DNA from: Caenorhabditis elegans
Lineage: Eukaryota > Nematoda > Chromadorea > Rhabditida > Rhabditidae
DNA: 64,000 nucleotides
Reading direction: 5' to 3'
NCBI RefSeq assembly: GCF_000002985.6
Contig: NC_003283.11
Coordinates: 20,027,501-20,091,500, forward strand
Shown piece after piece: positions 1 to 64,000 of this stretch; the first letter of the stretch is position 1, and every line of letters starts with the position of its first letter. Under the pieces are notes generated by a model. The model made no database searches and was not told the origin of the DNA. It saw only the letters and a program-made list of their open reading frames with translations. A program made the position numbers and the translations under genes.

Positions 1-450
1 AAAATAAAATTAATTTCCAGTTTGGAGCATTTTCATTGCCGAGTTATGAGCTCAAAAATTCGAATTTTCCAAAACTTTCAATACGGTGGTCAGTGGATAA
101 TTTTGTGCTGAATCCGGATTTTTTAGCAGATTTGATGAAAACTAATTTTTGACCAAGTTAGAAGCGAAAATGTGTGGAAATTTCTATATTTTCAACAAAA
201 AAAGTTTCTGAATGTTATTTTATTCGCATACTTTAGGTTTTATCAAGTAAAAATATTATTCACTTTTGTTTCTAAAACTTGAAATCGAAAATTGAAAAAA
301 AAACGCTGCTTTTTTCATTATTTTTCATGACCTTTTAACATTTGGTGGACATCTGCTATTCCCCCGGCAAAGTGCAAATTCAGGTTTAAAATTTGTGCAT
401 CCAATAAAAATTGACTACTATATTGATTTGAAAAAAAAATAAAAATATTT

Positions 451-523
451 TGCCTGAGCGGGGGTCGAACCAGGGGCTTCAGATTTGTAGCCCACCCCGT
501 TACCGACTGAGCCACTGCTGCCC
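451..523 (-). repeat. tRNA-like unit (SINE-like or tRNA pseudogene)
   Basis: On the minus strand the unit has an A-box-like TGGCTCAGTCGG (503-514) and a B-box GGTTCGACCCC (461-471), about 32 bp apart, with a 3' arm GCTCAGGCA. The internal pol III promoter is intact, but the acceptor stem does not pair cleanly, so a working tRNA is unlikely. Confidence 0.65.
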
Positions 524-1383
524 ATTTTTGAAGTTGATGGCTAAGGTTGCAGATGGAATGATTTTAGATGAAAATTTCATGACAAATCTGAAAATCGAGT
601 TTATTTTTAGTTTGGAGCATTTTCAGCAAAGTTATAAGCTCCAGAATCTCGAAAATATGAAATTTTCGAAATCTTGCAATATGGGGGTCAAATAACTTGC
701 AAATTTTATGCTGAAACCGAATTTTGATGAAAAATCTTATAAAACTGAATTTTAAGTTAAATAGATGCCCTTGAAAAATTAAAAAGTTGAAAAAAATTTT
801 GAAATTTTTTCGCCAAGCAGCCTGAAATTGCAAATACCTCACTTTTACGGTATTTAAAAACTATTTAGATTTCAAAATCTGTTTTTTTGGCTCAAAATCA
901 CTCTTGAAATTCGATATAACCTATGTCTGAACAAGCCGTAATCCTACACCAAATGGATACCTGGAAATGATCTTATGTTACAAGTGTCCTATCAGAAACA
1001 TATCACATTGCAAATTGTTGTGTTAAAGATTTGGAATTCTTGAGCACAAAAAAATAAATTTGGGAAAAATCACGAAAAAAAAAATTGAAAATTTTTTGCA
1101 ATTTTTTTTGGGATTTTCAGGTTTTCAGTCGAGCTTGTAATTGGGCTGAAACTAGCTGCAAACTCTTTTTGTCTGAAAATTTGAAATCAGCACAAAATTG
1201 AAGTATAGTTTGATGCATATATCGATTTAAAAAATGTTGATTTTTGGAGTTTTTTGAGACCAAATCTGCCCATAACTTTGCTAAAAATGCTTCAAGCTGA
1301 AAACAAGCTAAATTTTCAGATTTTCCACAAAATTTTAACTTAGAAACCTTTTTTCCCGCACCTTAGCCATCAACTTCAAAAAT

Positions 1384-1457
1384 GGATAGCAGTGGCGCAG
1401 TCGGTAAGATGTTCGGCTACCAATCTCAAGACCCTGGTTCGACCCTCACTGGGGCTG
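1384..1457 (+). repeat. tRNA-like unit
   Basis: A-box-like TGGCGCAGTCGG and B-box GGTTCGACCC, separated by about 30 bp, lie immediately upstream of the first recognised lgc-55 exon. It is oriented with the gene, opposite to the unit at 451-523. Tetraloop-free acceptor pairing is poor, so I treat it as a tRNA-derived repeat. Confidence 0.6.
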
Positions 1458-1503
1458 ATTTTCTTTTGCAACTTTTGTTTGTTACAAAAACCAACATTTC
1501 CAG

Positions 1504-4500
1504 AATCCTGACCGAGTTGCTCAGTAAATACGACAGGAACCTGGTGCCAAAAATGAAAGGAGTGGATGTCGACGTGGAATTGTTAATCCAAAGAGTATCG
1601 GAAATATCTGAAATCCAATCGAGCTCCACAATGCACATACTTTTCAGTCAAATTTGGCACGATCCAGGGTTATCGTTTGAGGTAGGCGCGTGCGCACGCC
1701 TACGCCTTTTTACGCTATTTGAGGCTCCTTTTGTCTTAAAAATCAATAAATTTTCAGCATGAAGAGGGTGCCCACTGCCTGACCAATTTATCACTGTCCC
1801 ATAGAATGGTTGATAATATCTGGCTACCGAATGTATGTATAGTCAACTCAAAAGGCTCTGCAATTCACAAATCGCCTACGCCCAACATATTTTTGGCTAT
1901 TTTTCCGAATGGAACAGTTTGGATGAACTATCGAGTTGTGGTCGAATCTCCCTGTGAAATGGATTTTTCGTTTTTCCCGATGGACAGAGTCATGTGTACC
2001 ACAATTTTTGAGAGTTATGCGTTTAATGTTGGAAAGGTAAGATTGAGAGTAGGATTTTTGGATTCAGCACCCCTGATATAGTCTAGAATAGTTAAAACAA
2101 AAAAGTTGCCAGCACGGGGGCTCGAACCCCGGTCTCTTGAGTGGAGGGCCCTCCGGCGAAAATCGCACTGCGCCATTTGGACGCAATTTTTTAAAAATGC
2201 TCCAAATGACTGTAAAAAAAGTTTCAGAGTGTTTATACACAAAACTTTTATTATTCTATTGAAAAACTGCCGAAAGTTAAAGAAAAGTTCCCAATTTTTG
2301 AGAAAAAAATATAAAACATTAAATTTTCAGCCTTAATTTTAAGATTTTGAAAGTTGAAACTATGATTTTGTATTTTGCACTACAAAGTTGCACTAAAAAC
2401 ACCAAAATAAAAAAATTCGCCAGCACGGGGGCTCGAACCCCGGTCTCTTGAGTGGAGGGCCCTCCGGCGAAAATCGCACTGCGCCATTTGGACGCAATTT
2501 TTTAAAAATGCTCCAAATGACTGTAAAAAAAGTTTCAGAGTGTTTATACACAAAACTTTTATTATTCTATTGAAAAACTGCCGAAAGTTAAAGAAAAGTT
2601 CCCAATTTTTGAGAAAAAAATAAAAAACATTAAATTTTCAGCCTTAATTTTAAGATTTTGAAAGTTGAAACTATGATTTTGTATTTTGCACTACAAAGTT
2701 GCACTAAAAACACCAAAATAAAAAAATTCGTCAGCACGGGGGCTCGAACCCCGGTCTCTTGAGCGGAGGGCCCTCCGGCGAAAATCGCACTGCGCCATTT
2801 GAACCTTTTTTTTCAAAAATGCTCCAAAATGCTGTAATTTCTATTTTTAGTAGATTTGAGTGATATTCCTCAATTCTCCTGAATTTTGCCCCAATTTCAG
2901 GTCCGTCTACATTGGAAGCGGCAGGGTCAACCGGTCGAATTCATAGATGACGTCAAACTTCCCGATTTTCATATGACAAAATTTGTACACGAAAAAGCCA
3001 CGTTTATCTATCCGGCTGGTGTTTGGGATCAGGTAATTTTTTTTGAATGTTAAAAATTAAAATTCGAAACTCCTTAACTTTTTCCAATTGAAATATAATT
3101 CAAAATAAAGTAGTGATTTGAATTCAGCTCAAAATTTTGATGTCATTTGACCCCCCACACGCATAAATGAAAATTTTGAAAAATGGGCCCCGGTGGCTCA
3201 GTGGGTAGGAGCCTGGACTCCCGCGCACAAAACCGGGGTTCGAACCCCCACTCCACCACAATTTTTTGTTTGTATTTTTTGTAAATAGAAAAATTGAATG
3301 AAGTCAGGGGGAATGCTGGAAAATGAGAAATTCGCAATTGTGTAGTTTTTGGAATTTTATTTTATAATATTCACTCTGTAACTGAATTCAGTGTACACTA
3401 ATATTGAAACAAGGTAGAAAATTGGAATCAGCGCAAAATTTAGATATGATTTAGCACCCATATTGTCAACTTTAATAATTTTGGATTTTGGGCCTTGGTA
3501 GGCTTTTTAGGCCCTATAACTCGGTCCAGCATTTACAAATAATTATTTTTCACGAATTTTCAATGTATCTAAGTATTTTTAATTTTTTTAATGTTTAAAT
3601 AACTTAAATCCTCAGCCTTAGCCATCACTTTTCAAAATGAGCGACAGTAGCTTAATGGTTAGCAGGCTCTAACTCCAATCACAACACCAGGGTTCGACTC
3701 CCACTGCGGCAAAAACTTTTTCTCTACCAGTTTACATTACAAAAACCACAAAACCGACATGTCGGACATGTCGGACATGTTATTTTTGTTTTTGACATAG
3801 CATTGGAGGGGGGGGGGGGGGTATTTAGTTTTTGCACATTATTATTGCTCTCACAGATTCTGTCAATCACTCATCAATCATTAGGTGATAGTGGAGTGGG
3901 GCGAAATTTTGAAATAACTTTTAAATCACGTGGAAAAGGGACTGGGAGGGAATTTTTGAAATTTTTTTGGGTGAAAAAGTTTTTGAAAAAAAATTTAATA
4001 AATTCCAATTTTTCATTAATTTCAGTCTATATTTTCATCTAACCCATAAATTTCAGCTCAACATAAAGCTACTATTCCGGCGATCTTACGGGTTCTACAT
4101 TCTACAAATCTACCTCCCCACGTACTGTATGGTACTTATCTCATGGATTTCATTTTGGTTGGATCGGCGGAGTCTACCCGCACGGGTGACTTTAGGAGTC
4201 TCCTCACTTATGGCATTGACGTTACAGTACTCCAATGTGTCAAGGAGCTTGCCGAAGGTTGGTTGAATATCGATTTTGACTCGAAATTTGAAGTTTTTGA
4301 GAGTTAAGACTACGATTTTCGTGCTCTACGGGTTAGAATTACTTTTTAAAAAATCTCGCAAAAATTTCTGCCCCCGCGGGGACTCGAACCCCGGTCTTCT
4401 GATTGGTACTGGGTGCCGGTGAAAATCCCACTGCGCTATTGGGACACATTTCTGAAAACTGCGCCAAGTGACTATTTTTTGTGTTGGGAACCGTTTTGAG

Positions 4501-7500
4501 CTTAATTTTTGTGTTAAATTGTAACAAATATGTGAAAATTTTCCCGGAAATCTGGTAAAATGAAGTTTTATCCAAAATGTTCTAATTTTTGTTACGAAAG
4601 CTGAATTTTTCAGCGCGGAGAATAGGATTTTTGTACTTGTAACATGTAAATTACTCTGAAAATGTTCTTGTAAAAATTTTTGCCACCGCGAGGACTCGAA
4701 CCCCGGTTTTTTGATTGGTAGCTCTGGTGAAAATCCCACTGCGCTATTCGGACCAATTTTTCGAAAGTTGCTCCAAATTATTAAATTTTAGGTTAAAAAG
4801 CGTTTTAAACACTATTTTTACATAAACTAAAATAAAATTTTAGGAAATCACAAAAAATTTCTGAAAATCTGTGTTTTCGGAAAAAAACCGATTTTCGGGA
4901 AACTCACAAAATATGGAATTTCTCAGAGTTGCGACTATGATTTTTGTACTCTACTGGTTAGAGTTACTCTGAAAATGTTCTTGTAAAAATTTATGCGACT
5001 ACGGGGACTCGAACCCCGGTCGTCTGATTGGAAGTAGAATTTGGCGAAATTTCCACTGCGCCATTCGGACACGTTTTCCGAAAATGTCAGATTTGGACTA
5101 AAAATGTTATTTTTTGGCCTAAAATAATAATTATCTAGTCCTGGGAGTTCAATCCAACACCAAATCTGCTATTGAATTCGGTAAAATTTAATTTTTTTGG
5201 AATTTTTTTCTGGAAAAATTTCAAAAATTTTTTTTTTTTTTTGAAATTTCAAAACTTTTTCAATCAAAATGCACAGTGTTGCTCATCACCTCACAATGCT
5301 TTTCCTTCAAAGTTTTCTCTAAAAAATCGATAAAATCACAAAAATTGAACAAAAAATTTTTTAAGGTCTCATATGTAAAAGGGCTGGATCTCTTCATGTT
5401 CGGATGTATTGTCTATATATTTTTATCGATTGTAGAGCTCGCTGTAGTAGGCTCTTTGGAGCAACGGAAACAACAAAGGTTAGCTGGAAAATTTTTTGAA
5501 AAATTTGGAAAACAATTCCGAAAAAAAAAAATTTTTTTTTGGGCCAAAAATTTTTTCAATCAAAAAAAAATTTTTTTTTGAACAATTAAAAACGACTCTA
5601 ATTTTCAGAACAAACGCAGATGGTGATTTTCTATCAGATGATGACATCAAAAAGAACATATTTCAACGAACATTCTCCACTAAATCCTTTAAGTCAGGCT
5701 ACGTAAGTTTAAGCTCCCCTCTGCTCCCGAAACTCCAAATTTTCACCCAAGAAAAAAAAGTACATTCACATCATTTTCCCACGGAGAAGTGCCTAATGAT
5801 GCGTGGGGGACCCATATGAACTAATTATTGGTCCATGGAAAGAGTATTTACTGAAAAAATGGGCGAAAATGGATGGGATTTGGCATAGCTAGTCAAGCAT
5901 GCCCTCGGGGGCTCCGTGTGCACCACGCTTGATCACCACAGATCATTAATCATCTGGGGGACACGTGAAAATATGGTCTGAAAATTTTTTAGGGAGATTG
6001 GGGACCAAATAAAAGAAATTTTTGAAATTTTTTTTTTGAAAATTTTTTTGAAAAATTTTTTTTTGAAAAGTTTTTTTTCAAAAAAACTATTCTCCAAACG
6101 GAGTCATATTTTCACTTGTTGAAACTGAATTTTTATGTAAAATTTAAAACCTTGAAATTAATTTGTCCAACAGGGTTTCAATGTAAAAAATGTGAAAGTT
6201 TCAAAAAAAAAATTGTGTTTTTAAGTTTTGCGAATTTTGTTTATTTCAACGAATTTCACCTAATTTTTAGAAACAAAATCCCAAAATTTTTTTTTAAGTT
6301 TGAAAAATTTCAAAAAAAAAAGTTTCAAAAATTGTTTTTTTCGAAAATTTCGAAAATTCCCCCAATTGCTTCAACATTTCCAGGGAGCCCGTCACCATCA
6401 ATTTTCGGAGTGTGCAAGCCCGGAGGATGGTGGAGAATGGCCTAAAACTCGGACTGAATGGGCCGAGAGGACGTATGTGGAGTGCCCGGAGCCCGAGCCG
6501 CCGGAAAGTAACCGCCATCCCGAAGTGGAGAATGATAGTAATAATAAAGTGAGTTTAGGAGTGAGAATAGAGGAATGTGAGCTAAAAATTTGATTTTGGC
6601 GCGGAAATCTGATTTGGGAAAAGCTTTTTTTAATTTAATTTTTTTTTTGAAAATTTTTTTGAAAATTTTTAAATTAAAAAAAATTTTTTAAAGAAATTAA
6701 AAAATTATAATTTCGAGTTTTATAAATTATTTCCATCACAAAATTTTCAAAATTTCCCAAAAATTCATATTTTAACCCTCAAAAAGTTGTACCCCAATAT
6801 TTTTCCAATAGAACACCGAGAATCACCTGAAAAACTAACACGATTACAGTAAATTGTTTGTTTTTCCAAATTTTTTATTGTTTTCTTTAGTTTCATCTCA
6901 CGTGAATGCCTGAAAATTCAAAAATTCCAGTTGAAATCACATCATACATTGTTAACTCCAAAATATGAGATTTTGGGACATTTCAGGGACAATTGGGGAC
7001 ACTATGAGACATTTGGAGCATTTTGAGTGAAAAATTCAAATTCTCCATAAAATTTCCAAAGTTTTGACACCTATATTGGCTATATTCTGAAAATTTTAAG
7101 TTTTAGTTCATTTTCAGGCCGTTTTAGGCCACAAATAGGCCAAGAAATACAAAATGAACCGATTGTGAGCTAGAAAATTTTATTGTATGAATCATGCAAT
7201 CAAATTTTGCACTCATATTAGCCATAGTACAAAATTTAGTTCCTAGGCTTTTTCAAGCCGTTTCAGGCCGATTATAGGCCGAATACCTAACTATTTTAGA
7301 ATATAGTCGATATGGGTGTCAAAATTTTGAAATTTTTTCGAAAAACTCGCAACTCATACTTATATTGATTATATTCTGATATTTTCAATTTTTGAGGCCT
7401 GTGCAGGCCGTTTCAGGCCGAGTTTGGGCCGGATATTTAACTATGGCAGAATATAGCCGATATGGGTGTCAAAACTTTGGAAATTTCATGGCGGTTCCGA

Positions 7501-9060
7501 ATTTTGTAATCAGAAATTTTTTCAATGCCCCTAATGCCGTAAAGTCCCATAAAGTGTCCCCGCAGGGGTAATTTGTTAATTTTTGCACCCGGGGCACTAA
7601 AACAATGATTTCTAAACAAACAAACCCCAATTTTCTTTGATTTTTTGATTAGAAAACACAAAATATACCGAGGAAAACTAGTTTTTTTCTGAATGAAATC
7701 GAATTAGCTGACCTTCAGATGCTGGTATTAGTGCGGCAACGTCGCGCGTCACGGAAACGAAGGAAACGGTTAATGAGCGGAAAATTGTTTCAACGGTGGA
7801 CAGCTGAAGACATGGATCGGTAAGTTTTTATATTTAAATTCAAATTTTTTTATAAAATTTCAAAAAAAAATTGAGAAAAATTCGAAAAGAGGGATTTCGG
7901 AGTGTCGTCTAGGACGTGATTGGGTCACTTTTGACATTTCTAAGCTTGAAATTTGTAATCTCCTAAAAATTTGGTAAATTTTGAAACCCATATTGGCTAT
8001 ATTCTGAGATTTACAATTTTCAAGCCATTTCAGGCCCATATAGGCTTGTTTCAGGCTTATGACGTAAGGTGCGCAGGGTATAGTATTATTGTTACCTGAT
8101 GTTTTAAAATTTCATGATGGTGTTAGCAAAATTTCACAATTTAAATTCCCAGGCATTTCGGGCCGTTTCAGGCCTAGTTTAGGCCGGATATTTTAATTTT
8201 CAATAAGACGCCCGTAATTTGGATCACATTTTTGCAAATTCTAAATGGATTTTAAAAATGTAACAGCCATGTGATCTACATTCGGTAATTTTTTTTTTCA
8301 GGCCATTTCAGGCCTTTCCAAGCCAATTTCAAGCCTGAAAACCAACTATTTTGGAATGTAGTCGATATGGGAGTCAAATTTCACCAAATTTTACGGAGAT
8401 TTCAGAAATTTTATTGGAGTTTACTACAAGTGACGATAAGTGTCCAAAACTGTCCCAAAATGTCCCAAAATGTCCCCACAGGGGTAACACCCTTATAAAA
8501 CTGAGATTTTTTGTCTTCCTAGGTAAAGTTCCATATTACATACAAGAAAAGTAGTAAAAATCCAATAAAAACACAACAAAAAAGTGTTTTTTCAACAAAT
8601 TTTTGATCCAATAGAGTACACTTAAGTATATCGGGTAAATACTTGTCTAATCGGTACTTTTGACATAAAAACACGTCACTTAGGCAATTTTTTAGTGTTT
8701 AAACTTGCAAATTGTGAAATTTCAATCTAGAAAATGTTTGGAAAAATTTTGGAAAAAAAATTTTTGGATTAAAAAAAAAAATTTTGAAATTTTTTTTTTT
8801 TGGAAATTTTTTTTTTATAAAAAAAATCCAAATTTTTTAAAAGTTACTCTTACTAACAGTATATCAACTACGCTGAATTCGAAAAAAAATTACTAAAACC
8901 TTCTAAAAAATAGTAAAAATTCAGTTTTCTGAAGTTTTCCAGCCTCCACAGATTCTAACTCTACAAAATTTCCAGATTCTGTCAAAAACTCTTCCCAATC
9001 ACTTTCACATTCTGCAACCTCATCTACTGGATGTATTATACGGCAAAATCCAAGGATTAA
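1504..9060 (+). CDS. lgc-55: LGC-55-like tyramine-gated chloride channel (Cys-loop receptor), 3' nine exons
   Basis: Nine in-frame exons: 1504-1681, 1758-2036, 2901-3032, 4057-4257, 5366-5478, 5609-5702, 6384-6548, 7719-7819, 8976-9060 (TAA). They encode about 449 residues of a pentameric ligand-gated channel. Visible parts: ligand-domain segment DNIWLPN; a Cys-loop with exactly 13 residues between its cysteines ([15 protein letters not shown]); M1 ([15 protein letters not shown]); M2 starting [14 protein letters not shown], where the PAR motif marks anion selectivity; M3 ([17 protein letters not shown]); a long M3-M4 loop rich in charge and proline; and M4 ([16 protein letters not shown]) ten residues before the stop. 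The basic stretch [10 protein letters not shown] precedes M4. Family knowledge: LGC-55 is a tyramine-gated Cl- channel of neck muscle and head neurons. The symbol is from recall of the Y113G7A.5 neighbourhood. The N-terminus is missing from the window. Introns are unusually repeat-loaded. Confidence 0.9.
2108..2835 (-). repeat. 311-bp tandem repeat with three tRNA-like units
   Basis: Three tRNA-like units (starting 2108, 2419 and 2730) read on the minus strand, each with B-box GGTTCGAGCC and A-box-like TGGCGCAGTGCG. Copies 1 and 2 are full 311-bp units and nearly identical over their whole length, including the AT-rich spacer; copy 3 is cut after the tRNA-like part. The near identity suggests recent tandem duplication. 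The array fills the lgc-55 intron between 2037 and 2900. Confidence 0.85.
3183..3262 (+). repeat. tRNA-like unit with strong A and B boxes
   Basis: The best tRNA match in the window: A-box TGGCTCAGTGGG, a D-arm-like GGCTC/GGAGCC pair, and a perfect B-box GGTTCGAACCC inside a pairing T-arm (CGGGG/CCCC). The acceptor ends (GGGCCCC and CTCCACCA) do not pair. More likely a tRNA pseudogene or SINE head than a functional tRNA. Confidence 0.6.
3639..3712 (+). repeat. tRNA-like unit
   Basis: A-box-like TAGCTTAATGGTTAGCA and B-box GGTTCGACTCC in tRNA-like spacing, in a lgc-55 intron. It resembles the other units of this window in flank and arrangement rather than any one tRNA isoacceptor. Confidence 0.55.
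3758..3821. repeat. GACATGTCG minisatellite and 14-G tract
   Basis: About three copies of a 9-10 bp unit (CATGTCGGA) at 3758-3780, then an uninterrupted run of 14 G at 3808-3821, in a lgc-55 intron. Confidence 0.8.
4367..5072 (-). repeat. Second ~312-bp tRNA-like array, diverged
   Basis: Three minus-strand tRNA-like units beginning near 4370, 4682 and 4994 (spacing 312 and 312), each with B-box GGTTCGAGTCC and an A-box-like region ending GCGCAGTGG. The spacers share blocks (for example a shared CTGAAAATGTTCTTGTAAAA near 4655 and 4970) but are clearly diverged, unlike the young array at 2108-2835. It lies in the lgc-55 intron 4258-5365. Confidence 0.75.
5765..5960. promoter_or_regulatory. GC-richer complex block in a lgc-55 intron, function unknown
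   Basis: About 195 bp of high-complexity sequence in an otherwise homopolymer-rich intron (5703-6383). It has several short palindromes (CATATG, CCATGG, CACGTG) and inverted AAGC...GCTT arms around CCTCGGGGGCTCCGTG. It has no reading frame of note. This could be an intronic enhancer, a small RNA, or an old repeat. Confidence 0.3.
6960..8490. repeat. GGCC-rich foldback repeats flanking a lgc-55 exon
   Basis: Two composite units (about 6960-7570 and 7890-8490) on either side of the exon 7719-7819. Each has GGGACA-type outer sequence, an ACACC(T/C)ATATTGGCTAT arm, a core of tandem CAGGCCGTTT/AGGCCG motifs, a converse ATAGCCGATATGGGTGT arm, and outer GTCCCC/GGGG sequence. Confidence 0.8.
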
Positions 9061-9984
9061 ATGGATTTTTTTATTTTTTTATTTTTTTTGAAAATTTGTT
9101 TCCTCCCCCGCCTGAGCTATATACTGTGAATGTGATATTTATGTGCCATGAAGTTTTTTATATTGATTTTTTTTTAACTTTAAGTTGTTTGATAATATTT
9201 AAAAAAATCAAAAATTAAGAGCAAATTCTAAGAAAAAAGTTTGGGAAAAAATTGAAAATTTCAAAAAAAAAAATTTTTTTTGAAATTTTTTTTTCAAAAT
9301 TTCAAAACTTCATAACTCCGCCCATTTTTTAGACTTTTGACTAATTTTTTGAATAAAAATAAAGAAGAACTATTTTTCTATAAGCTCAAAAATTTGCATA
9401 ACTGTAACTCTAAATTTCTTAGCATCCCATGAGTTTTCCTGGTGGGACCTAGAAAAAACTTTCAAAATTAATTATATGGACAATTTTTCAAAACGCTATA
9501 TCTCGTCAGTTTTTGAGATTTCCTGCTAATTTTTGACTTAAATTTTAGGCAAATATTTATAATTTTACAATAAAAAATATTCTTCTACGAAATGAATATA
9601 AACTATGATTTTCTAGGGGTTTTCGCGGCGGGGACCAAAAATTTCAAAAGTCAATTTTTTTGGACTATTTTTCAAAACGCCATAACTAAGTCAATTTTTA
9701 AGATTTTGCGCTGATTTTTTACCTGAGTTCTAGTAAAAATTCCATCATTGTCAATTTATATAAGTTTTCTCGTAAATAAGCTAATTACCCCAAAATACCC
9801 CAAGCTTTTTCGTGGCGAGACCCAAAAATTCCCAACAAAAAAAAAATTTTTCTCGAATTTTTCAAAAATCAAAAACCTGCCTAAAACGTCATTTTAAGAC
9901 CTAATTATAGAATTTTGGTCCAGTCCTATTCATAAATAGTACTTCCGTATTTCCAGCCAACACTATCTAATTTGACACATGTCA
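9061..9984. other. Intergenic spacer with diverged ~180-bp repeats
   Basis: lgc-55 3' flank. There is no canonical AATAAA just after the stop; the first occurrence is near 9350. From about 9430 to 9830 three diverged units carry a block like TTTTCGTGGCGAGACCCAAA (near 9440, 9615 and 9806; spacing about 177 and 191). This is the reverse complement of the repeat family at 43.5-44.7 kb. No gene is seen. Confidence 0.55.
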
Positions 9985-10065
9985 ACCTTTCGGAGGGGGA
10001 GAGGAGAGGGCGAAAAACAAAAAAGAGTGGGCGGAGCCACGGGGAGGTCCTCACATATAAAATGG
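9985..10065 (+). promoter_or_regulatory. Core promoter of the small gene at 10210
   Basis: A purine-rich GGAGGGGGAGAGGAGAGGG block is followed by a GC-box-like GGGCGGAGCCACGGGGAG near 10029 and a TATAAA at 10056-10061, 149 bp before the chosen ATG. This is the clearest TATA-type promoter in the window. Confidence 0.5.
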
Positions 10066-10209
10066 ACGGCAAAAACAGGTTAATTTGATGATTGTCTACA
10101 AGTAAATCACTCAATCGCAAGTTTTTGACGATTTTTGAACTTTTTGAGAGAAAAAAATTTTTGACTGAAAAAAAAATTCTAATTTTTTTTCAAAATTTTT
10201 AAATAAATT

Positions 10210-11837
10210 ATGAAAATCCCAACTTCAATCGCCGAACTAATTTCGGAATTCTCTGGTCTTAACCGTACTCCTGCATTCAAACCAGTCACAAATTGCCCGG
10301 GAAATTCTAGTTCTGGGAGATCAAGCCCCACCGGGCAGGGAGGTCCAGAGGCCTCCCACTATCATGGGAATCGGAGGCAGTCTACAGTGATTACAGTTGG
10401 AGTGGTGAGTTTTTTGATAAAAAATTTGGATTCGGTGAGGTTGTTTTAGTGTAGTTTGATTAATTTTTCGGTTTTTTTTGACAAATTATTATTTTTTAAT
10501 TTTTTGAAAAAAAAAATTCGTAAAATTTCAAAAAAAAAATTTTGTCGAAATTTTTTCAATTGCAAATTTTATCTTGAAATCATCATATTTCTAAAGTTTA
10601 AATGTTTTTAAAGTTGTATTTCTGCTGTCTAAAACTGAAAAAACGCAAAAAACCCAAAAATTGAAAAAACTTAGGTCTCGCCACGAAACCTCCAGGGTTA
10701 CTGTAGTTTTTTTGTATTTTTTGCAAAATATAAATGAAATCAAACATAATGAAGGTTTTTCTTCACTATAAATGCAAATCTATCAAAAAATTTCCAAATC
10801 TGGCTGAAATATGGGATTTGAAATTTTGGTACAAAGTAAGTTTTTTTTTAGTTTTGGGTCTCTCCACGAAAACTTTTGGACTTCTGTATTTAGTTGAATT
10901 TTTGACTATTCACATTTTTCGACTAATAGATAAATATTCAGTTTCTGTTTGACTGCAAAAATTAGCCAAAATCTTGAAAATCAGCTGAGTTCTTTTTTTT
11001 TAAACAAGAGCAAAAAAACTTTTTTTTTTTAATTTGGGTCACCTCACAAAAAGTCTTGTGGTACTGTAGGTTTGCAAGATTTTTTAAAAAATTAACATAT
11101 GTTCAAATAGCAAGTTCATAAGCTATAGACAAACCAAATTATACAATAAAAATAATAAAAATGAGGTAAGTTAGAAGCTTCTGAAAATAAAAATAAAAAC
11201 CAAAAAAATTTTTTTTTTTTGATTTTTCAAAAAGGTTTTTATTGTTTTTTTCAAATATTGAACAATTTTCTACATTAAAATTCAACTGAAAATTTCCAAA
11301 ATGGCCAAAGTTGTGAATATTAAAAAAAAATAAAACTTATATAGTTTTTCCCTCCCAGAGACCTCTATAGATCAATTTTTGACAGCGGTGTGCACATTTT
11401 TTAAAAACATTTTCTAATAGAAAAATGAATTATCTTCATTTTAAGGCTAAAATTATTGAAAAATGTTTAGTATGGGTAAAGTTATGAGGTTTTGAAATTT
11501 GAAAACATTTCAAAAAAATTCAAAAAAAAATTTTTTAGTTTTTTTAAAGTTTTTTTCTAACCTAAAAAACTTTTAGGACAAGCTTCCAACGGTCCCGTCG
11601 GCTCCATCAACTGTCCGAAAATCAAGTTGTGTTCAGGAGCAAAAATTCCGTAAAAATCGCCGCCAATCTGCTCCGTGTATCTCAACAATCGCGAGCTCCA
11701 CGTCACTGAAGGAGAAGCTGAGCCGTCTGAGAAGTGCCAATAGTTCTGGTGATGAGGATGATATACAGGAGGAAGAATCCGAAGATTTTCATGTCAAATC
11801 TAGAAAACCATCTGCTCTTTCTTATAGGGTTGCTTAG
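10210..11837 (+). CDS. Small two-exon protein of unknown function, 151 aa
   Basis: Exons 10210-10404 and 11577-11837 join in phase (GTG|GTGAGT donor, ACTTTTAG|GAC acceptor) to a 151-residue protein ending TAG. I do not recognise the family. It is hydrophilic and low in complexity: Ser/Gly/Pro-rich N-terminal half, two RRQS sites (RRQSTV and RRQSAP) that resemble basophilic kinase targets, a short predicted helix SLKEKLSRLRSAN, then an acidic run (GDEDDIQEEESED) and a basic tail. There is no signal peptide or membrane segment. The start is the first ATG after the TATA box in this frame. The 1.17-kb intron holds diverged ~180-bp repeats. Codon usage and clean splicing favour a real gene; disorder and phospho-sites suggest a regulatory or scaffold protein, which is only inference. 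Confidence 0.6.
10665..11065 (+). repeat. Diverged ~180-bp tandem repeat
   Basis: Three units with a conserved GGTCTCGCCACGAAA / GTACTGTAGGTTT-like block near 10674, 10857 and 11037 (spacing 183 and 180), separated by AT-rich sequence. It is related to the family at 43.5-44.7 kb and, inverted, to 9.43-9.83 kb. Confidence 0.6.
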
Positions 11838-11999
11838 AAAAAGTTTTGAAAAAAAAAAATTTTTTCGAAATTTTTGATCCTAAAAATTTTTTTCTTAAAA
11901 TTTTTAATTTGTATCAAAATGCTTTAACTATACTGTAAATAAAATATTTCACATTTATGTTTATCAATATTATCGGGAAAAAACTTTTTTACCGATTTT

Positions 12000-13230
12000 G
12001 GGCTACATTGGGACATTTAGAACATTTGGGGGACATTTGGGGACATTTTGGGGACATCTAGGAACATTTTCTTGTAAACCATAAATATTTCCCTGTAATT
12101 TGCAAAAGTTTGACACCCATATTGGATATATTCCAAGAAGTCTGGTTTTCAAGCCTGAAAATCGGCCTAAAGCGGCCTGACATGGCCTGAAAATTTTACA
12201 TCGCCGAATTGAGCGAATATTGGTGAGAAATCTATAAAACTTTGTGATATTGAACACCAATTTCGGTTGTCTTTTAAGAAATTTAACTTTCCGGTCCAAA
12301 ATCGGCCTGAAACGGCCCGAAATCACCTGAAAATTTTGCATTTCAAATTTCAGCAAATATCGATGTCATATCTTTGCAGCATTTATAAAGTTTTATAATA
12401 TTTGGCACCCATATCGGTTGTCTTATAAAAAATTTAACTTTCCGGTCCAAAATCGGCCTGAAACGGTCTGAAATGGCCCGAAAATATTACTTTTCAAAAC
12501 GCAGCAAATGTCGGTGTGATATCTTGCAGTATCTATAAAATTATGTAATATGTGCTACCCATTTTGGTTGTTTTTTTTTAAATTTAACTTTTTGGCCTAA
12601 AATCGGCCTAATGCGGCCTGAAATGGCCTGAAAATTTTGCATTTTAAAATTCAGCAAAAATCGGTGTGCCATCCCAAAACTCTCGTGATACTTAACACAT
12701 TTTCCGGATGTCTTACAGAAAATTTAACTTTTAGGTCTAAAATCGACCTAATGCGGCCTGAAATAGCCTGAAAAAAGCCTGAAAATTGAAAATCAAAAAT
12801 TTAGCTTAAGATTTCATATCGCTGCAAATTTTGAGCCAAACTTAAATTTCACCGTAAATTACCCCTGAAATCAGCTATATTTCAAGCCTAAAATTAGCTC
12901 GGACCGGCCTGAAAGGGCCTAAAAGAGCCTGAAAATCTTAAAATGGAGAATGTAGACAACTTGGATGCTAATAGTTTTAAAGCATATTAAAATCTTCGGA
13001 AATCATGGAAGGCTTTATTTTTGGCTCGAAATCAGTTTGGCACGGCCTGAAACGGCCTGAAAAAGCCTGAACGCCTCATGCCTCAGAATATAGCCGATAT
13101 GGGTGTCAAAATTTGCCAAATTTTTCAGCGTTTTCAGTTGTCAAGTTGAAAAGTGATCTACATGCTCCAAGCTTTGTCTCAATTTCGTCCCAAACGACAC
13201 TCCGAAATTCCGCCTTGTATTAACGGCATT
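12000..13230. repeat. Cluster of GGCC foldback repeats
   Basis: Begins with GGGACATTTGGGGACA-type sequence and carries at least six cores of the CGGCCTGAAACGGCCTGAAA type, ending with ATATAGCCGATATGGGTGTC and AAACGACACTCCGAAATTCC. Successive cores at about 12170, 12310, 12460, 12605 and 12750 repeat every ~145 bp, so it is a local tandem array. It fills the space between the small gene and the 3' end of the minus-strand gene. Confidence 0.75.
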
Positions 13231-13488
13231 TCTGGACGATTTTTGTGGTTTTAAGTATTAAAATTTTGTTTTTTGATAGTTAATTTATATTTGTTACACT
13301 AAAATTTCAAACAACTATTCATCAAAACAACAATACTGACGTAGTTTTCAGCAAATGTTCAAAAGTTATCAGTGGTCAGAAAAAACTCGTTTTCGGGCCC
13401 TTCAAAAAAGAAAAACATAGGAAAAAAACAGCATGTAATTCATCAAAAAGTATCTGAATACGGAAATTTCCACAAAAAATCGAAAAAT

Positions 13489-16400
13489 TTATTCCTGCAA
13501 GACCGAGTAGGTGCTCTCTTCATAATTCATCGAAGTTCTTCGCAAACGTCCATTTTTCGTCGTTTGCCATTCGGGTTTTTCAGGAATTGGCTGAAAAATT
13601 ATACATTTTGATTTTATTCCACAAATTTTGTTATTATTTACATCATCAAAAAATTTGAAAAAAAATTCAAAATTGAAAATGCACAATTTTTTTTTGAATT
13701 TTTTAAAAATGCCACTGTGGGGACATGGAACATCTAGAAAACTTTTAAGTTTGAAATTTGTAATCTACGCAAAATTTCGTGTGGATTTGACACCCATATC
13801 GGCTATATTCGAAATGATAAGATTTTCAGGCTATTTCAGGCCGATTCAGGCCGATTTCAGGCCTGAATATGAAATTTCGAAGTTTTCTGCCACCCAAATT
13901 GAAATTTTCCACAAAATTCGCAAGAAATATAAGAAACATATTTGATAATTCCGAGTTTCGAGTTTTCCGGCTTGTTCAGGCCGTTTCAGGCCTATTTCAG
14001 GCTTGAAAATTAGATATTTGTTTTGTAAAAGTGTTTTGGTTTAATTTCATCAATATCATTAATTTTACTGAAAGTTGACACTCATATCAACTATATTTTG
14101 CGTTTTGGGATTTTTAGGCCGTTTCAGGCCAAATTAAGTGTTTTTTTCAAGCCGCATAATTCAAAAATTGTGCAGAAATGAAAAAAAATTAGTTTTACAT
14201 TAAAAGCCTAAGTAATATTCGATCAGTAGTTGCTAATCGTAGTGAAATCCAAGCGCTAACCTATTCTAAAACTTTTGACGTGCTGTGCTACCAGGAAACG
14301 TGGTTAACAACTGAAAAACAAGATTCTTTAGTGACGGGTCTCAGTAATCAATACTCTGTCTTCCGTACGGATCGTGCTAAAGGGAAACGAGGTGGAGGTG
14401 TTTGTAATGTGGTAAAAGTAGAAATCCCATGTGAAACAGTAGTTTCAGAATCTAAAATTAACGCTTATGAAATTCTCGTAAATGACCTGAACATTGACGT
14501 AGTTCCCTTTAGAATCATAAACATTTATCGTGCTCCTTCTTGCACTTATCAAAATACTGTTAGACTAATTAGTAAAATTGAAGACCTTGTGGAACATCAA
14601 GGCAAAGTTGTAGTTGTGAGAGATCTTAATATTGGAGGTATCGACTGGAGCTTCAACGACTCTAAAACTAAATTAGGTTCTTTATTAGTAGATCTGTGCA
14701 AAAACCATAATCTGGAACAATATGTCAAAATGCCAACCCGCAAATCGAAAATTCTGGATGTTGCTCTTTCTAATTCCGTAATCAGCAATTTAAACATCAT
14801 GGCCCCAATAGGGTCTAGTGACCACAATACCATTAAGTTGACGGTACAGCTCTTACAAAATATATCTGTCCCTAAGAAAATGATACCAGATTTTTCGAAA
14901 CTGGACTGGCCCTGCTGTGCAACATACTTTGAAAACATAGAGTGGGGTAAGGTATTTGATACCCATTCCCACGTGAACGATATTTATGAATGCTTTCTAG
15001 GCCACATTAGAACAATGTTCTCGCAGGCAGTCCCAACTATGCCGATGCCAGAGACTTCAAAACCAGTGCCTCAATATTTAAGGTCTTTTGAACAAATGGT
15101 AAAAAACCAATTCAGCAAAACGATAATGTCGAAAACTATGAATGATTTTATAGAATACATTTACCTAGCGAGAAAATATAGGAAAAAGTTGCGGAAGTAT
15201 CTAAGTAACCTGGAGGTAAAGTTATTTAAAAAAAAAAGGGCAATAGTAAGTTTAGTAAACACGCAAAAACTCTTCTGAAACCGCGAAACTGTAGTGTTCC
15301 AACCCTGATAGATAATGACGAAAATGAAATTGTCTCTGAACTAGACAAAGCAAATCTTCTAGCATCCTACTTTGAGGCTCAGTATACAAATCAAAATAAC
15401 AAGAATTTTGCTCTAGCCGATGATTCTGTATCAGATCAACCAATTCCCTGGGTTACTGATGCAGAAGTTCTAAAAGTGATCATGGCCTCGAAAAAGTCTT
15501 GCTCTGTAACAAGCGACCAGGTCCCATTTACGTTTATAAAAATACTATCGCCTCTCATCAGTAGCGTTCTGGCCCAGATTTTCAACTTGAGCATGATGAG
15601 AGGGCAAGTCCCGCACGCTTGGACTGAATCCATTGTAATACCTCTTGGAAAAATCACTAACGCTAACAATCCAACCGACTTCAGACCCATTAGCTTGACC
15701 TCGCACTTGTGCAGAGTTTACGAAAGATGTATATTAGCAAAAATTGAGTTATTTCTAGTAGATAACAAATTTTGGTCACAAAATCAACATGGATTCCGCC
15801 CCAGAAAATCAACGGTGACTAATATGTTAGAATCTTTGAATGATTGGACTAAAAGTATTGATCTCGGTGAGCAAATCGATATCATATACCTAGACTTTTC
15901 CAAGGCTTTCGACCGGCTCCCACATGACTTACTTTTAGATAAACTCGTATCTTTAAGAATGAACAAAAATTTACTGATATGGTTGAATGAATTTCTCTCA
16001 AATAGAAGCTTTAGGGTTAGAATTGGGCAAACGCTGTCATCCAGAAAATTGGCCACCTGTGGCGTCCCACAAGGCGCAGTTCTGTCACCACTTTTGTTTG
16101 GTATCTATGTTAATGATCACCAATATTACCCAAAAAAGTAGCATGTAAACAGTTTGCAGATGACACGAAATTGTATGTATCGACCCCTAAGACTGAAAGC
16201 GAAAACAATTTACAGTCTGCTCTAGATGCTGTAGTAGATTGGACAAGGGGATCAAAACTCACTCTAAACCAATCTAAGACAGTTCACGTCACAGTAGGAA
16301 AACGTAGAACAGTTTTCAAATACCACCTAGACGGTTACCCTATTGAGCGAAAAGCTATTACCAGAGACCTTGGATTTTTAATCTCTGAAAAGCTGGATTT

Positions 16401-19400
16401 CTCTGAGCATTGGAGGAAATGTATCAATCTAGCTAAATTTCAACTGGCCAACATGTTCAACCAGTACAGTACCTCCAATAAGAAACTAATGATTCTCTTA
16501 TACAAAACTTTCATCCGCCCTCGTTTAGAATATGGAACAGTAGTGTCTTCTCCGACAAAAAAATCGGATGAGAAAGCAATAGAGTCTGTGCAAAACGCGT
16601 TCACTTGGCGCCTTTATAGTAGAATCAAAAAAAGATATATTAATCCAACTGATAAAGATTACAAAACTGCCATGGAACGTAACGAACTATTCGACCTCCA
16701 AACCTTAAGCACGAGACGTAAAATAATTGACAGAATCCAAGTAATCAGAATGAATACTGGTAAAGTAGACTTAAAAACATCTGAGTTTTTTGAGCAACAA
16801 GAGACCCACACTCGTTCTAAAAAGAAATATGTCTGGCGCACAGGAAAATCTAAAATTAGGAGACACTTTTTTGTCAACAGAACACTACCCACAATGAAGC
16901 AACACTGATCTAATGTTACCTTATCCTCACTTCTATCCATCATTTATTCTTGCCATTTATACATCGATATTTCTGTTTTTTGCTTCTTCTCCAATGTAGC
17001 CACTATTTTCTTCTCATCTCTTTTTTATTTTTGTTCCGTTTTATTTATGTAATTTATTTATGTAACCACTTGTGATGGTTTGTATCTATTAATGTGTGTT
17101 TTTTTTTCTACCTCACGATATCTTACTATCGTAATAAATTAAATTTAATTTAAATTAAAATTTAAAAAAAGTCAGAAGTTATTACCATACCAAATACTAT
17201 TTGGGTTGCAGGCTTTTCAAGCCGGTTTCAGGCCGGTTTAGGCCCAAAAACTAAATATTTTGAATATAGCCAATATGGGGGCCAAATTACATTCAAATTT
17301 TGCGTAGATTTCGAATTTAACTAAATGAAATGTCTCAAAACGTCCAAAGTGTCCCATTTTCTCCGAAATGTCCCAGAAATTTTAAAAAATTCTTAAAACT
17401 TACGACAAAGTCATCATCCTTATTAATTCTCGATCTTTGAGTGCTCGCCACCTCCAGCTCCGATCTTTTTGGTTCAGTGACGTCATCCTCCTGAGTTTTT
17501 TCGACTTTCAGCGTGGAACCCGGGTGCAGCGACATTTCCGACAAATTTTTGCCGGACCGAGATTTTAAAGAGCTTTGAGTTGGCTGCAGTTGCAGAGATG
17601 ATGGAATCTGTAAAAAAAAAATTATCAAAAAATTATAAATTGAGTGATTTACATAAATTTCCGTGTTTTTTTTCAACAAAAAAAAGCGCCCTTGTGGGGA
17701 CATGAGACATCTGAGACACTTATGACAATTGAAATTTGAAATCTTCATAAAATTTGCATATGATTTGACACCCATATTGCCTATAATCTAAATTTTGAAG
17801 TTTTCAAGCTTTTTCAGGCCGAATGAGGTCCGATTCGAGCCAAAACTATAATGTGTTCGGAATATAGCTAAAATAAAATTAAAAAATATTCGGAACTGAT
17901 TAGAAAGCTAAATTTTGTCATGAAATTAAATATTTTCAGGTGTAGGCCATTCCAAGCCGAAATAGGCCTGAATCCGGCCTGAAGACCAAAGTGCTCAGAA
18001 TATAGTCGATGTGGGGCTTATTTTGTGGCAAATTTTATGGAGATTCCGAATTTTCAAGTGAAAAAGTGCAAAATGTCCCATGTCCCCGCAGTGGATGCTT
18101 TCATGAAATTTTCAAGTGACCAATGGGCTTTTCATTGCATCCCCTGGGCTTTGGCTTGCTCCTTCTCTGATTTTCACCTTATTTCTCATCTCGAACTCAG
18201 ATTCCTCACACGTTTTTCGTCGTTTTTCACACAAATTCGTGAGCAAAACCTCGACGATTGTCCACAAAATTGTGATAAAAACACAGAAAACTATGCAAAA
18301 TGAGTATTTGCAGACGGCCTTAAGCCTATTGAAAAGCTCTGAATTGTCCAGAATGAATCTCTCGAAAAATTGGAAAAATGAGGGGTTGTGCCAGTTGCAG
18401 TTGTGGCCGGAGCAGCAGCAAGCCCATCCGTTGGGAAGTTCCAGGAAAACGAAGGGATTCGGGGATTTGAAGCAGTGGGTGTAGGATTCTGAAAAAAAAT
18501 CATTGAAAAGTTATGAAAAATCGATATTTTGAAAACATAAAATTTCGATTTTCAAAAAAAAAAAATTTTTCGAAATTTATTTTTCAAAAAAATTTTTTTC
18601 CGAAAAGTTACTTATAATTTTTTTTTAACATTCAAAAACTTATCTCTTGAAATCTAAAACTTTCAGGCTTAATTCTCAAAAACTGAGTCAGTTATCGATT
18701 TTCGAAGTTTATCGATTTTTCCGAATTTTTCGAAAGTGCCCCTGTGGGGACATGGGACATCTGGGAATCACTAGAGTGTCAAATTCAGATTTCGCACACA
18801 ATTTGGTGAAAAATGCTACCCATATCGGCTATATTCGGATAATTTTGAATTTTCGGGCTGTTTCAGGCCGTTCCAGGCCGATTTTTGGGCAAAACCATAC
18901 TAATGGGGAAAATAGCCAATATTAATGTGTAAGCTTAATGAATGTCATGAAAGTTTAAAAATTTGCACCCTCATTGGCTAAGTTCTGCTATTTTTGAATT
19001 TTCGTGCTTTCCGGGTCGTTTCAAGCCGATTTCAGGCCAAAAACCGGATATTCTGAAACATAATTATTATGAGTCTTAAAACACAGAAATTTTCATTTTG
19101 AGAAACATAAAATGCAAATTCGCTCTGGATATATACAAATAATTCCAGATTTTCAAGCTTTTCAGGCCGTTCTAGGCCGATTTCCAGCCTGAATTCCGAT
19201 TACTCTGAAAATAGGCGATGTAGATGCCGAAGTTCTGAAAATTCTTTAAAAATCTGAAGTTTACACCTTCTCTGGCTATATTCTGTTATTTTAGAATTTT
19301 CGGGCTTCCCAGGCCGTTTCAGGCCCAAAAACTGACTATTCCTGAATGTAGCCGATATGGGTGTCAAAATTCAGCTAATTTCAAAAGAAATTCATTTTCA

Positions 19401-19898
19401 GTACTCTGAATACCGCAAAGTGTCCCCAAAGTGTCCCCGCAGTGGCAAATTTTCAGTTTTTTTGTTTTTTCTTTGATAATCTTACTAGAATTGATGTGGC
19501 ATTCCAACGGTAATGCAAAGCTGCTCACATGCCCCTGCCACGTGGCAGAATGAGTTCCATTTGTGCCGAAAAACATTACACAGGCCTGAAAAAAAAATCT
19601 GAAATTTTTTAAAAATAATTTTCTACTTACGGGCGGTCCGGTTTTTGATTCGTGTGTAATATTATACGTGGCAATTGTGGTGTGTTCACCTTCCAGTGTG
19701 AATTTTGGGAATTTGTCATAGATCACCTCCTGAAAATTGGAGAAATTAGGAAATTTTTGGTTTTTTCATAATATTTTTTTGGTTTTTTCATAATAATTTC
19801 CAGCCGCATACCTTTGTGGTGTAGCACTCCAAATACTTCATTTCTCCGTTTTCGGCCATTGTTTTGAGAAATTTGAAGAACAAGAAGAATATTTGCAT
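13489..19898 (-). CDS. Single-pass membrane protein with three-finger (Ly6/activin-receptor-like) ectodomain, 300 aa
   Basis: Six exons in transcription order: 19812-19898, 19631-19729, 19486-19585, 18178-18488, 17404-17607, 13489-13590; all junctions keep phase and give 300 residues. The start ATG (19898) opens a hydrophobic signal peptide (MQIFFLFFKFLKTMA). The ectodomain has spaced cysteines and ends with CCCSGHNCN (119-127), the CCxxxxCN hallmark of Ly6/uPAR and activin-receptor ectodomains. There is a potential N-glycosylation site NIT. A membrane segment (about 157-180, FCIVFCVFITILWTIVEVLL) is followed by a basic stop-transfer (CEKRRK) and a ~115-residue Ser/Lys/Glu-rich tail without a kinase domain, so it is not a TGF-beta receptor. 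The last intron (13591-17403) contains a non-LTR retrotransposon in the opposite direction. I do not know a gene symbol. Confidence 0.75.
13700..14189. repeat. GGCC foldback repeat, left part, cut by the LINE
   Basis: Starts with CACTGTGGGGACATGG and ACACCCATATCGGCTAT, then several CAGGCC cores. It ends abruptly where the retrotransposon begins; GGCC sequence of the same family resumes at about 17210, so the element probably inserted into this repeat. Confidence 0.65.
14190..17160 (+). mobile_element. 5'-truncated non-LTR retrotransposon (CR1-like LINE)
   Basis: About 2.97 kb containing an apurinic-type endonuclease, a reverse transcriptase and a 3' tail of (TAAATTTAATT)-type sequence. The 5' end starts inside the endonuclease domain, as expected for incomplete target-primed reverse transcription. 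Just before the tail lies a short hairpin ACGATA-TCTTAC-TATCGT, a possible recognition structure for the element's enzyme. It sits in the intron of the minus-strand three-finger gene, in the opposite orientation, and inside a GGCC foldback repeat. The clade assignment (CR1-like, as in C. elegans Sam/Frodo-type elements) is tentative. Confidence 0.85.
14197..16908 (+). pseudogene. LINE endonuclease-reverse transcriptase, frameshifted
   Basis: Three consecutive blocks in different frames. The endonuclease block (to 15278) has CYQETWL, RDLNIGGIDW (usually GDFN) and SDHNTI. A frame break falls at an A-run near 15229-15238. The RT block (about 15285-16139) has DFRPISLTSHL, QHGFRPRKST, LDFSKAFDRLPHD and CGVPQGAVLSPLLFG. 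A second break near 16110-16139 precedes the catalytic FADD box at about 16157 and the thumb/C-terminal region, which ends with TAA/TGA near 16908. The catalytic aspartates survive, so inactivation is by two frameshifts and the missing 5' end. It appears fairly young. Confidence 0.85.
17210..18100. repeat. GGCC foldback repeats around exon 17404-17607
   Basis: 17210-17375 looks like the right remainder of the unit split by the LINE (CAGGCCGGTT cores, ATAGCCAATATGGG, AAAGTGTCCCA). 17690-18100 is another complete unit (GGGGACATGAGACATCTGAG, ACACCCATATTGCCTATA, core, ATAGTCGATGTGGG, CATGTCCCCGCAG). The exon sits between them. Confidence 0.7.
18735..19445. repeat. GGCC foldback repeat unit
   Basis: Starts GCCCCTGTGGGGACATGG and TACCCATATCGGCTATATTC, carries at least four GGCC cores (about 18865, 19030, 19170 and 19315), and ends TAGCCGATATGGGTGTC and AAAGTGTCCCCGCAG. 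It lies in an intron of the three-finger gene. Confidence 0.75.
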
Positions 19899-20084
19899 TT
19901 TGACGAGAGAGAACTTTGGAAATAAATTTTTGAAAACAAAAATTTCGTGGAAAAACGTGAAATTTTTTTTTAATTTTAAAATTCAACATTAACCTTTAAT
20001 TTTACGTTAAAAATATATATTTCTTACACTTTTTCATCTCCTACAAAAATTTCTACAATTTTGAGCATTTTTCAGGAAAGGGTC

Positions 20085-21030
20085 CAATTGGCGCAGTGGG
20101 ATTTTCGCCGGATACCACTTCCACGCAGAAGAATTATTAAATCATGATTATAATGCTGAAGACCTCGAATTTTCAGAAAAAAATTAAGTTTTTTGAGTTT
20201 TATCTGAAAATTGAATATTCGTCTTTTTTCCTGTTTTCGGGTAATATTTATGTAAAATCACATACAAATTGTGTTAAAACTATAATTTCAGACATTCCAG
20301 AATTTTTAGAAAAAATTGTTTGAATGGCGCAGTGGGATTTTCGCCGGATACCACTTCCACGCAGAAGACCGGGGTTCGAGTCCGCACTGTGGCATAATTT
20401 TTTTAAAGCTGTTTTAGGGTTAAAAAATGTGCTTAATTTGAAAATTAGAGTTAAAGGTAAAAAAAAACCCCGCTTTCCTGCAAATTTCCGGCAAAAAAGC
20501 GTTTTCTAGAAGAAATCAAATTTTCAACTAACTTTTTAGAGGTTTTTTCGAAAATTACACAATATTTGTGCTTGGAACGTTTTAAAATTTTAGTTATTGC
20601 TGTTTGGAACAGTTTTCAAAATTTGTGCACACATGGCGCAGTGGGATTTTCGCTGGATACCATTCCCACGCAGAAGGCCGGGGTTCGAGTCCGCACTGTG
20701 GCATTAATTTTTTAAAAAGCTGTTTAAGGGCTAAAAATGTGCTTAATTTGAAAATTACAGTTATAAACTTGAAAACTTTCAATTTTCCGCAAGTTTCCCG
20801 CAAAAAATAAAAGTTTTTTTTCGAAGGAATCAAAATTGTGGCTCTCAACTTAAGTTTTGAACATTTTCTTCGAAAATTACACAATATTTGTGCTTGGAAC
20901 GTTTTAAAATTTTAGTAATTGCTGTTTGGAACAGTTTTCAAAATTTGTGCACACATGGCGCAGTGGGATTTTCGCTGGATGCCACTTCCACGCAGAAGAC
21001 CGGGGTTCGAGTCCGCGCTGTGGTCAATAT
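20085..21030 (+). repeat. tRNA-like array, four units, ~310-320 bp period
   Basis: A-box-like TGGCGCAGTGGG starts near 20089, 20324, 20634 and 20956. Units 2-4 keep a B-box GGTTCGAGTCC; unit 1 lacks it because the sequence breaks right after CACGCAGAAG. Units 3 and 4 share nearly identical upstream spacers (for example GTTTGGAACAGTTTTCAAAA near 20603 and 20924). It lies in the gap between the three-finger gene and the SRH gene. Confidence 0.75.
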
Positions 21031-21417
21031 ATTTTTTTCGATTCAAAAGACACATTAAAAGTAGACACTACATGAAATACGTGCCGAGAAACTTATTTTT
21101 ATGTTCTTGGAGTACAAAAAATCACAAGAATATATAATTAAATTTTTTATTTCTAACTCGAAAAGCTGTGATTTCTGATGCTAAAATTCAGAACAATTAG
21201 TGACGTAACAACTAGGCACCTGCCGCACGAAAACCTAATTTGATATTGCAAAAGTGGCTATTTATGCTTGCTCTCAGGTGCTCAGAATCCAGTTTGTGCC
21301 TTTTTTTAGCAGGTTTTGAGACGTTTTCGATCATTCTCGACCATTTTGACATTGAAATTTGAATTCAGCACCTATTAATTACTCTAAAAACAATAGAAAA
21401 TCAATATAAAATTATTG
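21031..21417. other. Intergenic spacer, nothing recognised
   Basis: AT-rich sequence between tRNA-like units, with one GC-richer stretch (about 21190-21300) lacking any coding frame or known motif. It may hold part of the SRH gene promoter. Confidence 0.4.
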
Positions 21418-21785
21418 AGCCACAGTTGGGGCTCGAACCCCGGTCCTCTGCCTGGAAGTGGCGTTCGGCGAAAATCCCACTGCGCCACTTGGAAAAATTA
21501 TTTAAAATTGTTGATATCAGTGTTTTAGCTTATTCTAAATACAATTCTTATGTTTTTTTTACAACAAAACATCCAGAAAATTAGTTGTCAAGTTCGATTT
21601 TCCAGTTCTAATCAAAAACTCAAATTTTCTAGTGAAAATTCTGATTTCTCAGTGTTTTGACTTTTATTTTCGGGTTCAGCGCAGTTTTCTTACCCTGAAA
21701 TAATCCAAACAAAAATTTATGCCACGGTGCGGACTCGAACCCCGGTCTTCTGCTTGGAAGTCGGCGAAAATCCCACTGCGCCATA
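21418..21785 (-). repeat. Two inverted-orientation tRNA-like units
   Basis: Units at about 21418-21492 and 21720-21785 read on the minus strand (B-box GGTTCGAGCCC and GGTTCGAGTCC; A-box-like TGGCGCAGTGGG), spaced about 302 bp. They are opposite to the array at 20.1-21.0 kb, and immediately upstream of the SRH gene. Confidence 0.7.
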
Positions 21786-21881
21786 CGAGCAAAACCTTTA
21801 ATTTTGGACAAAAATCATTTTTCTTTTCGAAATCTAAATTAATTTTTTTATTTGATATCATCATTTTTCAGGAGTTCAAAT

Positions 21882-24800
21882 ATGCATTCCTGCTCAAACC
21901 CGTACCTGGCGAGCCCGGACTTTCTGAAAACCGCGTTCCATGTCATAACCGCCATAGCTACTCCAATTCATGCGTTCGGATTTTATTGCATAATACGAAA
22001 AACCCCGCAACACATGAATCCTGTCAAATGGCTTTTGTTTAATTTGCACTGTTGGTGTATTTTATTGGATGTTACCATTAGCTTTTTGGGTATTCCGTAT
22101 ATACTTTTTCCGGCAATGGCTGGGTATGGTCTTGGGCCCATCGAGTCCCCAGGACTGTTTTTCTATCTGGGAGTCACTTTTGTTACAGGTAGGTTTTTTT
22201 TTTGGAAATTAAAAAAAATCAAAAAAAATTGAAATAAATTTTTGGGACATCTGAGACGTTTTTTAAATGTAAAATTTGAAATCTCAATCAAATTTGGTAA
22301 GATTTTACACCCATATTGGCTATATTCCGAGAAGTTTGAGATTTCAGGCTTTTTCAGGCCGGTTTTAGTCTTAAAAATCAAGATTTAAATTTTGACCATG
22401 ATGGGGCTCAAACAAATTTGCAATTTTAGATTTTTACACTAATATTGTCCATATTCCGAATAGTTTGAGATTCCAGGCTTTTTCAGGCCGTTTCAGGCCG
22501 GTTTTAGGCCGAACTGTTGGGACATTGGAAATTTGAAACATTTGAAACTTTTTTTGAATTTCGGTAAAATTAATATATGGGTGTATGCTGAACACATTGA
22601 GATTTCAGGCTTTTCGGGCCGTTTCAGGCTGAGTGCAGGCCTAAGACTAATTGTTTTCCAAGTTTAGTCAATATGTGTGTGAAATCTTTGAAAATTATAA
22701 GGAAACGTGAAAATTAAAATGAAAAACGTTATAAATCGTCGAAAATTCGCATTTTAAGCTTTTCAGGCCGATTCGGGCCGAGTTCTGGACTAAACTGAAA
22801 TTTCTCTGAATATAGTCAATATGGATGTCAAAACTTTGCGAATTTTGTGAAAAATTCAAAAGTCATACTGAAAAATGCCAAAAAAATGCTCGAAAATTTA
22901 ATTTCAAACTTTTCAAGCCGTTTCAAGCCGATTTCAGGCCTAAACCAAAAAATCAACCAAATATAGCCAATATGGGTGTCAGAACTTTGCGAATTTTATG
23001 AGAAACTTAAATATCACACTGAAAAATGACAAAAATTGGTGAAAAATCTGATTTCAAACTTTTCAAGCCGTTTCAAGCCGATTTCAGGCCCAAACCCAAA
23101 AGTCAACCAAATATAGGCAATATGGGTGTCAAAATTTTGCAAATTTTATGAAAACTTTGAAAATCAAACTGAAAAATGTCGAAAATTGCTGGAAAATGTG
23201 ATTTCAGGCGTTACCACATCGATTTTTGTAACTTTCGAAAATCGATATTTCATTTTGTTTGGTGAATCATCAGCATGGAGATATTTTCGAAAACCTGCAG
23301 TTGTTTTGAGTTATATTATTGTACCGTTATACTACATGCCATTACAGTTTTTCATCCCTGAACAGGAATCCGGAAGGGAAATTTCGTGGGCGGTAGGATT
23401 AAAACCTTCGAAAATATTTGAAATAGATAATGTTTTAAAATTTTAAGGCAGCAGAAAATGTTTTCTGCAATTTTTACTTCAAAAATTAGCCGATTAAGTT
23501 AAGTTTAGAAAAAAAATTTCAAAATTAAAAAAAAAAATTTTGAAAAAAATTTTTTTTTTAGAAATTACTTCTCTGAATTTTGAATAAAAATTAACACAAA
23601 ATTCAAACAATGTCATAAAATTCCAGCTGCTCGACTGTATCCCCGAGCTCCCAAGAGATGGCCGTGAGCTTTTCGTTCTGGCCACTAATCTAAAAGGCCC
23701 GGGCCTGACAATCTTCATATCCGAGATTCTTCCGATAGTTCAATGTGGTACATTTGTCAGTCTTAATTTATATAATTTAACTATAGCGAGACCAAGTGGA
23801 ATGTCGAAAAAGACTATTCAAATGCAACATTTATTGATTTTTGCGTTGATTCTTCAGGTAAAAACTTTTTTCTTCGGGACGTAAACCAGTTTTAAGTAGA
23901 AAATTTGAATTCTACGTGAATTTTGCGTTGATTTGACACCCATATTGACTAGATTCCAAGTTTGTTAAGTTTCAGGCCTGAAATGGCCTAAAATTGGCCT
24001 GAAAAAGCTTGGAACTCCAACATTGCTGAATATGAGGCTTACGTTAGTTTGACACCTATACTGGATATTCTTCCGAAGATTTTTTGTCTTAGGCCTGAAA
24101 TCGGCCTGAAATGGCCTGAAAATCTCAAATTTCAGAACTTAGCCAATATGGGTGTCAAATGATTGCAAATTTCGTGTATAATCCGAATTTTCTATTTTTA
24201 CAAACTTTCGGAACCTCAAAGTGTCCCAAATCGTGGCCCAAACGACACTCCGAAATTCCGCTGGACCATTTTAGCGTACACACATGATTTTTTACTTGAA
24301 AATGCGTTAATTAATGAAATTTCAGTTTGACACCCACATTGACACCCATATTGACAATATTCTGATAGTTATTAGGTTTAGGCCTGAAGTCGGCCTGAAA
24401 CGGCCTGAAATTCTCAAATTTCAGCATGGAGCCAATATGGGTGTCAATTGTGCAAAAATATTAGATAGATTACTCAAATTTTTCCACTGAAAATGTCTGC
24501 TATCGTCCAAGGCCCAGATATTCGGCCTAAATTCGGCCTAAAATGGCCTGAAATTCTGAAATGTCAGAATATGGGTGTCAAAAAAAATATGGGTGTCAAA
24601 TTGGTGTCAAATTTTGTGTAGATTCCGAATTTTTGTGTGAAAAATGCCCCTAATAAACAATTTCAATTTTTTTTTGAAAATTTGGAAAAAAAAAATTTTG
24701 AAAACTTTTGAAAAACAAATTTTTTTTTCTGAAATTTTTTAAACAAAGTTTGACTCAAAATTGGCGTAATTTTGTATTTTCAGGAGTTTTATCAAAAAAA

Positions 24801-25065
24801 AGAATTTTAGGCCTCAGTGAACACATTCCTATTCATAGTACCCGTCAACGCAGTAATATACATAGTATATATCCATCACCAAAATCAATTGCTCAACAAT
24901 TTAATTGTATTCTGCCTGGCTTTTCATGGTATTGTATCTACTCTTATCATGATATTTGCTCATAAGCCATATCGGGACTTCACCCTTCTCCCAGTGAAGT
25001 ACTTCAGGCCGCCTCAGCCGTCAGTGTCTCCAGGAGTTTTTTCCACAAGTAACTTGGCGGTTTGA
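21882..25065 (+). CDS. SRH-type serpentine chemoreceptor, 325 aa
   Basis: Four exons (21882-22188, 23208-23392, 23627-23857, 24811-25065) join in phase to 325 residues, the usual SRH length of about 330. Visible features: N-terminal YLASPDFLKTAFHVITAIATP and MNPVKWLLFNLHCW, both typical of nematode srh; hydrophobic helices throughout; and the conserved C-terminal HKPYRDF (292-298) after TM7, followed by a short Ser/Pro tail. The ATG is 10 bp after a TTTTTCAG, so it may be trans-spliced; an in-frame ATG 30 bp upstream would lie before that acceptor. No break or missing segment is seen, so it is probably functional. Role inferred from family: a GPCR of chemosensory neurons. The exact srh number is not known to me. 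Confidence 0.85.
22240..23180. repeat. GGCC foldback repeats in SRH intron 1
   Basis: A unit with GGGACATCTGAGACG and ACACCCATATTGGCTATATT start, then several cores (about 22345, 22485, 22620, 22765, 22915 and 23065). The last three units repeat about every 147 bp with nearly the same AAACTTTTCAAGCCGTTTCA block, i.e. a local tandem expansion. Confidence 0.75.
23875..24650. repeat. GGCC foldback repeats in SRH intron 3
   Basis: At least two composite units (about 23930-24270 and 24320-24620) with ACACCCATATTGAC arms, cores in both orientations (CGGCCTGAAATGGCCTG), ATATGGGTGTCAAA arms, and an AAACGACACTCCGAAATTCC terminal block near 24240. Confidence 0.7.
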
Positions 25066-25159
25066 TATTGAAATTTTACAATTTTTGATAATAAATCTGT
25101 TTGAAGGTACTTTTTTCTGTGATTTTCTCAAAAAAATCCTATAAAATTCGCTTAAAACC

Positions 25160-26110
25160 GGCGAAAACACCAAGCGGAATTTCGGAGCGTCGTTTGGCAC
25201 ACTTTTGGGACACTTGGGGATACCTAGGACTGTTGTAACTAAAAAATTCGGATTTTACGCAAAATTTGCAAAATTTTGACACCGATATTGACTAGTTTCC
25301 AAAAATTGAGATTTTCAGGCCGGTTCAGGCCGATTTCAAGCCGGTTTAGGCCAGACCATAAAATAAATGCCGAATATTGTAAATGTACGTATAACATTGC
25401 AAATATCAAGGTGTTTGGTAATTTAAACAAATTTTTCGAGAAAAAAAATCATTTGATCCTTAAAATTTATCGAGCGGAATTTCGGAGTGTCGTTTGGGAC
25501 ATTTTTGGGGCACTTGAGGACAGCTAGGACTTTCGAAACTAAGAAATTTGGACTTTACACAAAATTTGCAAAATTTTGACTTCCATATTGACTAGGTTCT
25601 GTAACTTGAGATTTTCAGGCCGTTTCAGACCAATTTCAGGCCGATTTAGGCCAAGCATTGAAATAAATGCGGAATATGATTAGATTGTACGTGAAAACGT
25701 TTGAATAACATGGTGGTCGGTGATTTAAACAAACTTTTTTTTTTTAATCATATAATTTTTAAACTTTATCGAGCGGAATTTCGGAGCGTCGTTTGTGACA
25801 CTTGGGGCTAGCTAGGACTTTCGAAAATGAAAAATTTGGATTTTACGCAAAATTTGCAAAATCTTAAACCCCATATTGACCAGGTTTGGAAACTTGAGTT
25901 TTTCAGGCCGTTTCAAGCCGATTTCAGGCCTAAAAGGCCCCGTAACAGTTATTCTGAAGACAAAAAATGAGATAATCGAACCATTTATGAATGTATATGT
26001 AATGAACGCCTATTTGGACTAGATTCCCAAAAAAGCCTATTGCGGCTTGAAATCGGCCCGAATCGGCCTGAAAGTCAAAGCAATGCTAACCTAGCCAATA
26101 TGGGTGTCAA
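25160..26110. repeat. Tandem ~300-bp GGCC units between SRH and ttx-1
   Basis: AGCGGAATTTCGGAG blocks at about 25173, 25473 and 25772 (period 300 and 299) each begin a unit continuing GTCGTTTG..ACA, TTTGCAAAATTTTGAC, ATATTGACTAG and a CAGGCCGTTTCA core. This is the convergent intergenic region between the SRH gene and ttx-1. Confidence 0.75.
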
Positions 26111-26464
26111 AACTTTGCAAATTTTGTGTAGAATCTGAATTTCTAAACAAATTTTGTGTCAAAAGCGATTATAAATTCAAAAAAAAAAGGTTTGGGTACT
26201 TGAACTTTTAAACATAAATTTCAAATTTGAACATTTATTGATTGAAAAATCTTGATAGTAAAAGTATATGTAAATCAATAATATTGGAATGCGTAGGATA
26301 TATTAGAAATGTGAAAAACTGAAATTTTTCAGGGGAAAAAAGGACTTTGGGACCTAAAAATGTCAGAAAAATTGAAAAAGAAGTGGGAAAAAATCATGGA
26401 AGTTTGAAGTTTTTGTGCGTAAATTATTGATTTTTGCGTAGAAAAAAGAGGAAAAATTGTGATC

Positions 26465-26509
26465 AGTACGATGCTCCGAAATTCCGCCGGAATATCGGAG
26501 CATCGTACT
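26465..26509. terminator. 45-bp near-perfect palindrome 3' of ttx-1
   Basis: AGTACGATGCTCCGA (26465-26479) pairs perfectly with TCGGAGCATCGTACT (26495-26509); the inner ATTCCG/CGGAAT also pairs, leaving one A-A mismatch and a one-base centre. It lies 72-116 bp after the ttx-1 stop, probably in its 3' UTR or just beyond. The inner part resembles the GGAATTTCGGAG block of the neighbouring repeats, so it may be a repeat end rather than a dedicated terminator. Confidence 0.4.
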
Positions 26510-26580
26510 AAAAACCGGAGAGATTTGTGTGAAAAAGAGGTGAAAATTAGTGGGTTTTTTTACAGATTCGCGGATTTTTT

Positions 26581-29500
26581 TCAGCTCATTTGAAATTTCC
26601 AAGTGGAATTTCCGTCCAAAGTGTAGGTGTTGGTGGAATTTGTGTTGGATTGACTGTACTGAAAGTCGTACGCAGGGTAGCTGGCTGAAAATTAGGATTT
26701 TTAAGATTGAAAATTGAAGTTTGGGACATTTGGGGATATCTAGGACTTTTAAGACTAAAAAATTCGGGATCTACACAAAATCTGCAAAATTTTGACACCC
26801 ATATTGACTGGGTTTTGAAATATTTAAATTTCAGGCCGATTCAAGCCGATTTCGGGCCTATAACGTGAAATTTTTGATACTCAACATTTTTGATCAATAA
26901 ACTTGAATTACTTGTTAAATTTTCACAAACTGTACAGGTATTTTGGTTGATTTCCAAAACTCGAGATTTTCAGGCCGTTTCAAGCCGATTTCAGGCCTAA
27001 AACTGAAAATTTTTCGAAAAATAGTTAATATGGGTGTCAAAAAATTCAAATTTTGTGTTGAATTCAAACTCATCAAAATAATAACTCATGTTTGTATAGA
27101 AAATGATGTTTTCACTGAAAAATAGCCGAGCGGAATTTCGGAGTGTCGTTTGGGACACCATTTGGGACACTTTTGGGACACATAAGGCTTGCCAAATTGA
27201 AAAATTCAGATTCTACACAAAATTTGCAAAATTTTGACACTCATATTGACTATGTTTTGAAATATTAAATTTCAGGCCGTTTCAGGCCGATTTCGGGCCT
27301 GAAATGTGAAATTTCTATTCTTTTTACACTTTTGGTCATGAAACTCAAAACTCCTACCAGTTGTGCACGTATTTTTTATATGTTCCAAAATTCGAGGTTT
27401 TTAGGCCGTTTCAGGCCGATTTCAGGCCTAAAATGGCCTAAAATTGAAAATATTCCGAAAATAGTTAATATGGGTGTCAAAAAAAATTCAAATTTTGTGT
27501 TGAATTCAAATTCATCAAAATAAAAACTCATGTTTGTATAGAAAATGATGTTTTCACTGAAAAATAGCCCAGCGGAATTTCGGAGTGTCGTTTGGGAAAC
27601 CATTTGGGACACTTTTGGGACACATAAGGCTTGCCAAATTGAAAAATTCAGATTCTACACAAAATTTGCAAAGTTTTGACACCCATATTGACTAGGTTTT
27701 GAAATATTAAATTTCAGGCCGTTTCAGGCCGATTTCGGGCCTGAAATGTGAAATTTCTGTTATTTAAGACTTCAGGTTAAGAAAAACACAACTTTGCGTT
27801 GAAATTCTACCAATTGGGCACGTATTGTGGTTATGTTCCAAAATTCGACATTTTTAGGCCGTTTCAGGCCGGTTTCAGGCCTAAAATTTGAAATATTTGG
27901 AAAATATTCAATATGAGCGCAATTTTTGTGCAAAATTTGAATTTCTCAAAAAAAAATTGTCCCAGATGTCTGAAAATGTCAAAAACTAAAATACTAAGTT
28001 TCGAAATTTTTCGAAAAGTTTCGAAAATCGATAACTCAGTCAGTTTTCAAGATTTTTGCACAAACTCTTCGGTGAAATGTGTATAAATTTTTGTAGTTTT
28101 TATGAAAATTAAAAAAAAAAAGTTCCAAGAACACTAACCATATGGATACTGGGCTTGTGGCCTAAAAGAAGAAGTTCCATTGTAGGAAGTGGTGCCAGAT
28201 GACGAGGAAATTGGATTAATATATGAGTTTACGCCTTTCTGATCGTCAGCTGACGGACTAATTGATTGTTCATCACATTCTTCTTTAATAACTTCCGAAA
28301 ATTTTAGCTCACTGTCGGTGGTGGCCGGGGATGACGGCTGAACTTCACTCCCAGTAGATCCATTTGAAGATCCACCTCCGGTTGATCTGAAATTCAAATT
28401 TTATAAGCCTAAACTTAACAAAAAAAAATTTAAATAAAAAAACAAAAAAAATATCGATAAAAATTCAATTTTTTTTCATTTTCGAGGAAAATTTAAAAAA
28501 ACTAAAATTTTTAAAACTCGAATATTTCAGTCAATTTTTGAGATTTTTCCCTTATTTTTTTACTATTCCAGGTGAAATTTTTCAAATTTTTAGAAATTCA
28601 TAATAAAAAACTCACCCATTATTTCCAGAACACGTCACTCCGGAATTACTGGGCGCCAGCGTTTTCTTCTGCTGCCTGGCCTTTGCCCGCCGGTTTTTGA
28701 ACCAAACCTGGAAAATACTAAGCTGAATGTCCATTTCGATTATTCTATGTACATTCTAACTGCAAATTTTAAAAAATTGTCTTCAAAAAATCGATTTTCA
28801 AGTTTTTTCTTTTGAAAGTTTAAAATTTTAACGAAAAAATCGATTTTTTGGAAATCTACAGCTATCTAGTGTAGTTTTCAATGTCAAAATTGAAATCTAC
28901 GCAAAATTTTGCATGAATTTAACACCCATATCGACTAGTTTCTTGAAAATTGTAATTCGGGCCTCATACGGCCTGAAATCGGCCCGGAATCAGGAATTCC
29001 AGCAACTGAAGTCGTTTGTGATTAAATTATTTGGAAACGTTTAGTAATCTTATTATATTCGGACTCCTAAACTGACTAGTTTGTTAGAACTTTTTTTTCG
29101 GGCTTACCACAGCCCGAAACTTGGCCCGAAACGGCCCGAAAATGAAAATATTTATTTTTCTTTGTTTTGATATGAATATTTATTTTTTTTGACATGCGCT
29201 CACAAATTGAGACTTGCAAAATGGCACTTCGGACCAAAATCGGCCTGAAATCGGCCCGAAACGGCCCGAAACTCAAACTAATGCTTACCTAGTCAATATG
29301 GGTGTCAAAACTTTGGAAATTTCACGAAAAATTCAAATTTTTAAACAATAAACTCTACAAACCTGAACTCTGCTCTCGGGGAGTTGAATTTTGTGGGCCA
29401 TGTCTTCCCGCATGAAAATATCCGGATAGCGGGTTTTTACAAAGTAACTCTCCAGGATTTCAAGTTGATTCCGTGTAAATGTGGTCCGTTCCCGACGTTG

Positions 29501-32500
29501 TTTTCTAGAAAATCTGAAAATTTTTAACTTACTATTAGAATTTTTTTTTTTTGAAATTAAAAACTTTTGAAAAAAAAAATTTTGAAAAAAAAATTTCTAA
29601 AAAAGTTTTTTTTAACAAAAAAATGTTTTCTTACCCCGGTTGGTTAGCATTCCACGACATGCTCCCCATAGTAGCAGTTGGACAATCCGACAAACTCGAT
29701 GGAATATACATATTTGACTGTAAAAAGCTGTGGCTTCCAACATTCGACGGGAACCCGAGGTGAGATGTCGGGTAGGCACTTTTTTGGTTAAAATATGCAG
29801 ACATATTTGCGGCGGCTACTGTTGTTGCAGAGCTCACGTTTGGTATATATGACATTGGCTGAAAATTGGGCCAAATTAGTGGAAAATTGGATGATTTTGA
29901 GCGGTTTTAGGGGGAGGAACCGGATGAAGGGACACTTTGAGTACATTTTACAACGTTTTAAGTTAGAAATTTGAAATCAGCATGAAATTTGAAGTAAAAA
30001 TGACCCCCATATTGACTAGTTTGGAAAACTTTCGGTTTTAGGCCAATTTAGGCCGAAAATAGGCCGATTACTGGGCCGAAAAAAAGTTTCTTGTAAGATT
30101 TACACCGTTTGAGTAGGAAATTTGAAATCTACAATAAGTTTCCATTGAAATTATCCCTTTGAAAACCTAAGATTTTAAGCCAAGTTTGGGCCGAAATGGG
30201 CCATCGTTTGGGCCTAAAAATGTTTTTGGAATATAGTCAAAAATAAAAACCAGTTTTTGGAAACTGTATAAAAATTTCAATCTGTCAAATAAGTATTTCA
30301 AAAATTATACTTTTAGGCTAACGTAAGCCAGAAATAGGCCGTTTTCGGGCCGAAAAAGCCTTTAACAGGAATATAGTCAATATGGGGGTCAAATTTTTGG
30401 AAATTTGGTGGAGATTACGAATATGAAATTTATCAAGGTCTAGGATGGCCCAAAATGTCCCCAAAATGTCCCCAAATGTCCCCGAAATGGAAAAAGCCCG
30501 GAATTTCTCCAATTTTTTGTGATTTTTCTAGAAAATTGGCAATTCTAAACCACTTGACTTGTTGTAAAACAAAACTAAATCAAAAACTGATAGAAAACGA
30601 GCAAAAATGTGCGAAAAAGTCAGAGATAGCCATAAAAAATTTTAGCGATTTCTTCTGGAGGAGTACAAAATCTATTGGCTTTCTGACCACTGGTTAATGT
30701 TGTTTCTGGGCTTGAAAATTGTGGAATTTAATAGAAAAATAGTGGAAAAGTGCAAAAATTCGGGAAAAACCAGTTTTTTAGAGTTAAATTAGCTTAATTT
30801 TCAATTTTTTCAGGACCAGGGGAGTATTTTTTTTGTGTGAAAGTGGAAAGAGTCGGAGCTTGAAAAATGATAAGCTTCTACAAAATTAGTATCACAAACA
30901 CATGTTTTTACAAAGTTTTTACAAAAATTTGAAAAAAAAAATTGGAACAAAAATTCCAAAAAAAAAATTTTCCGAAAATTTTTTTTTTGATTTTTTGTTC
31001 CAATTTTTTTCCAATTTTATTTTTTTTTGCCTCAAAACGCACTGAAAGCTGAAAATAAAGTGAACTCGGGTCCACAGTTGTCGTCGAATATGGGCTCGTT
31101 AATGTTGCTCCCTGAGCCAATTGTTGGCTCAACGAAGAGGTCGGGTCATTGTGGTCCATTAGGGATGGGGACGGTTTTGTGTCGGTTTCATCGGGTGATA
31201 CCTGAAAATCACAATACCAAGTGGATAGTTTCGAAAATAGAAGTTTTTGGTTAGTTTTCAGCGAAAAAATCGGAGTTTTTTGAGTAAAATTAAGATAAAT
31301 TGAGGCCGGGGACAGCTGGGAACACTCTACAAAAATTTTTAAGTAAGAAATTCGAATTCTCCATAAAATTTGCTGTGGAAATGACACCCATATTGGCTAT
31401 ATTACAGAAAACTTGGGATTTTAGGCTTTTCAGGCCGCTCCAGGCCGGTTTTGGGCCTGAAAATCTGATATTTCAGATTTTTTGTTTAGAAATTAAGATT
31501 ATACACAAGATTTGTAAAACTGTGACACCCATATTGGCTATGTTAGCATTATTTTGATTTTTGGCCGATTCGGGCCGATTTCAGGCCGCCATATGCTCGA
31601 AAAAAAAATTTTTCAGGAATCAAGTCGAATTAGGTATTCAGTTCAATCATCTATTATTTCTCACAGAAAAACTGTTACAGGGCATTTTTTAGGCCTGAGA
31701 TCGGCCCAAAGCGGCCCGAAAATTCAAAATTTCAGAACATAGCCAATATGGGTGTTAAAACTTTGGATTTTCTGTGTAGATTCCGAATTTGCTAGTGGTA
31801 ACGTCCAAAAGTGTCCCCAAATGTGTCCCCACAGTGGTGCTGTCTTAATTTTTACCAATTTTGGCCAAAAAACCCCAATTTTTTTGCAGATTACAGGGAA
31901 ATTAGAAGTTTAAAACAGTTTTAACACAATATTCAGATAAAATTGCAATTTTTTGGGTGAAAAAAAAATAATTGAAAAACTTACAAAATTCCCGCTAGAA
32001 GCTGAGCCAGATGATTGGGAGGCTCCGGTTCCGGTTAGGGATGGGGTTGGGATCTGAAAATTGTTTTATTGATTTATTGATTGATTTTTTTTGAATAGTT
32101 CTTGTTATATTCATAAAACTGTAATAGATTAAAACAATTTAGACTGAAAAAAATTTAATTTTAAAAAACCCACAAAATTTCCGCTGTTCATTGTAGTTGA
32201 TCCAGTATTTCCACCAGTTCCAGATCCACTTCCAGACAAATTTTGGGATTGGATCTGAAATTCTGTATTATTTATTTATGGGGAAAAGTTTAGGAAAGTC
32301 TGAAAAATCCCAGAAAAAAAAATTAAACATCTCCCAGCTCCCAGGGGTCACCATTGGTTTTGAGTGTTTAATAAAAAAAGTTTTAATTGTAAATTTACAG
32401 TTATATAAACAAAAGCTATATACACTTTATAGCCTAATTTTCAAGAAACTACAAAGAATAAAAAATTACGAAAAAAAAATTATTTTAGGCAGAGTTTTGA

Positions 32501-35500
32501 GTGCTCAAATTTTGAAATTTGGTTTCTAAAAAAAAAAATTTTTTTCGCAAAAAAGCAAATATTTCAAAACTCAATTTTTAGCATAGAAAATAATTAGCAT
32601 TTGAGGTAGTTGAAATAAATTTAAAAAGTTTATTTTTCAAATGTTTGAATGAAAAAATAAAATTTAAAAATCTCAATTTTGTGAAAAATTGCAATTTTTA
32701 AATTTGACTTTCTCGAAAATTTTTAAGTTATGTAGTATGAATCTATACGCATTTGAAAGCTTAGCATTTGTTCTATTCAGAAAAATTTTACATTTCATGA
32801 AATGTTAGTACTGTGCAGAGTTATCGGTGCTCAAAGTTAGAACTCATCCGAAAAAAATTGTTTTTGAAAAACTTTGCAATTTTAAAACTTGATTTTTTAA
32901 AGTTATCAAAAACATTGCTATATGAATAAAAATGCATTGAACAGCTAGATACTTGCTCAATTTAGAAAAAATAACAAATTGCAAAAAATATCAGTTCTAG
33001 GTGGAGCTGTCAGTCCTCAAAGTTGCAGCTCAACTGTAAAAAAGTTGTTTTTTTTTAGTTCAAAAATTTGCATTTTTAAAAATCAATTTTCATTAATCTA
33101 GTCTTATTATTTTAATATGAGTTTATATTTATTCAACAGATAAATATTTGTTGAATTAACGGATATAAGAAATTGCAGAAAAATATCAGTTTCAAATAGG
33201 ATTATTAGTGCTCAAAGTATGAGCTCAATCAAAAAAAAATTTTTTATAAGTTGAATTCTTAAATATTAGTTTTCATCAATGTGGTTTTATTATTCTACTA
33301 TGAATTAATACATATTAAATAGCCAGTTTTTTGTTTTATTTGAAAAAATAAAAAAATATTACAAACTTGCACTTCTGAGTAGAGTCATCAGTGCTCAAAG
33401 TATGAAAATCAATCAAAAAAAATTTTTGAAAAAATTTGCAATTTTAAAAGTCAAATTTCCTAATATTTTTCAAAGGTTTGTAATTTAAGTTTATATGTCA
33501 TCACAAACCTAATACCGCAATATTTAAAAAATTAAAAAATTGCAAAAAAAATTGGTTCCAAGTAATGTTATCAGTGCTCAAAGTTGAAGAACAACCAACA
33601 ACAAAAAAAATTTTGAAAAAAAGTTGCAATTTTAAAAGTCAATTTTCCTGATAGTTTTGAAAGGTTTGTATTTAAATTTATATGTTATCGAAAGCCCAAT
33701 ATGTGATCTACTCAAAAAATTAAAAAATTAGCAGAAAATATCAGGCTTAAGTAAAGTTATCAGTGCTCAAAGTATGAGAATAACCAGCAAATTTTTTTTG
33801 TTGTTTTTTATTTTTATTTTTTTAAAAACTTTTTCGAACCGAAATGTCAAATTTTGAAGGAAAGATTTTCAATTTAAATCTAACATAAGAAATTAAAATT
33901 TATCCCGCATACTTACCCATTGTATCACTTACGCAGCAGTTACCAATACAAAAAAGAATCAGGTGATAACAAATGCACAAGTAAGTATGCGGGGTGATGG
34001 GGTGGGGGGAGGGAGGGGACCCCCCGAAAAAGCTGCTAAAATCCGCTTTTTAGGATTATGTCCTTAAATCTTAGGGTATTAAACACTCGAACCCGGTGGG
34101 GGGGGGGGATACCTGGGGCACCCAAAAGAAGGGCTCATCCCTCCTCACGGGGCATCAAAATGCGATTTTCTCGGCCAACGCCAATCCATTCCAAATAAAC
34201 CGCCCATTTTTCTCGCCGCTCTCTTTGTTTTCCATGCTTTCTACGCTTTGTGACCGTACCACGTTTGGCTCCGCCCACTTTTCGGGCCAATGTTGGGGAC
34301 ACGGCGGCGGGCGGGGGGAGGAGCCCACCCCTGCAGTTTTGAATTGGTGTGGGTGGGGGGGGGGCCTTATTAATTGCTTTATTGATTTTTTTAAAAGGAA
34401 ACTGTAGGTTTTAATTGTGCACTGACCCTATTTTTAAGAAATTTAGTTAGAAAGTGTGAAATTATTTCCAACAAAAAAACAACTTTTTTTTGGAAATTTT
34501 TTTTTGATCTATTTATGCTTATCCTGTGCACTTTAAAAAATTGTGTGCATTTTGAAATTCTTGGAAAAGGACATAAAAAAATTTTCAAACATTTTTAAAA
34601 AATTTCAGGCCATCATAACTTTTTTCTAAATTGATCTATTTTTATAAGTCTAGAATTGTTTAAATGTTTATTTTACGTACTTATAGAATTTTTAATTATA
34701 TATGTTAAAAAACTGAGCAAAAATCTTGAAAGTTCGACATCAATTGTTTAATTTTTTAATTTTCCAAAAAATTGAAATTTTCAACCCCAAATTCAAATCT
34801 TCATAACTTTCTTCAAAATCAACCGACTTTGAATTTTGTTCATCTTTTTAATATTAATTTTTGTGCTTTTTAAGTATTATTTAAACAATTCTATTAAAAA
34901 CCATATACACATACCGAAAACTTTTTTTTTTTGGTTTTAGAAACTCTCAGTTGAATTTTTTTTTAATTTTAGCTTTATTTTTAAACCTTCATAACTTTTT
35001 TCAAATTTGGTCAATTTTAACTTTAATTATACTATTTGAAAGCTTATTACTGTGTTATTTAGGCAATGTTTTTCAAAAAAATTCACTATGCAGTTGAAAT
35101 TTAGACATTTTAGAGGAAATATTTATGAAAAAATTTTTTTTTTGGCCCCCAAAAAAACGCAAAAAAAATTTTTCCCCCAAATCTCCCGCAACCGTAATTT
35201 TTGATATATAATCAACCGGAGCGTGTCTTGTTATTTCAACGCATCCGTGACGCTGCTCCGCGAGCACATCGTGATGAGCGCTACTGTTTGCCTCCAATTT
35301 TGGGACTGTGGTGTGGTACTGGCTACCGTAATCTCCCGTGTGTGTGTACCTTTCTCATCAAACAAAACAATTGATTTAGTTTGGGTTAAGCAATGGAATC
35401 TGTTTCGCTTTTTGCTTGTTGGAGGAAAAATTTTTTTTGGGAAACTAAATTTTTTTGGAATTTTTTTTAACCTACCTAGAATTTTTACAGTTGGCGTAAA

Positions 35501-36674
35501 ATTGTGCACAGTTCACAAAATAAAATTATACTAACCTAAAAGCTTGAAAATAGGCGACTCAAGTATATATGGTAACTTGGTAGTATATTAATTTTGAGCA
35601 GATCTATAAAGTGTCCCATTGCGGTTTGATCTACAAAAAATGCGGGAATTTTTGCCCAAAACAATGTGACGTTAGCTGCTTTTATAGTCAATATATTTTT
35701 CTTTTGGATGTGGCTTAAACCTCGAAAATGAGACAATTTTAAACCAAGTTATGATAGCTTGAAAATTAAAGAAAAAATTCGGTAAAAAATTTTTTTAATC
35801 AGAAAATTTGAAATTTTCAAAGTTTTTAGATTTTTTTTGCAGTTTACAATACTTACTAGTGCTTGTTTTTCACAGATCTGGGCTTTAAATTTTACTACAA
35901 ATAAGCTTTTTATGTACATTTCAAGCAAAGTTATGGCTAGTCAAAGTTTATGAAAAACTCAAAAAAAGTTTTGAAAAAAACATTTTGAAAACTTTTTTTG
36001 GTGACAAATCTTTGAACGTTATACATACTGCTCAAATTGCTCATTTTTTGAGCTTTATAACAAAATTGAAACTGGCTTCAACGGTCCATTTTCAGCAAAG
36101 TTACGAAGGTTTTACATTGGCGCCCCCGGTGAGGGGCGGAGCCTAAACTACAGTAACTGGCCACTCAAATTGTTTGAATTCAAGGGAATTTAAAGGTCTA
36201 AAAGCACAATTCGAAATGTTTTTAGGTATGTATATAGTTAAATAGCAGTTTGGAAATTTTTGAAAAAAAAAAAAAAATTTTGAATAAAATTTTTTTTTTC
36301 GAAAATTTGCATTGAATTTTTGTCTAAATTTTCAATTAAAATTATTTTAACTGCTTAATATTGTTTTCAAGCTGTTTTGCCTAAAAAACCGGCTTCAAGC
36401 CCCTCTAAACGGTTTTTAACGGGTTATCCTCCTAAAATACCATCTGAGATCTGAAATCTGAAATCTGAAATCTGAAATCCTAAGCTAAAGGCTTAATGGT
36501 TAATAAGCTTCATAGGCTACAAGCTACACAAAAAAATTTAATGGGACTTTAAAGGAATCGCAGAAAAAAATGCTTTAAAACTTTTAAGAAAAAAAATTTT
36601 TTTTGGAAATTATTTTTCGGACCTACCAATTCAACAATAGAGTCGGATGGAGCTGAGGAAGACGTCAAGGACAT
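26581..36674 (-). CDS. ttx-1: TTX-1, OTX-family K50 homeodomain transcription factor, 391 aa
   Basis: Nine exons in transcription order: 36627-36674, 32174-32254, 31985-32053, 31043-31201, 29635-29858, 29363-29513, 28616-28707, 28139-28386, 26581-26684. All phases agree; 391 residues. The homeodomain (about 197-257) begins [18 protein letters not shown], contains [11 protein letters not shown] and [12 protein letters not shown], and has Lys at position 50 (WFKN), giving preference for TAATCC. Its exon junction falls inside RVQ|VWF. The extreme C-terminus TWKFQMS matches the conserved WKFQ-type end of OTX proteins. The rest is Ser/Thr/Gly/Gln-rich. Family knowledge: TTX-1 specifies the AFD thermosensory neuron and pharyngeal/vulval functions. 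The first exon is the least certain; a distal alternative is at 43234-43311. OTX identity is firm; the paralogue (ttx-1 rather than ceh-36/37) rests on the neighbours. Confidence 0.9.
26700..27975. repeat. GGCC repeats with a 442-bp tandem duplication in ttx-1 last intron
   Basis: CGGAATTTCGGAGTGTCGTT occurs at about 27131 and 27573 (period 442), each preceded by the same TGATGTTTTCACTGAAAAAT and followed by TTTGGGACACATAAGGCTTG. The two copies are nearly identical, a recent tandem duplication; an older, diverged copy precedes them from about 26700. Confidence 0.8.
28855..29330. repeat. GGCC foldback repeat in ttx-1 homeobox intron
   Basis: Lies in the intron that interrupts the homeodomain (28708-29362). 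It shows ACACCCATATCGACTAG, cores CGGCCTGAAATCGGCCCG and CGGCCCGAAACGGCCCGAAA, and ATATGGGTGTCAAA at the end. Confidence 0.7.
29930..30480. repeat. GGCC foldback repeat in ttx-1 intron
   Basis: From a GGGACACTTTGAG block through ACCCCCATATTGACTAG, three GGCC cores (about 30045, 30190 and 30330), ATAGTCAATATGGGGGTC, and outer TGTCCCCAAAATGTCCCC. Confidence 0.7.
31310..31840. repeat. GGCC foldback repeat with clear inverted arms
   Basis: The cleanest example of the fold: ACACCCATATTGGCTAT (31384-31400) is the exact reverse complement of ATAGCCAATATGGGTGT (31739-31755). Inside lie outward GGCC cores in opposite orientation (CAGGCCGCTCCAGGCC and CGGCCCAAAGCGGCCC), and outside GGGGACAGCTGGGAAC versus AAGTGTCCCCA. 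Confidence 0.8.
32815..33800. repeat. Diverged ~186-bp tandem repeat in ttx-1 intron 1
   Basis: Six units marked by ATCAGTGCTCAAAGT-like blocks at about 32829, 33012, 33206, 33394, 33573 and 33762 (spacing 179-194). The remainder of each unit is AT-rich with a shared TTGCAATTTTAAAA and AAAATTGCAAAAAA-like segment. Confidence 0.7.
33900..34370. promoter_or_regulatory. GC-rich island in ttx-1 intron 1, possible enhancer
   Basis: Complex sequence with an inverted repeat CCCGCATACTTAC (about 33903-33915) / GTAAGTATGCGGG (about 33980-33992), several G-runs (11 G at 34098-34108, 10 G at 34355-34364), GCCAATCCATTCC, GGCTCCGCCCAC and TTCGGGCCAAT. The open frame on + is composition-driven and not a gene. 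Base composition unlike its AT-rich surroundings suggests function. Confidence 0.35.
35170..35370. promoter_or_regulatory. GC-richer block in ttx-1 intron 1, possible enhancer
   Basis: About 200 bp of non-repetitive sequence with GCTCCGCGAGC, GATGAGCGCT and two CCGTAAT elements (one continuing to TAATCT, close to a K50 homeodomain site). No coding evidence. Confidence 0.3.
36440..36480. repeat. (TCTGAAA)n microsatellite
   Basis: Five to six copies of a 7-bp unit TCTGAAA, in ttx-1 intron 1 region just downstream of the proximal first exon. Confidence 0.8.
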
Positions 36675-36820
36675 GAAGCAGGAATATATGACAAATGAAA
36701 TACGGATTTCAGGGATTTTCGGGGCGGCTTCTGATCCATTTTCCAATCAGTCTAATGGAGCTACTACAGTACCCCCCGGGGATCCTGGGATGAGCTGTAG
36801 AGATTATCTTATACCTACGT

Positions 36821-36823
<3 letters not shown>

Positions 36824-36904
<81 letters not shown>
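36824..36904. repeat. (TA)n microsatellite, ~40 repeats
   Basis: About 80 bp of uninterrupted TA upstream of the proximal ttx-1 first exon. The short TYR/ILE-coding frame over it is an artefact. Confidence 0.95.
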
Positions 36905-36907
<3 letters not shown>

Positions 36908-37624
36908 AATATTAATATGCATCATAATAATAATGGAAATTAATTTGTGAATATTGGGAAATTTTTCGACATATTTTTTCAGGGAACGCGGCGGTCTGGA
37001 AATTCTGAAAATTCTGAGAATCTGAAAAAAAATCTGAAAAAAATTTCGAAGCATAAATCAAATATTTCGAATATTTTAGCACCTGGAAATTCAAATTTTG
37101 AGAATTTTTAACGTAGTAAAAATTTGATATGAATTTTTTACCATTTTTCAAAAATTGTCAAAATTTCAAATTTTTTAAACTGCGATTTTCAAATTTTCAA
37201 ATTAATTTTAACACATCATAGTTATACCAGTATTGTTAAAAATTGTCTCAGCTACTACAAAACAAAAATTATTACTTTGTAGGGTGCTCATGAAAAGAAT
37301 CTATTCTAAAAAATTGAACAAAAAAAATTTTTGGAAAAAAAATTTTTTTGGAAAATATTTTCAAAATACATTTTTTCCAGATCTCAGTTTAATTTATACA
37401 TGTTCACAAATTATAGGTGTTTAGCGAAAAATTTTAGCATCCCAACAAACTATGTTATGACAGTTTAAAATAACATAATAATTTTGAATTTTTTTTTTTT
37501 ATTTTTCAATTTGATTTTTCAGGTTTTCAACTAAATTCTATCAAAAAACTTATAACATCAATCTTGTAGCAAATTTTTTCAGCTATCCAAAAACAATAAA
37601 TTCCATTTCACAACTCCACAACAA

Positions 37625-37905
37625 ACCAAGTTATGCGCCTTTAAACTAGTACCCCTCCACCCCTAGCAAGTGGTAATCCTTTATTGACTCTCGACTGACC
37701 AACCGATGTCCGTTTTCTCCTTGAAAAGTGTTAATACACTTGTCAAACTTTCCTCCCCATCTTTTTGCGGTATATAGTCTCTATATGTCGGCTGTCACTT
37801 AAAAGGACCCTGCAAACGAGTGCCGATGCGGGTGGGGGGGGGGGGGGGGAGGCATGTGTTATGGGTAAATAGACCGGAAACGAGAGGATACGGTGATTAT
37901 GGTGT
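37625..37905. promoter_or_regulatory. Complex island upstream of ttx-1 with a TAATCC site
   Basis: Non-repetitive sequence about 1 kb upstream of the proximal exon: GTGGTAATCCTTTATTG contains a K50 homeodomain core TAATCC, then GACTCTCGACTGACC, GCGGTATATAGTC and a 16-G tract (37834-37849). The TATATAG could serve a core promoter on either strand. Confidence 0.35.
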
Positions 37906-38149
37906 TAACAGTGAAGGGGTTTAGTAGGTGTTAAAATAGTGATAGAAAACTTTTGATAAACTAGAAGGAAATTTGAATTTTGGTTATTTGAAGAAAAAAA
38001 TTTGAAAACTAAAAAAAAAATTTTTTTTTCGAGTATCACTTTTTGAAACCTTGTGATTTTTATTTTGTTATTTTTCAAGTTGTTCGAAATTAACGTTATC
38101 TTAAACAACTTTTCATGAACTAAACAAAAATCTATTTTTTATAATTATC

Positions 38150-38750
38150 GGGTCAATGTGTACTAAGTTATGAGCATTTGAAAATCAGTTAAAATTTCAA
38201 AAACAAATTTTTTTGAGAAAAACATTTTTGAAACTTATTTTTTCAATTTTTCTAAAAGCACCACAAAGATGTTCTAACATGGGTTTAATACAATTTTTAA
38301 CCAGCTTTTCAAAAATTGTGTTATTTTTGTACAGAAACTAATATGACATGAGTTATAATGTTTCAAACAGTGAAAAAAATCGTGAGAATTTTTTTAAAAA
38401 GAAATTTTTGAAAATCAATTATTTTATTTTTCTGAAATCATCAAATAATTGTTTTAACATGAATATAATGAAGTATTTAGCCAGCTTTTCAAAAAATTTA
38501 TCACATTTTTCAAAAGCTGATATGAACTGAGTTATGGCACTTCAAACATTGAAAAAAATTGTGAATATTTTTTTAAAGTAAGTTTTTGAAAATCAATTGT
38601 TTCATTTTTCTGAAAGTACTACATAAATGTTTTAACATGTGTTCAATACAGTTTTTAATCAGCTTTCCAAAAACTGTACCAATTTTTTCCAAAGATAATA
38701 TGAAATTAACTAAGTTATGCTACTTCAAATATAAAAAAAATCAATAAAAA
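38150..38750. repeat. Diverged ~178-bp tandem repeat
   Basis: ACCAGCTTTTCAAAAA-like blocks at about 38301, 38477 and 38657 (spacing 176 and 180), each followed by GAGTTATG and preceded by GTTTTAACATG. A fourth weak match occurs near 39541. Confidence 0.65.
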
Positions 38751-38819
38751 ATTTTTTTTTCGAAAATTTCCAAAACACCTTAAACCCTTCTTAAAACATT
38801 TCAACTCAACTATAAGTAT

Positions 38820-39055
38820 ATTGACTCGTCAACTCATATGACTAATACCTAAATTCAGTGTCTAACGGTCTCTTACTGTCTCCCCTCTCTCAACTTTTCA
38901 GTATACAAATGGCAGCTAAGCACCGGCTCATCCGTACGGCTCAACGGGGTCCTTGTGTGATGGGAGTAGTGGAGGAGTGTCCAAATCATTTTTCACAAAA
39001 CTGTGCAGTTGAGACGGTGTCTGACTGCTTATATTTAGTAGAAAACGTTTTTTGA
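38820..39055 (+). other. Island with a short ORF behind a splice-acceptor-like site
   Basis: CTCAACTTTTCAG ends at about 38901, and seven bases later an ATG opens a 48-codon frame (MAAKHRLIRTAQRGPCVMG... to TGA near 39054). Base composition is coding-like, but there is no homology I recognise. It could be a tiny trans-spliced gene, an unrecognised exon, or chance in a regulatory island. Confidence 0.2.
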
Positions 39056-40089
39056 AATTTTTTGAAAAAAAAACAACTTTTGATTTTTTTTTTAAATTAA
39101 TTTTTATCAAAGTTTTTAATATTGATATAACTTTAAATTACTAGTTTTTGAAATACACATTTTTAAATTTTTAAAGTATAAAAACATTATAGTCTAGCGC
39201 TTGCATTTATATGCTATGCAACTTGCCAAAGTTTCAAATAGGCCGACGAAAAAAAAAATTTCGGACAAAGTTTTTTTGAAACCAATTTTACACTGTTCCC
39301 CTGAGTATGGTAACTTAAAATTAAATATTACCTAAATAAGATTTTCACAAACTTTTCAAAAATAGTTTTAAAAATGTTCTAGAGCCTATTCTACATTAAG
39401 TTATGCGCCTTTAAACTCGGCACAAAATTTCGGAAAAAAAATTGTGTTGAAAAGTTTTATGGAACTTTGAAACTCAGTTTGGTCAGTTTTCAGAAACATT
39501 TTTTTAAATTCAAATTGCGTTTTTTGAATTAATTTTTAATTAGCTATTCAAAAAACTAAGTCAATTTTTTAAAAGTTTATTTTCCACTGAGTTACAGCCG
39601 TTTGAAGTTGAAAAAATTTTGTAAAAAAAAATTTTTTTTTTCAAAAATTTATATTTTTTAAAGATACATAAAATATTTAAACATCCTACAACCTATAACC
39701 TTTACCTTCCGGTGTAGCAGTTCTTAACACCATAATTCCAGGGTACGCTTGAGGTGTTGCGTAATCGAGGTGTCATGTCCATCACTCGCAAATAACCGTG
39801 TATATTTTCTATTATGTAATATAAATCATCAGTGTGATGTTATCTTGACATATTTGTTAGGTTCAATGACAAATTTGTGCCAGGATTTTGAAATTTGGGG
39901 TTAGAAATCCGAAAAAAAAATCTTTCCAAGAAAAATTGTTGGAGGTTCATATCTCTGTAAATTTCAAAGATATTAAAAAAAACTCAAACTATAATAATAT
40001 AGACAAATATATAACTTATATGATCATGCTAATAACGTTTTTATAAAACCAAACGCAGTAGTGATAAAAACATCCAAGCTAGGACCTAA

Positions 40090-40960
40090 TCGATGCACCA
40101 TGTACTTTTTTATCTTTGGAAGCATATATCTCGGTTCATTTGGAAAATATATCAAAATTATTTCAACTATGACAATATAGACAATATAAACTTATGTATA
40201 ACTAGTATAAAAATAATCACAAAATTTGTTAAAATTCGAGACAACCGAGATATAAACTACTAAAGCTGGACACATAAATATTGTCGATGTACCATGTCAT
40301 TTTTGGAGGTCTATATCTTTGTTCATTTTAAAGATATCAACATAATTTAAACTATAACAATATAGACTACTATATTACTAATATAATTACAATATCAACT
40401 TTTTGAAAAAGTCAAAGACAACCAAGATATAAACCGTAAAACCTAAGAAAATCCGCACCATGTCCTTTTTAACTTTGGAGGTCTACAACTCTGTTTATAT
40501 TAAGGATATCAATACATTTTCAACCATAGTAATATAGACTAATACATTACTAGTATAGTAACAACACTAACTCTTTTAAAATTTTAAAGCCAACCAAGAT
40601 ATAAGCCCATTAACCTTTGAAAACTTTGAGACCCTATACCTCTGTTAATTTTGAAGATATTAATATATTTTTAACAATAAGGATATAGACTAAAGTATGA
40701 TTAAAACAAAACTAATAACAAATTTTTGTTAAAACCTTAGACAGCTGAGATAGAAACTACTAAATCTAGGCATATAACCATTGTCGATGCACCATGCCCT
40801 TTTTCAACTTTGGAGGTCTACAACTATGTTCATATTAAAGATGTCAATGTATTTCTTACTATGTAGATCAATTACTAACAAATATTTTGCTAGTTGAAAG
40901 TTTTCGATAAAACCAAAACCAACCGAGATATGACCCCTTGAAGCCATATTTTCTAAGTAC
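40090..40960. repeat. Diverged ~168-bp tandem repeat
   Basis: Units marked by GCACCATGTCCTTTTT and GGAGGTCTA-like blocks at about 40096, 40290, 40455 and 40790, with a degenerate unit between 40600 and 40660. Shared elements include CAATATAGAC and CAACCGAGATAT. Confidence 0.65.
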
Positions 40961-41089
40961 ATACATTCTATTTTCGGAATTTCACAAAATCGATTTCCTA
41001 CAAAACTCTACCCTTTTCCTTCCACAAAAATTCCTCTAGCCGTCTGTCATCACCCCCTACATTGGGACAGAGACACACAGCTACAGTAC

Positions 41090-41480
41090 CCCATGCCTGG
41101 GTCTCCAGTAACCTCACACTATTTCCATATTGTTTGTCGTTTCGAAAGGCAAAACCGAAACGAAGCGAGTCGTCGCGAGACTAAAACGAGAATATCGACG
41201 AGAAAGAAAGAGATGGAGAGACCCAAGAAGAACATTTGGTCGTGGGGGTTTTTGAGTTTTTTTGGAAAAAACGGGGATCGAAACTCTATACAATTTACCG
41301 CACTGTTTTCACGCATAGTTACCCAGGATTCAAAGAAATATCCAAAGAAGGGAGTACCCCCGCTAATCCTCAGATTGACCCTTTTGGTTGGCGGGAAGGG
41401 GCAAGTACATTTTAAAGGACCAGGTGTGTTTGGCGGGAGGTAATACTGTTGAGTTTGTACCGACACATTTGGCATGGATA
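41090..41480. other. GC-richer block open in both directions, unassigned
   Basis: Both strands are open for about 116 codons. The sequence includes a CGA/AAACGA-rich stretch (about 41150-41220). No splice sites, signal or recognised motif supports either frame. Possible promoter or enhancer of the distal ttx-1 transcript, or an old element. Confidence 0.25.
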
Positions 41481-41756
41481 TTCAAATATGCGGAAATAAT
41501 TACTATCACCTTCTGGTAAGGGGGTTAAAATTTTAAAGACCGTACAAAAAACTTTACTTTTTGAGCATTTTTGGATGTCAAAATTGTTTTAATTTTAAAT
41601 ATATTACTTAACTATATATTGACTATACTCGAACTTTTGCAAGTTTATAGAATTTTTCAAAAATGCTAGAACATTCTAGAGTTTTCTAAAAAAAAATTTA
41701 GAAAATTCTAGAACATTCCACAGTTTTTTTGGAACTTTTCGTAATTTTTTTCTCAG

Positions 41757-42612
41757 AAAATTTGAATTCCCGCCAAAAACATTTTTAAAAGAAAGTTTGA
41801 ATTCCCGCCAAAAAATTTGTTTTATAAAATTCAAATTCCCGCCAAAAATGTTATTTTCAAAAAATTTTAATTCCAACCAAAATGTTTCTCAGAAAATTTG
41901 GATTCTCGCTAAAAAATTTCTTAGAAAATTTGAATTCCCGCCAAAACTTTTTCTCAGAAAAATTGAATTCCTGCCAAAACTTTTTTCTGAAAATTTGAAT
42001 TCTCGCCAAAATGTTTTTTTTTACAATTTGAATTCCCTTTAAATAATTCTCAAAAAAATTTGAATTCCCGCCAAAACTTTTTCTCAGAAAAATTGAATTC
42101 CCGCTAAACTTTTTCTCAGGAAATTTTAATTCCCGCCAAAACTTCTTCTCAGAAAAATTGAATTTCCCGCCAAAAATTTTCTCGGAAAATTGAATTCCTG
42201 CCAAAACATTTTTCTGAAAATTTGAATTCCCGACAAAAAAATTTTCTCAGAAAATTAGAATCCCCGCTAAACTTTTTCTCAGGAAATTTTAATTCCCGCC
42301 AAAATGTTTTTTTTAGAAAATTTCAGTTCCCGCCACAATTTTTTTTAGAAAATTTGAATTCCCGCGACAATTTTTTTTTTTGAGAAAATTTGAATTCCCA
42401 CCAAAATGTTATTTTTAGAAAATTTGAATTCCCGCTAAGATATTTGTTTTATAAAATTTAAATTCCCGCCAAAACTTTTTTGTCAAAAAATTTAAATTCC
42501 CGCCAAAATGTTTTTTTTAGAAAGTTTGAATTCCCGCCGAAAATATTCCCAGAAAATTTGAATTCCCGCGACAATTTTTTTTGTTGAGAAAATTTGAATT
42601 CCCGCCATGATG
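41757..42612. repeat. GAATTCCCGCCAAAA minisatellite
   Basis: About 25 units of roughly 33 bp built around GAATTCCCGCCAAAA and TTTCTCAGAAAATTT, with drifting spacer length. Any long frames across it are artefacts of the repeat. Confidence 0.9.
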
Positions 42613-43233
42613 GGTTTATATACGGAGAATTAAATCCGAGCAATTTTAGATGTCAATTTTTACCAACCAAATTTTTGTTCAATGCACCATGTCATTTTCT
42701 TCAAAGCGTAAATCTCCGTTAATTTTAAACTTTTTGGAAAATGTTCAAGTATAAATTTATAAACTTATAAATTTAAAACCAGGAAATTATGAAGAAAATC
42801 GGGCTATTTCACATGGTGACTTTGAAAAAGTATAGTTATGTACTAAATAAAAAGGTGCATTACTTTTTTAAGAACAGAAAAAATTTTAAAAAATGAGCTA
42901 AGCAGTGTGAAATCTCTATCGACATCCAGAATTGCTCGGAACCAAAATTATTTATTTTTAAACATGCTGAATTTAATAAAACTACTAATTTTTAAAGTTT
43001 TGCCCAAAACTCTGCTTATGAGCCTGTACCATTGCTGTCAGCGCGGATCATATAGCCCAAGCAAGTGACAGCGGGCTGGCAGGGCCCATTTTTGGAGTCT
43101 TAGACCTTATCTCGTGGAAACAGTTATAGTTGGGTTATTCGATATGCTGAATCCAGAAAAAAACCCTAAATTTCAAAAAAAAACCGGCTAAAATTTGCAT
43201 TTTAATGGTATTTAATCGTACATATGTACCTAC

Positions 43234-43311
43234 TATCTCGTTCTTCACCCAATTAATTCCAAATTCAATGAGCTTCTTCTTCTCTTTTCCCGGCAGCCGG
43301 TAAAAGTCCAT
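43234..43311 (-). CDS. Candidate distal first exon of ttx-1
   Basis: ATG at 43311 opens 26 codons (MDFYRLPGKEKKKLIEFG...VKNEI) ending at a perfect donor GAGATA|GTAGGT in phase 0, the phase required by the second ttx-1 exon (32254). Codon use is good and the sequence around it is GC-richer than its flanks. It would give a 401-residue isoform with a different, basic N-terminus and an 11-kb first intron. Alternatively it is the start of a small unknown gene. Linkage to ttx-1 is inferred from phase and strand only. Confidence 0.35.
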
Positions 43312-43549
43312 TAGCACCAGAGGGGGAGACACATCTTCCTTAAAACGTTATGCAAATGAGAATTGAGCCCCACTGAGCGCCGAAGGAGCAGAAGAAGAAG
43401 AAGTCAGTGCTCTTCAGGCGTGGGAACAGAGGTGCCCCCTGGAGGGGGATTATGGTAGACATTTGGGGGGTGGGAAAGTTATTTTATGGAATTTTCAGAG
43501 TGAAGTTTGTGGTTCTAGGGGTGTCGTAAGGGGAATTTTCTGGAAAAAT

Positions 43550-44680
43550 TTCAAAAATTTGGGTCCCATCACGAAAAGGCCCATGGCACAAGGAAGCTTA
43601 GGCCCTATGATTTTAAAACTGAAAAAATTCAAAAATCAAGAATTTCTAAATGATTTTTATAATTAAAGTTGGTCGAATATAAAAATTCGAGTTTAAAAGT
43701 TCCGTCTTTGAAAAAAATTAATTTAAAAAAAATTAAAAAAAATTTTTTAGGTCCCGTCACGAAAAGTCCTATGGTACTGTAGGTTTTGATTTTTACAGTT
43801 TTTCAATTGAAAATCTTGAAATACAAGAACTTTTACATATTTCTAAGTTTTAACAAAGTTGATAGCAAAAAAAATAGTATTAAAAAACTAAGTTGTTTTT
43901 AAAAAAATCCAAAAAAAAATTTTTTGGAATTTTTGGGTCTTGCCACGAAAAGTCCTGCGGTACTTTAGCTTTTGATTTTTACAATTTTACAATTTTTGAA
44001 TTGAAAAATCTAGAAATTCAAGAATTTTCACTTTTTTCATCAAGTTGATAGCAAAAAATAAGTATTTTAAAAGCGAAGTTAAAAAATATTCAAAAAAAAA
44101 ATTGTTTTTTTTTCGAATTTTTGGGTCCCGCCACGGAAAGTCCTATGGTACTATAGGTTTTGATTTTTACTATTTTACAATTAAAAAATCTTAAAATTCA
44201 AGAATTTTTACATATTATAGAGTTTTCAGCAAGTAGAAACTGTGAAATTTGACTTTTTGAAACAAGAGTTTAAAAATTTCCAAAAAAAAATTTTTTGGAA
44301 TTTTTGAGCCCCGCCACGAAAAGTCCTGTGGTACTGTAGGTTTGGATTTTCACAATTTGTCAATTGAAAAATCGTGAAATTTAAGAATTTTTGCATATTT
44401 CTAAGTTTCATCCCATGTCGATAGCTAAAAAATAAGTCTTAAAATAGCAAAGCTTGGAAAGAAATCCAGAAAAAAAAAAGTTTTTTTGGAATTTTTGGGT
44501 CCCGCCACGAAAAGTCTTGGGGCACTTTAGCTTTTGATTGTTACTATTTTACAATTGAAAAACACTGAAATTCAAGAATTTTTACATAATTTCGAGTTTA
44601 AAGCAAGTAGAAACGGTGAAATTTGAGTTTTTTAAATCAATGTTTGAAAAAAAAAAAATTTTCAAAATTTTTATTTTTTC
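43550..44680 (+). repeat. Diverged ~187-bp tandem repeat, six units
   Basis: GGTCCCGCCACGAAAAGTCC-like blocks at about 43561, 43751, 43937, 44124, 44307 and 44498 (spacing 183-191), each followed by TATGGTACTGTAGGTTTTGA-like sequence and TTCAAGAATTTTTACAT. Same family as 10.67-11.07 kb, and inverted at 9.43-9.83 kb. Confidence 0.8.
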
Positions 44681-44739
44681 AAATTTTCCGCCAAAAAATA
44701 TTATTTTCATTCAAAAATTTTTTTTTAAACAGGTGCACC

Positions 44740-45000
44740 GACTAATCCGAAAAATGGTTATCCACCCCCCCTCCCCCCCTCAAATAATTACAGTCTTCCC
44801 CTGCAGAATTATGTAACCCCAACGGTTTCCGGCCACCCGCAGCTGCTCAGGAATTGCACAATGATCCGAAAGTGCTCTGTGTGCACACATTATTGCCAAA
44901 CCACGTGGCATTTAAAGGAACATGGGTGTAACTGATACATGAGGTGACAGTTGGTATTTTGGGGGAAAAGGGAGACTAATTAATATTTATGGAGTGTGAA
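44740..45000. promoter_or_regulatory. Complex island upstream of the distal ttx-1 exon
   Basis: Non-repetitive, GC-richer sequence with E-box CAGCTG, an ACCACGTGGCA (CACGTG) element, CCGGCCACCCGC and GAGGTGACAG. About 1.4 kb upstream of the candidate distal exon on the minus strand. Confidence 0.35.
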
Positions 45001-45399
45001 ATTGCGGGGGGAAGGGGTTAAATTTGTAGTAGAATAGGGGCAAAAAATTATTTTTTAAACATAGTTTTTTCATAAAGTTAAAAATAACAAAAGAAAAAAG
45101 CAAAAATTGAAAAAAAAATTTTTTTTGAAATTTCAATTTTTTTTTCAAAAAATATTTAAAACTCAAATTTGGTGTTTTTTTTACAAATTAATTTTCTTTC
45201 ATGTAGTTTTGAAAAAATCCCGTCAAAATAAATAATACCCTGCCAGTATTGAAAAGTAATCGTTATTATTTTTAACGTCTCTAATAATGAACATATTTAT
45301 AAAATTATTTTTAATGGCAATTAGAATTTTTCCAATCATAAATTTTAAAGTAACCTCAATCCCATGGCTGATATAAATTAACTGTGCCTATTTGTATTA

Positions 45400-45462
45400 T
45401 CAAGCAATTAATATATACATATATATAAATATATATATATATACATACTATATTAGTTATTT

Positions 45463-45500
<38 letters not shown>
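45400..45500. repeat. TA-rich microsatellites
   Basis: Several TA runs of 8-30 bp, the longest at about 45466-45496. Confidence 0.85.
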
Positions 45501-45803
45501 TTAGATATTAATTATATTTCATCAAAAGTTTAAAAGTAATTCTATTATAGCTATTAATAGCATTATGTAATATGTATGTACAAATACTAAAGATTAATGT
45601 TAACTGATATTTTGAATGCTGGTATTAAATGTAATTCCCTGATTATTTCAGTATTACTATTAGTACTTTTCATATTTTAACAATTTCTTAAAATTCATTC
45701 TGTTTGCATTTTTATGGCACCTTTTTATAACACTTAAGTATAAACTATTATATCATACGTGACACGTTTATAAAACAATTAGTAGTAGGTCACTTCTTGA
45801 CCG

Positions 45804-45945
45804 TAATCCATCTCCATTTTTATGATGAGTGTGTGTGTGTGTGTAGATCATATAATAGTTATATACAACAACTTCCTTCTCTCTCCTATTTTAAATAATC
45901 CCTGCGCGGAACTATTCAAACTGTTCGGTTGGTAGTATATAATCC
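45804..45945 (+). promoter_or_regulatory. Cluster of three TAATCC (K50 homeodomain) sites
   Basis: TAATCC at 45804-45809, 45896-45901 and 45940-45945, all on + within 142 bp, in a non-repetitive block that also has a short GT run (about 45831-45844). TAATCC is the core bound by OTX/bicoid-class K50 homeodomains, the class encoded by the nearest downstream minus-strand gene, ttx-1. Confidence 0.4.
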
Positions 45946-46026
45946 TTACCTCCTCCTCATCATCAACTATTATTTACAACCGGTTATGGGGTCCCCTTAT
46001 GAGGTAAAGTATACGGTAGGGAATCA

Positions 46027-46040
46027 GGGGGGGGGGGGGG
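46027..46040 (+). repeat. 14-G tract
   Basis: Uninterrupted run of 14 G in the intergenic region upstream of ttx-1. Confidence 0.9.
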
Positions 46041-46269
46041 TCTGGTGAAAACATTTTTTTTCGCGGAGTAGGAGTCATTTGGTAATTATCTCTTCTCGCG
46101 CGTCTTACAATCATTATTGGGGCACTTTAATCGTTTAATGGTTGTAGAGGATTGGAGTAAGGGCGCGAAATATGGGTACTGTAAGGCTTTGGAGAGATTT
46201 TGGGATACTTGGGGATTTTTTGAAAAAAAAATTTTTGAGGTTATATATACATATATATATATATATATA

Positions 46270-46315
<46 letters not shown>

Positions 46316-47485
46316 GGTGCTGTAAAATTTTAAATGAACATTTTTTAAATTTTTTTTGGAAATTTTTGAAAAAAATTTTTTTCAGCTTTTTCAGATTTTC
46401 AGAATCCTTGTATACATTTGGGAAATATAGTTTTTTGTTGTAAAAAAATAATATTCTGTCAAGGTTTAACAATATGCAAAACTAGAAAATAAAATTAGGA
46501 GATTTTTTGAAAAAATTCCAAAATTTCGAAAAAAAATTTTTTTTGAAAAATCTTCAATATTTCATTATTTAGATTCATTTTGGCAATGTTTTTTTTTCCC
46601 TGTTAATTATCTGGAAAATTCAAATTTTTCTACATTCAAGTTCTGGCTATTTCAGAATTTTCAGATTTACATTCTACACGAGGCCTTGCTTTTTTTCAGG
46701 TTTTTCAGGTTTTCAGATATACTTTTTTGTTAGCACTAGCATTTAAAAATTAAACGTTGTTTAAACATGTTTATTAGTTGCAAAAAATTTGAAGTTTTTG
46801 AAAATTTTTTTTTACAAATTTGCAAAAAAAAAAAATTTTTTTTCCAAATTTTCAAAAAATTTTTTTTCAAATTTTCGAAATTTTACTACTGTTTTTACAC
46901 CAAACTCAATTTTTAATGTCTAAAACATCTATCAATACACAATACATCACATTTTTCAAATTCCGGAACCAGTCTATTGGCACACAGATAACAACACAAC
47001 ATGTTATTCATAACAATCAAAAAAACTGTCAAAAAAGGGTGTGATAATCGGCTTAACGTCTCCCTTATCAACTGAATACATTATCAATTGTGTGATATAT
47101 ACACGTAACTGTACAAAAATTAATTTTAAATTCGGAAACAAAAAAAAATTTTGGAAAAGGGGTTTTTTTGGGACAAGCCTTTGGAGCTCAGAAAAAAATG
47201 AAAATTTTTCGAAGAATTACAAATCTGAATGAACATTAGTTTGTAGTTTGTAGTTCATTAGACTACAAAATACAACCTTTTTTTTAGTAAACCGTGCATT
47301 GCCTCGAAAAACCAAAATTTTTAGAGGTGTGAAAAAAATTTTCCAAAAAAAAAATTTTGTTTTTGCAATTTTTTGTAGTTTGTAGTTTAACTAACTCTTA
47401 ATAGTTACTATTATAATATTATACATTTTATATATTTACCACACATAAAATCAATAAATATTTGCACCCGGATATGTATGTATGT
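46041..47485. other. Intergenic AT-rich sequence
   Basis: Homopolymer-rich spacer with a TA run at about 46241-46309 and an imperfect repeated TTTGTAGTTTGTAGTT near 47240 and 47375 (the reverse complement of the ACTACAAACTACAA motif in the 58-62 kb minisatellite). No coding features. Confidence 0.5.
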
Positions 47486-47720
47486 GCAAATTAAGTGAAG
47501 CTCGTCTATCTTGCTCCACGGAGCCCAGAAGGGGAAGTGTGACCTATTTGTCCGTAAGCTAACTCGGACTATTTGTATTACAGATTACCCACAGTCCTAT
47601 ACACATTTTGTATTTACCCAAGAGGGTCATCTCCACTTGCACTGTATCCTTTTTTATAGAGTGCACACGCACGGGGGCTCTTAAGAGAGAGGGTTCACAC
47701 CTTTCAAGTGGTGTTAGGGA
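47486..47720. promoter_or_regulatory. Complex island between fre-1 and ttx-1
   Basis: Non-repetitive GC-richer block, including CTCCACGGAGCCC, TAAGCTAACTCGGAC, GAGGGTCATCTCC and GTGCACACGCACGGGG. It lies about 0.8 kb after the fre-1 stop, so it is probably a ttx-1 distal element rather than part of fre-1. Confidence 0.3.
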
Positions 47721-48153
47721 ATGGGGGTATTGATGGAATTTGAATATTTGAGCATTTTTGAGCATGGAAATATAGTTTTTGAAAAAAAAAATTTTTTTTG
47801 GAAATTTTGAAAAAAAAATTTTTTTTCTAAAAACCCGTTTTTTTTTTAAATTTTCGCTCTGAAAATCTCGGTTTTCTTAAAAATTTCTGATTTTTAACAT
47901 ATAAATTAATATATTCCTATGCAAAAAAAATAAAAACGCATAACAAATAACACTATTAGTGTCTGGAAAAAAATCTCCAAAAATATCGATTTTTTCTTGT
48001 TTCGAACTTTTAAATGAATTATTTTTCAAGGTTCAGGCATGTTTAGCAATATTTGGAAAATTTGAATACAAATTAGGAAATTTTCAAAAAAAAAAAATTC
48101 CCTAAAAATTAAAGTTGTTTTCAAATTAAGTCTACATATCTATAACTACATAC

Positions 48154-48156
<3 letters not shown>

Positions 48157-48186
<30 letters not shown>
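48157..48186. repeat. (TA)n microsatellite
   Basis: About 15 TA repeats, 340 bp downstream of the fre-1 stop. Confidence 0.9.
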
Positions 48187-48190
<4 letters not shown>

Positions 48191-48524
48191 ATGTCCCAAA
48201 TGTCCCAATGTCCCCCCAAATGTACTAATGGATCCTGGGAATCTAACACCATAAGGTGTGTGCACAAATCTCATAATACCCGGGAGAGGATGGGTCTCGA
48301 CTGGAAATTCGATACATACATTTTTCTTAATATTTCTAATATGTGCATCTCTTAAGTGGATTAATGACTAATGGACTGTGTAGATCTACCGTTTTGGCGG
48401 GGAAATTGAACACAATTTTTGGGGAAAACATTTTTTATACAGAGAGAATAACTTTTATCACAAGTAACAATAGAATAATTGAAATAATATAAATTTTTGA
48501 TATATATAGATATCTTCCAGATAT

Positions 48525-51500
48525 TCAGCTCCACGTCTCATATTGAATTTTTCCAGTTTCCTCGGCTCGCCGAGTCCATTCGTCTCCTTGAATTTGTGCA
48601 AGAACTGCTGAAACCGCTTTTGGCATGTCACCCGAGCTGCCGGCGATGAATACTTGGGCTCCTGGAAATAAAAAAAAATGATATTCAAATTTTCAAAAAA
48701 TACATTTTTTTTTGAAATTCATAGAATTTACGTTGTAATTCAATATTGCAGTTAAATGTTTTTTTTTTAAATTTAATTTTGCTGTTCAGCCGGAAATTCG
48801 AATTCGACGTTAAATTTGCCACAAAAAACATTATATTAAGTAGTATATTATATAGTAAGCAATATAGTAGTAGTATAGTACACTATATAGTATAAATACT
48901 GAAATACTACATTGCTAGAAAAAATGCCAAAATTGCTAAAATAATAGTACAAATTTTGCTATTTGATTTGATTCTATTTAATGTTATGCTGAAGTCGTGA
49001 AAATTTTAAAGAAAATTTAAATTACCTACCAATGACATTTTAATCACTATTCTGAACAAGGAAGTTACAAATCTAAAAATTTGAGGAAATAGAATTCTTG
49101 AAAACTTTTTTGAAAATTTTTGAAATATGAAATAAGAAATACTACTAAATTGCTGGAATATCACCATTTCCAGAAGTAGTTAAATTTCGTTGATTTTTAC
49201 TTCTGAACTCTTATTTAATAGTATACCTGGTTAGATATTTCGATTTACCGGGGGAATGTGTTAATTGTTTTACTACCTCGATTTTTATATGAACATTCTC
49301 AAAAATTCAATTTTCCCACCAACCTGAATGCCATCATTATTGTTAACAAGAAAGTTACAAATTAAAAATTTAAGGAAATAAAATTATTTATCAACTTTTG
49401 AAATATGGGTGTTTTGGCAAATACTGAAATACCACCATTTCTAAAAATTTACAAAATTTCGTTGATTTTTTTCATCCGAGTTCTTATGTAATAGTATACC
49501 TGGTTAGATATTTTGGTTTTTAACGTTCAATAACACAAAATTCTTGCATGTGCTAAGTATTAGAAGTATATTTTTTAATAGTGTGAAAGTTTCCTTTTAA
49601 AATATTACACACTCATGGTTGAAAATGTTGCGAAATAGCAATAACGTTACAGCAAAATTCATTTATATGTGCTCCCTAGGGTTATATTCTCCGGGGGTCA
49701 GTAGGTTGTAAATGTACCTATTGGATTTACGACTACATATAGTCTCTTATTTATAAGCGCTGTTCATTAAAAACAAGAATTTTTGGCGTTTTGAACAGAG
49801 CGACATTAGAGTGCGACAAAAGGTGATGTTATTAGCAATGTTCCAATAGGTTGTAAATACCACTACTCTCTTACGACTACATATCGTCTCCTATTATACT
49901 TGGTACATTACTAATAACATCACCTTTTGTCGCATTCTAATGTCGCTCTGTTCCAAACACCAAAAAATGCTGGTTTTTATTGAACAGCGCTTATAAATAA
50001 GAGACTATATGTAGTCGTAAATCCAATAGGTAAATTTACAACCTACTGACCCGGGGAATATAACCCTAGGGAGCATATATAATTGAATTTTTTGCTGTAA
50101 CGTACGTTATTGCAATTTTGTAACATTTTCAACCAGGAGTGTGTAGTATTTAAAAAGGAAACTTTTGCACTATTAATATATATATATATATACTTCTAAT
50201 ACTTAGCACATGCAAGAATTTTGTGTTATTGAACGTTAAACCAAAATATCTAACCATGCATACTATTAAATAAGAACTCGGATGAAAAAAATCAACTAAA
50301 TTTTGTAAATTTTTAGAAATGGTGGTATTTCAGCAATTTAGTTGTATTTCAGTATTTGCCAAAACACCCATATTTCAAAAGTTGATAAATAATTTTATTT
50401 CCTTAAATTTTTAATTTGTAACTTTCTTGTTAACAATAATGATGGCATTCAGGTTGGTGGGAAAATTGAATTTTTGAGAATGTTCATATAAAAATCGATG
50501 TAGTAAAACAATTAACACATTCCCCCGGTAAATCGAAATATCTAACCAGGTATACTATTAAATAAGAGTTCAGAAGTAAAAATCAACGAAATTTAACTAC
50601 TTCTGGAAATGGTGATATTCCAGCAATTTAGTAGTATTTCTTATTTCATATTTCAAAAATTTTCAAAAAAGTTTTCAAGAATTCTATTTCCTCAAATTTT
50701 TAGATTTGTAACTTCCTTGTTCAGAATAGTGATTAAAATGTCATTGGTAGGTAATTTAAATTTTCTTTAAAATTTTCACGACTTCAGCATAACATTAAAT
50801 AGAATCAAATCAAATAGCAAAATTTGTACTATTATTTTAGCAATTTTGGCATTTTTTCTAGCAATGTAGTATTTATACTATTAGGTTGGTCAAAAAGTCT
50901 TTGCAAAATTTTGATTTTTTTTTGGAAGTAGTATTTTTTCAAAGCGAACAAGATTCAATGGGTAATATATTTACCATTAATGCCTATGACTTCTTGCCAA
51001 CACAACGGAATTTGAACAGTACCCTCCGCCTAGAACTCCTGCGATTAGTGAGCGGAACAGATGGTAGTCAGTAGGAGCCAAGCCCGGCGAATACGATGGG
51101 TAAGACAACATTTGGATTCCGACTGTCTGGAGCTTCTGGCGGGGTTTAAAAGTTGTATGCGGTCTTGCGTTGTCATGTAGCAGCAACAATTTTGATCCTC
51201 TAGGGCGATGTAATCGATGAGCATGGACCACCTTTTCCAATTAAATGCAGTATAGGCCAGCGTTGATTGTAGCAAAGTCTGGAAGAAGCTCTCTGGAAAT
51301 GACACCCTTACTGTCCCGCCCAATTGAGAGAAGCACTTTTTTCCGTGAAGTTCTCATTTGAGGTCAGGTGTCGCGGTTTCCTCGACCGGGACCCACTCTT
51401 TTTTCCTGGTATGGCTAACATACAATACCCATTTCTCATCTCCAGTAATGGTATCCTTAACCCAGTCCGTCGTTCGTTTCCTAGTGAGCAGCGAAAGAGA

Positions 51501-53801
51501 GAGGTCACAAAGAAATTTTTCTGAGAATCGGACAATTTGTGAGGAACGAGTTGACCGAACTTTTCTATCTTTCCGGTTTTTTGGAGATGGTTGATGATGA
51601 TTCTTTGGGGATGCTTGAGAGTCGCAGAAAGTTCGCGTGACGTTGCTCTTGAATCATCTTCCAGGGCTCTCGAAATATCCTAATCGATATCCAAACGAGA
51701 GCGATCTTATCTTGGTTTATCATCGAGATCGTTGTTCTTTTTCTTGAACTTTTCAAACCAAAACTTCATGGTATTGTAGGAGACAGAGTTATCGCCTAAT
51801 ACTGCACACATATTACGACGAGCTTCGTTGCAACTGTGGCCTTGGAGGAACTCGTACAGAAAAACCCCTCGGAGAGCGTGGGGATCGGCGAGCAAATTCT
51901 CGGTCATTTTGAACAGTACCTACAAGTTTTTCAAATGGATTAAGCATGCACAGTACGTACTATACAAATAAAAAAACAGAATTGGAAAAAAATAAATTAA
52001 CGCTGAGCAATGAAGAAACAAACAAATTTTGCAAAGACTTTTTGACCAACCTAATAGAATCAAATCAAATAGCAAAAATTCTACTATTATTTTAGCAATT
52101 TTGGCATTTCTTCTAGCAATGTAGTATTTCAGTATTTATACTATATAGTGTACTACTACTACTACTTTATTGCTTACTATATATTATACAACTTAATATA
52201 ATGTTTTTTGTGGCAAATTTAACGTCGAATTCGAATTTCCGGCTGAACAGCTCCAAAAAAAATTCCAATTTCAGTTGAATTTCAACATTTTAAACCATAA
52301 CATTTCAATTTTCAACCACTAAATTTGACGGTGAATTCGATTTACCCGTACCTAAATCCAGCATTCTCTTGATTTTCCCGGCATTTTCGCCCATTTTATG
52401 CTGTACATAGACTTTTCGACCATCTGTATCCCGACTAAAAGCCGGAATCACTGCAACTCCGCTAAGCTCTGGCCATTCATCACTGAAATAGTAGTCGTGG
52501 TGTTCACTTCGACATCCGAAGAACAAGATTCCCGGAAAGTGAGCGGAGCTGAAAAAATGAGGGGTTTTTTCGGGGGAAAAAGCTCGAAAAATGCATTTTT
52601 TGATCAAAAAATGCCGTTTTTCATCAATTTTTCTTCAATTTTTCCAAATGTTTTTTCAATTTCTAGCCTATATTTCTCCAATTTTCAGTGTACTAACAAT
52701 AAGCTTCTATGTCCGAATAGACTTCTGAATGGTGCCACACCGGTTCCCGGTCCAATACAGATGACTGGAGCTTCTGGAGACGGAAATTTGAAGGTTCCGG
52801 GACGGATTTTACAGAATACCTGAAAAAAAATTATTGAACTTTGAGGAAATTTTGGGCTGCAATTTTTTTTTTCACTACAAACTAAAAACTACAAAATTTT
52901 AGGAAATCCATGTGAAAATCAGTTTTTTCTCGCTGCTATAGGTATTTCTATCAGAATTTCACGAAATTTTCAATTTTCAATCAAAAATTCCAAACTTTGC
53001 ACCTCATCACCAGGTTTCAGCCTTGAAATGAATGTACTGCATAATCCACGTCGTTTATCGGCCATTCTTGATTTATATTCGACTTTTGCCACAAGTAATT
53101 CCAAGTGGAATGGACTGGGCGCCGAGGCAATACTGAATGCTCGCGGGCGAATTGTCGTGAGAATTTCGAAGAGATAATCTGGAAAATTTTGGGATTTTTT
53201 GGGGGGTAAAATATAATTTTTAATAGAAAAATTCGCAATTTTCTCAGACTTTTCAAAGTAAAAAGTGTATATTTAATATTCCAGGAATTTTCAGATTTTC
53301 GCAAATTTTTTTGTTTGAAAATTCTCAGTTTTTGGTGTGAAAATGAGAAAATTATTTTGAAGGAGTCATTTTGGATTATTTAAAAATATCGGAAATTTAC
53401 CGAAAAAGCGGCTTTAAACTGAAAATTGGCAAGAATTTCGAAAACTGTCAATTTTTTTTGGGGAATCTGTATTAAACAACAAGCTACTACTGTAAATTAA
53501 ATTACTTGTTTTTCAAAATTTCAGAAATTTTTTATACTTTTTTTTGCGGATTTTAGAAAGACTACTTACTTAATTATTAAATAACTAAGTGAGTACTTAA
53601 TTAATTAATTTTTTTCAAAATTTCAGAAAACTGTTTCCGTATATTATTATAATGACTACTTAATAGTTGAACAACTAAGTATGTAATTAATTATTTTTTT
53701 GAACATTTCAAAAATGTGTTAAACATCTACTTTCTAATGATTAAACAATCAATAAGTCAGTACTTAATTCATACTTTTCCGAAAATTTTTCCAGTTTTTG
53801 A

Positions 53802-53850
<49 letters not shown>

Positions 53851-56324
53851 TATTATATATATAAATAATCAAAAACTGGAAAATTTTTCGGAAAAGTATG
53901 AATTAAGTACTGACTTATTAATTGTTTAATCATTAGAAAGTAGATGATGTTTAACATTTTGAAATGTTCAAAAAAATAATTAATTACATACTTAGTTGTT
54001 CAACTATTAAGCACGTAGTCATTATAATAATATACGGAAACAGTTTTCCAAATTTAAAAATAACTACTCATTCAATTATTAAACAACTAATAGTAAGTAT
54101 GTAATTAATTAAATTAGTTTTTCTTTTTCAAAATTTTGAAAACTGGTCCAAATTTTTAAATCACTACTGATTAAACAACGAAGTAGGTATTAATTAATTT
54201 AGTTGTTTTGAAAATTTCAGAAAACTTCAAAAATATTCCAAAATTTAAAAGTGACTACTCATTTCATTATTAAGTAACTAATTTTAAGTGTATTTATTTA
54301 TATTTTAATTAAATTACCTTTTTTCCAAAAATTTAGAAAATGTTAACGTATTTTTTTAAAGTTACTACTTACTTATTCATTAAACAACTATCTAAGTGCT
54401 TAATTGATTTTTTTTCCAAAATTTCCAAAATTTGGTCCAAATTTTAAATAACTACTAAGTATGTATTTAATAATTACATTAGTTTTATATTTTTCAAAAT
54501 TTCAATTTTTATAAAACTCTAGCTTATAACACTATTTTCAGTCCAATTTCGCCTGGTTTTTTCCCCCCGTACCAGGCTTCAAATTTTTCGACGTAGCGAC
54601 AAAATCGCGTAGAGCTTCTGCAGTTGTCCGTCTTGAGCGATTAGCGTAGTCTAAATAATCATCAAGACCCTCTGGAGATGCCAATTCTTGTAGACGTTCC
54701 TTTTCCGGCGGATTCGTTGAATAATAGCCGAGCATTTCGAAAAATGAACGTTTCGGGACTTGTTGGAGGTCGAAATATCGCTGGAGACATGTGAGAAGTG
54801 TCGTTTTTGCTGAAAAATCTTTGAAAAAAATTATATTAAATACAGTTTTTTTCACGAAAATTATGAAAATTTGAGGTTAAATTTCAAATTTAAGAAGATA
54901 TTTTGAAATTTTCTCTACTTTTTAGTACTAAAAGAGGTTAAAAAAGATTTTTCAGAAAAACTGAATTTTTCTAAAAAAAAAATAAAATATTTAGCTGATT
55001 TTCGCCAATTTTTTCCAATTTTTTCAAGAAAAATTCAAACTTTCTTTCAGGTTTTAAAAAAATTAAATTTTTTCCAGATTTCTTAAAATTTTCTCTCAAT
55101 TTTTTAAAAATCTTTATAATAATTTTTTATTTAAATTTGAGGTTTTTTCCTCGATTTTTAACATATTTTTAGAAAAATCTTCATTTTTCAATAGTAAAAA
55201 AAAATATATATTTTGCGGATTTTTGACAATTTTTTCCATTTTTTAAAAAGAAATTTCGGATTTTTCAGGCTTTTTTTCAAATTTTCAAGTTTTAAAAAAA
55301 TTTCCAAAAAAAAAAAAAATGTTCTTTCCATATTTCTTAAAATTTTCTCATAATTTTTTAAAAACCTTTATAATAATTTTTTATTTAAATTTGAGGTTTT
55401 TCTCTCGATTTTTAACAAATTTTCAGAAAAACTGAAAAAAAAATTTTTTTTTTTTTTAATTTCCAGATTTCTTAATATTTTCTATAAATTTTCTAAAAAA
55501 TCTTTATAATAAATAAAAATAAAAAAAAATTTTTTCTTCAAATTTTCAATTTTTCTTCAGAAATTTTCTCTGTAAAACTGGAAAAAAACGACGCACTTCC
55601 AACCAAAAAATTGGGTGGATTTTTGGAAAATCTGTCATTTTTCACAATTTTCAGCGGTTTTTTGAGTTGTTCTTCTGTTAGGCCGAGTGCTTCGATAGCG
55701 ATTTTTACAGTTTCTTCAGGATTATAGGGTCGAACCATTAGAACGTCACCGGGCTGAAATCTGGAAAAAAAAGAAGAGAAAAAATGTGGAATTTTCGTCG
55801 CAGTTTTTCGCGAGGGTTTTTACCCCATTTTACTGCGATTTCTGTCAGAAATTTCGAAATCCACGAGCCGGGTGTCTTGGAAGTGCTCTGCAGAGGTTAG
55901 GCGTCGATTTTTGAGCACTTTTAGCGGAAAGTAGTCCGGAATCTCGATTTGGGGTTCTGGAAAAGTTTGACTTTAGGATTTTTCGGATTTTTAGGAAAAA
56001 AAATTCGAAAAAAGTTGAGTTTTTTTTTTGAGTTTAGAAATTTTTTTTTGAATTCTGTAATTATTTAGCCGTTTTTAACGGAAAATTTGAAAAATTTTGA
56101 CAAAACTCCGAATTTTTTGGTAATTTTCGCACACTTTTTCGGCTGATTTGTCAATCATAATTATTTTCCAAAATTTTCGTTCCAGTTTTTCAGGAAAATT
56201 CGTATTTTTGCGTTTCTTCGCTCATAAAATCGGGAAATTCCGGCTTTTTTGAACAGTCAATTGAATATATATATAATATATATAATATATATATATATAT
56301 GTTAAATAACTTATATAGTATGTG

Positions 56325-56393
<69 letters not shown>

Positions 56394-59300
56394 ATATATA
56401 TATAATTTATATTTTTAAAATGAAAATTCTCAAATTTCGGCTTAAAATTAGTCAAATACTTTTTAAAAAAAGCCATTTTGGATGTCAAATTCCTTATTTT
56501 CCGGAAAAACGAACAATTTCATAGTCGACTTCTAGATTTTGACTTAAAACTGAAAATTTGCAAGAAATTCGGTAAAAAATTTTAAATTTTTTCTTGAATC
56601 TCCGAAAATTTCAAAAATATTCCAAAATTTTTCAATTACTACTGATTAAACATCTAAGAGTATTTATTTTATTATTTACAGATATTTACATTTAGAAATT
56701 TTTTTCGTATTTTTAAATTTAATACTTACTTACTCATTAAACAATTAGTTAAGTACTTTATTGATATTTTATCAAATTTTTCGAATTTTTAAATTATTAC
56801 TCTATTAATTGTAAAATAACTAAGTAAGTGACTAATTTAATTACTTTTTTCCAAAAATAATAAAAAAGTCGTATTTTTCAATTTACCACTTACCTAATAA
56901 TTAAGCAATTAAGTATGTATGTACTTAATTAATTTTTTTTTTGAAATTTTTTTTTTGTATTTTGTAAATTACGTACTCAATTAAATTAGTATTCCAAAAA
57001 AATCAGGAAATTTGTTAATTTTTCCGTTTTTTTTTTTTGAATGACTACTTACTTCATTATTGTATAACTAATAGAGAGTAAGTACTTAATTAATTTCTTT
57101 TTCAAAATTTCAGAAAATTTAAAAAATATTCCAAAATTTTAAATTACTACTAATTAAACATTAAACATTAAAGGTATTAAATTGAGTATTGAAAAAAAAA
57201 ACTTTTTTTTCCAAATTTTAAATCACTACTTAAATACTTAATAACTAATCAACTATGTAGGTACATAATTAATTTTTCAACAAAAAATGCAGAGATACTA
57301 CTTACTTAATTCACTAGTAAGTATGCATTATTGTTATTTTTCAAAAACTTTAGAAAAAATTTATAATTACTGCTTACTTAATTATTAAACAATTAAGTAT
57401 GTATTTAATTGAATTTTTGAATTTTTTTCCAGAATTTCAGAAATCGTTTTATTTTTTTTTAATTACTACTTATATACTTAATAAATGAACTATTAGTATG
57501 CTAATTTTTTTTTAATTTTTCGTATTTTTTAATTTACCACTTTCTTAATGATTAAACAATTAAATAATATACTAATTAATTTTTTTCGAAAATTTATATC
57601 GAAAATTAAAAAAGTTTATAAATTTTTAAATTAAATTAAATTACTTTTTTTTTTTGAAAATTTTCGATATTTTTTAAATTACTACTCATTTAATTATTAA
57701 GCAACAACAAAGTATGTATTCATTTTTCAAAATATCAAAAATGTTCCAAATTTTTTACTTTCAATGTATACCTAAATCCTCATCACTATCATCATCATCA
57801 TTTCCAGATTCGCCCCCCAACTCCAAAAATCGATATTTAGTTGTAATCTGCACGCTCGTGTCGATTTCCGCAGTCATTTCTCGATAAATGCTCAAATTCT
57901 CCGCAATCTCCTTAATTTTCTTCCAACATTCCGTTTTCCACGGAATAAATGCTCCATCAATTCCGATTTCGTGCTGATCATCAGCTAAATGAACTCCGCA
58001 CATCATTTTTGCACCGAGTTGTACCAGACGACGGTAAAGCTTTTTGCCGGCGAAATTATACTTTTGATATGACGAATCTCCGAGACCGAGTACTCCGATA
58101 TTTACCTGAAAAATTCAAATTTTTTTCATTTTTTTCACAAAAACTAGACATTTTTCGATGAAAGATTGGGTTTTTTACGCTTATTTTCGCGAAAAATCGA
58201 TAAATTCATCGTTTTGTCAGTGGAAAACTCCAAGTTTTAACATTTCCCAGCTCCGAATCTCGTACATTTTTCAAAAAATCGGCTCCCAGGGACTTTCTGA
58301 GCAATAATTTCCACGTTTTTCGCATATTCGGTGGCATTTCTCCTTGTCCGGTGGTTGAAACGACGAATAGAACCACTTTTTCCATTGGGAGTTGCTGAAA
58401 AATGGCGAAATTTATATTGAAAACGGAAAAAATTCGGTTAATTAAATTTGGGCGCTGCTAAGACTACAAACTACAAGTTTTTGGGCGCTGCTTATTCAAT
58501 TTTGGGCGCTGCTTAGACTACAAACTACAAGATTTTGGGCGCTGCTAAACTACAAACTACAAGATTTTGGGCGCTGCTAATTCAATTTTGGGCGCTGCTA
58601 AACTACAAACTACAAGTTTTGGGCGCTGCTAACACTACAAACTACAAGTTTTGGGCGCTGCTAACACTACAAACTACAAGTTTTGGGCGCTGCTAAGACT
58701 ACAAACTACAAGTTTTTGGGCGCTGCTAATTCAGTTTTGGGCGCTGCTAACACTACAAACTACAAGTTTTGGGCGCTGCTAACACTACAAACTACAAGTT
58801 TTGAGCGCTGCTAAGACTACAAACTACAAGATTTTGGGCGCTGCTAACACTACAAACTACAAGATTTTGGGCGCTGCTAAACTACAAACTACAAGTTTTG
58901 GGCGCTGCTAAGACTACAAACTACAAGATTTTGGGCGCTGCTAACACTACAAACTACAAGATTTTGGGCGCTGCTAATTCAATTTTGAGCGCTGCTAAGA
59001 CTACAAACTACAAGATTTTGGGCGCTGCTAAGACTACAAACTACAAGATTTTGGGCGCTGCTAACACTACAAACTACAAGATTTTGGGCGCTGCTAATTC
59101 AATTTTGAGCGCTGCTAAGACTACAAACTACAAGATTTTGGGCGCTGCTAAGACTACAAACTACAAGTTTTGAGCGCTGCTAAGACTACAAACTACAAGA
59201 TTTTGGGCTGCTAACACTACAAACTACAAGATTTTGGGCGCTGCTAAACTACAAACTACAAGATTTTGGGCGCTGCTAAGACTACAAACTACAAGTTTTG

Positions 59301-60223
59301 GGCGCTGCTAAGACTACAAACTACAAGATTTTGGGCGCTGCTAAGACTACAAACTACAAGTTTTGGGCGCTGCCAAACTACAAACTACAAGTTTTGGGCG
59401 CTGCTAATTCAATTTTGGGCGCTGCTAATTCAATTTTGAGCGCTGCTAAGACTACAAACTACAAGATTTTGGGCGCTGCTAAGACTACAAACTACAAGTT
59501 TTTGGGCGCTGCTAATTCAGTTTTGGGCGCTGCTAACACTACAAACTACAAGTTTTGAGCGCTGCTAAGACTACAAACTACAAGATTTTGGGCGCTGCTA
59601 AGACTACAAACTACAAGTTTTGGGCGCTGCTAAGACTACAAACTACAAGATTTTGGGCGCTGCTAACACTACAAACTACAAGATTTTGGGCGCTGCTAAT
59701 TCAATTTTGGGCGCTGCTAAGACTACAAACTACAAGTTTTGAGCGCTGCTAAGACTACAAACTACAAGTTTTGAGCGCTGCTTAGACTACAAACTACAAT
59801 TTTTGGGCGCTGCTAAACCAATTTTCATGTTTTCCACGCGGATTTTCCCGAAATTTTTCATTTTTCCAGTCAGGATTTTGAATAAATTGGATTTTCCACG
59901 CAGATTTTTCGGAATTTTTCGAAGTTTTCAGCAATTTTTTTGCTAAATTTAGCTAAACTTTAATTTTTCCACGTTTTCCATGGTTTTTATGTGAATTTTT
60001 CGGCAAAATTGGAATTTTTGAAGTTTTTTTTTCACATTTTTCATGTAAATAACCGAATTTCCATGGATTTCTTCAGCCTCCAATTCCTCCTCACCGAAAC
60101 ATCATATTCGTCCAACTCGTGAACTCTCGCCTGTAAATGTCGCTGTTGAGCTTCCCGTCGCAGAGATTCGGCGATATCCTGTGCGGTGCCCGTCTCACTG
60201 CCATATAGAATGGCGATAGACAT
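48525..60223 (-). CDS. fre-1: NADPH-dependent diflavin oxidoreductase (NDOR1/Tah18 type), 585 aa
   Basis: Ten exons in transcription order: 60095-60223, 58266-58394, 57772-58105, 55824-55956, 55597-55760, 54573-54809, 53003-53178, 52698-52819, 52352-52548, 48525-48661; all phases agree, 585 residues, close to human NDOR1 (597). FMN domain: SETGTA phosphate loop (9-14), TTGQGE (57-62), LGLGDSSY (92-99). FAD domain: RPRAFSIAS (386-394). NADPH domain: [11 protein letters not shown] (457-467), FFGCR (484-488, catalytic Cys 487), and a C-terminal WS, where the Trp stacks on FAD in this family. An acidic linker (DDDDSDED) separates FMN and FAD parts. Known role: electron supply from NADPH to Dre2/anamorsin for cytosolic Fe-S assembly. 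Second gene of an operon after dcs-1. Introns 1, 6 and 9 carry a minisatellite, an inverted repeat and a palindrome with a mariner. Confidence 0.95.
50881..52054 (-). mobile_element. mariner-family transposon, 1174 bp
   Basis: Perfect terminal inverted repeats of about 31 bp begin TTAGGTTGGTCAAAAAGTCT at both ends, and a TA duplicate flanks the element (50879-50880 and 52055-52056), the mariner target site. The transposase reads on the minus strand. The identical TIRs suggest a relatively recent insertion, although the gene is broken. Confidence 0.95.
50977..51907 (-). pseudogene. mariner transposase, DD34D type, several frameshifts
   Basis: The minus-strand frame starts [20 protein letters not shown] (51907), with a helix-turn-helix region around [15 protein letters not shown]. 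It then shifts frame at least twice (near 51710-51720 and 51300-51330) with internal stops. The C-terminal block keeps [10 protein letters not shown] and [13 protein letters not shown]; 34 residues separate the two aspartates, as in mariner. Dead as a protein source, but TIRs are intact and so possibly mobilisable in trans. Confidence 0.9.
53627..54047. repeat. ~420-bp inverted repeat with TA loop in fre-1 intron 6/7 region
   Basis: AAAACTGTTTCCGTATATTA (53628) is repeated inverted as TAATATACGGAAACAGTTTT (to about 54046). The arms of about 180-190 bp match almost throughout, around a TA-rich centre (53808-53866). It lies in the intron 53179-54572 of fre-1. No TIR-flanking duplication is recognised. 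Confidence 0.9.
56260..56400. repeat. TA/TATG microsatellites in a fre-1 intron
   Basis: Interrupted then pure TA runs over about 140 bp in the 1.8-kb intron 55957-57771. The rest of that intron (56.4-57.7 kb) is AT-rich with recurring TTACTTAATTATTAAACAA-like phrases, a very diverged repeat related to 53.5-54.5 kb. No coding feature. Confidence 0.8.
58444..59813. repeat. GGGCGCTGCT minisatellite, main array (fre-1 intron 1)
   Basis: About 1.37 kb of two interleaved unit types: a long one of about 32 bp (GGGCGCTGCTAAGACTACAA plus ACTACAAGATTTT) and a short one of about 21 bp (GGGCGCTGCTAATTCAATTT). Unit order is irregular, with a local higher-order repeat of about 120 bp (for example 58936-59055 against 59055-59170). 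The open frames of the KTTNYK type are artefacts. Confidence 0.95.
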
Positions 60224-60402
60224 CTAAAATTGGCTGAAAAATGGTGAAAAACGGGGATTTTGAGGGGGGAGGGGGGGGTGAAAAATAGAGAAAATCACTG
60301 AAAATTACAGAATTTTCGGCGGGGGGAAAATCTGTGAGTGAAAAATCCAGAAAAAAAAACAATTTATAAATTAAAAAATCAACGCAAAAAATTATTAATT
60401 TG
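60224..60402 (-). promoter_or_regulatory. Operon junction dcs-1/fre-1, SL2-type
   Basis: Only 179 bp separate the dcs-1 stop (60403) from the fre-1 ATG (60223). On the minus strand there is AATAAT after the stop, a U-rich stretch (TTGTTTTTTTTTCTGG) typical of nematode operon spacers, and an acceptor TTTTTCAG|CCA at 60234-60235, 11 bp before the ATG. Indicates trans-splicing of a polycistronic transcript. Confidence 0.75.
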
Positions 60403-63242
60403 TCAATTTTTCAAAGCTTCCCGGAACATTTCCATCAGTTTATCGCCATTTTTTCGGGTAAATGTCAACGTGGATTTCTTATAATGCTCCGGGTTAAGCT
60501 CTAAATTGTTGATGACGTCATCGAGCAGGATAGCCGACATTGTAGTGCTCGCCGGGGCATCGTATTTTAGGCTGAAAATTCGAGAAAATTTTAGTTTTTT
60601 CCCAGGTTTTCAGAGAGAGATTACTTGATAAAATGAACGTGAAGATGATAAAAAGACGGTTGATAATGGAAATAGCACTTGATTTGATCGGTTTTTAGGC
60701 CATATTTCTGATTTATTGCCTCGAGGGACTTGTCACGCATGTTGTACAGCATCTGGAATTGAAATTTTTTGAATTTTTAAGGGAATTTGGCTTTTTTCAC
60801 TCAAAAATCGATATTTTACGGTGAAAATTGGCATTTTTTGACTCGAAAACTTGAAATTTCAGTGAAAATTGCAAGAAAAACTAGCATTTTACCGGAAATT
60901 TCACAAACTACACAATTTTTGGGCGCTGCTTAGCCTACAAACTACAAGTTTTGGACGCTGCTAATTTAATTTTGGGCGCTGCTTACACTCAAAATAAGAA
61001 AACTGCGTGGCGTGTACTGCAGAAAACCTCAAATTTAGGCCCCGCCTTTTTCTCGTCTACTCACGGAGAAAAAGCAAAAATTCTGGGACCAACCAATATC
61101 AGGCCGCGGACATCCTACGGGTTCCGCGCGCCGCTGCGTTTAACTCGATGTGGGCGTGGCGAGCTGTCTCCGCCCGAGATTTACAAGATTTAGGCGCTGT
61201 TAATTCAATTTTGGGCGCTGCTAAACTACAAACTACAAGTTTTGGGCGCTGCTAATTCAATTTTGGGCGCTGCTTAGACTACAAACTACAATATTTAGGT
61301 GCTGCTAATTCAATTTTGGGCGCTGCTTAGACTACAAACTACAATATTTAGGTGCTGCTAATTCAATTTTGAACGCTGCTAAAACTACAAACTACAAGAT
61401 TTAGGCGCTGTTAATTCAATTTTGGGCGCTGCTAAACTACAAACTACAAGTTTTGGGCGCTGCTAATTCAATTTTGGGCGCTGCTAAGACTACAAACTAC
61501 AAGTTGTCGATTTTTGAGTGGAAAAATGTAATTTTCAGATAAATATCGGTACTATTGTGCGAAACTTGACATTTTTCTTTGCTTTTGTGCCTAAAATTGC
61601 AGATTTTCAGAGATATTTTGCATTTTTGGTGATTTTTGACGGAAATTTCGGTAAAATCTTGATTTTGCCATTTCCGGACAATTTTAGAGAGATTTCACGT
61701 TTTTTAACTACAATTTGCGATTTATTGGGCGAAAAATCGTCATTTTAGAGTGATTTTGCTTTTTTTTTCAGCGAAAATTGCAATTTTCCGGTAGAAAATC
61801 CGATTTTCTACCTCCAAATCATCTCCAGTCAAATCCCGGACAGATTTCAGGCCGTGGCGGTGACAAATAGCGAGAACATAGAGATTTTCCAAGGTTTTTC
61901 CGTCCCATTTGATATCCTGAAGAAGTACGAAGCCATTTTCATTGTCGGGGTCTTCGAACACGATTTTATCGACTTCCGAGCGCTTTTCCAGGCAATTGTA
62001 CACCCACTGAAACGAAAAATTGATTTTTGAAAAAGAAATTTCGAGCGGAAAATCGCATTTTCTCATTTAAAATTGTGCGATTTTCAGTATTTCTACTAAT
62101 TTCCGAATTTTTATTCACTTTGAACGCTAAAAACTCTGAAAAACAGAGAAAATCTACGAATTTTTAATGGTTTTTGTCAATTTTTTGCAGAATATTCTCA
62201 TTTTCTGTCTTGTTTTTCACTTAAAACCAAAAGAAAAATCAAAAAATTCGAAAAAATCGAAGAAAAACGAGTGAAAATCGATAATCGTGATTTTGGGCGC
62301 TGCTTAGACTACAAACTACACGTTTTGGGCGCTGCTAATTCAATTTTGGGCGCTGCTTAGACTACAAACTACACGTTTTGGGCGCTGCTAACACTACAAA
62401 CTACACGTTTTAGGCGCTGCTAATTCAATTTTGGGCGCTGCTAAGACTACAAACTACAAGATTTGGGCGCTGCTAATTCAATTTTGGGCGCTGCTAAGAC
62501 TACAAACTACAAGATTTGGGCGCTGCTAATTCAATTTTGGGCGCTGCTAAGACTACAAACTACAAGTTTTGGGCGCTGCTAAACTACAAACTACACGTTT
62601 TGGGCGCTGCTAAACTCATTTTCTTGGTATTTTCTCCGATTTTCTTCATTTTTTCGCTGCTTACATTGAGATTCAGCTGATATTTCTCAATATACGGCCT
62701 TGTAACAGTCTCATAAAGCTCTGGAGTCTCTCGAATCACGAATTTCTCCTCCTGACGGTATTTTGCAATGAGACGATCGTTTATCGGGTAGATTAGTTGA
62801 GATTTTAGCACTGAAAATTGAATTAAAAATTAATTTAAGCAAGATTGTGTGGATTACAATTCAATTTGGGATCGATTTCTATATTATAGGACCCGAAAAT
62901 GTCATTTCTGGAGATTTCTTGAAGCTGTGCAGTCGCCAGAAGCTTCTCGATATCGGATTTTTCTTCGGAAAACGGAGACTTGTTGGCAAGCAGAATGCCT
63001 TGAGATCCATCGGGATGGGAGAGCAAAACGAAGAGAGACTGGAAGAAAATATTGATTTTTATGATTTTTAGGTGAAATTTATTGTTTCTTAATGCAAAAA
63101 ATTCACTTTTTATTGATTTTCTCACCTTATGCGACGAATCAGCGCCTAAAATCTCTTGAAACTTGGCATCCTGCAGCCATTTCTGTGTACTCTCCTCTGC
63201 ACGCTCCTCTCGCACAAGTTCCTCGTCGGCGATCCGTTTCAT
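60403..63242 (-). CDS. dcs-1: Scavenger mRNA decapping enzyme DcpS, 311 aa
   Basis: Six exons in transcription order: 63126-63242, 62858-63038, 62665-62810, 61812-62006, 60625-60752, 60403-60571; phases agree, 311 residues, a usual DcpS length. The HIT-type catalytic motif HLHVH (249-253) follows YHYQPSFY-like sequence, as in DcpS; a KGTL-like segment is absent but WDGKTLENLYVLAICHRHGL is typical of the family. Known reaction: hydrolysis of the m7GpppN cap remnant after 3'-5' mRNA decay; in worms it also supports XRN-1. ATG follows TTTTTCAG|T by one base, so SL1 trans-splicing is likely. First gene of an operon with fre-1 and divergent from sec-23. Two introns carry the GGGCGCTGCT minisatellite. 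Confidence 0.95.
60915..61505. repeat. GGGCGCTGCT minisatellite in dcs-1 intron 4, with embedded GC-rich block
   Basis: Same unit types as the 58.4-kb array at 60915-60990 and 61190-61505. Between them, about 61000-61185, lies a distinct GC-rich block (GCGTGGCGTGTACTGCAG..., GGGTTCCGCGCGCCGCTGCG..., GTGGGCGTGGCGAGCTG) unlike the array or the gene. Confidence 0.9.
62290..62620. repeat. GGGCGCTGCT minisatellite in dcs-1 intron 3
   Basis: About 12 units of the same family, mixing long and short forms, between exons 61812-62006 and 62665-62810. Several units read CTACACG instead of CTACAAG, a local variant rarely seen in the other two arrays. Confidence 0.9.
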
Positions 63243-63767
63243 ACTGAAAAATCGAGATTTTCACTTATTATTCACCAAAAAGATACAGAAATTGCAACGA
63301 AAAACGGTAGAAATCGAGAAAACCAACTCAAAAAACATTTTCAAAAGTGTCACGCATCGTAAAACAACACACTGGCCGCGGCCTAGAAAACTCCAATTCT
63401 TTTCTCGGCCATCTTCCTCCACGTGTACATTTTCTGTTGGAATTTTGCAGATTTTCACTCGTTTTTCACCATTTTTTCTGATTTTTCTTGCTAAAATATT
63501 GAAAATAAGTCGATTTTTATTGATTTTAGTGTAAAAATCATAGTTTTCACCTTGCATATGTCGAAAAAATGACGAAAATTGATTGGGCAACCATAAAAAC
63601 CCAAAAAACTCGATTTTTCGCTATTAAACGTGATTTTCAGTGTTTTATATTAATAAAATTAAAATTTAATGGTGAAAAACCAGAATTTCACACGTAATCC
63701 ACGTATTCTCCTCGTTTTTCATCATTTTCCGCGATAAAAAGTTCATTACCAGTTTATTCCAGTAAAA
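63243..63767. promoter_or_regulatory. Divergent promoter region dcs-1 / sec-23
   Basis: 525 bp separates the two start codons. Acceptors suggest trans-splicing on both sides: TTTTTCAG just before the dcs-1 ATG, and TTTATTCCAG (ending 63762) five bases before the sec-23 ATG. A GC-richer centre (about 63350-63425, CACTGGCCGCGGCC and CGTAAAACAACAC) is the best place for shared promoter elements. No TATA box is evident. Confidence 0.5.
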
Positions 63768-64000
63768 ATGGCCACTTGGGAAGAATATTTGGGTGCTCAA
63801 CAGGCGAACGATGGCGTCCAATTCACGTGGAACATGTGGCCACACAGTCGAGTGGATTCTCAGAAGCTTGTCGTCCCGCTCACCTGCTTTTTCACGCCGC
63901 TGAAGGTAAAACTGAGGCGCGGAAACTGGATTTTCTTCGAATTTTTCGTGGAATTATTGAATTTTAAGCATTGAAAATTGGATTTTGTAGCTGCCGAGCA
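63768..64000 (+). CDS. sec-23: SEC23 COPII coat GTPase-activating protein, N-terminus only
   Basis: Exon 63768-63905 encodes 46 residues beginning MATWEEYLGAQQANDGVQFT and containing WNMWPHSR and TCFFTPLK, the conserved SEC23 start (FTWNxWPSSR...TPLK). Donor AAG|GTAAAA, then acceptor TTTTGTAG|CTG at 63991; the window cuts exon 2 after 10 bases. Known role: SAR1 GAP and inner-coat subunit of COPII vesicles at ER exit sites. The start is supported by a TTCCAG acceptor five bases upstream. Divergent to dcs-1. Confidence 0.9.

What the first reader, a model, noticed from the sequence alone, without database searches (positions are those of the whole stretch)
48781..52251. Kilobase palindrome with mariner and a duplicated flank, inside an intron of an Fe-S assembly gene
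Two ~1.05-kb arms match inverted. The mariner in the right arm sits between two ~85-bp near-copies (50803-50880 and 52057-52142, both with GAATCAAATCAAATAGCAAA) while the left arm has only one. So insertion was accompanied by, or followed, a local duplication; the copies differ by several substitutions, so a simple target duplication is excluded. When fre-1 is transcribed the intron can form long dsRNA, a candidate ADAR or small-RNA substrate. Alternative: an older tandem unit lost from the left arm only.
Basis: partly seen in the sequence, partly recalled or inferred. Interest (0 to 1): 0.75.

Follow-up and report, generated by a model that had tools for sequence, protein, structure and literature searches.

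The report
Worm intron palindrome with hybrid mariner
A long DNA palindrome in a worm gene's intron holds a hybrid jumping gene with a short duplicated stretch on each side, best read as scars of recombination between two jumping-gene insertions and of copying between the palindrome's arms: a well-preserved case of known processes.

Summary
Window 48781-52251 is a palindrome with arms of about 1.05 kb, found only once in this 100.3-Mb genome, in the last intron of a minus-strand NDOR1-like diflavin reductase gene. A 1174-bp mariner (50881-52054) with TA ends sits in the right arm, flush between 81-bp and 89-bp copies of one arm segment. (1) Copy A plus the adjoining inner arm matches the left arm at 532 of 534 bases, while the outer arm (190 of 197 positions) and the inner arm (383 of 411 aligned, 7 gaps) are more diverged: the pattern of recent arm-to-arm gene conversion ending at the mariner. 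(2) The mariner is a mosaic: 79 of 81 diagnostic sites on the left are of one subfamily, 31 of 35 on the right of another. Best reading: two mariners inserted at two TA sites 87 bp apart in the arm, and recombination between them made one hybrid element with the intervening segment on both sides; arm conversion followed. The intron RNA is predicted to form helices of 364 and 151 bp; ADAR editing is plausible but untested.

The parts
48662..52351 (-). last intron of the NDOR1-like gene (donor TTAG/GTACGGG, acceptor TTTCCAG/GAG)
   Evidence: splice-site sequences; reading frame joins as DLG/AQVFIAG from the open frames (inference)
48525..48661 (-). last coding exon, ending in a stop
   Evidence: open frame; name by the upstream exons
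48781..49850 (+). left arm of the palindrome, no mariner, one copy of the duplicated segment
49851..49892 (.). centre of the palindrome, poorly matching
49893..50880 (+). inner part of the right arm, up to the mariner, copy A included
50341..50874 (+). conversion tract, 532 of 534 identical to left arm 48902-49435
   Evidence: run test
50800..50880 (+). copy A of the duplicated segment, 8-bp deletion near its end
50881..52054 (-). mariner, 1174 bp, broken transposase on the minus strand, 77 bp shorter than most relatives (missing after element position 166)
50881..51708 (.). left part of the mariner, L013-type subfamily
   Evidence: 79 of 81 sites
51744..52054 (.). right part of the mariner, L016/L017-type subfamily
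   Evidence: 31 of 35 sites
52055..52143 (+). copy B of the duplicated segment
52055..52251 (+). outer part of the right arm (copy B included), 190 of 197 against the left arm
48975..48976 (.). TA in the unoccupied left arm matching the mariner's right junction (site P2)
48888..48889 (.). TA in the unoccupied left arm matching the mariner's left junction (site P1), 87 bp from P2

Best explanation
This is a single-copy long palindrome in an intron whose right arm bears the product of recombination between two mariner insertions. The arm has two TA target sites 87 bp apart: P2 (AAATA/GAATC) and P1 (ATACTA/TATAG). One mariner (subfamily of L013) sat at P1 and another (subfamily of L016/L017) at P2, in the same orientation, on different copies of the arm. 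A crossover or conversion inside the elements joined the left part of the first to the right part of the second. That gives one hybrid element with the segment between P2 and P1 on both sides, each junction still a canonical TA. Later, arm-to-arm gene conversion made the inner right arm and the left arm alike as far as the mariner, which has no partner in the left arm; so copy A and the tract became almost identical to the left arm while copy B and the outer arm kept about 3% divergence. Shown: flush duplication, TA junctions, mosaic element, step in divergence. Inferred: the two parental insertions, the order of events, the direction of conversion. As RNA the intron should fold into a long hairpin, an expected but untested ADAR substrate; whether it is under selection was not tested.
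For: Mosaic: 79 of 81 L013-type sites at element positions 35-828 and 31 of 35 L016-type sites at 864-1141; split chi-square 89.0, highest of 37 two-ended copies; largest of 60 column shuffles for this copy 37.9. Separate searches agree: right 310 bp 97% to the L016/L017 pair, next 92%; left part 98-99% to L013-type copies, 87% to the L016/L017 pair. The switch runs on to the right end of the element, as one crossover would give. Flush duplication in 1 of 37; TA on both sides in 37 of 37. Both required TA sites exist in the unoccupied left arm, 87 bp apart. Tract 532/534 against outer 190/197 (Fisher 0.002) and inner 383/411 plus 7 gaps (Fisher 3e-11) (zone limits chosen after seeing the alignment); zone-free run test 0 of 200000, or 5 of 200000 with clusters collapsed. 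Differences in the tract (2, counted over 2 x 534 lineage-bases) are rarer than in the mariner's left part against L013 (14 of 860; Fisher 0.0006), which suggests that conversion is younger than the element. Unequal crossing over between mariners is proposed in print for this worm (PMC2728738).
Against: No genome with either single insertion was available. Mosaics also occur without flush duplication: L010, L020 and L027 share a short right-end patch (chi-square 62-70), so the hybrid could have formed elsewhere and then inserted. Four of the 35 right-hand and two of the 81 left-hand sites go the other way. The 8-bp deletion in copy A needs a separate slip between two AGTATTT repeats. Two insertions within 87 bp are rare a priori. 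The age comparison rests on small counts and an unsampled source element. PMC2728738 found no general link between transposons and tandem duplications (p = 0.56).
Confidence: 0.55

Rival explanations
1. Tandem duplication first: an 89-bp segment of the right arm was duplicated in tandem (sharing TA at its edges), and a mariner that was already a hybrid inserted at the TA on the joint; arm conversion followed.
For: Mariners do enter tandem arrays here (L032); hybrids exist that are not flush-flanked (L010, L020, L027); TA is the normal target.
Against: The element must hit one particular TA of about 26 in the two copies (12 + 14), and its being a hybrid is an unrelated coincidence. No second copy of this hybrid was seen among the 40 places scored in each.
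Confidence: 0.22
2. Break repair with overshoot: a mariner at P2 in the right arm was broken at its left end; the inner arm end invaded the left arm, copied it past P2 for about 80 bp, and was joined to the mariner end by a short match (TAT).
For: Explains with one event why copy A and 534 bp equal the left arm and why the tract ends at the mariner.
Against: Does not explain the hybrid element; needs the joint to fall by chance or short match on a TA that fits a normal insertion.
Confidence: 0.15
3. Simple target-site duplication of about 85 bp made at insertion.
For: The repeats are flush with both ends.
Against: 37 of 37 two-ended copies have TA at both ends and the other 36 have no flush repeat beyond it.
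Confidence: 0.02

Closest known systems
Cemar1-flanked tandem segmental duplication on C. elegans chromosome V (PMC2728738; passages and section 10 read)
   Same: A duplication with a mariner at its joint and edges, attributed by its authors to unequal crossing over between mariners
   Different: 106.7 kb instead of 89 bp; elements 99.4% alike there, a hybrid of two subfamilies here; Cemar1 is another mariner type: three stretches at the published coordinates gave only weak partial matches to this element (coordinates are of an older genome release)
Long inverted repeats of C. elegans thought to be kept alike by arm-to-arm gene conversion (PMC1803023; abstract and Discussion read)
   Same: Kilobase arms, short spacer, near-identical stretch for which arm-to-arm conversion is proposed
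   Different: Theirs lie between paralogous gene pairs and are compared across species; this one is intronic, its conservation is untested, and the near-identical tract stops at a transposon
Introns with inverted repeats as dsRNA and A-to-I editing substrates in C. elegans (PMC4282642; passages read)
   Same: Intron over 1 kb with inverted repeat and transposon; long predicted helix
   Different: No editing or J2 data seen for this locus; in that paper about 25% of expressed genes have intronic inverted repeats, so this is a common kind

Membership tests
Mariner (Tc1/mariner superfamily) element | terminal inverted repeats with TA target duplication | tested here: met
   TTAGGTTGGTC...GACCAACCTAA with TA on both sides; 37 of 37 two-ended copies alike, this one included
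Mariner (Tc1/mariner superfamily) element | mariner-type transposase | tested here: met
   HTH domain of Mos1 transposase (PF17906) E 3.9e-21; DDE_3 weak (0.0025, below cut-off); the frame is interrupted
Cemar1 type of mariner | same sequence as the elements at the published V:2.35-2.56 Mb duplication | tested here: not met
   three stretches at the published coordinates give only weak partial matches (alignment scores 91-94)
Palindrome with arm-to-arm gene conversion | near-identical block between more diverged arm parts | tested here: met
   532/534 between 190/197 and 383/411 plus 7 gaps; run test
Palindrome with arm-to-arm gene conversion | arms more alike within a species than between species | not testable with these tools
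   the tool states that the genome has no relatives here
Product of recombination between two mariners | hybrid element | tested here: met
Product of recombination between two mariners | flush direct flank repeats, each boundary a TA target site | tested here: met
Product of recombination between two mariners | parental single insertions in other genomes | not testable with these tools
   no other isolate held
ADAR-edited dsRNA intron | long intramolecular helix in the sense transcript | tested here: met
   predicted helices of 364 and 151 bp, MFE -1943 kcal/mol; four other 3.7-kb stretches of the window, + strand, gave -799 to -984 and longest runs of 21-39 by a looser count
ADAR-edited dsRNA intron | A-to-G clusters in RNA, lost in adr-2 mutants | not testable with these tools
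   no RNA data

The most novel reading that the evidence does not exclude
One inter-arm event made everything: a chromosome whose left arm bore a mariner at P1 donated some 530 bp of arm, copy A and the left two thirds of its mariner into a right arm that bore another mariner at P2, so that the palindrome itself drove the making of a hybrid transposon; the mariner-bearing left arm was later replaced by an unoccupied allele.
Probability: 0.15. Interest if true: 0.5.

Novelty: new member of a known kind. Interest (0 to 1): 0.4.

Why it matters
It is a compact record of two homogenising processes at one intronic locus: recombination between transposons of different subfamilies, and palindrome arm-to-arm conversion that stops at a transposon. 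The two target sites make a sharp prediction for wild isolates. The predicted perfect helices of 364 and 151 bp in a pre-mRNA of an Fe-S assembly gene (that role is recalled) would be a good single-locus test of how introns with long dsRNA are edited and spliced. The processes themselves are known.

Tried and rejected
Large target-site duplication: rejected, 37 of 37 two-ended copies have TA ends and only this one a flush repeat beyond it. The palindrome as a dispersed repeat family: rejected as far as the searches reach; elsewhere only remnants of about 60-160 bp at 69-85% identity (those searches skip very common words). Naming the mariner Cemar1: tested and dropped. Flank repeats as a commonplace of the family: L026, L032 and L053 have flank repeats scoring 20 or more, but none is flush with both ends.

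A first mosaic score (second part) was ill-chosen (it picked one-sided pairs) and is not used. The second was distorted by L028, whose left end does not align: 15 copies scored above the window copy there. L028, L015 and L054, all truncated, were dropped before the count of 37. In one search, 24 other copies score 40-62 with the window copy itself offered as left parent, which is the same mosaic seen from the other side; L010, L020 and L027 score 62-70 with L013 and L016 as parents; the remaining 9 score 21-33. The shuffle null was made for the window copy only. The FastTree terminal branch of 0.037 for the window copy is inflated by the mosaic and was not used for dating. 40 of 63, 69 and 58 first-look candidates were scored, and three places listed (C1:7980334, C4:9808200, C5:14622765) were not fetched, so the family is larger than what I examined. 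L016 and L017 have the same 25-base flanks and are probably one insertion counted twice.

One search failed for stop codons in my frame; (a 43-residue last exon) gave only two weak matches to lactate oxidase (E about 0.05), no use; one search gave weak matches to sulfite reductase flavoprotein models for 4 of 5 exon frames, all far below cut-off; one search gave none. Paper searches: the gene name with diflavin (0 papers) and with editing terms (0 occurrences in each of 15 listed of 36) found no mention; one search found none in the main text of PMC4282642; supplements could not be read. Searches were read as listings only, apart from the four papers named in this report. One search (passages of PMC12239620) gave mariner totals for two strains and nothing on this locus.

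Full report
Setting. The window is C5:20027501-20091500 of a 100,286,401-base genome in 7 contigs. Size and contig number match the C. elegans reference; that identification is mine, no call named the organism. The finding lies in the last intron (52351-48662, minus strand) of a gene with Flavodoxin_1 and FAD_binding_1 exons, whose flavodoxin exon matches human NDOR1 best (4h2d, E 1.7e-18; next, cytochrome P450 reductase, 5e-7; that 4h2d is the human protein is recalled). The frame joins as DLG/AQVFIAG across the intron (read).

Observation. The arms begin and end exactly at 48781 and 52251. With the mariner set aside, the left arm (48781-49850) aligns to the right arm in three zones: outer, 197 bp, 190 matches, 6 mismatches, 1 gap; middle, 534 bp (48902-49435 with 50341-50874), 532 matches; inner, 383 matches, 28 mismatches, 7 gaps. 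The outer and middle zones overlap in the left arm, because the left arm's one copy of the segment is compared with copy B in the one and with copy A in the other. I chose these zones after seeing the alignment, so I also ran a zone-free test on the arm taken once: 41 differences over 1066 columns leave an event-free run of 402 columns; random placement reached that in 0 of 200000 trials, or 5 of 200000 when clustered differences were collapsed to 30. The palindrome was found only here: searches with the left arm, core and outer arm gave itself and short weak remnants.

Mariner. The element is 1174 bp (50881-52054) with ends TTAGGTTGGTC/GACCAACCTAA and TA at both sides. One search scored 40 places of this family, this one included. 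It carries a Mos1-type helix-turn-helix segment, but its frame is broken and it lacks 77 bp that most relatives have; L016 and L017 lack a different, overlapping stretch. I examined those 40 copies; 3 were truncated. Of the 37 with two ends, 37 have TA on both sides and 1, this one, has direct repeats flush with both ends. Three others (L026, L032, L053) have flank repeats that are not flush; L032 lies in an array of about 162-bp units.

Duplication. Copy A (50800-50880, 81 bp) and copy B (52055-52143, 89 bp) both run from one TA to another TA. In the left arm the segment occurs once and the two TAs lie 87 bp apart. Copy A equals the left arm except for an 8-bp deletion at two AGTATTT repeats; copy B differs from both by 3 substitutions in its first 75 bp. 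So copy A goes with the left arm and the tract, and copy B with the outer right arm.

Mosaic. At 116 sites that distinguish L013 from L016, the element is L013-like at 79 of 81 sites up to position 828 and L016-like at 31 of 35 sites from position 864 on. Separate genome searches agree: the right 310 bp match the L016/L017 pair at 97% and the next place at 92%; the left part matches five L010-L013-type copies at 98% over positions 167-850 and the L016/L017 pair at 87%. With parents drawn from the two-ended copies, the split chi-square is 89.0, the highest of 37; the largest of 60 column shuffles for this copy was 37.9. L010, L020 and L027 share a short patch of the same kind at the right end, so hybrid elements are not unique to this locus.

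Reading. Two parental insertions of different subfamilies at the two TA sites, recombined within the element, give at once the hybrid, the flush duplication and two canonical junctions. The tandem-duplication-first rival needs insertion at one particular TA of about 26 and an independent coincidence that the element is hybrid. The break-repair rival explains tract and copy A neatly but not the hybrid. The conversion step is supported by the divergence profile and looks younger than the element (2 differences over 2 x 534 lineage-bases against 14 of 860); that comparison is rough, since the element's source copy is unsampled and the tract was picked by eye. In the literature seen, unequal crossing over between mariners is proposed for a 106.7-kb duplication in this worm (PMC2728738), although its authors found no general link between transposons and tandem duplications (p = 0.56); arm-to-arm conversion is proposed for long inverted repeats of this worm (PMC1803023).

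RNA. Folded as the minus-strand transcript, the intron (3688 nt used) has a predicted energy of -1943 kcal/mol and uninterrupted helices of 364 and 151 bp. Four other 3.7-kb stretches of the window (+ strand, arbitrary places) gave -799 to -984 kcal/mol and longest runs of 21-39, by a looser count that overlooks bulges on one side. In C. [quoted passage not shown] Nothing here tests it.

Noticed in passing
53659-54011: A second, shorter hairpin (158-nt arms, 94% complementary, 37-nt spacer) among the same gene's exons, probably in another intron.
   Followed up: no
24048-27714: Cluster of overlapping inverted repeats, 71-82% complementary.
   Followed up: no
L016 (C6:1952849-1957001) and L017 (C6:1944698-1948850): Two mariner copies with the same 25-base flanks, 8.15 kb apart, probably one insertion copied by a segmental duplication; the closest relatives found of the hybrid's right part.
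   Followed up: partly
L010, L020, L027: Three mariner copies share a short right-end patch of the L016 type, a second and separate mosaic in the family.
   Followed up: partly
L032 (C5:4601750-4605758): Mariner inserted within an array of about 162-bp tandem units.
   Followed up: partly
49194-49519 and 50234-50582: Each arm itself holds imperfect direct repeats at spacings of 273 and 292 bp (82-85% alike), so the arm may have grown from an older repeat.
   Followed up: no
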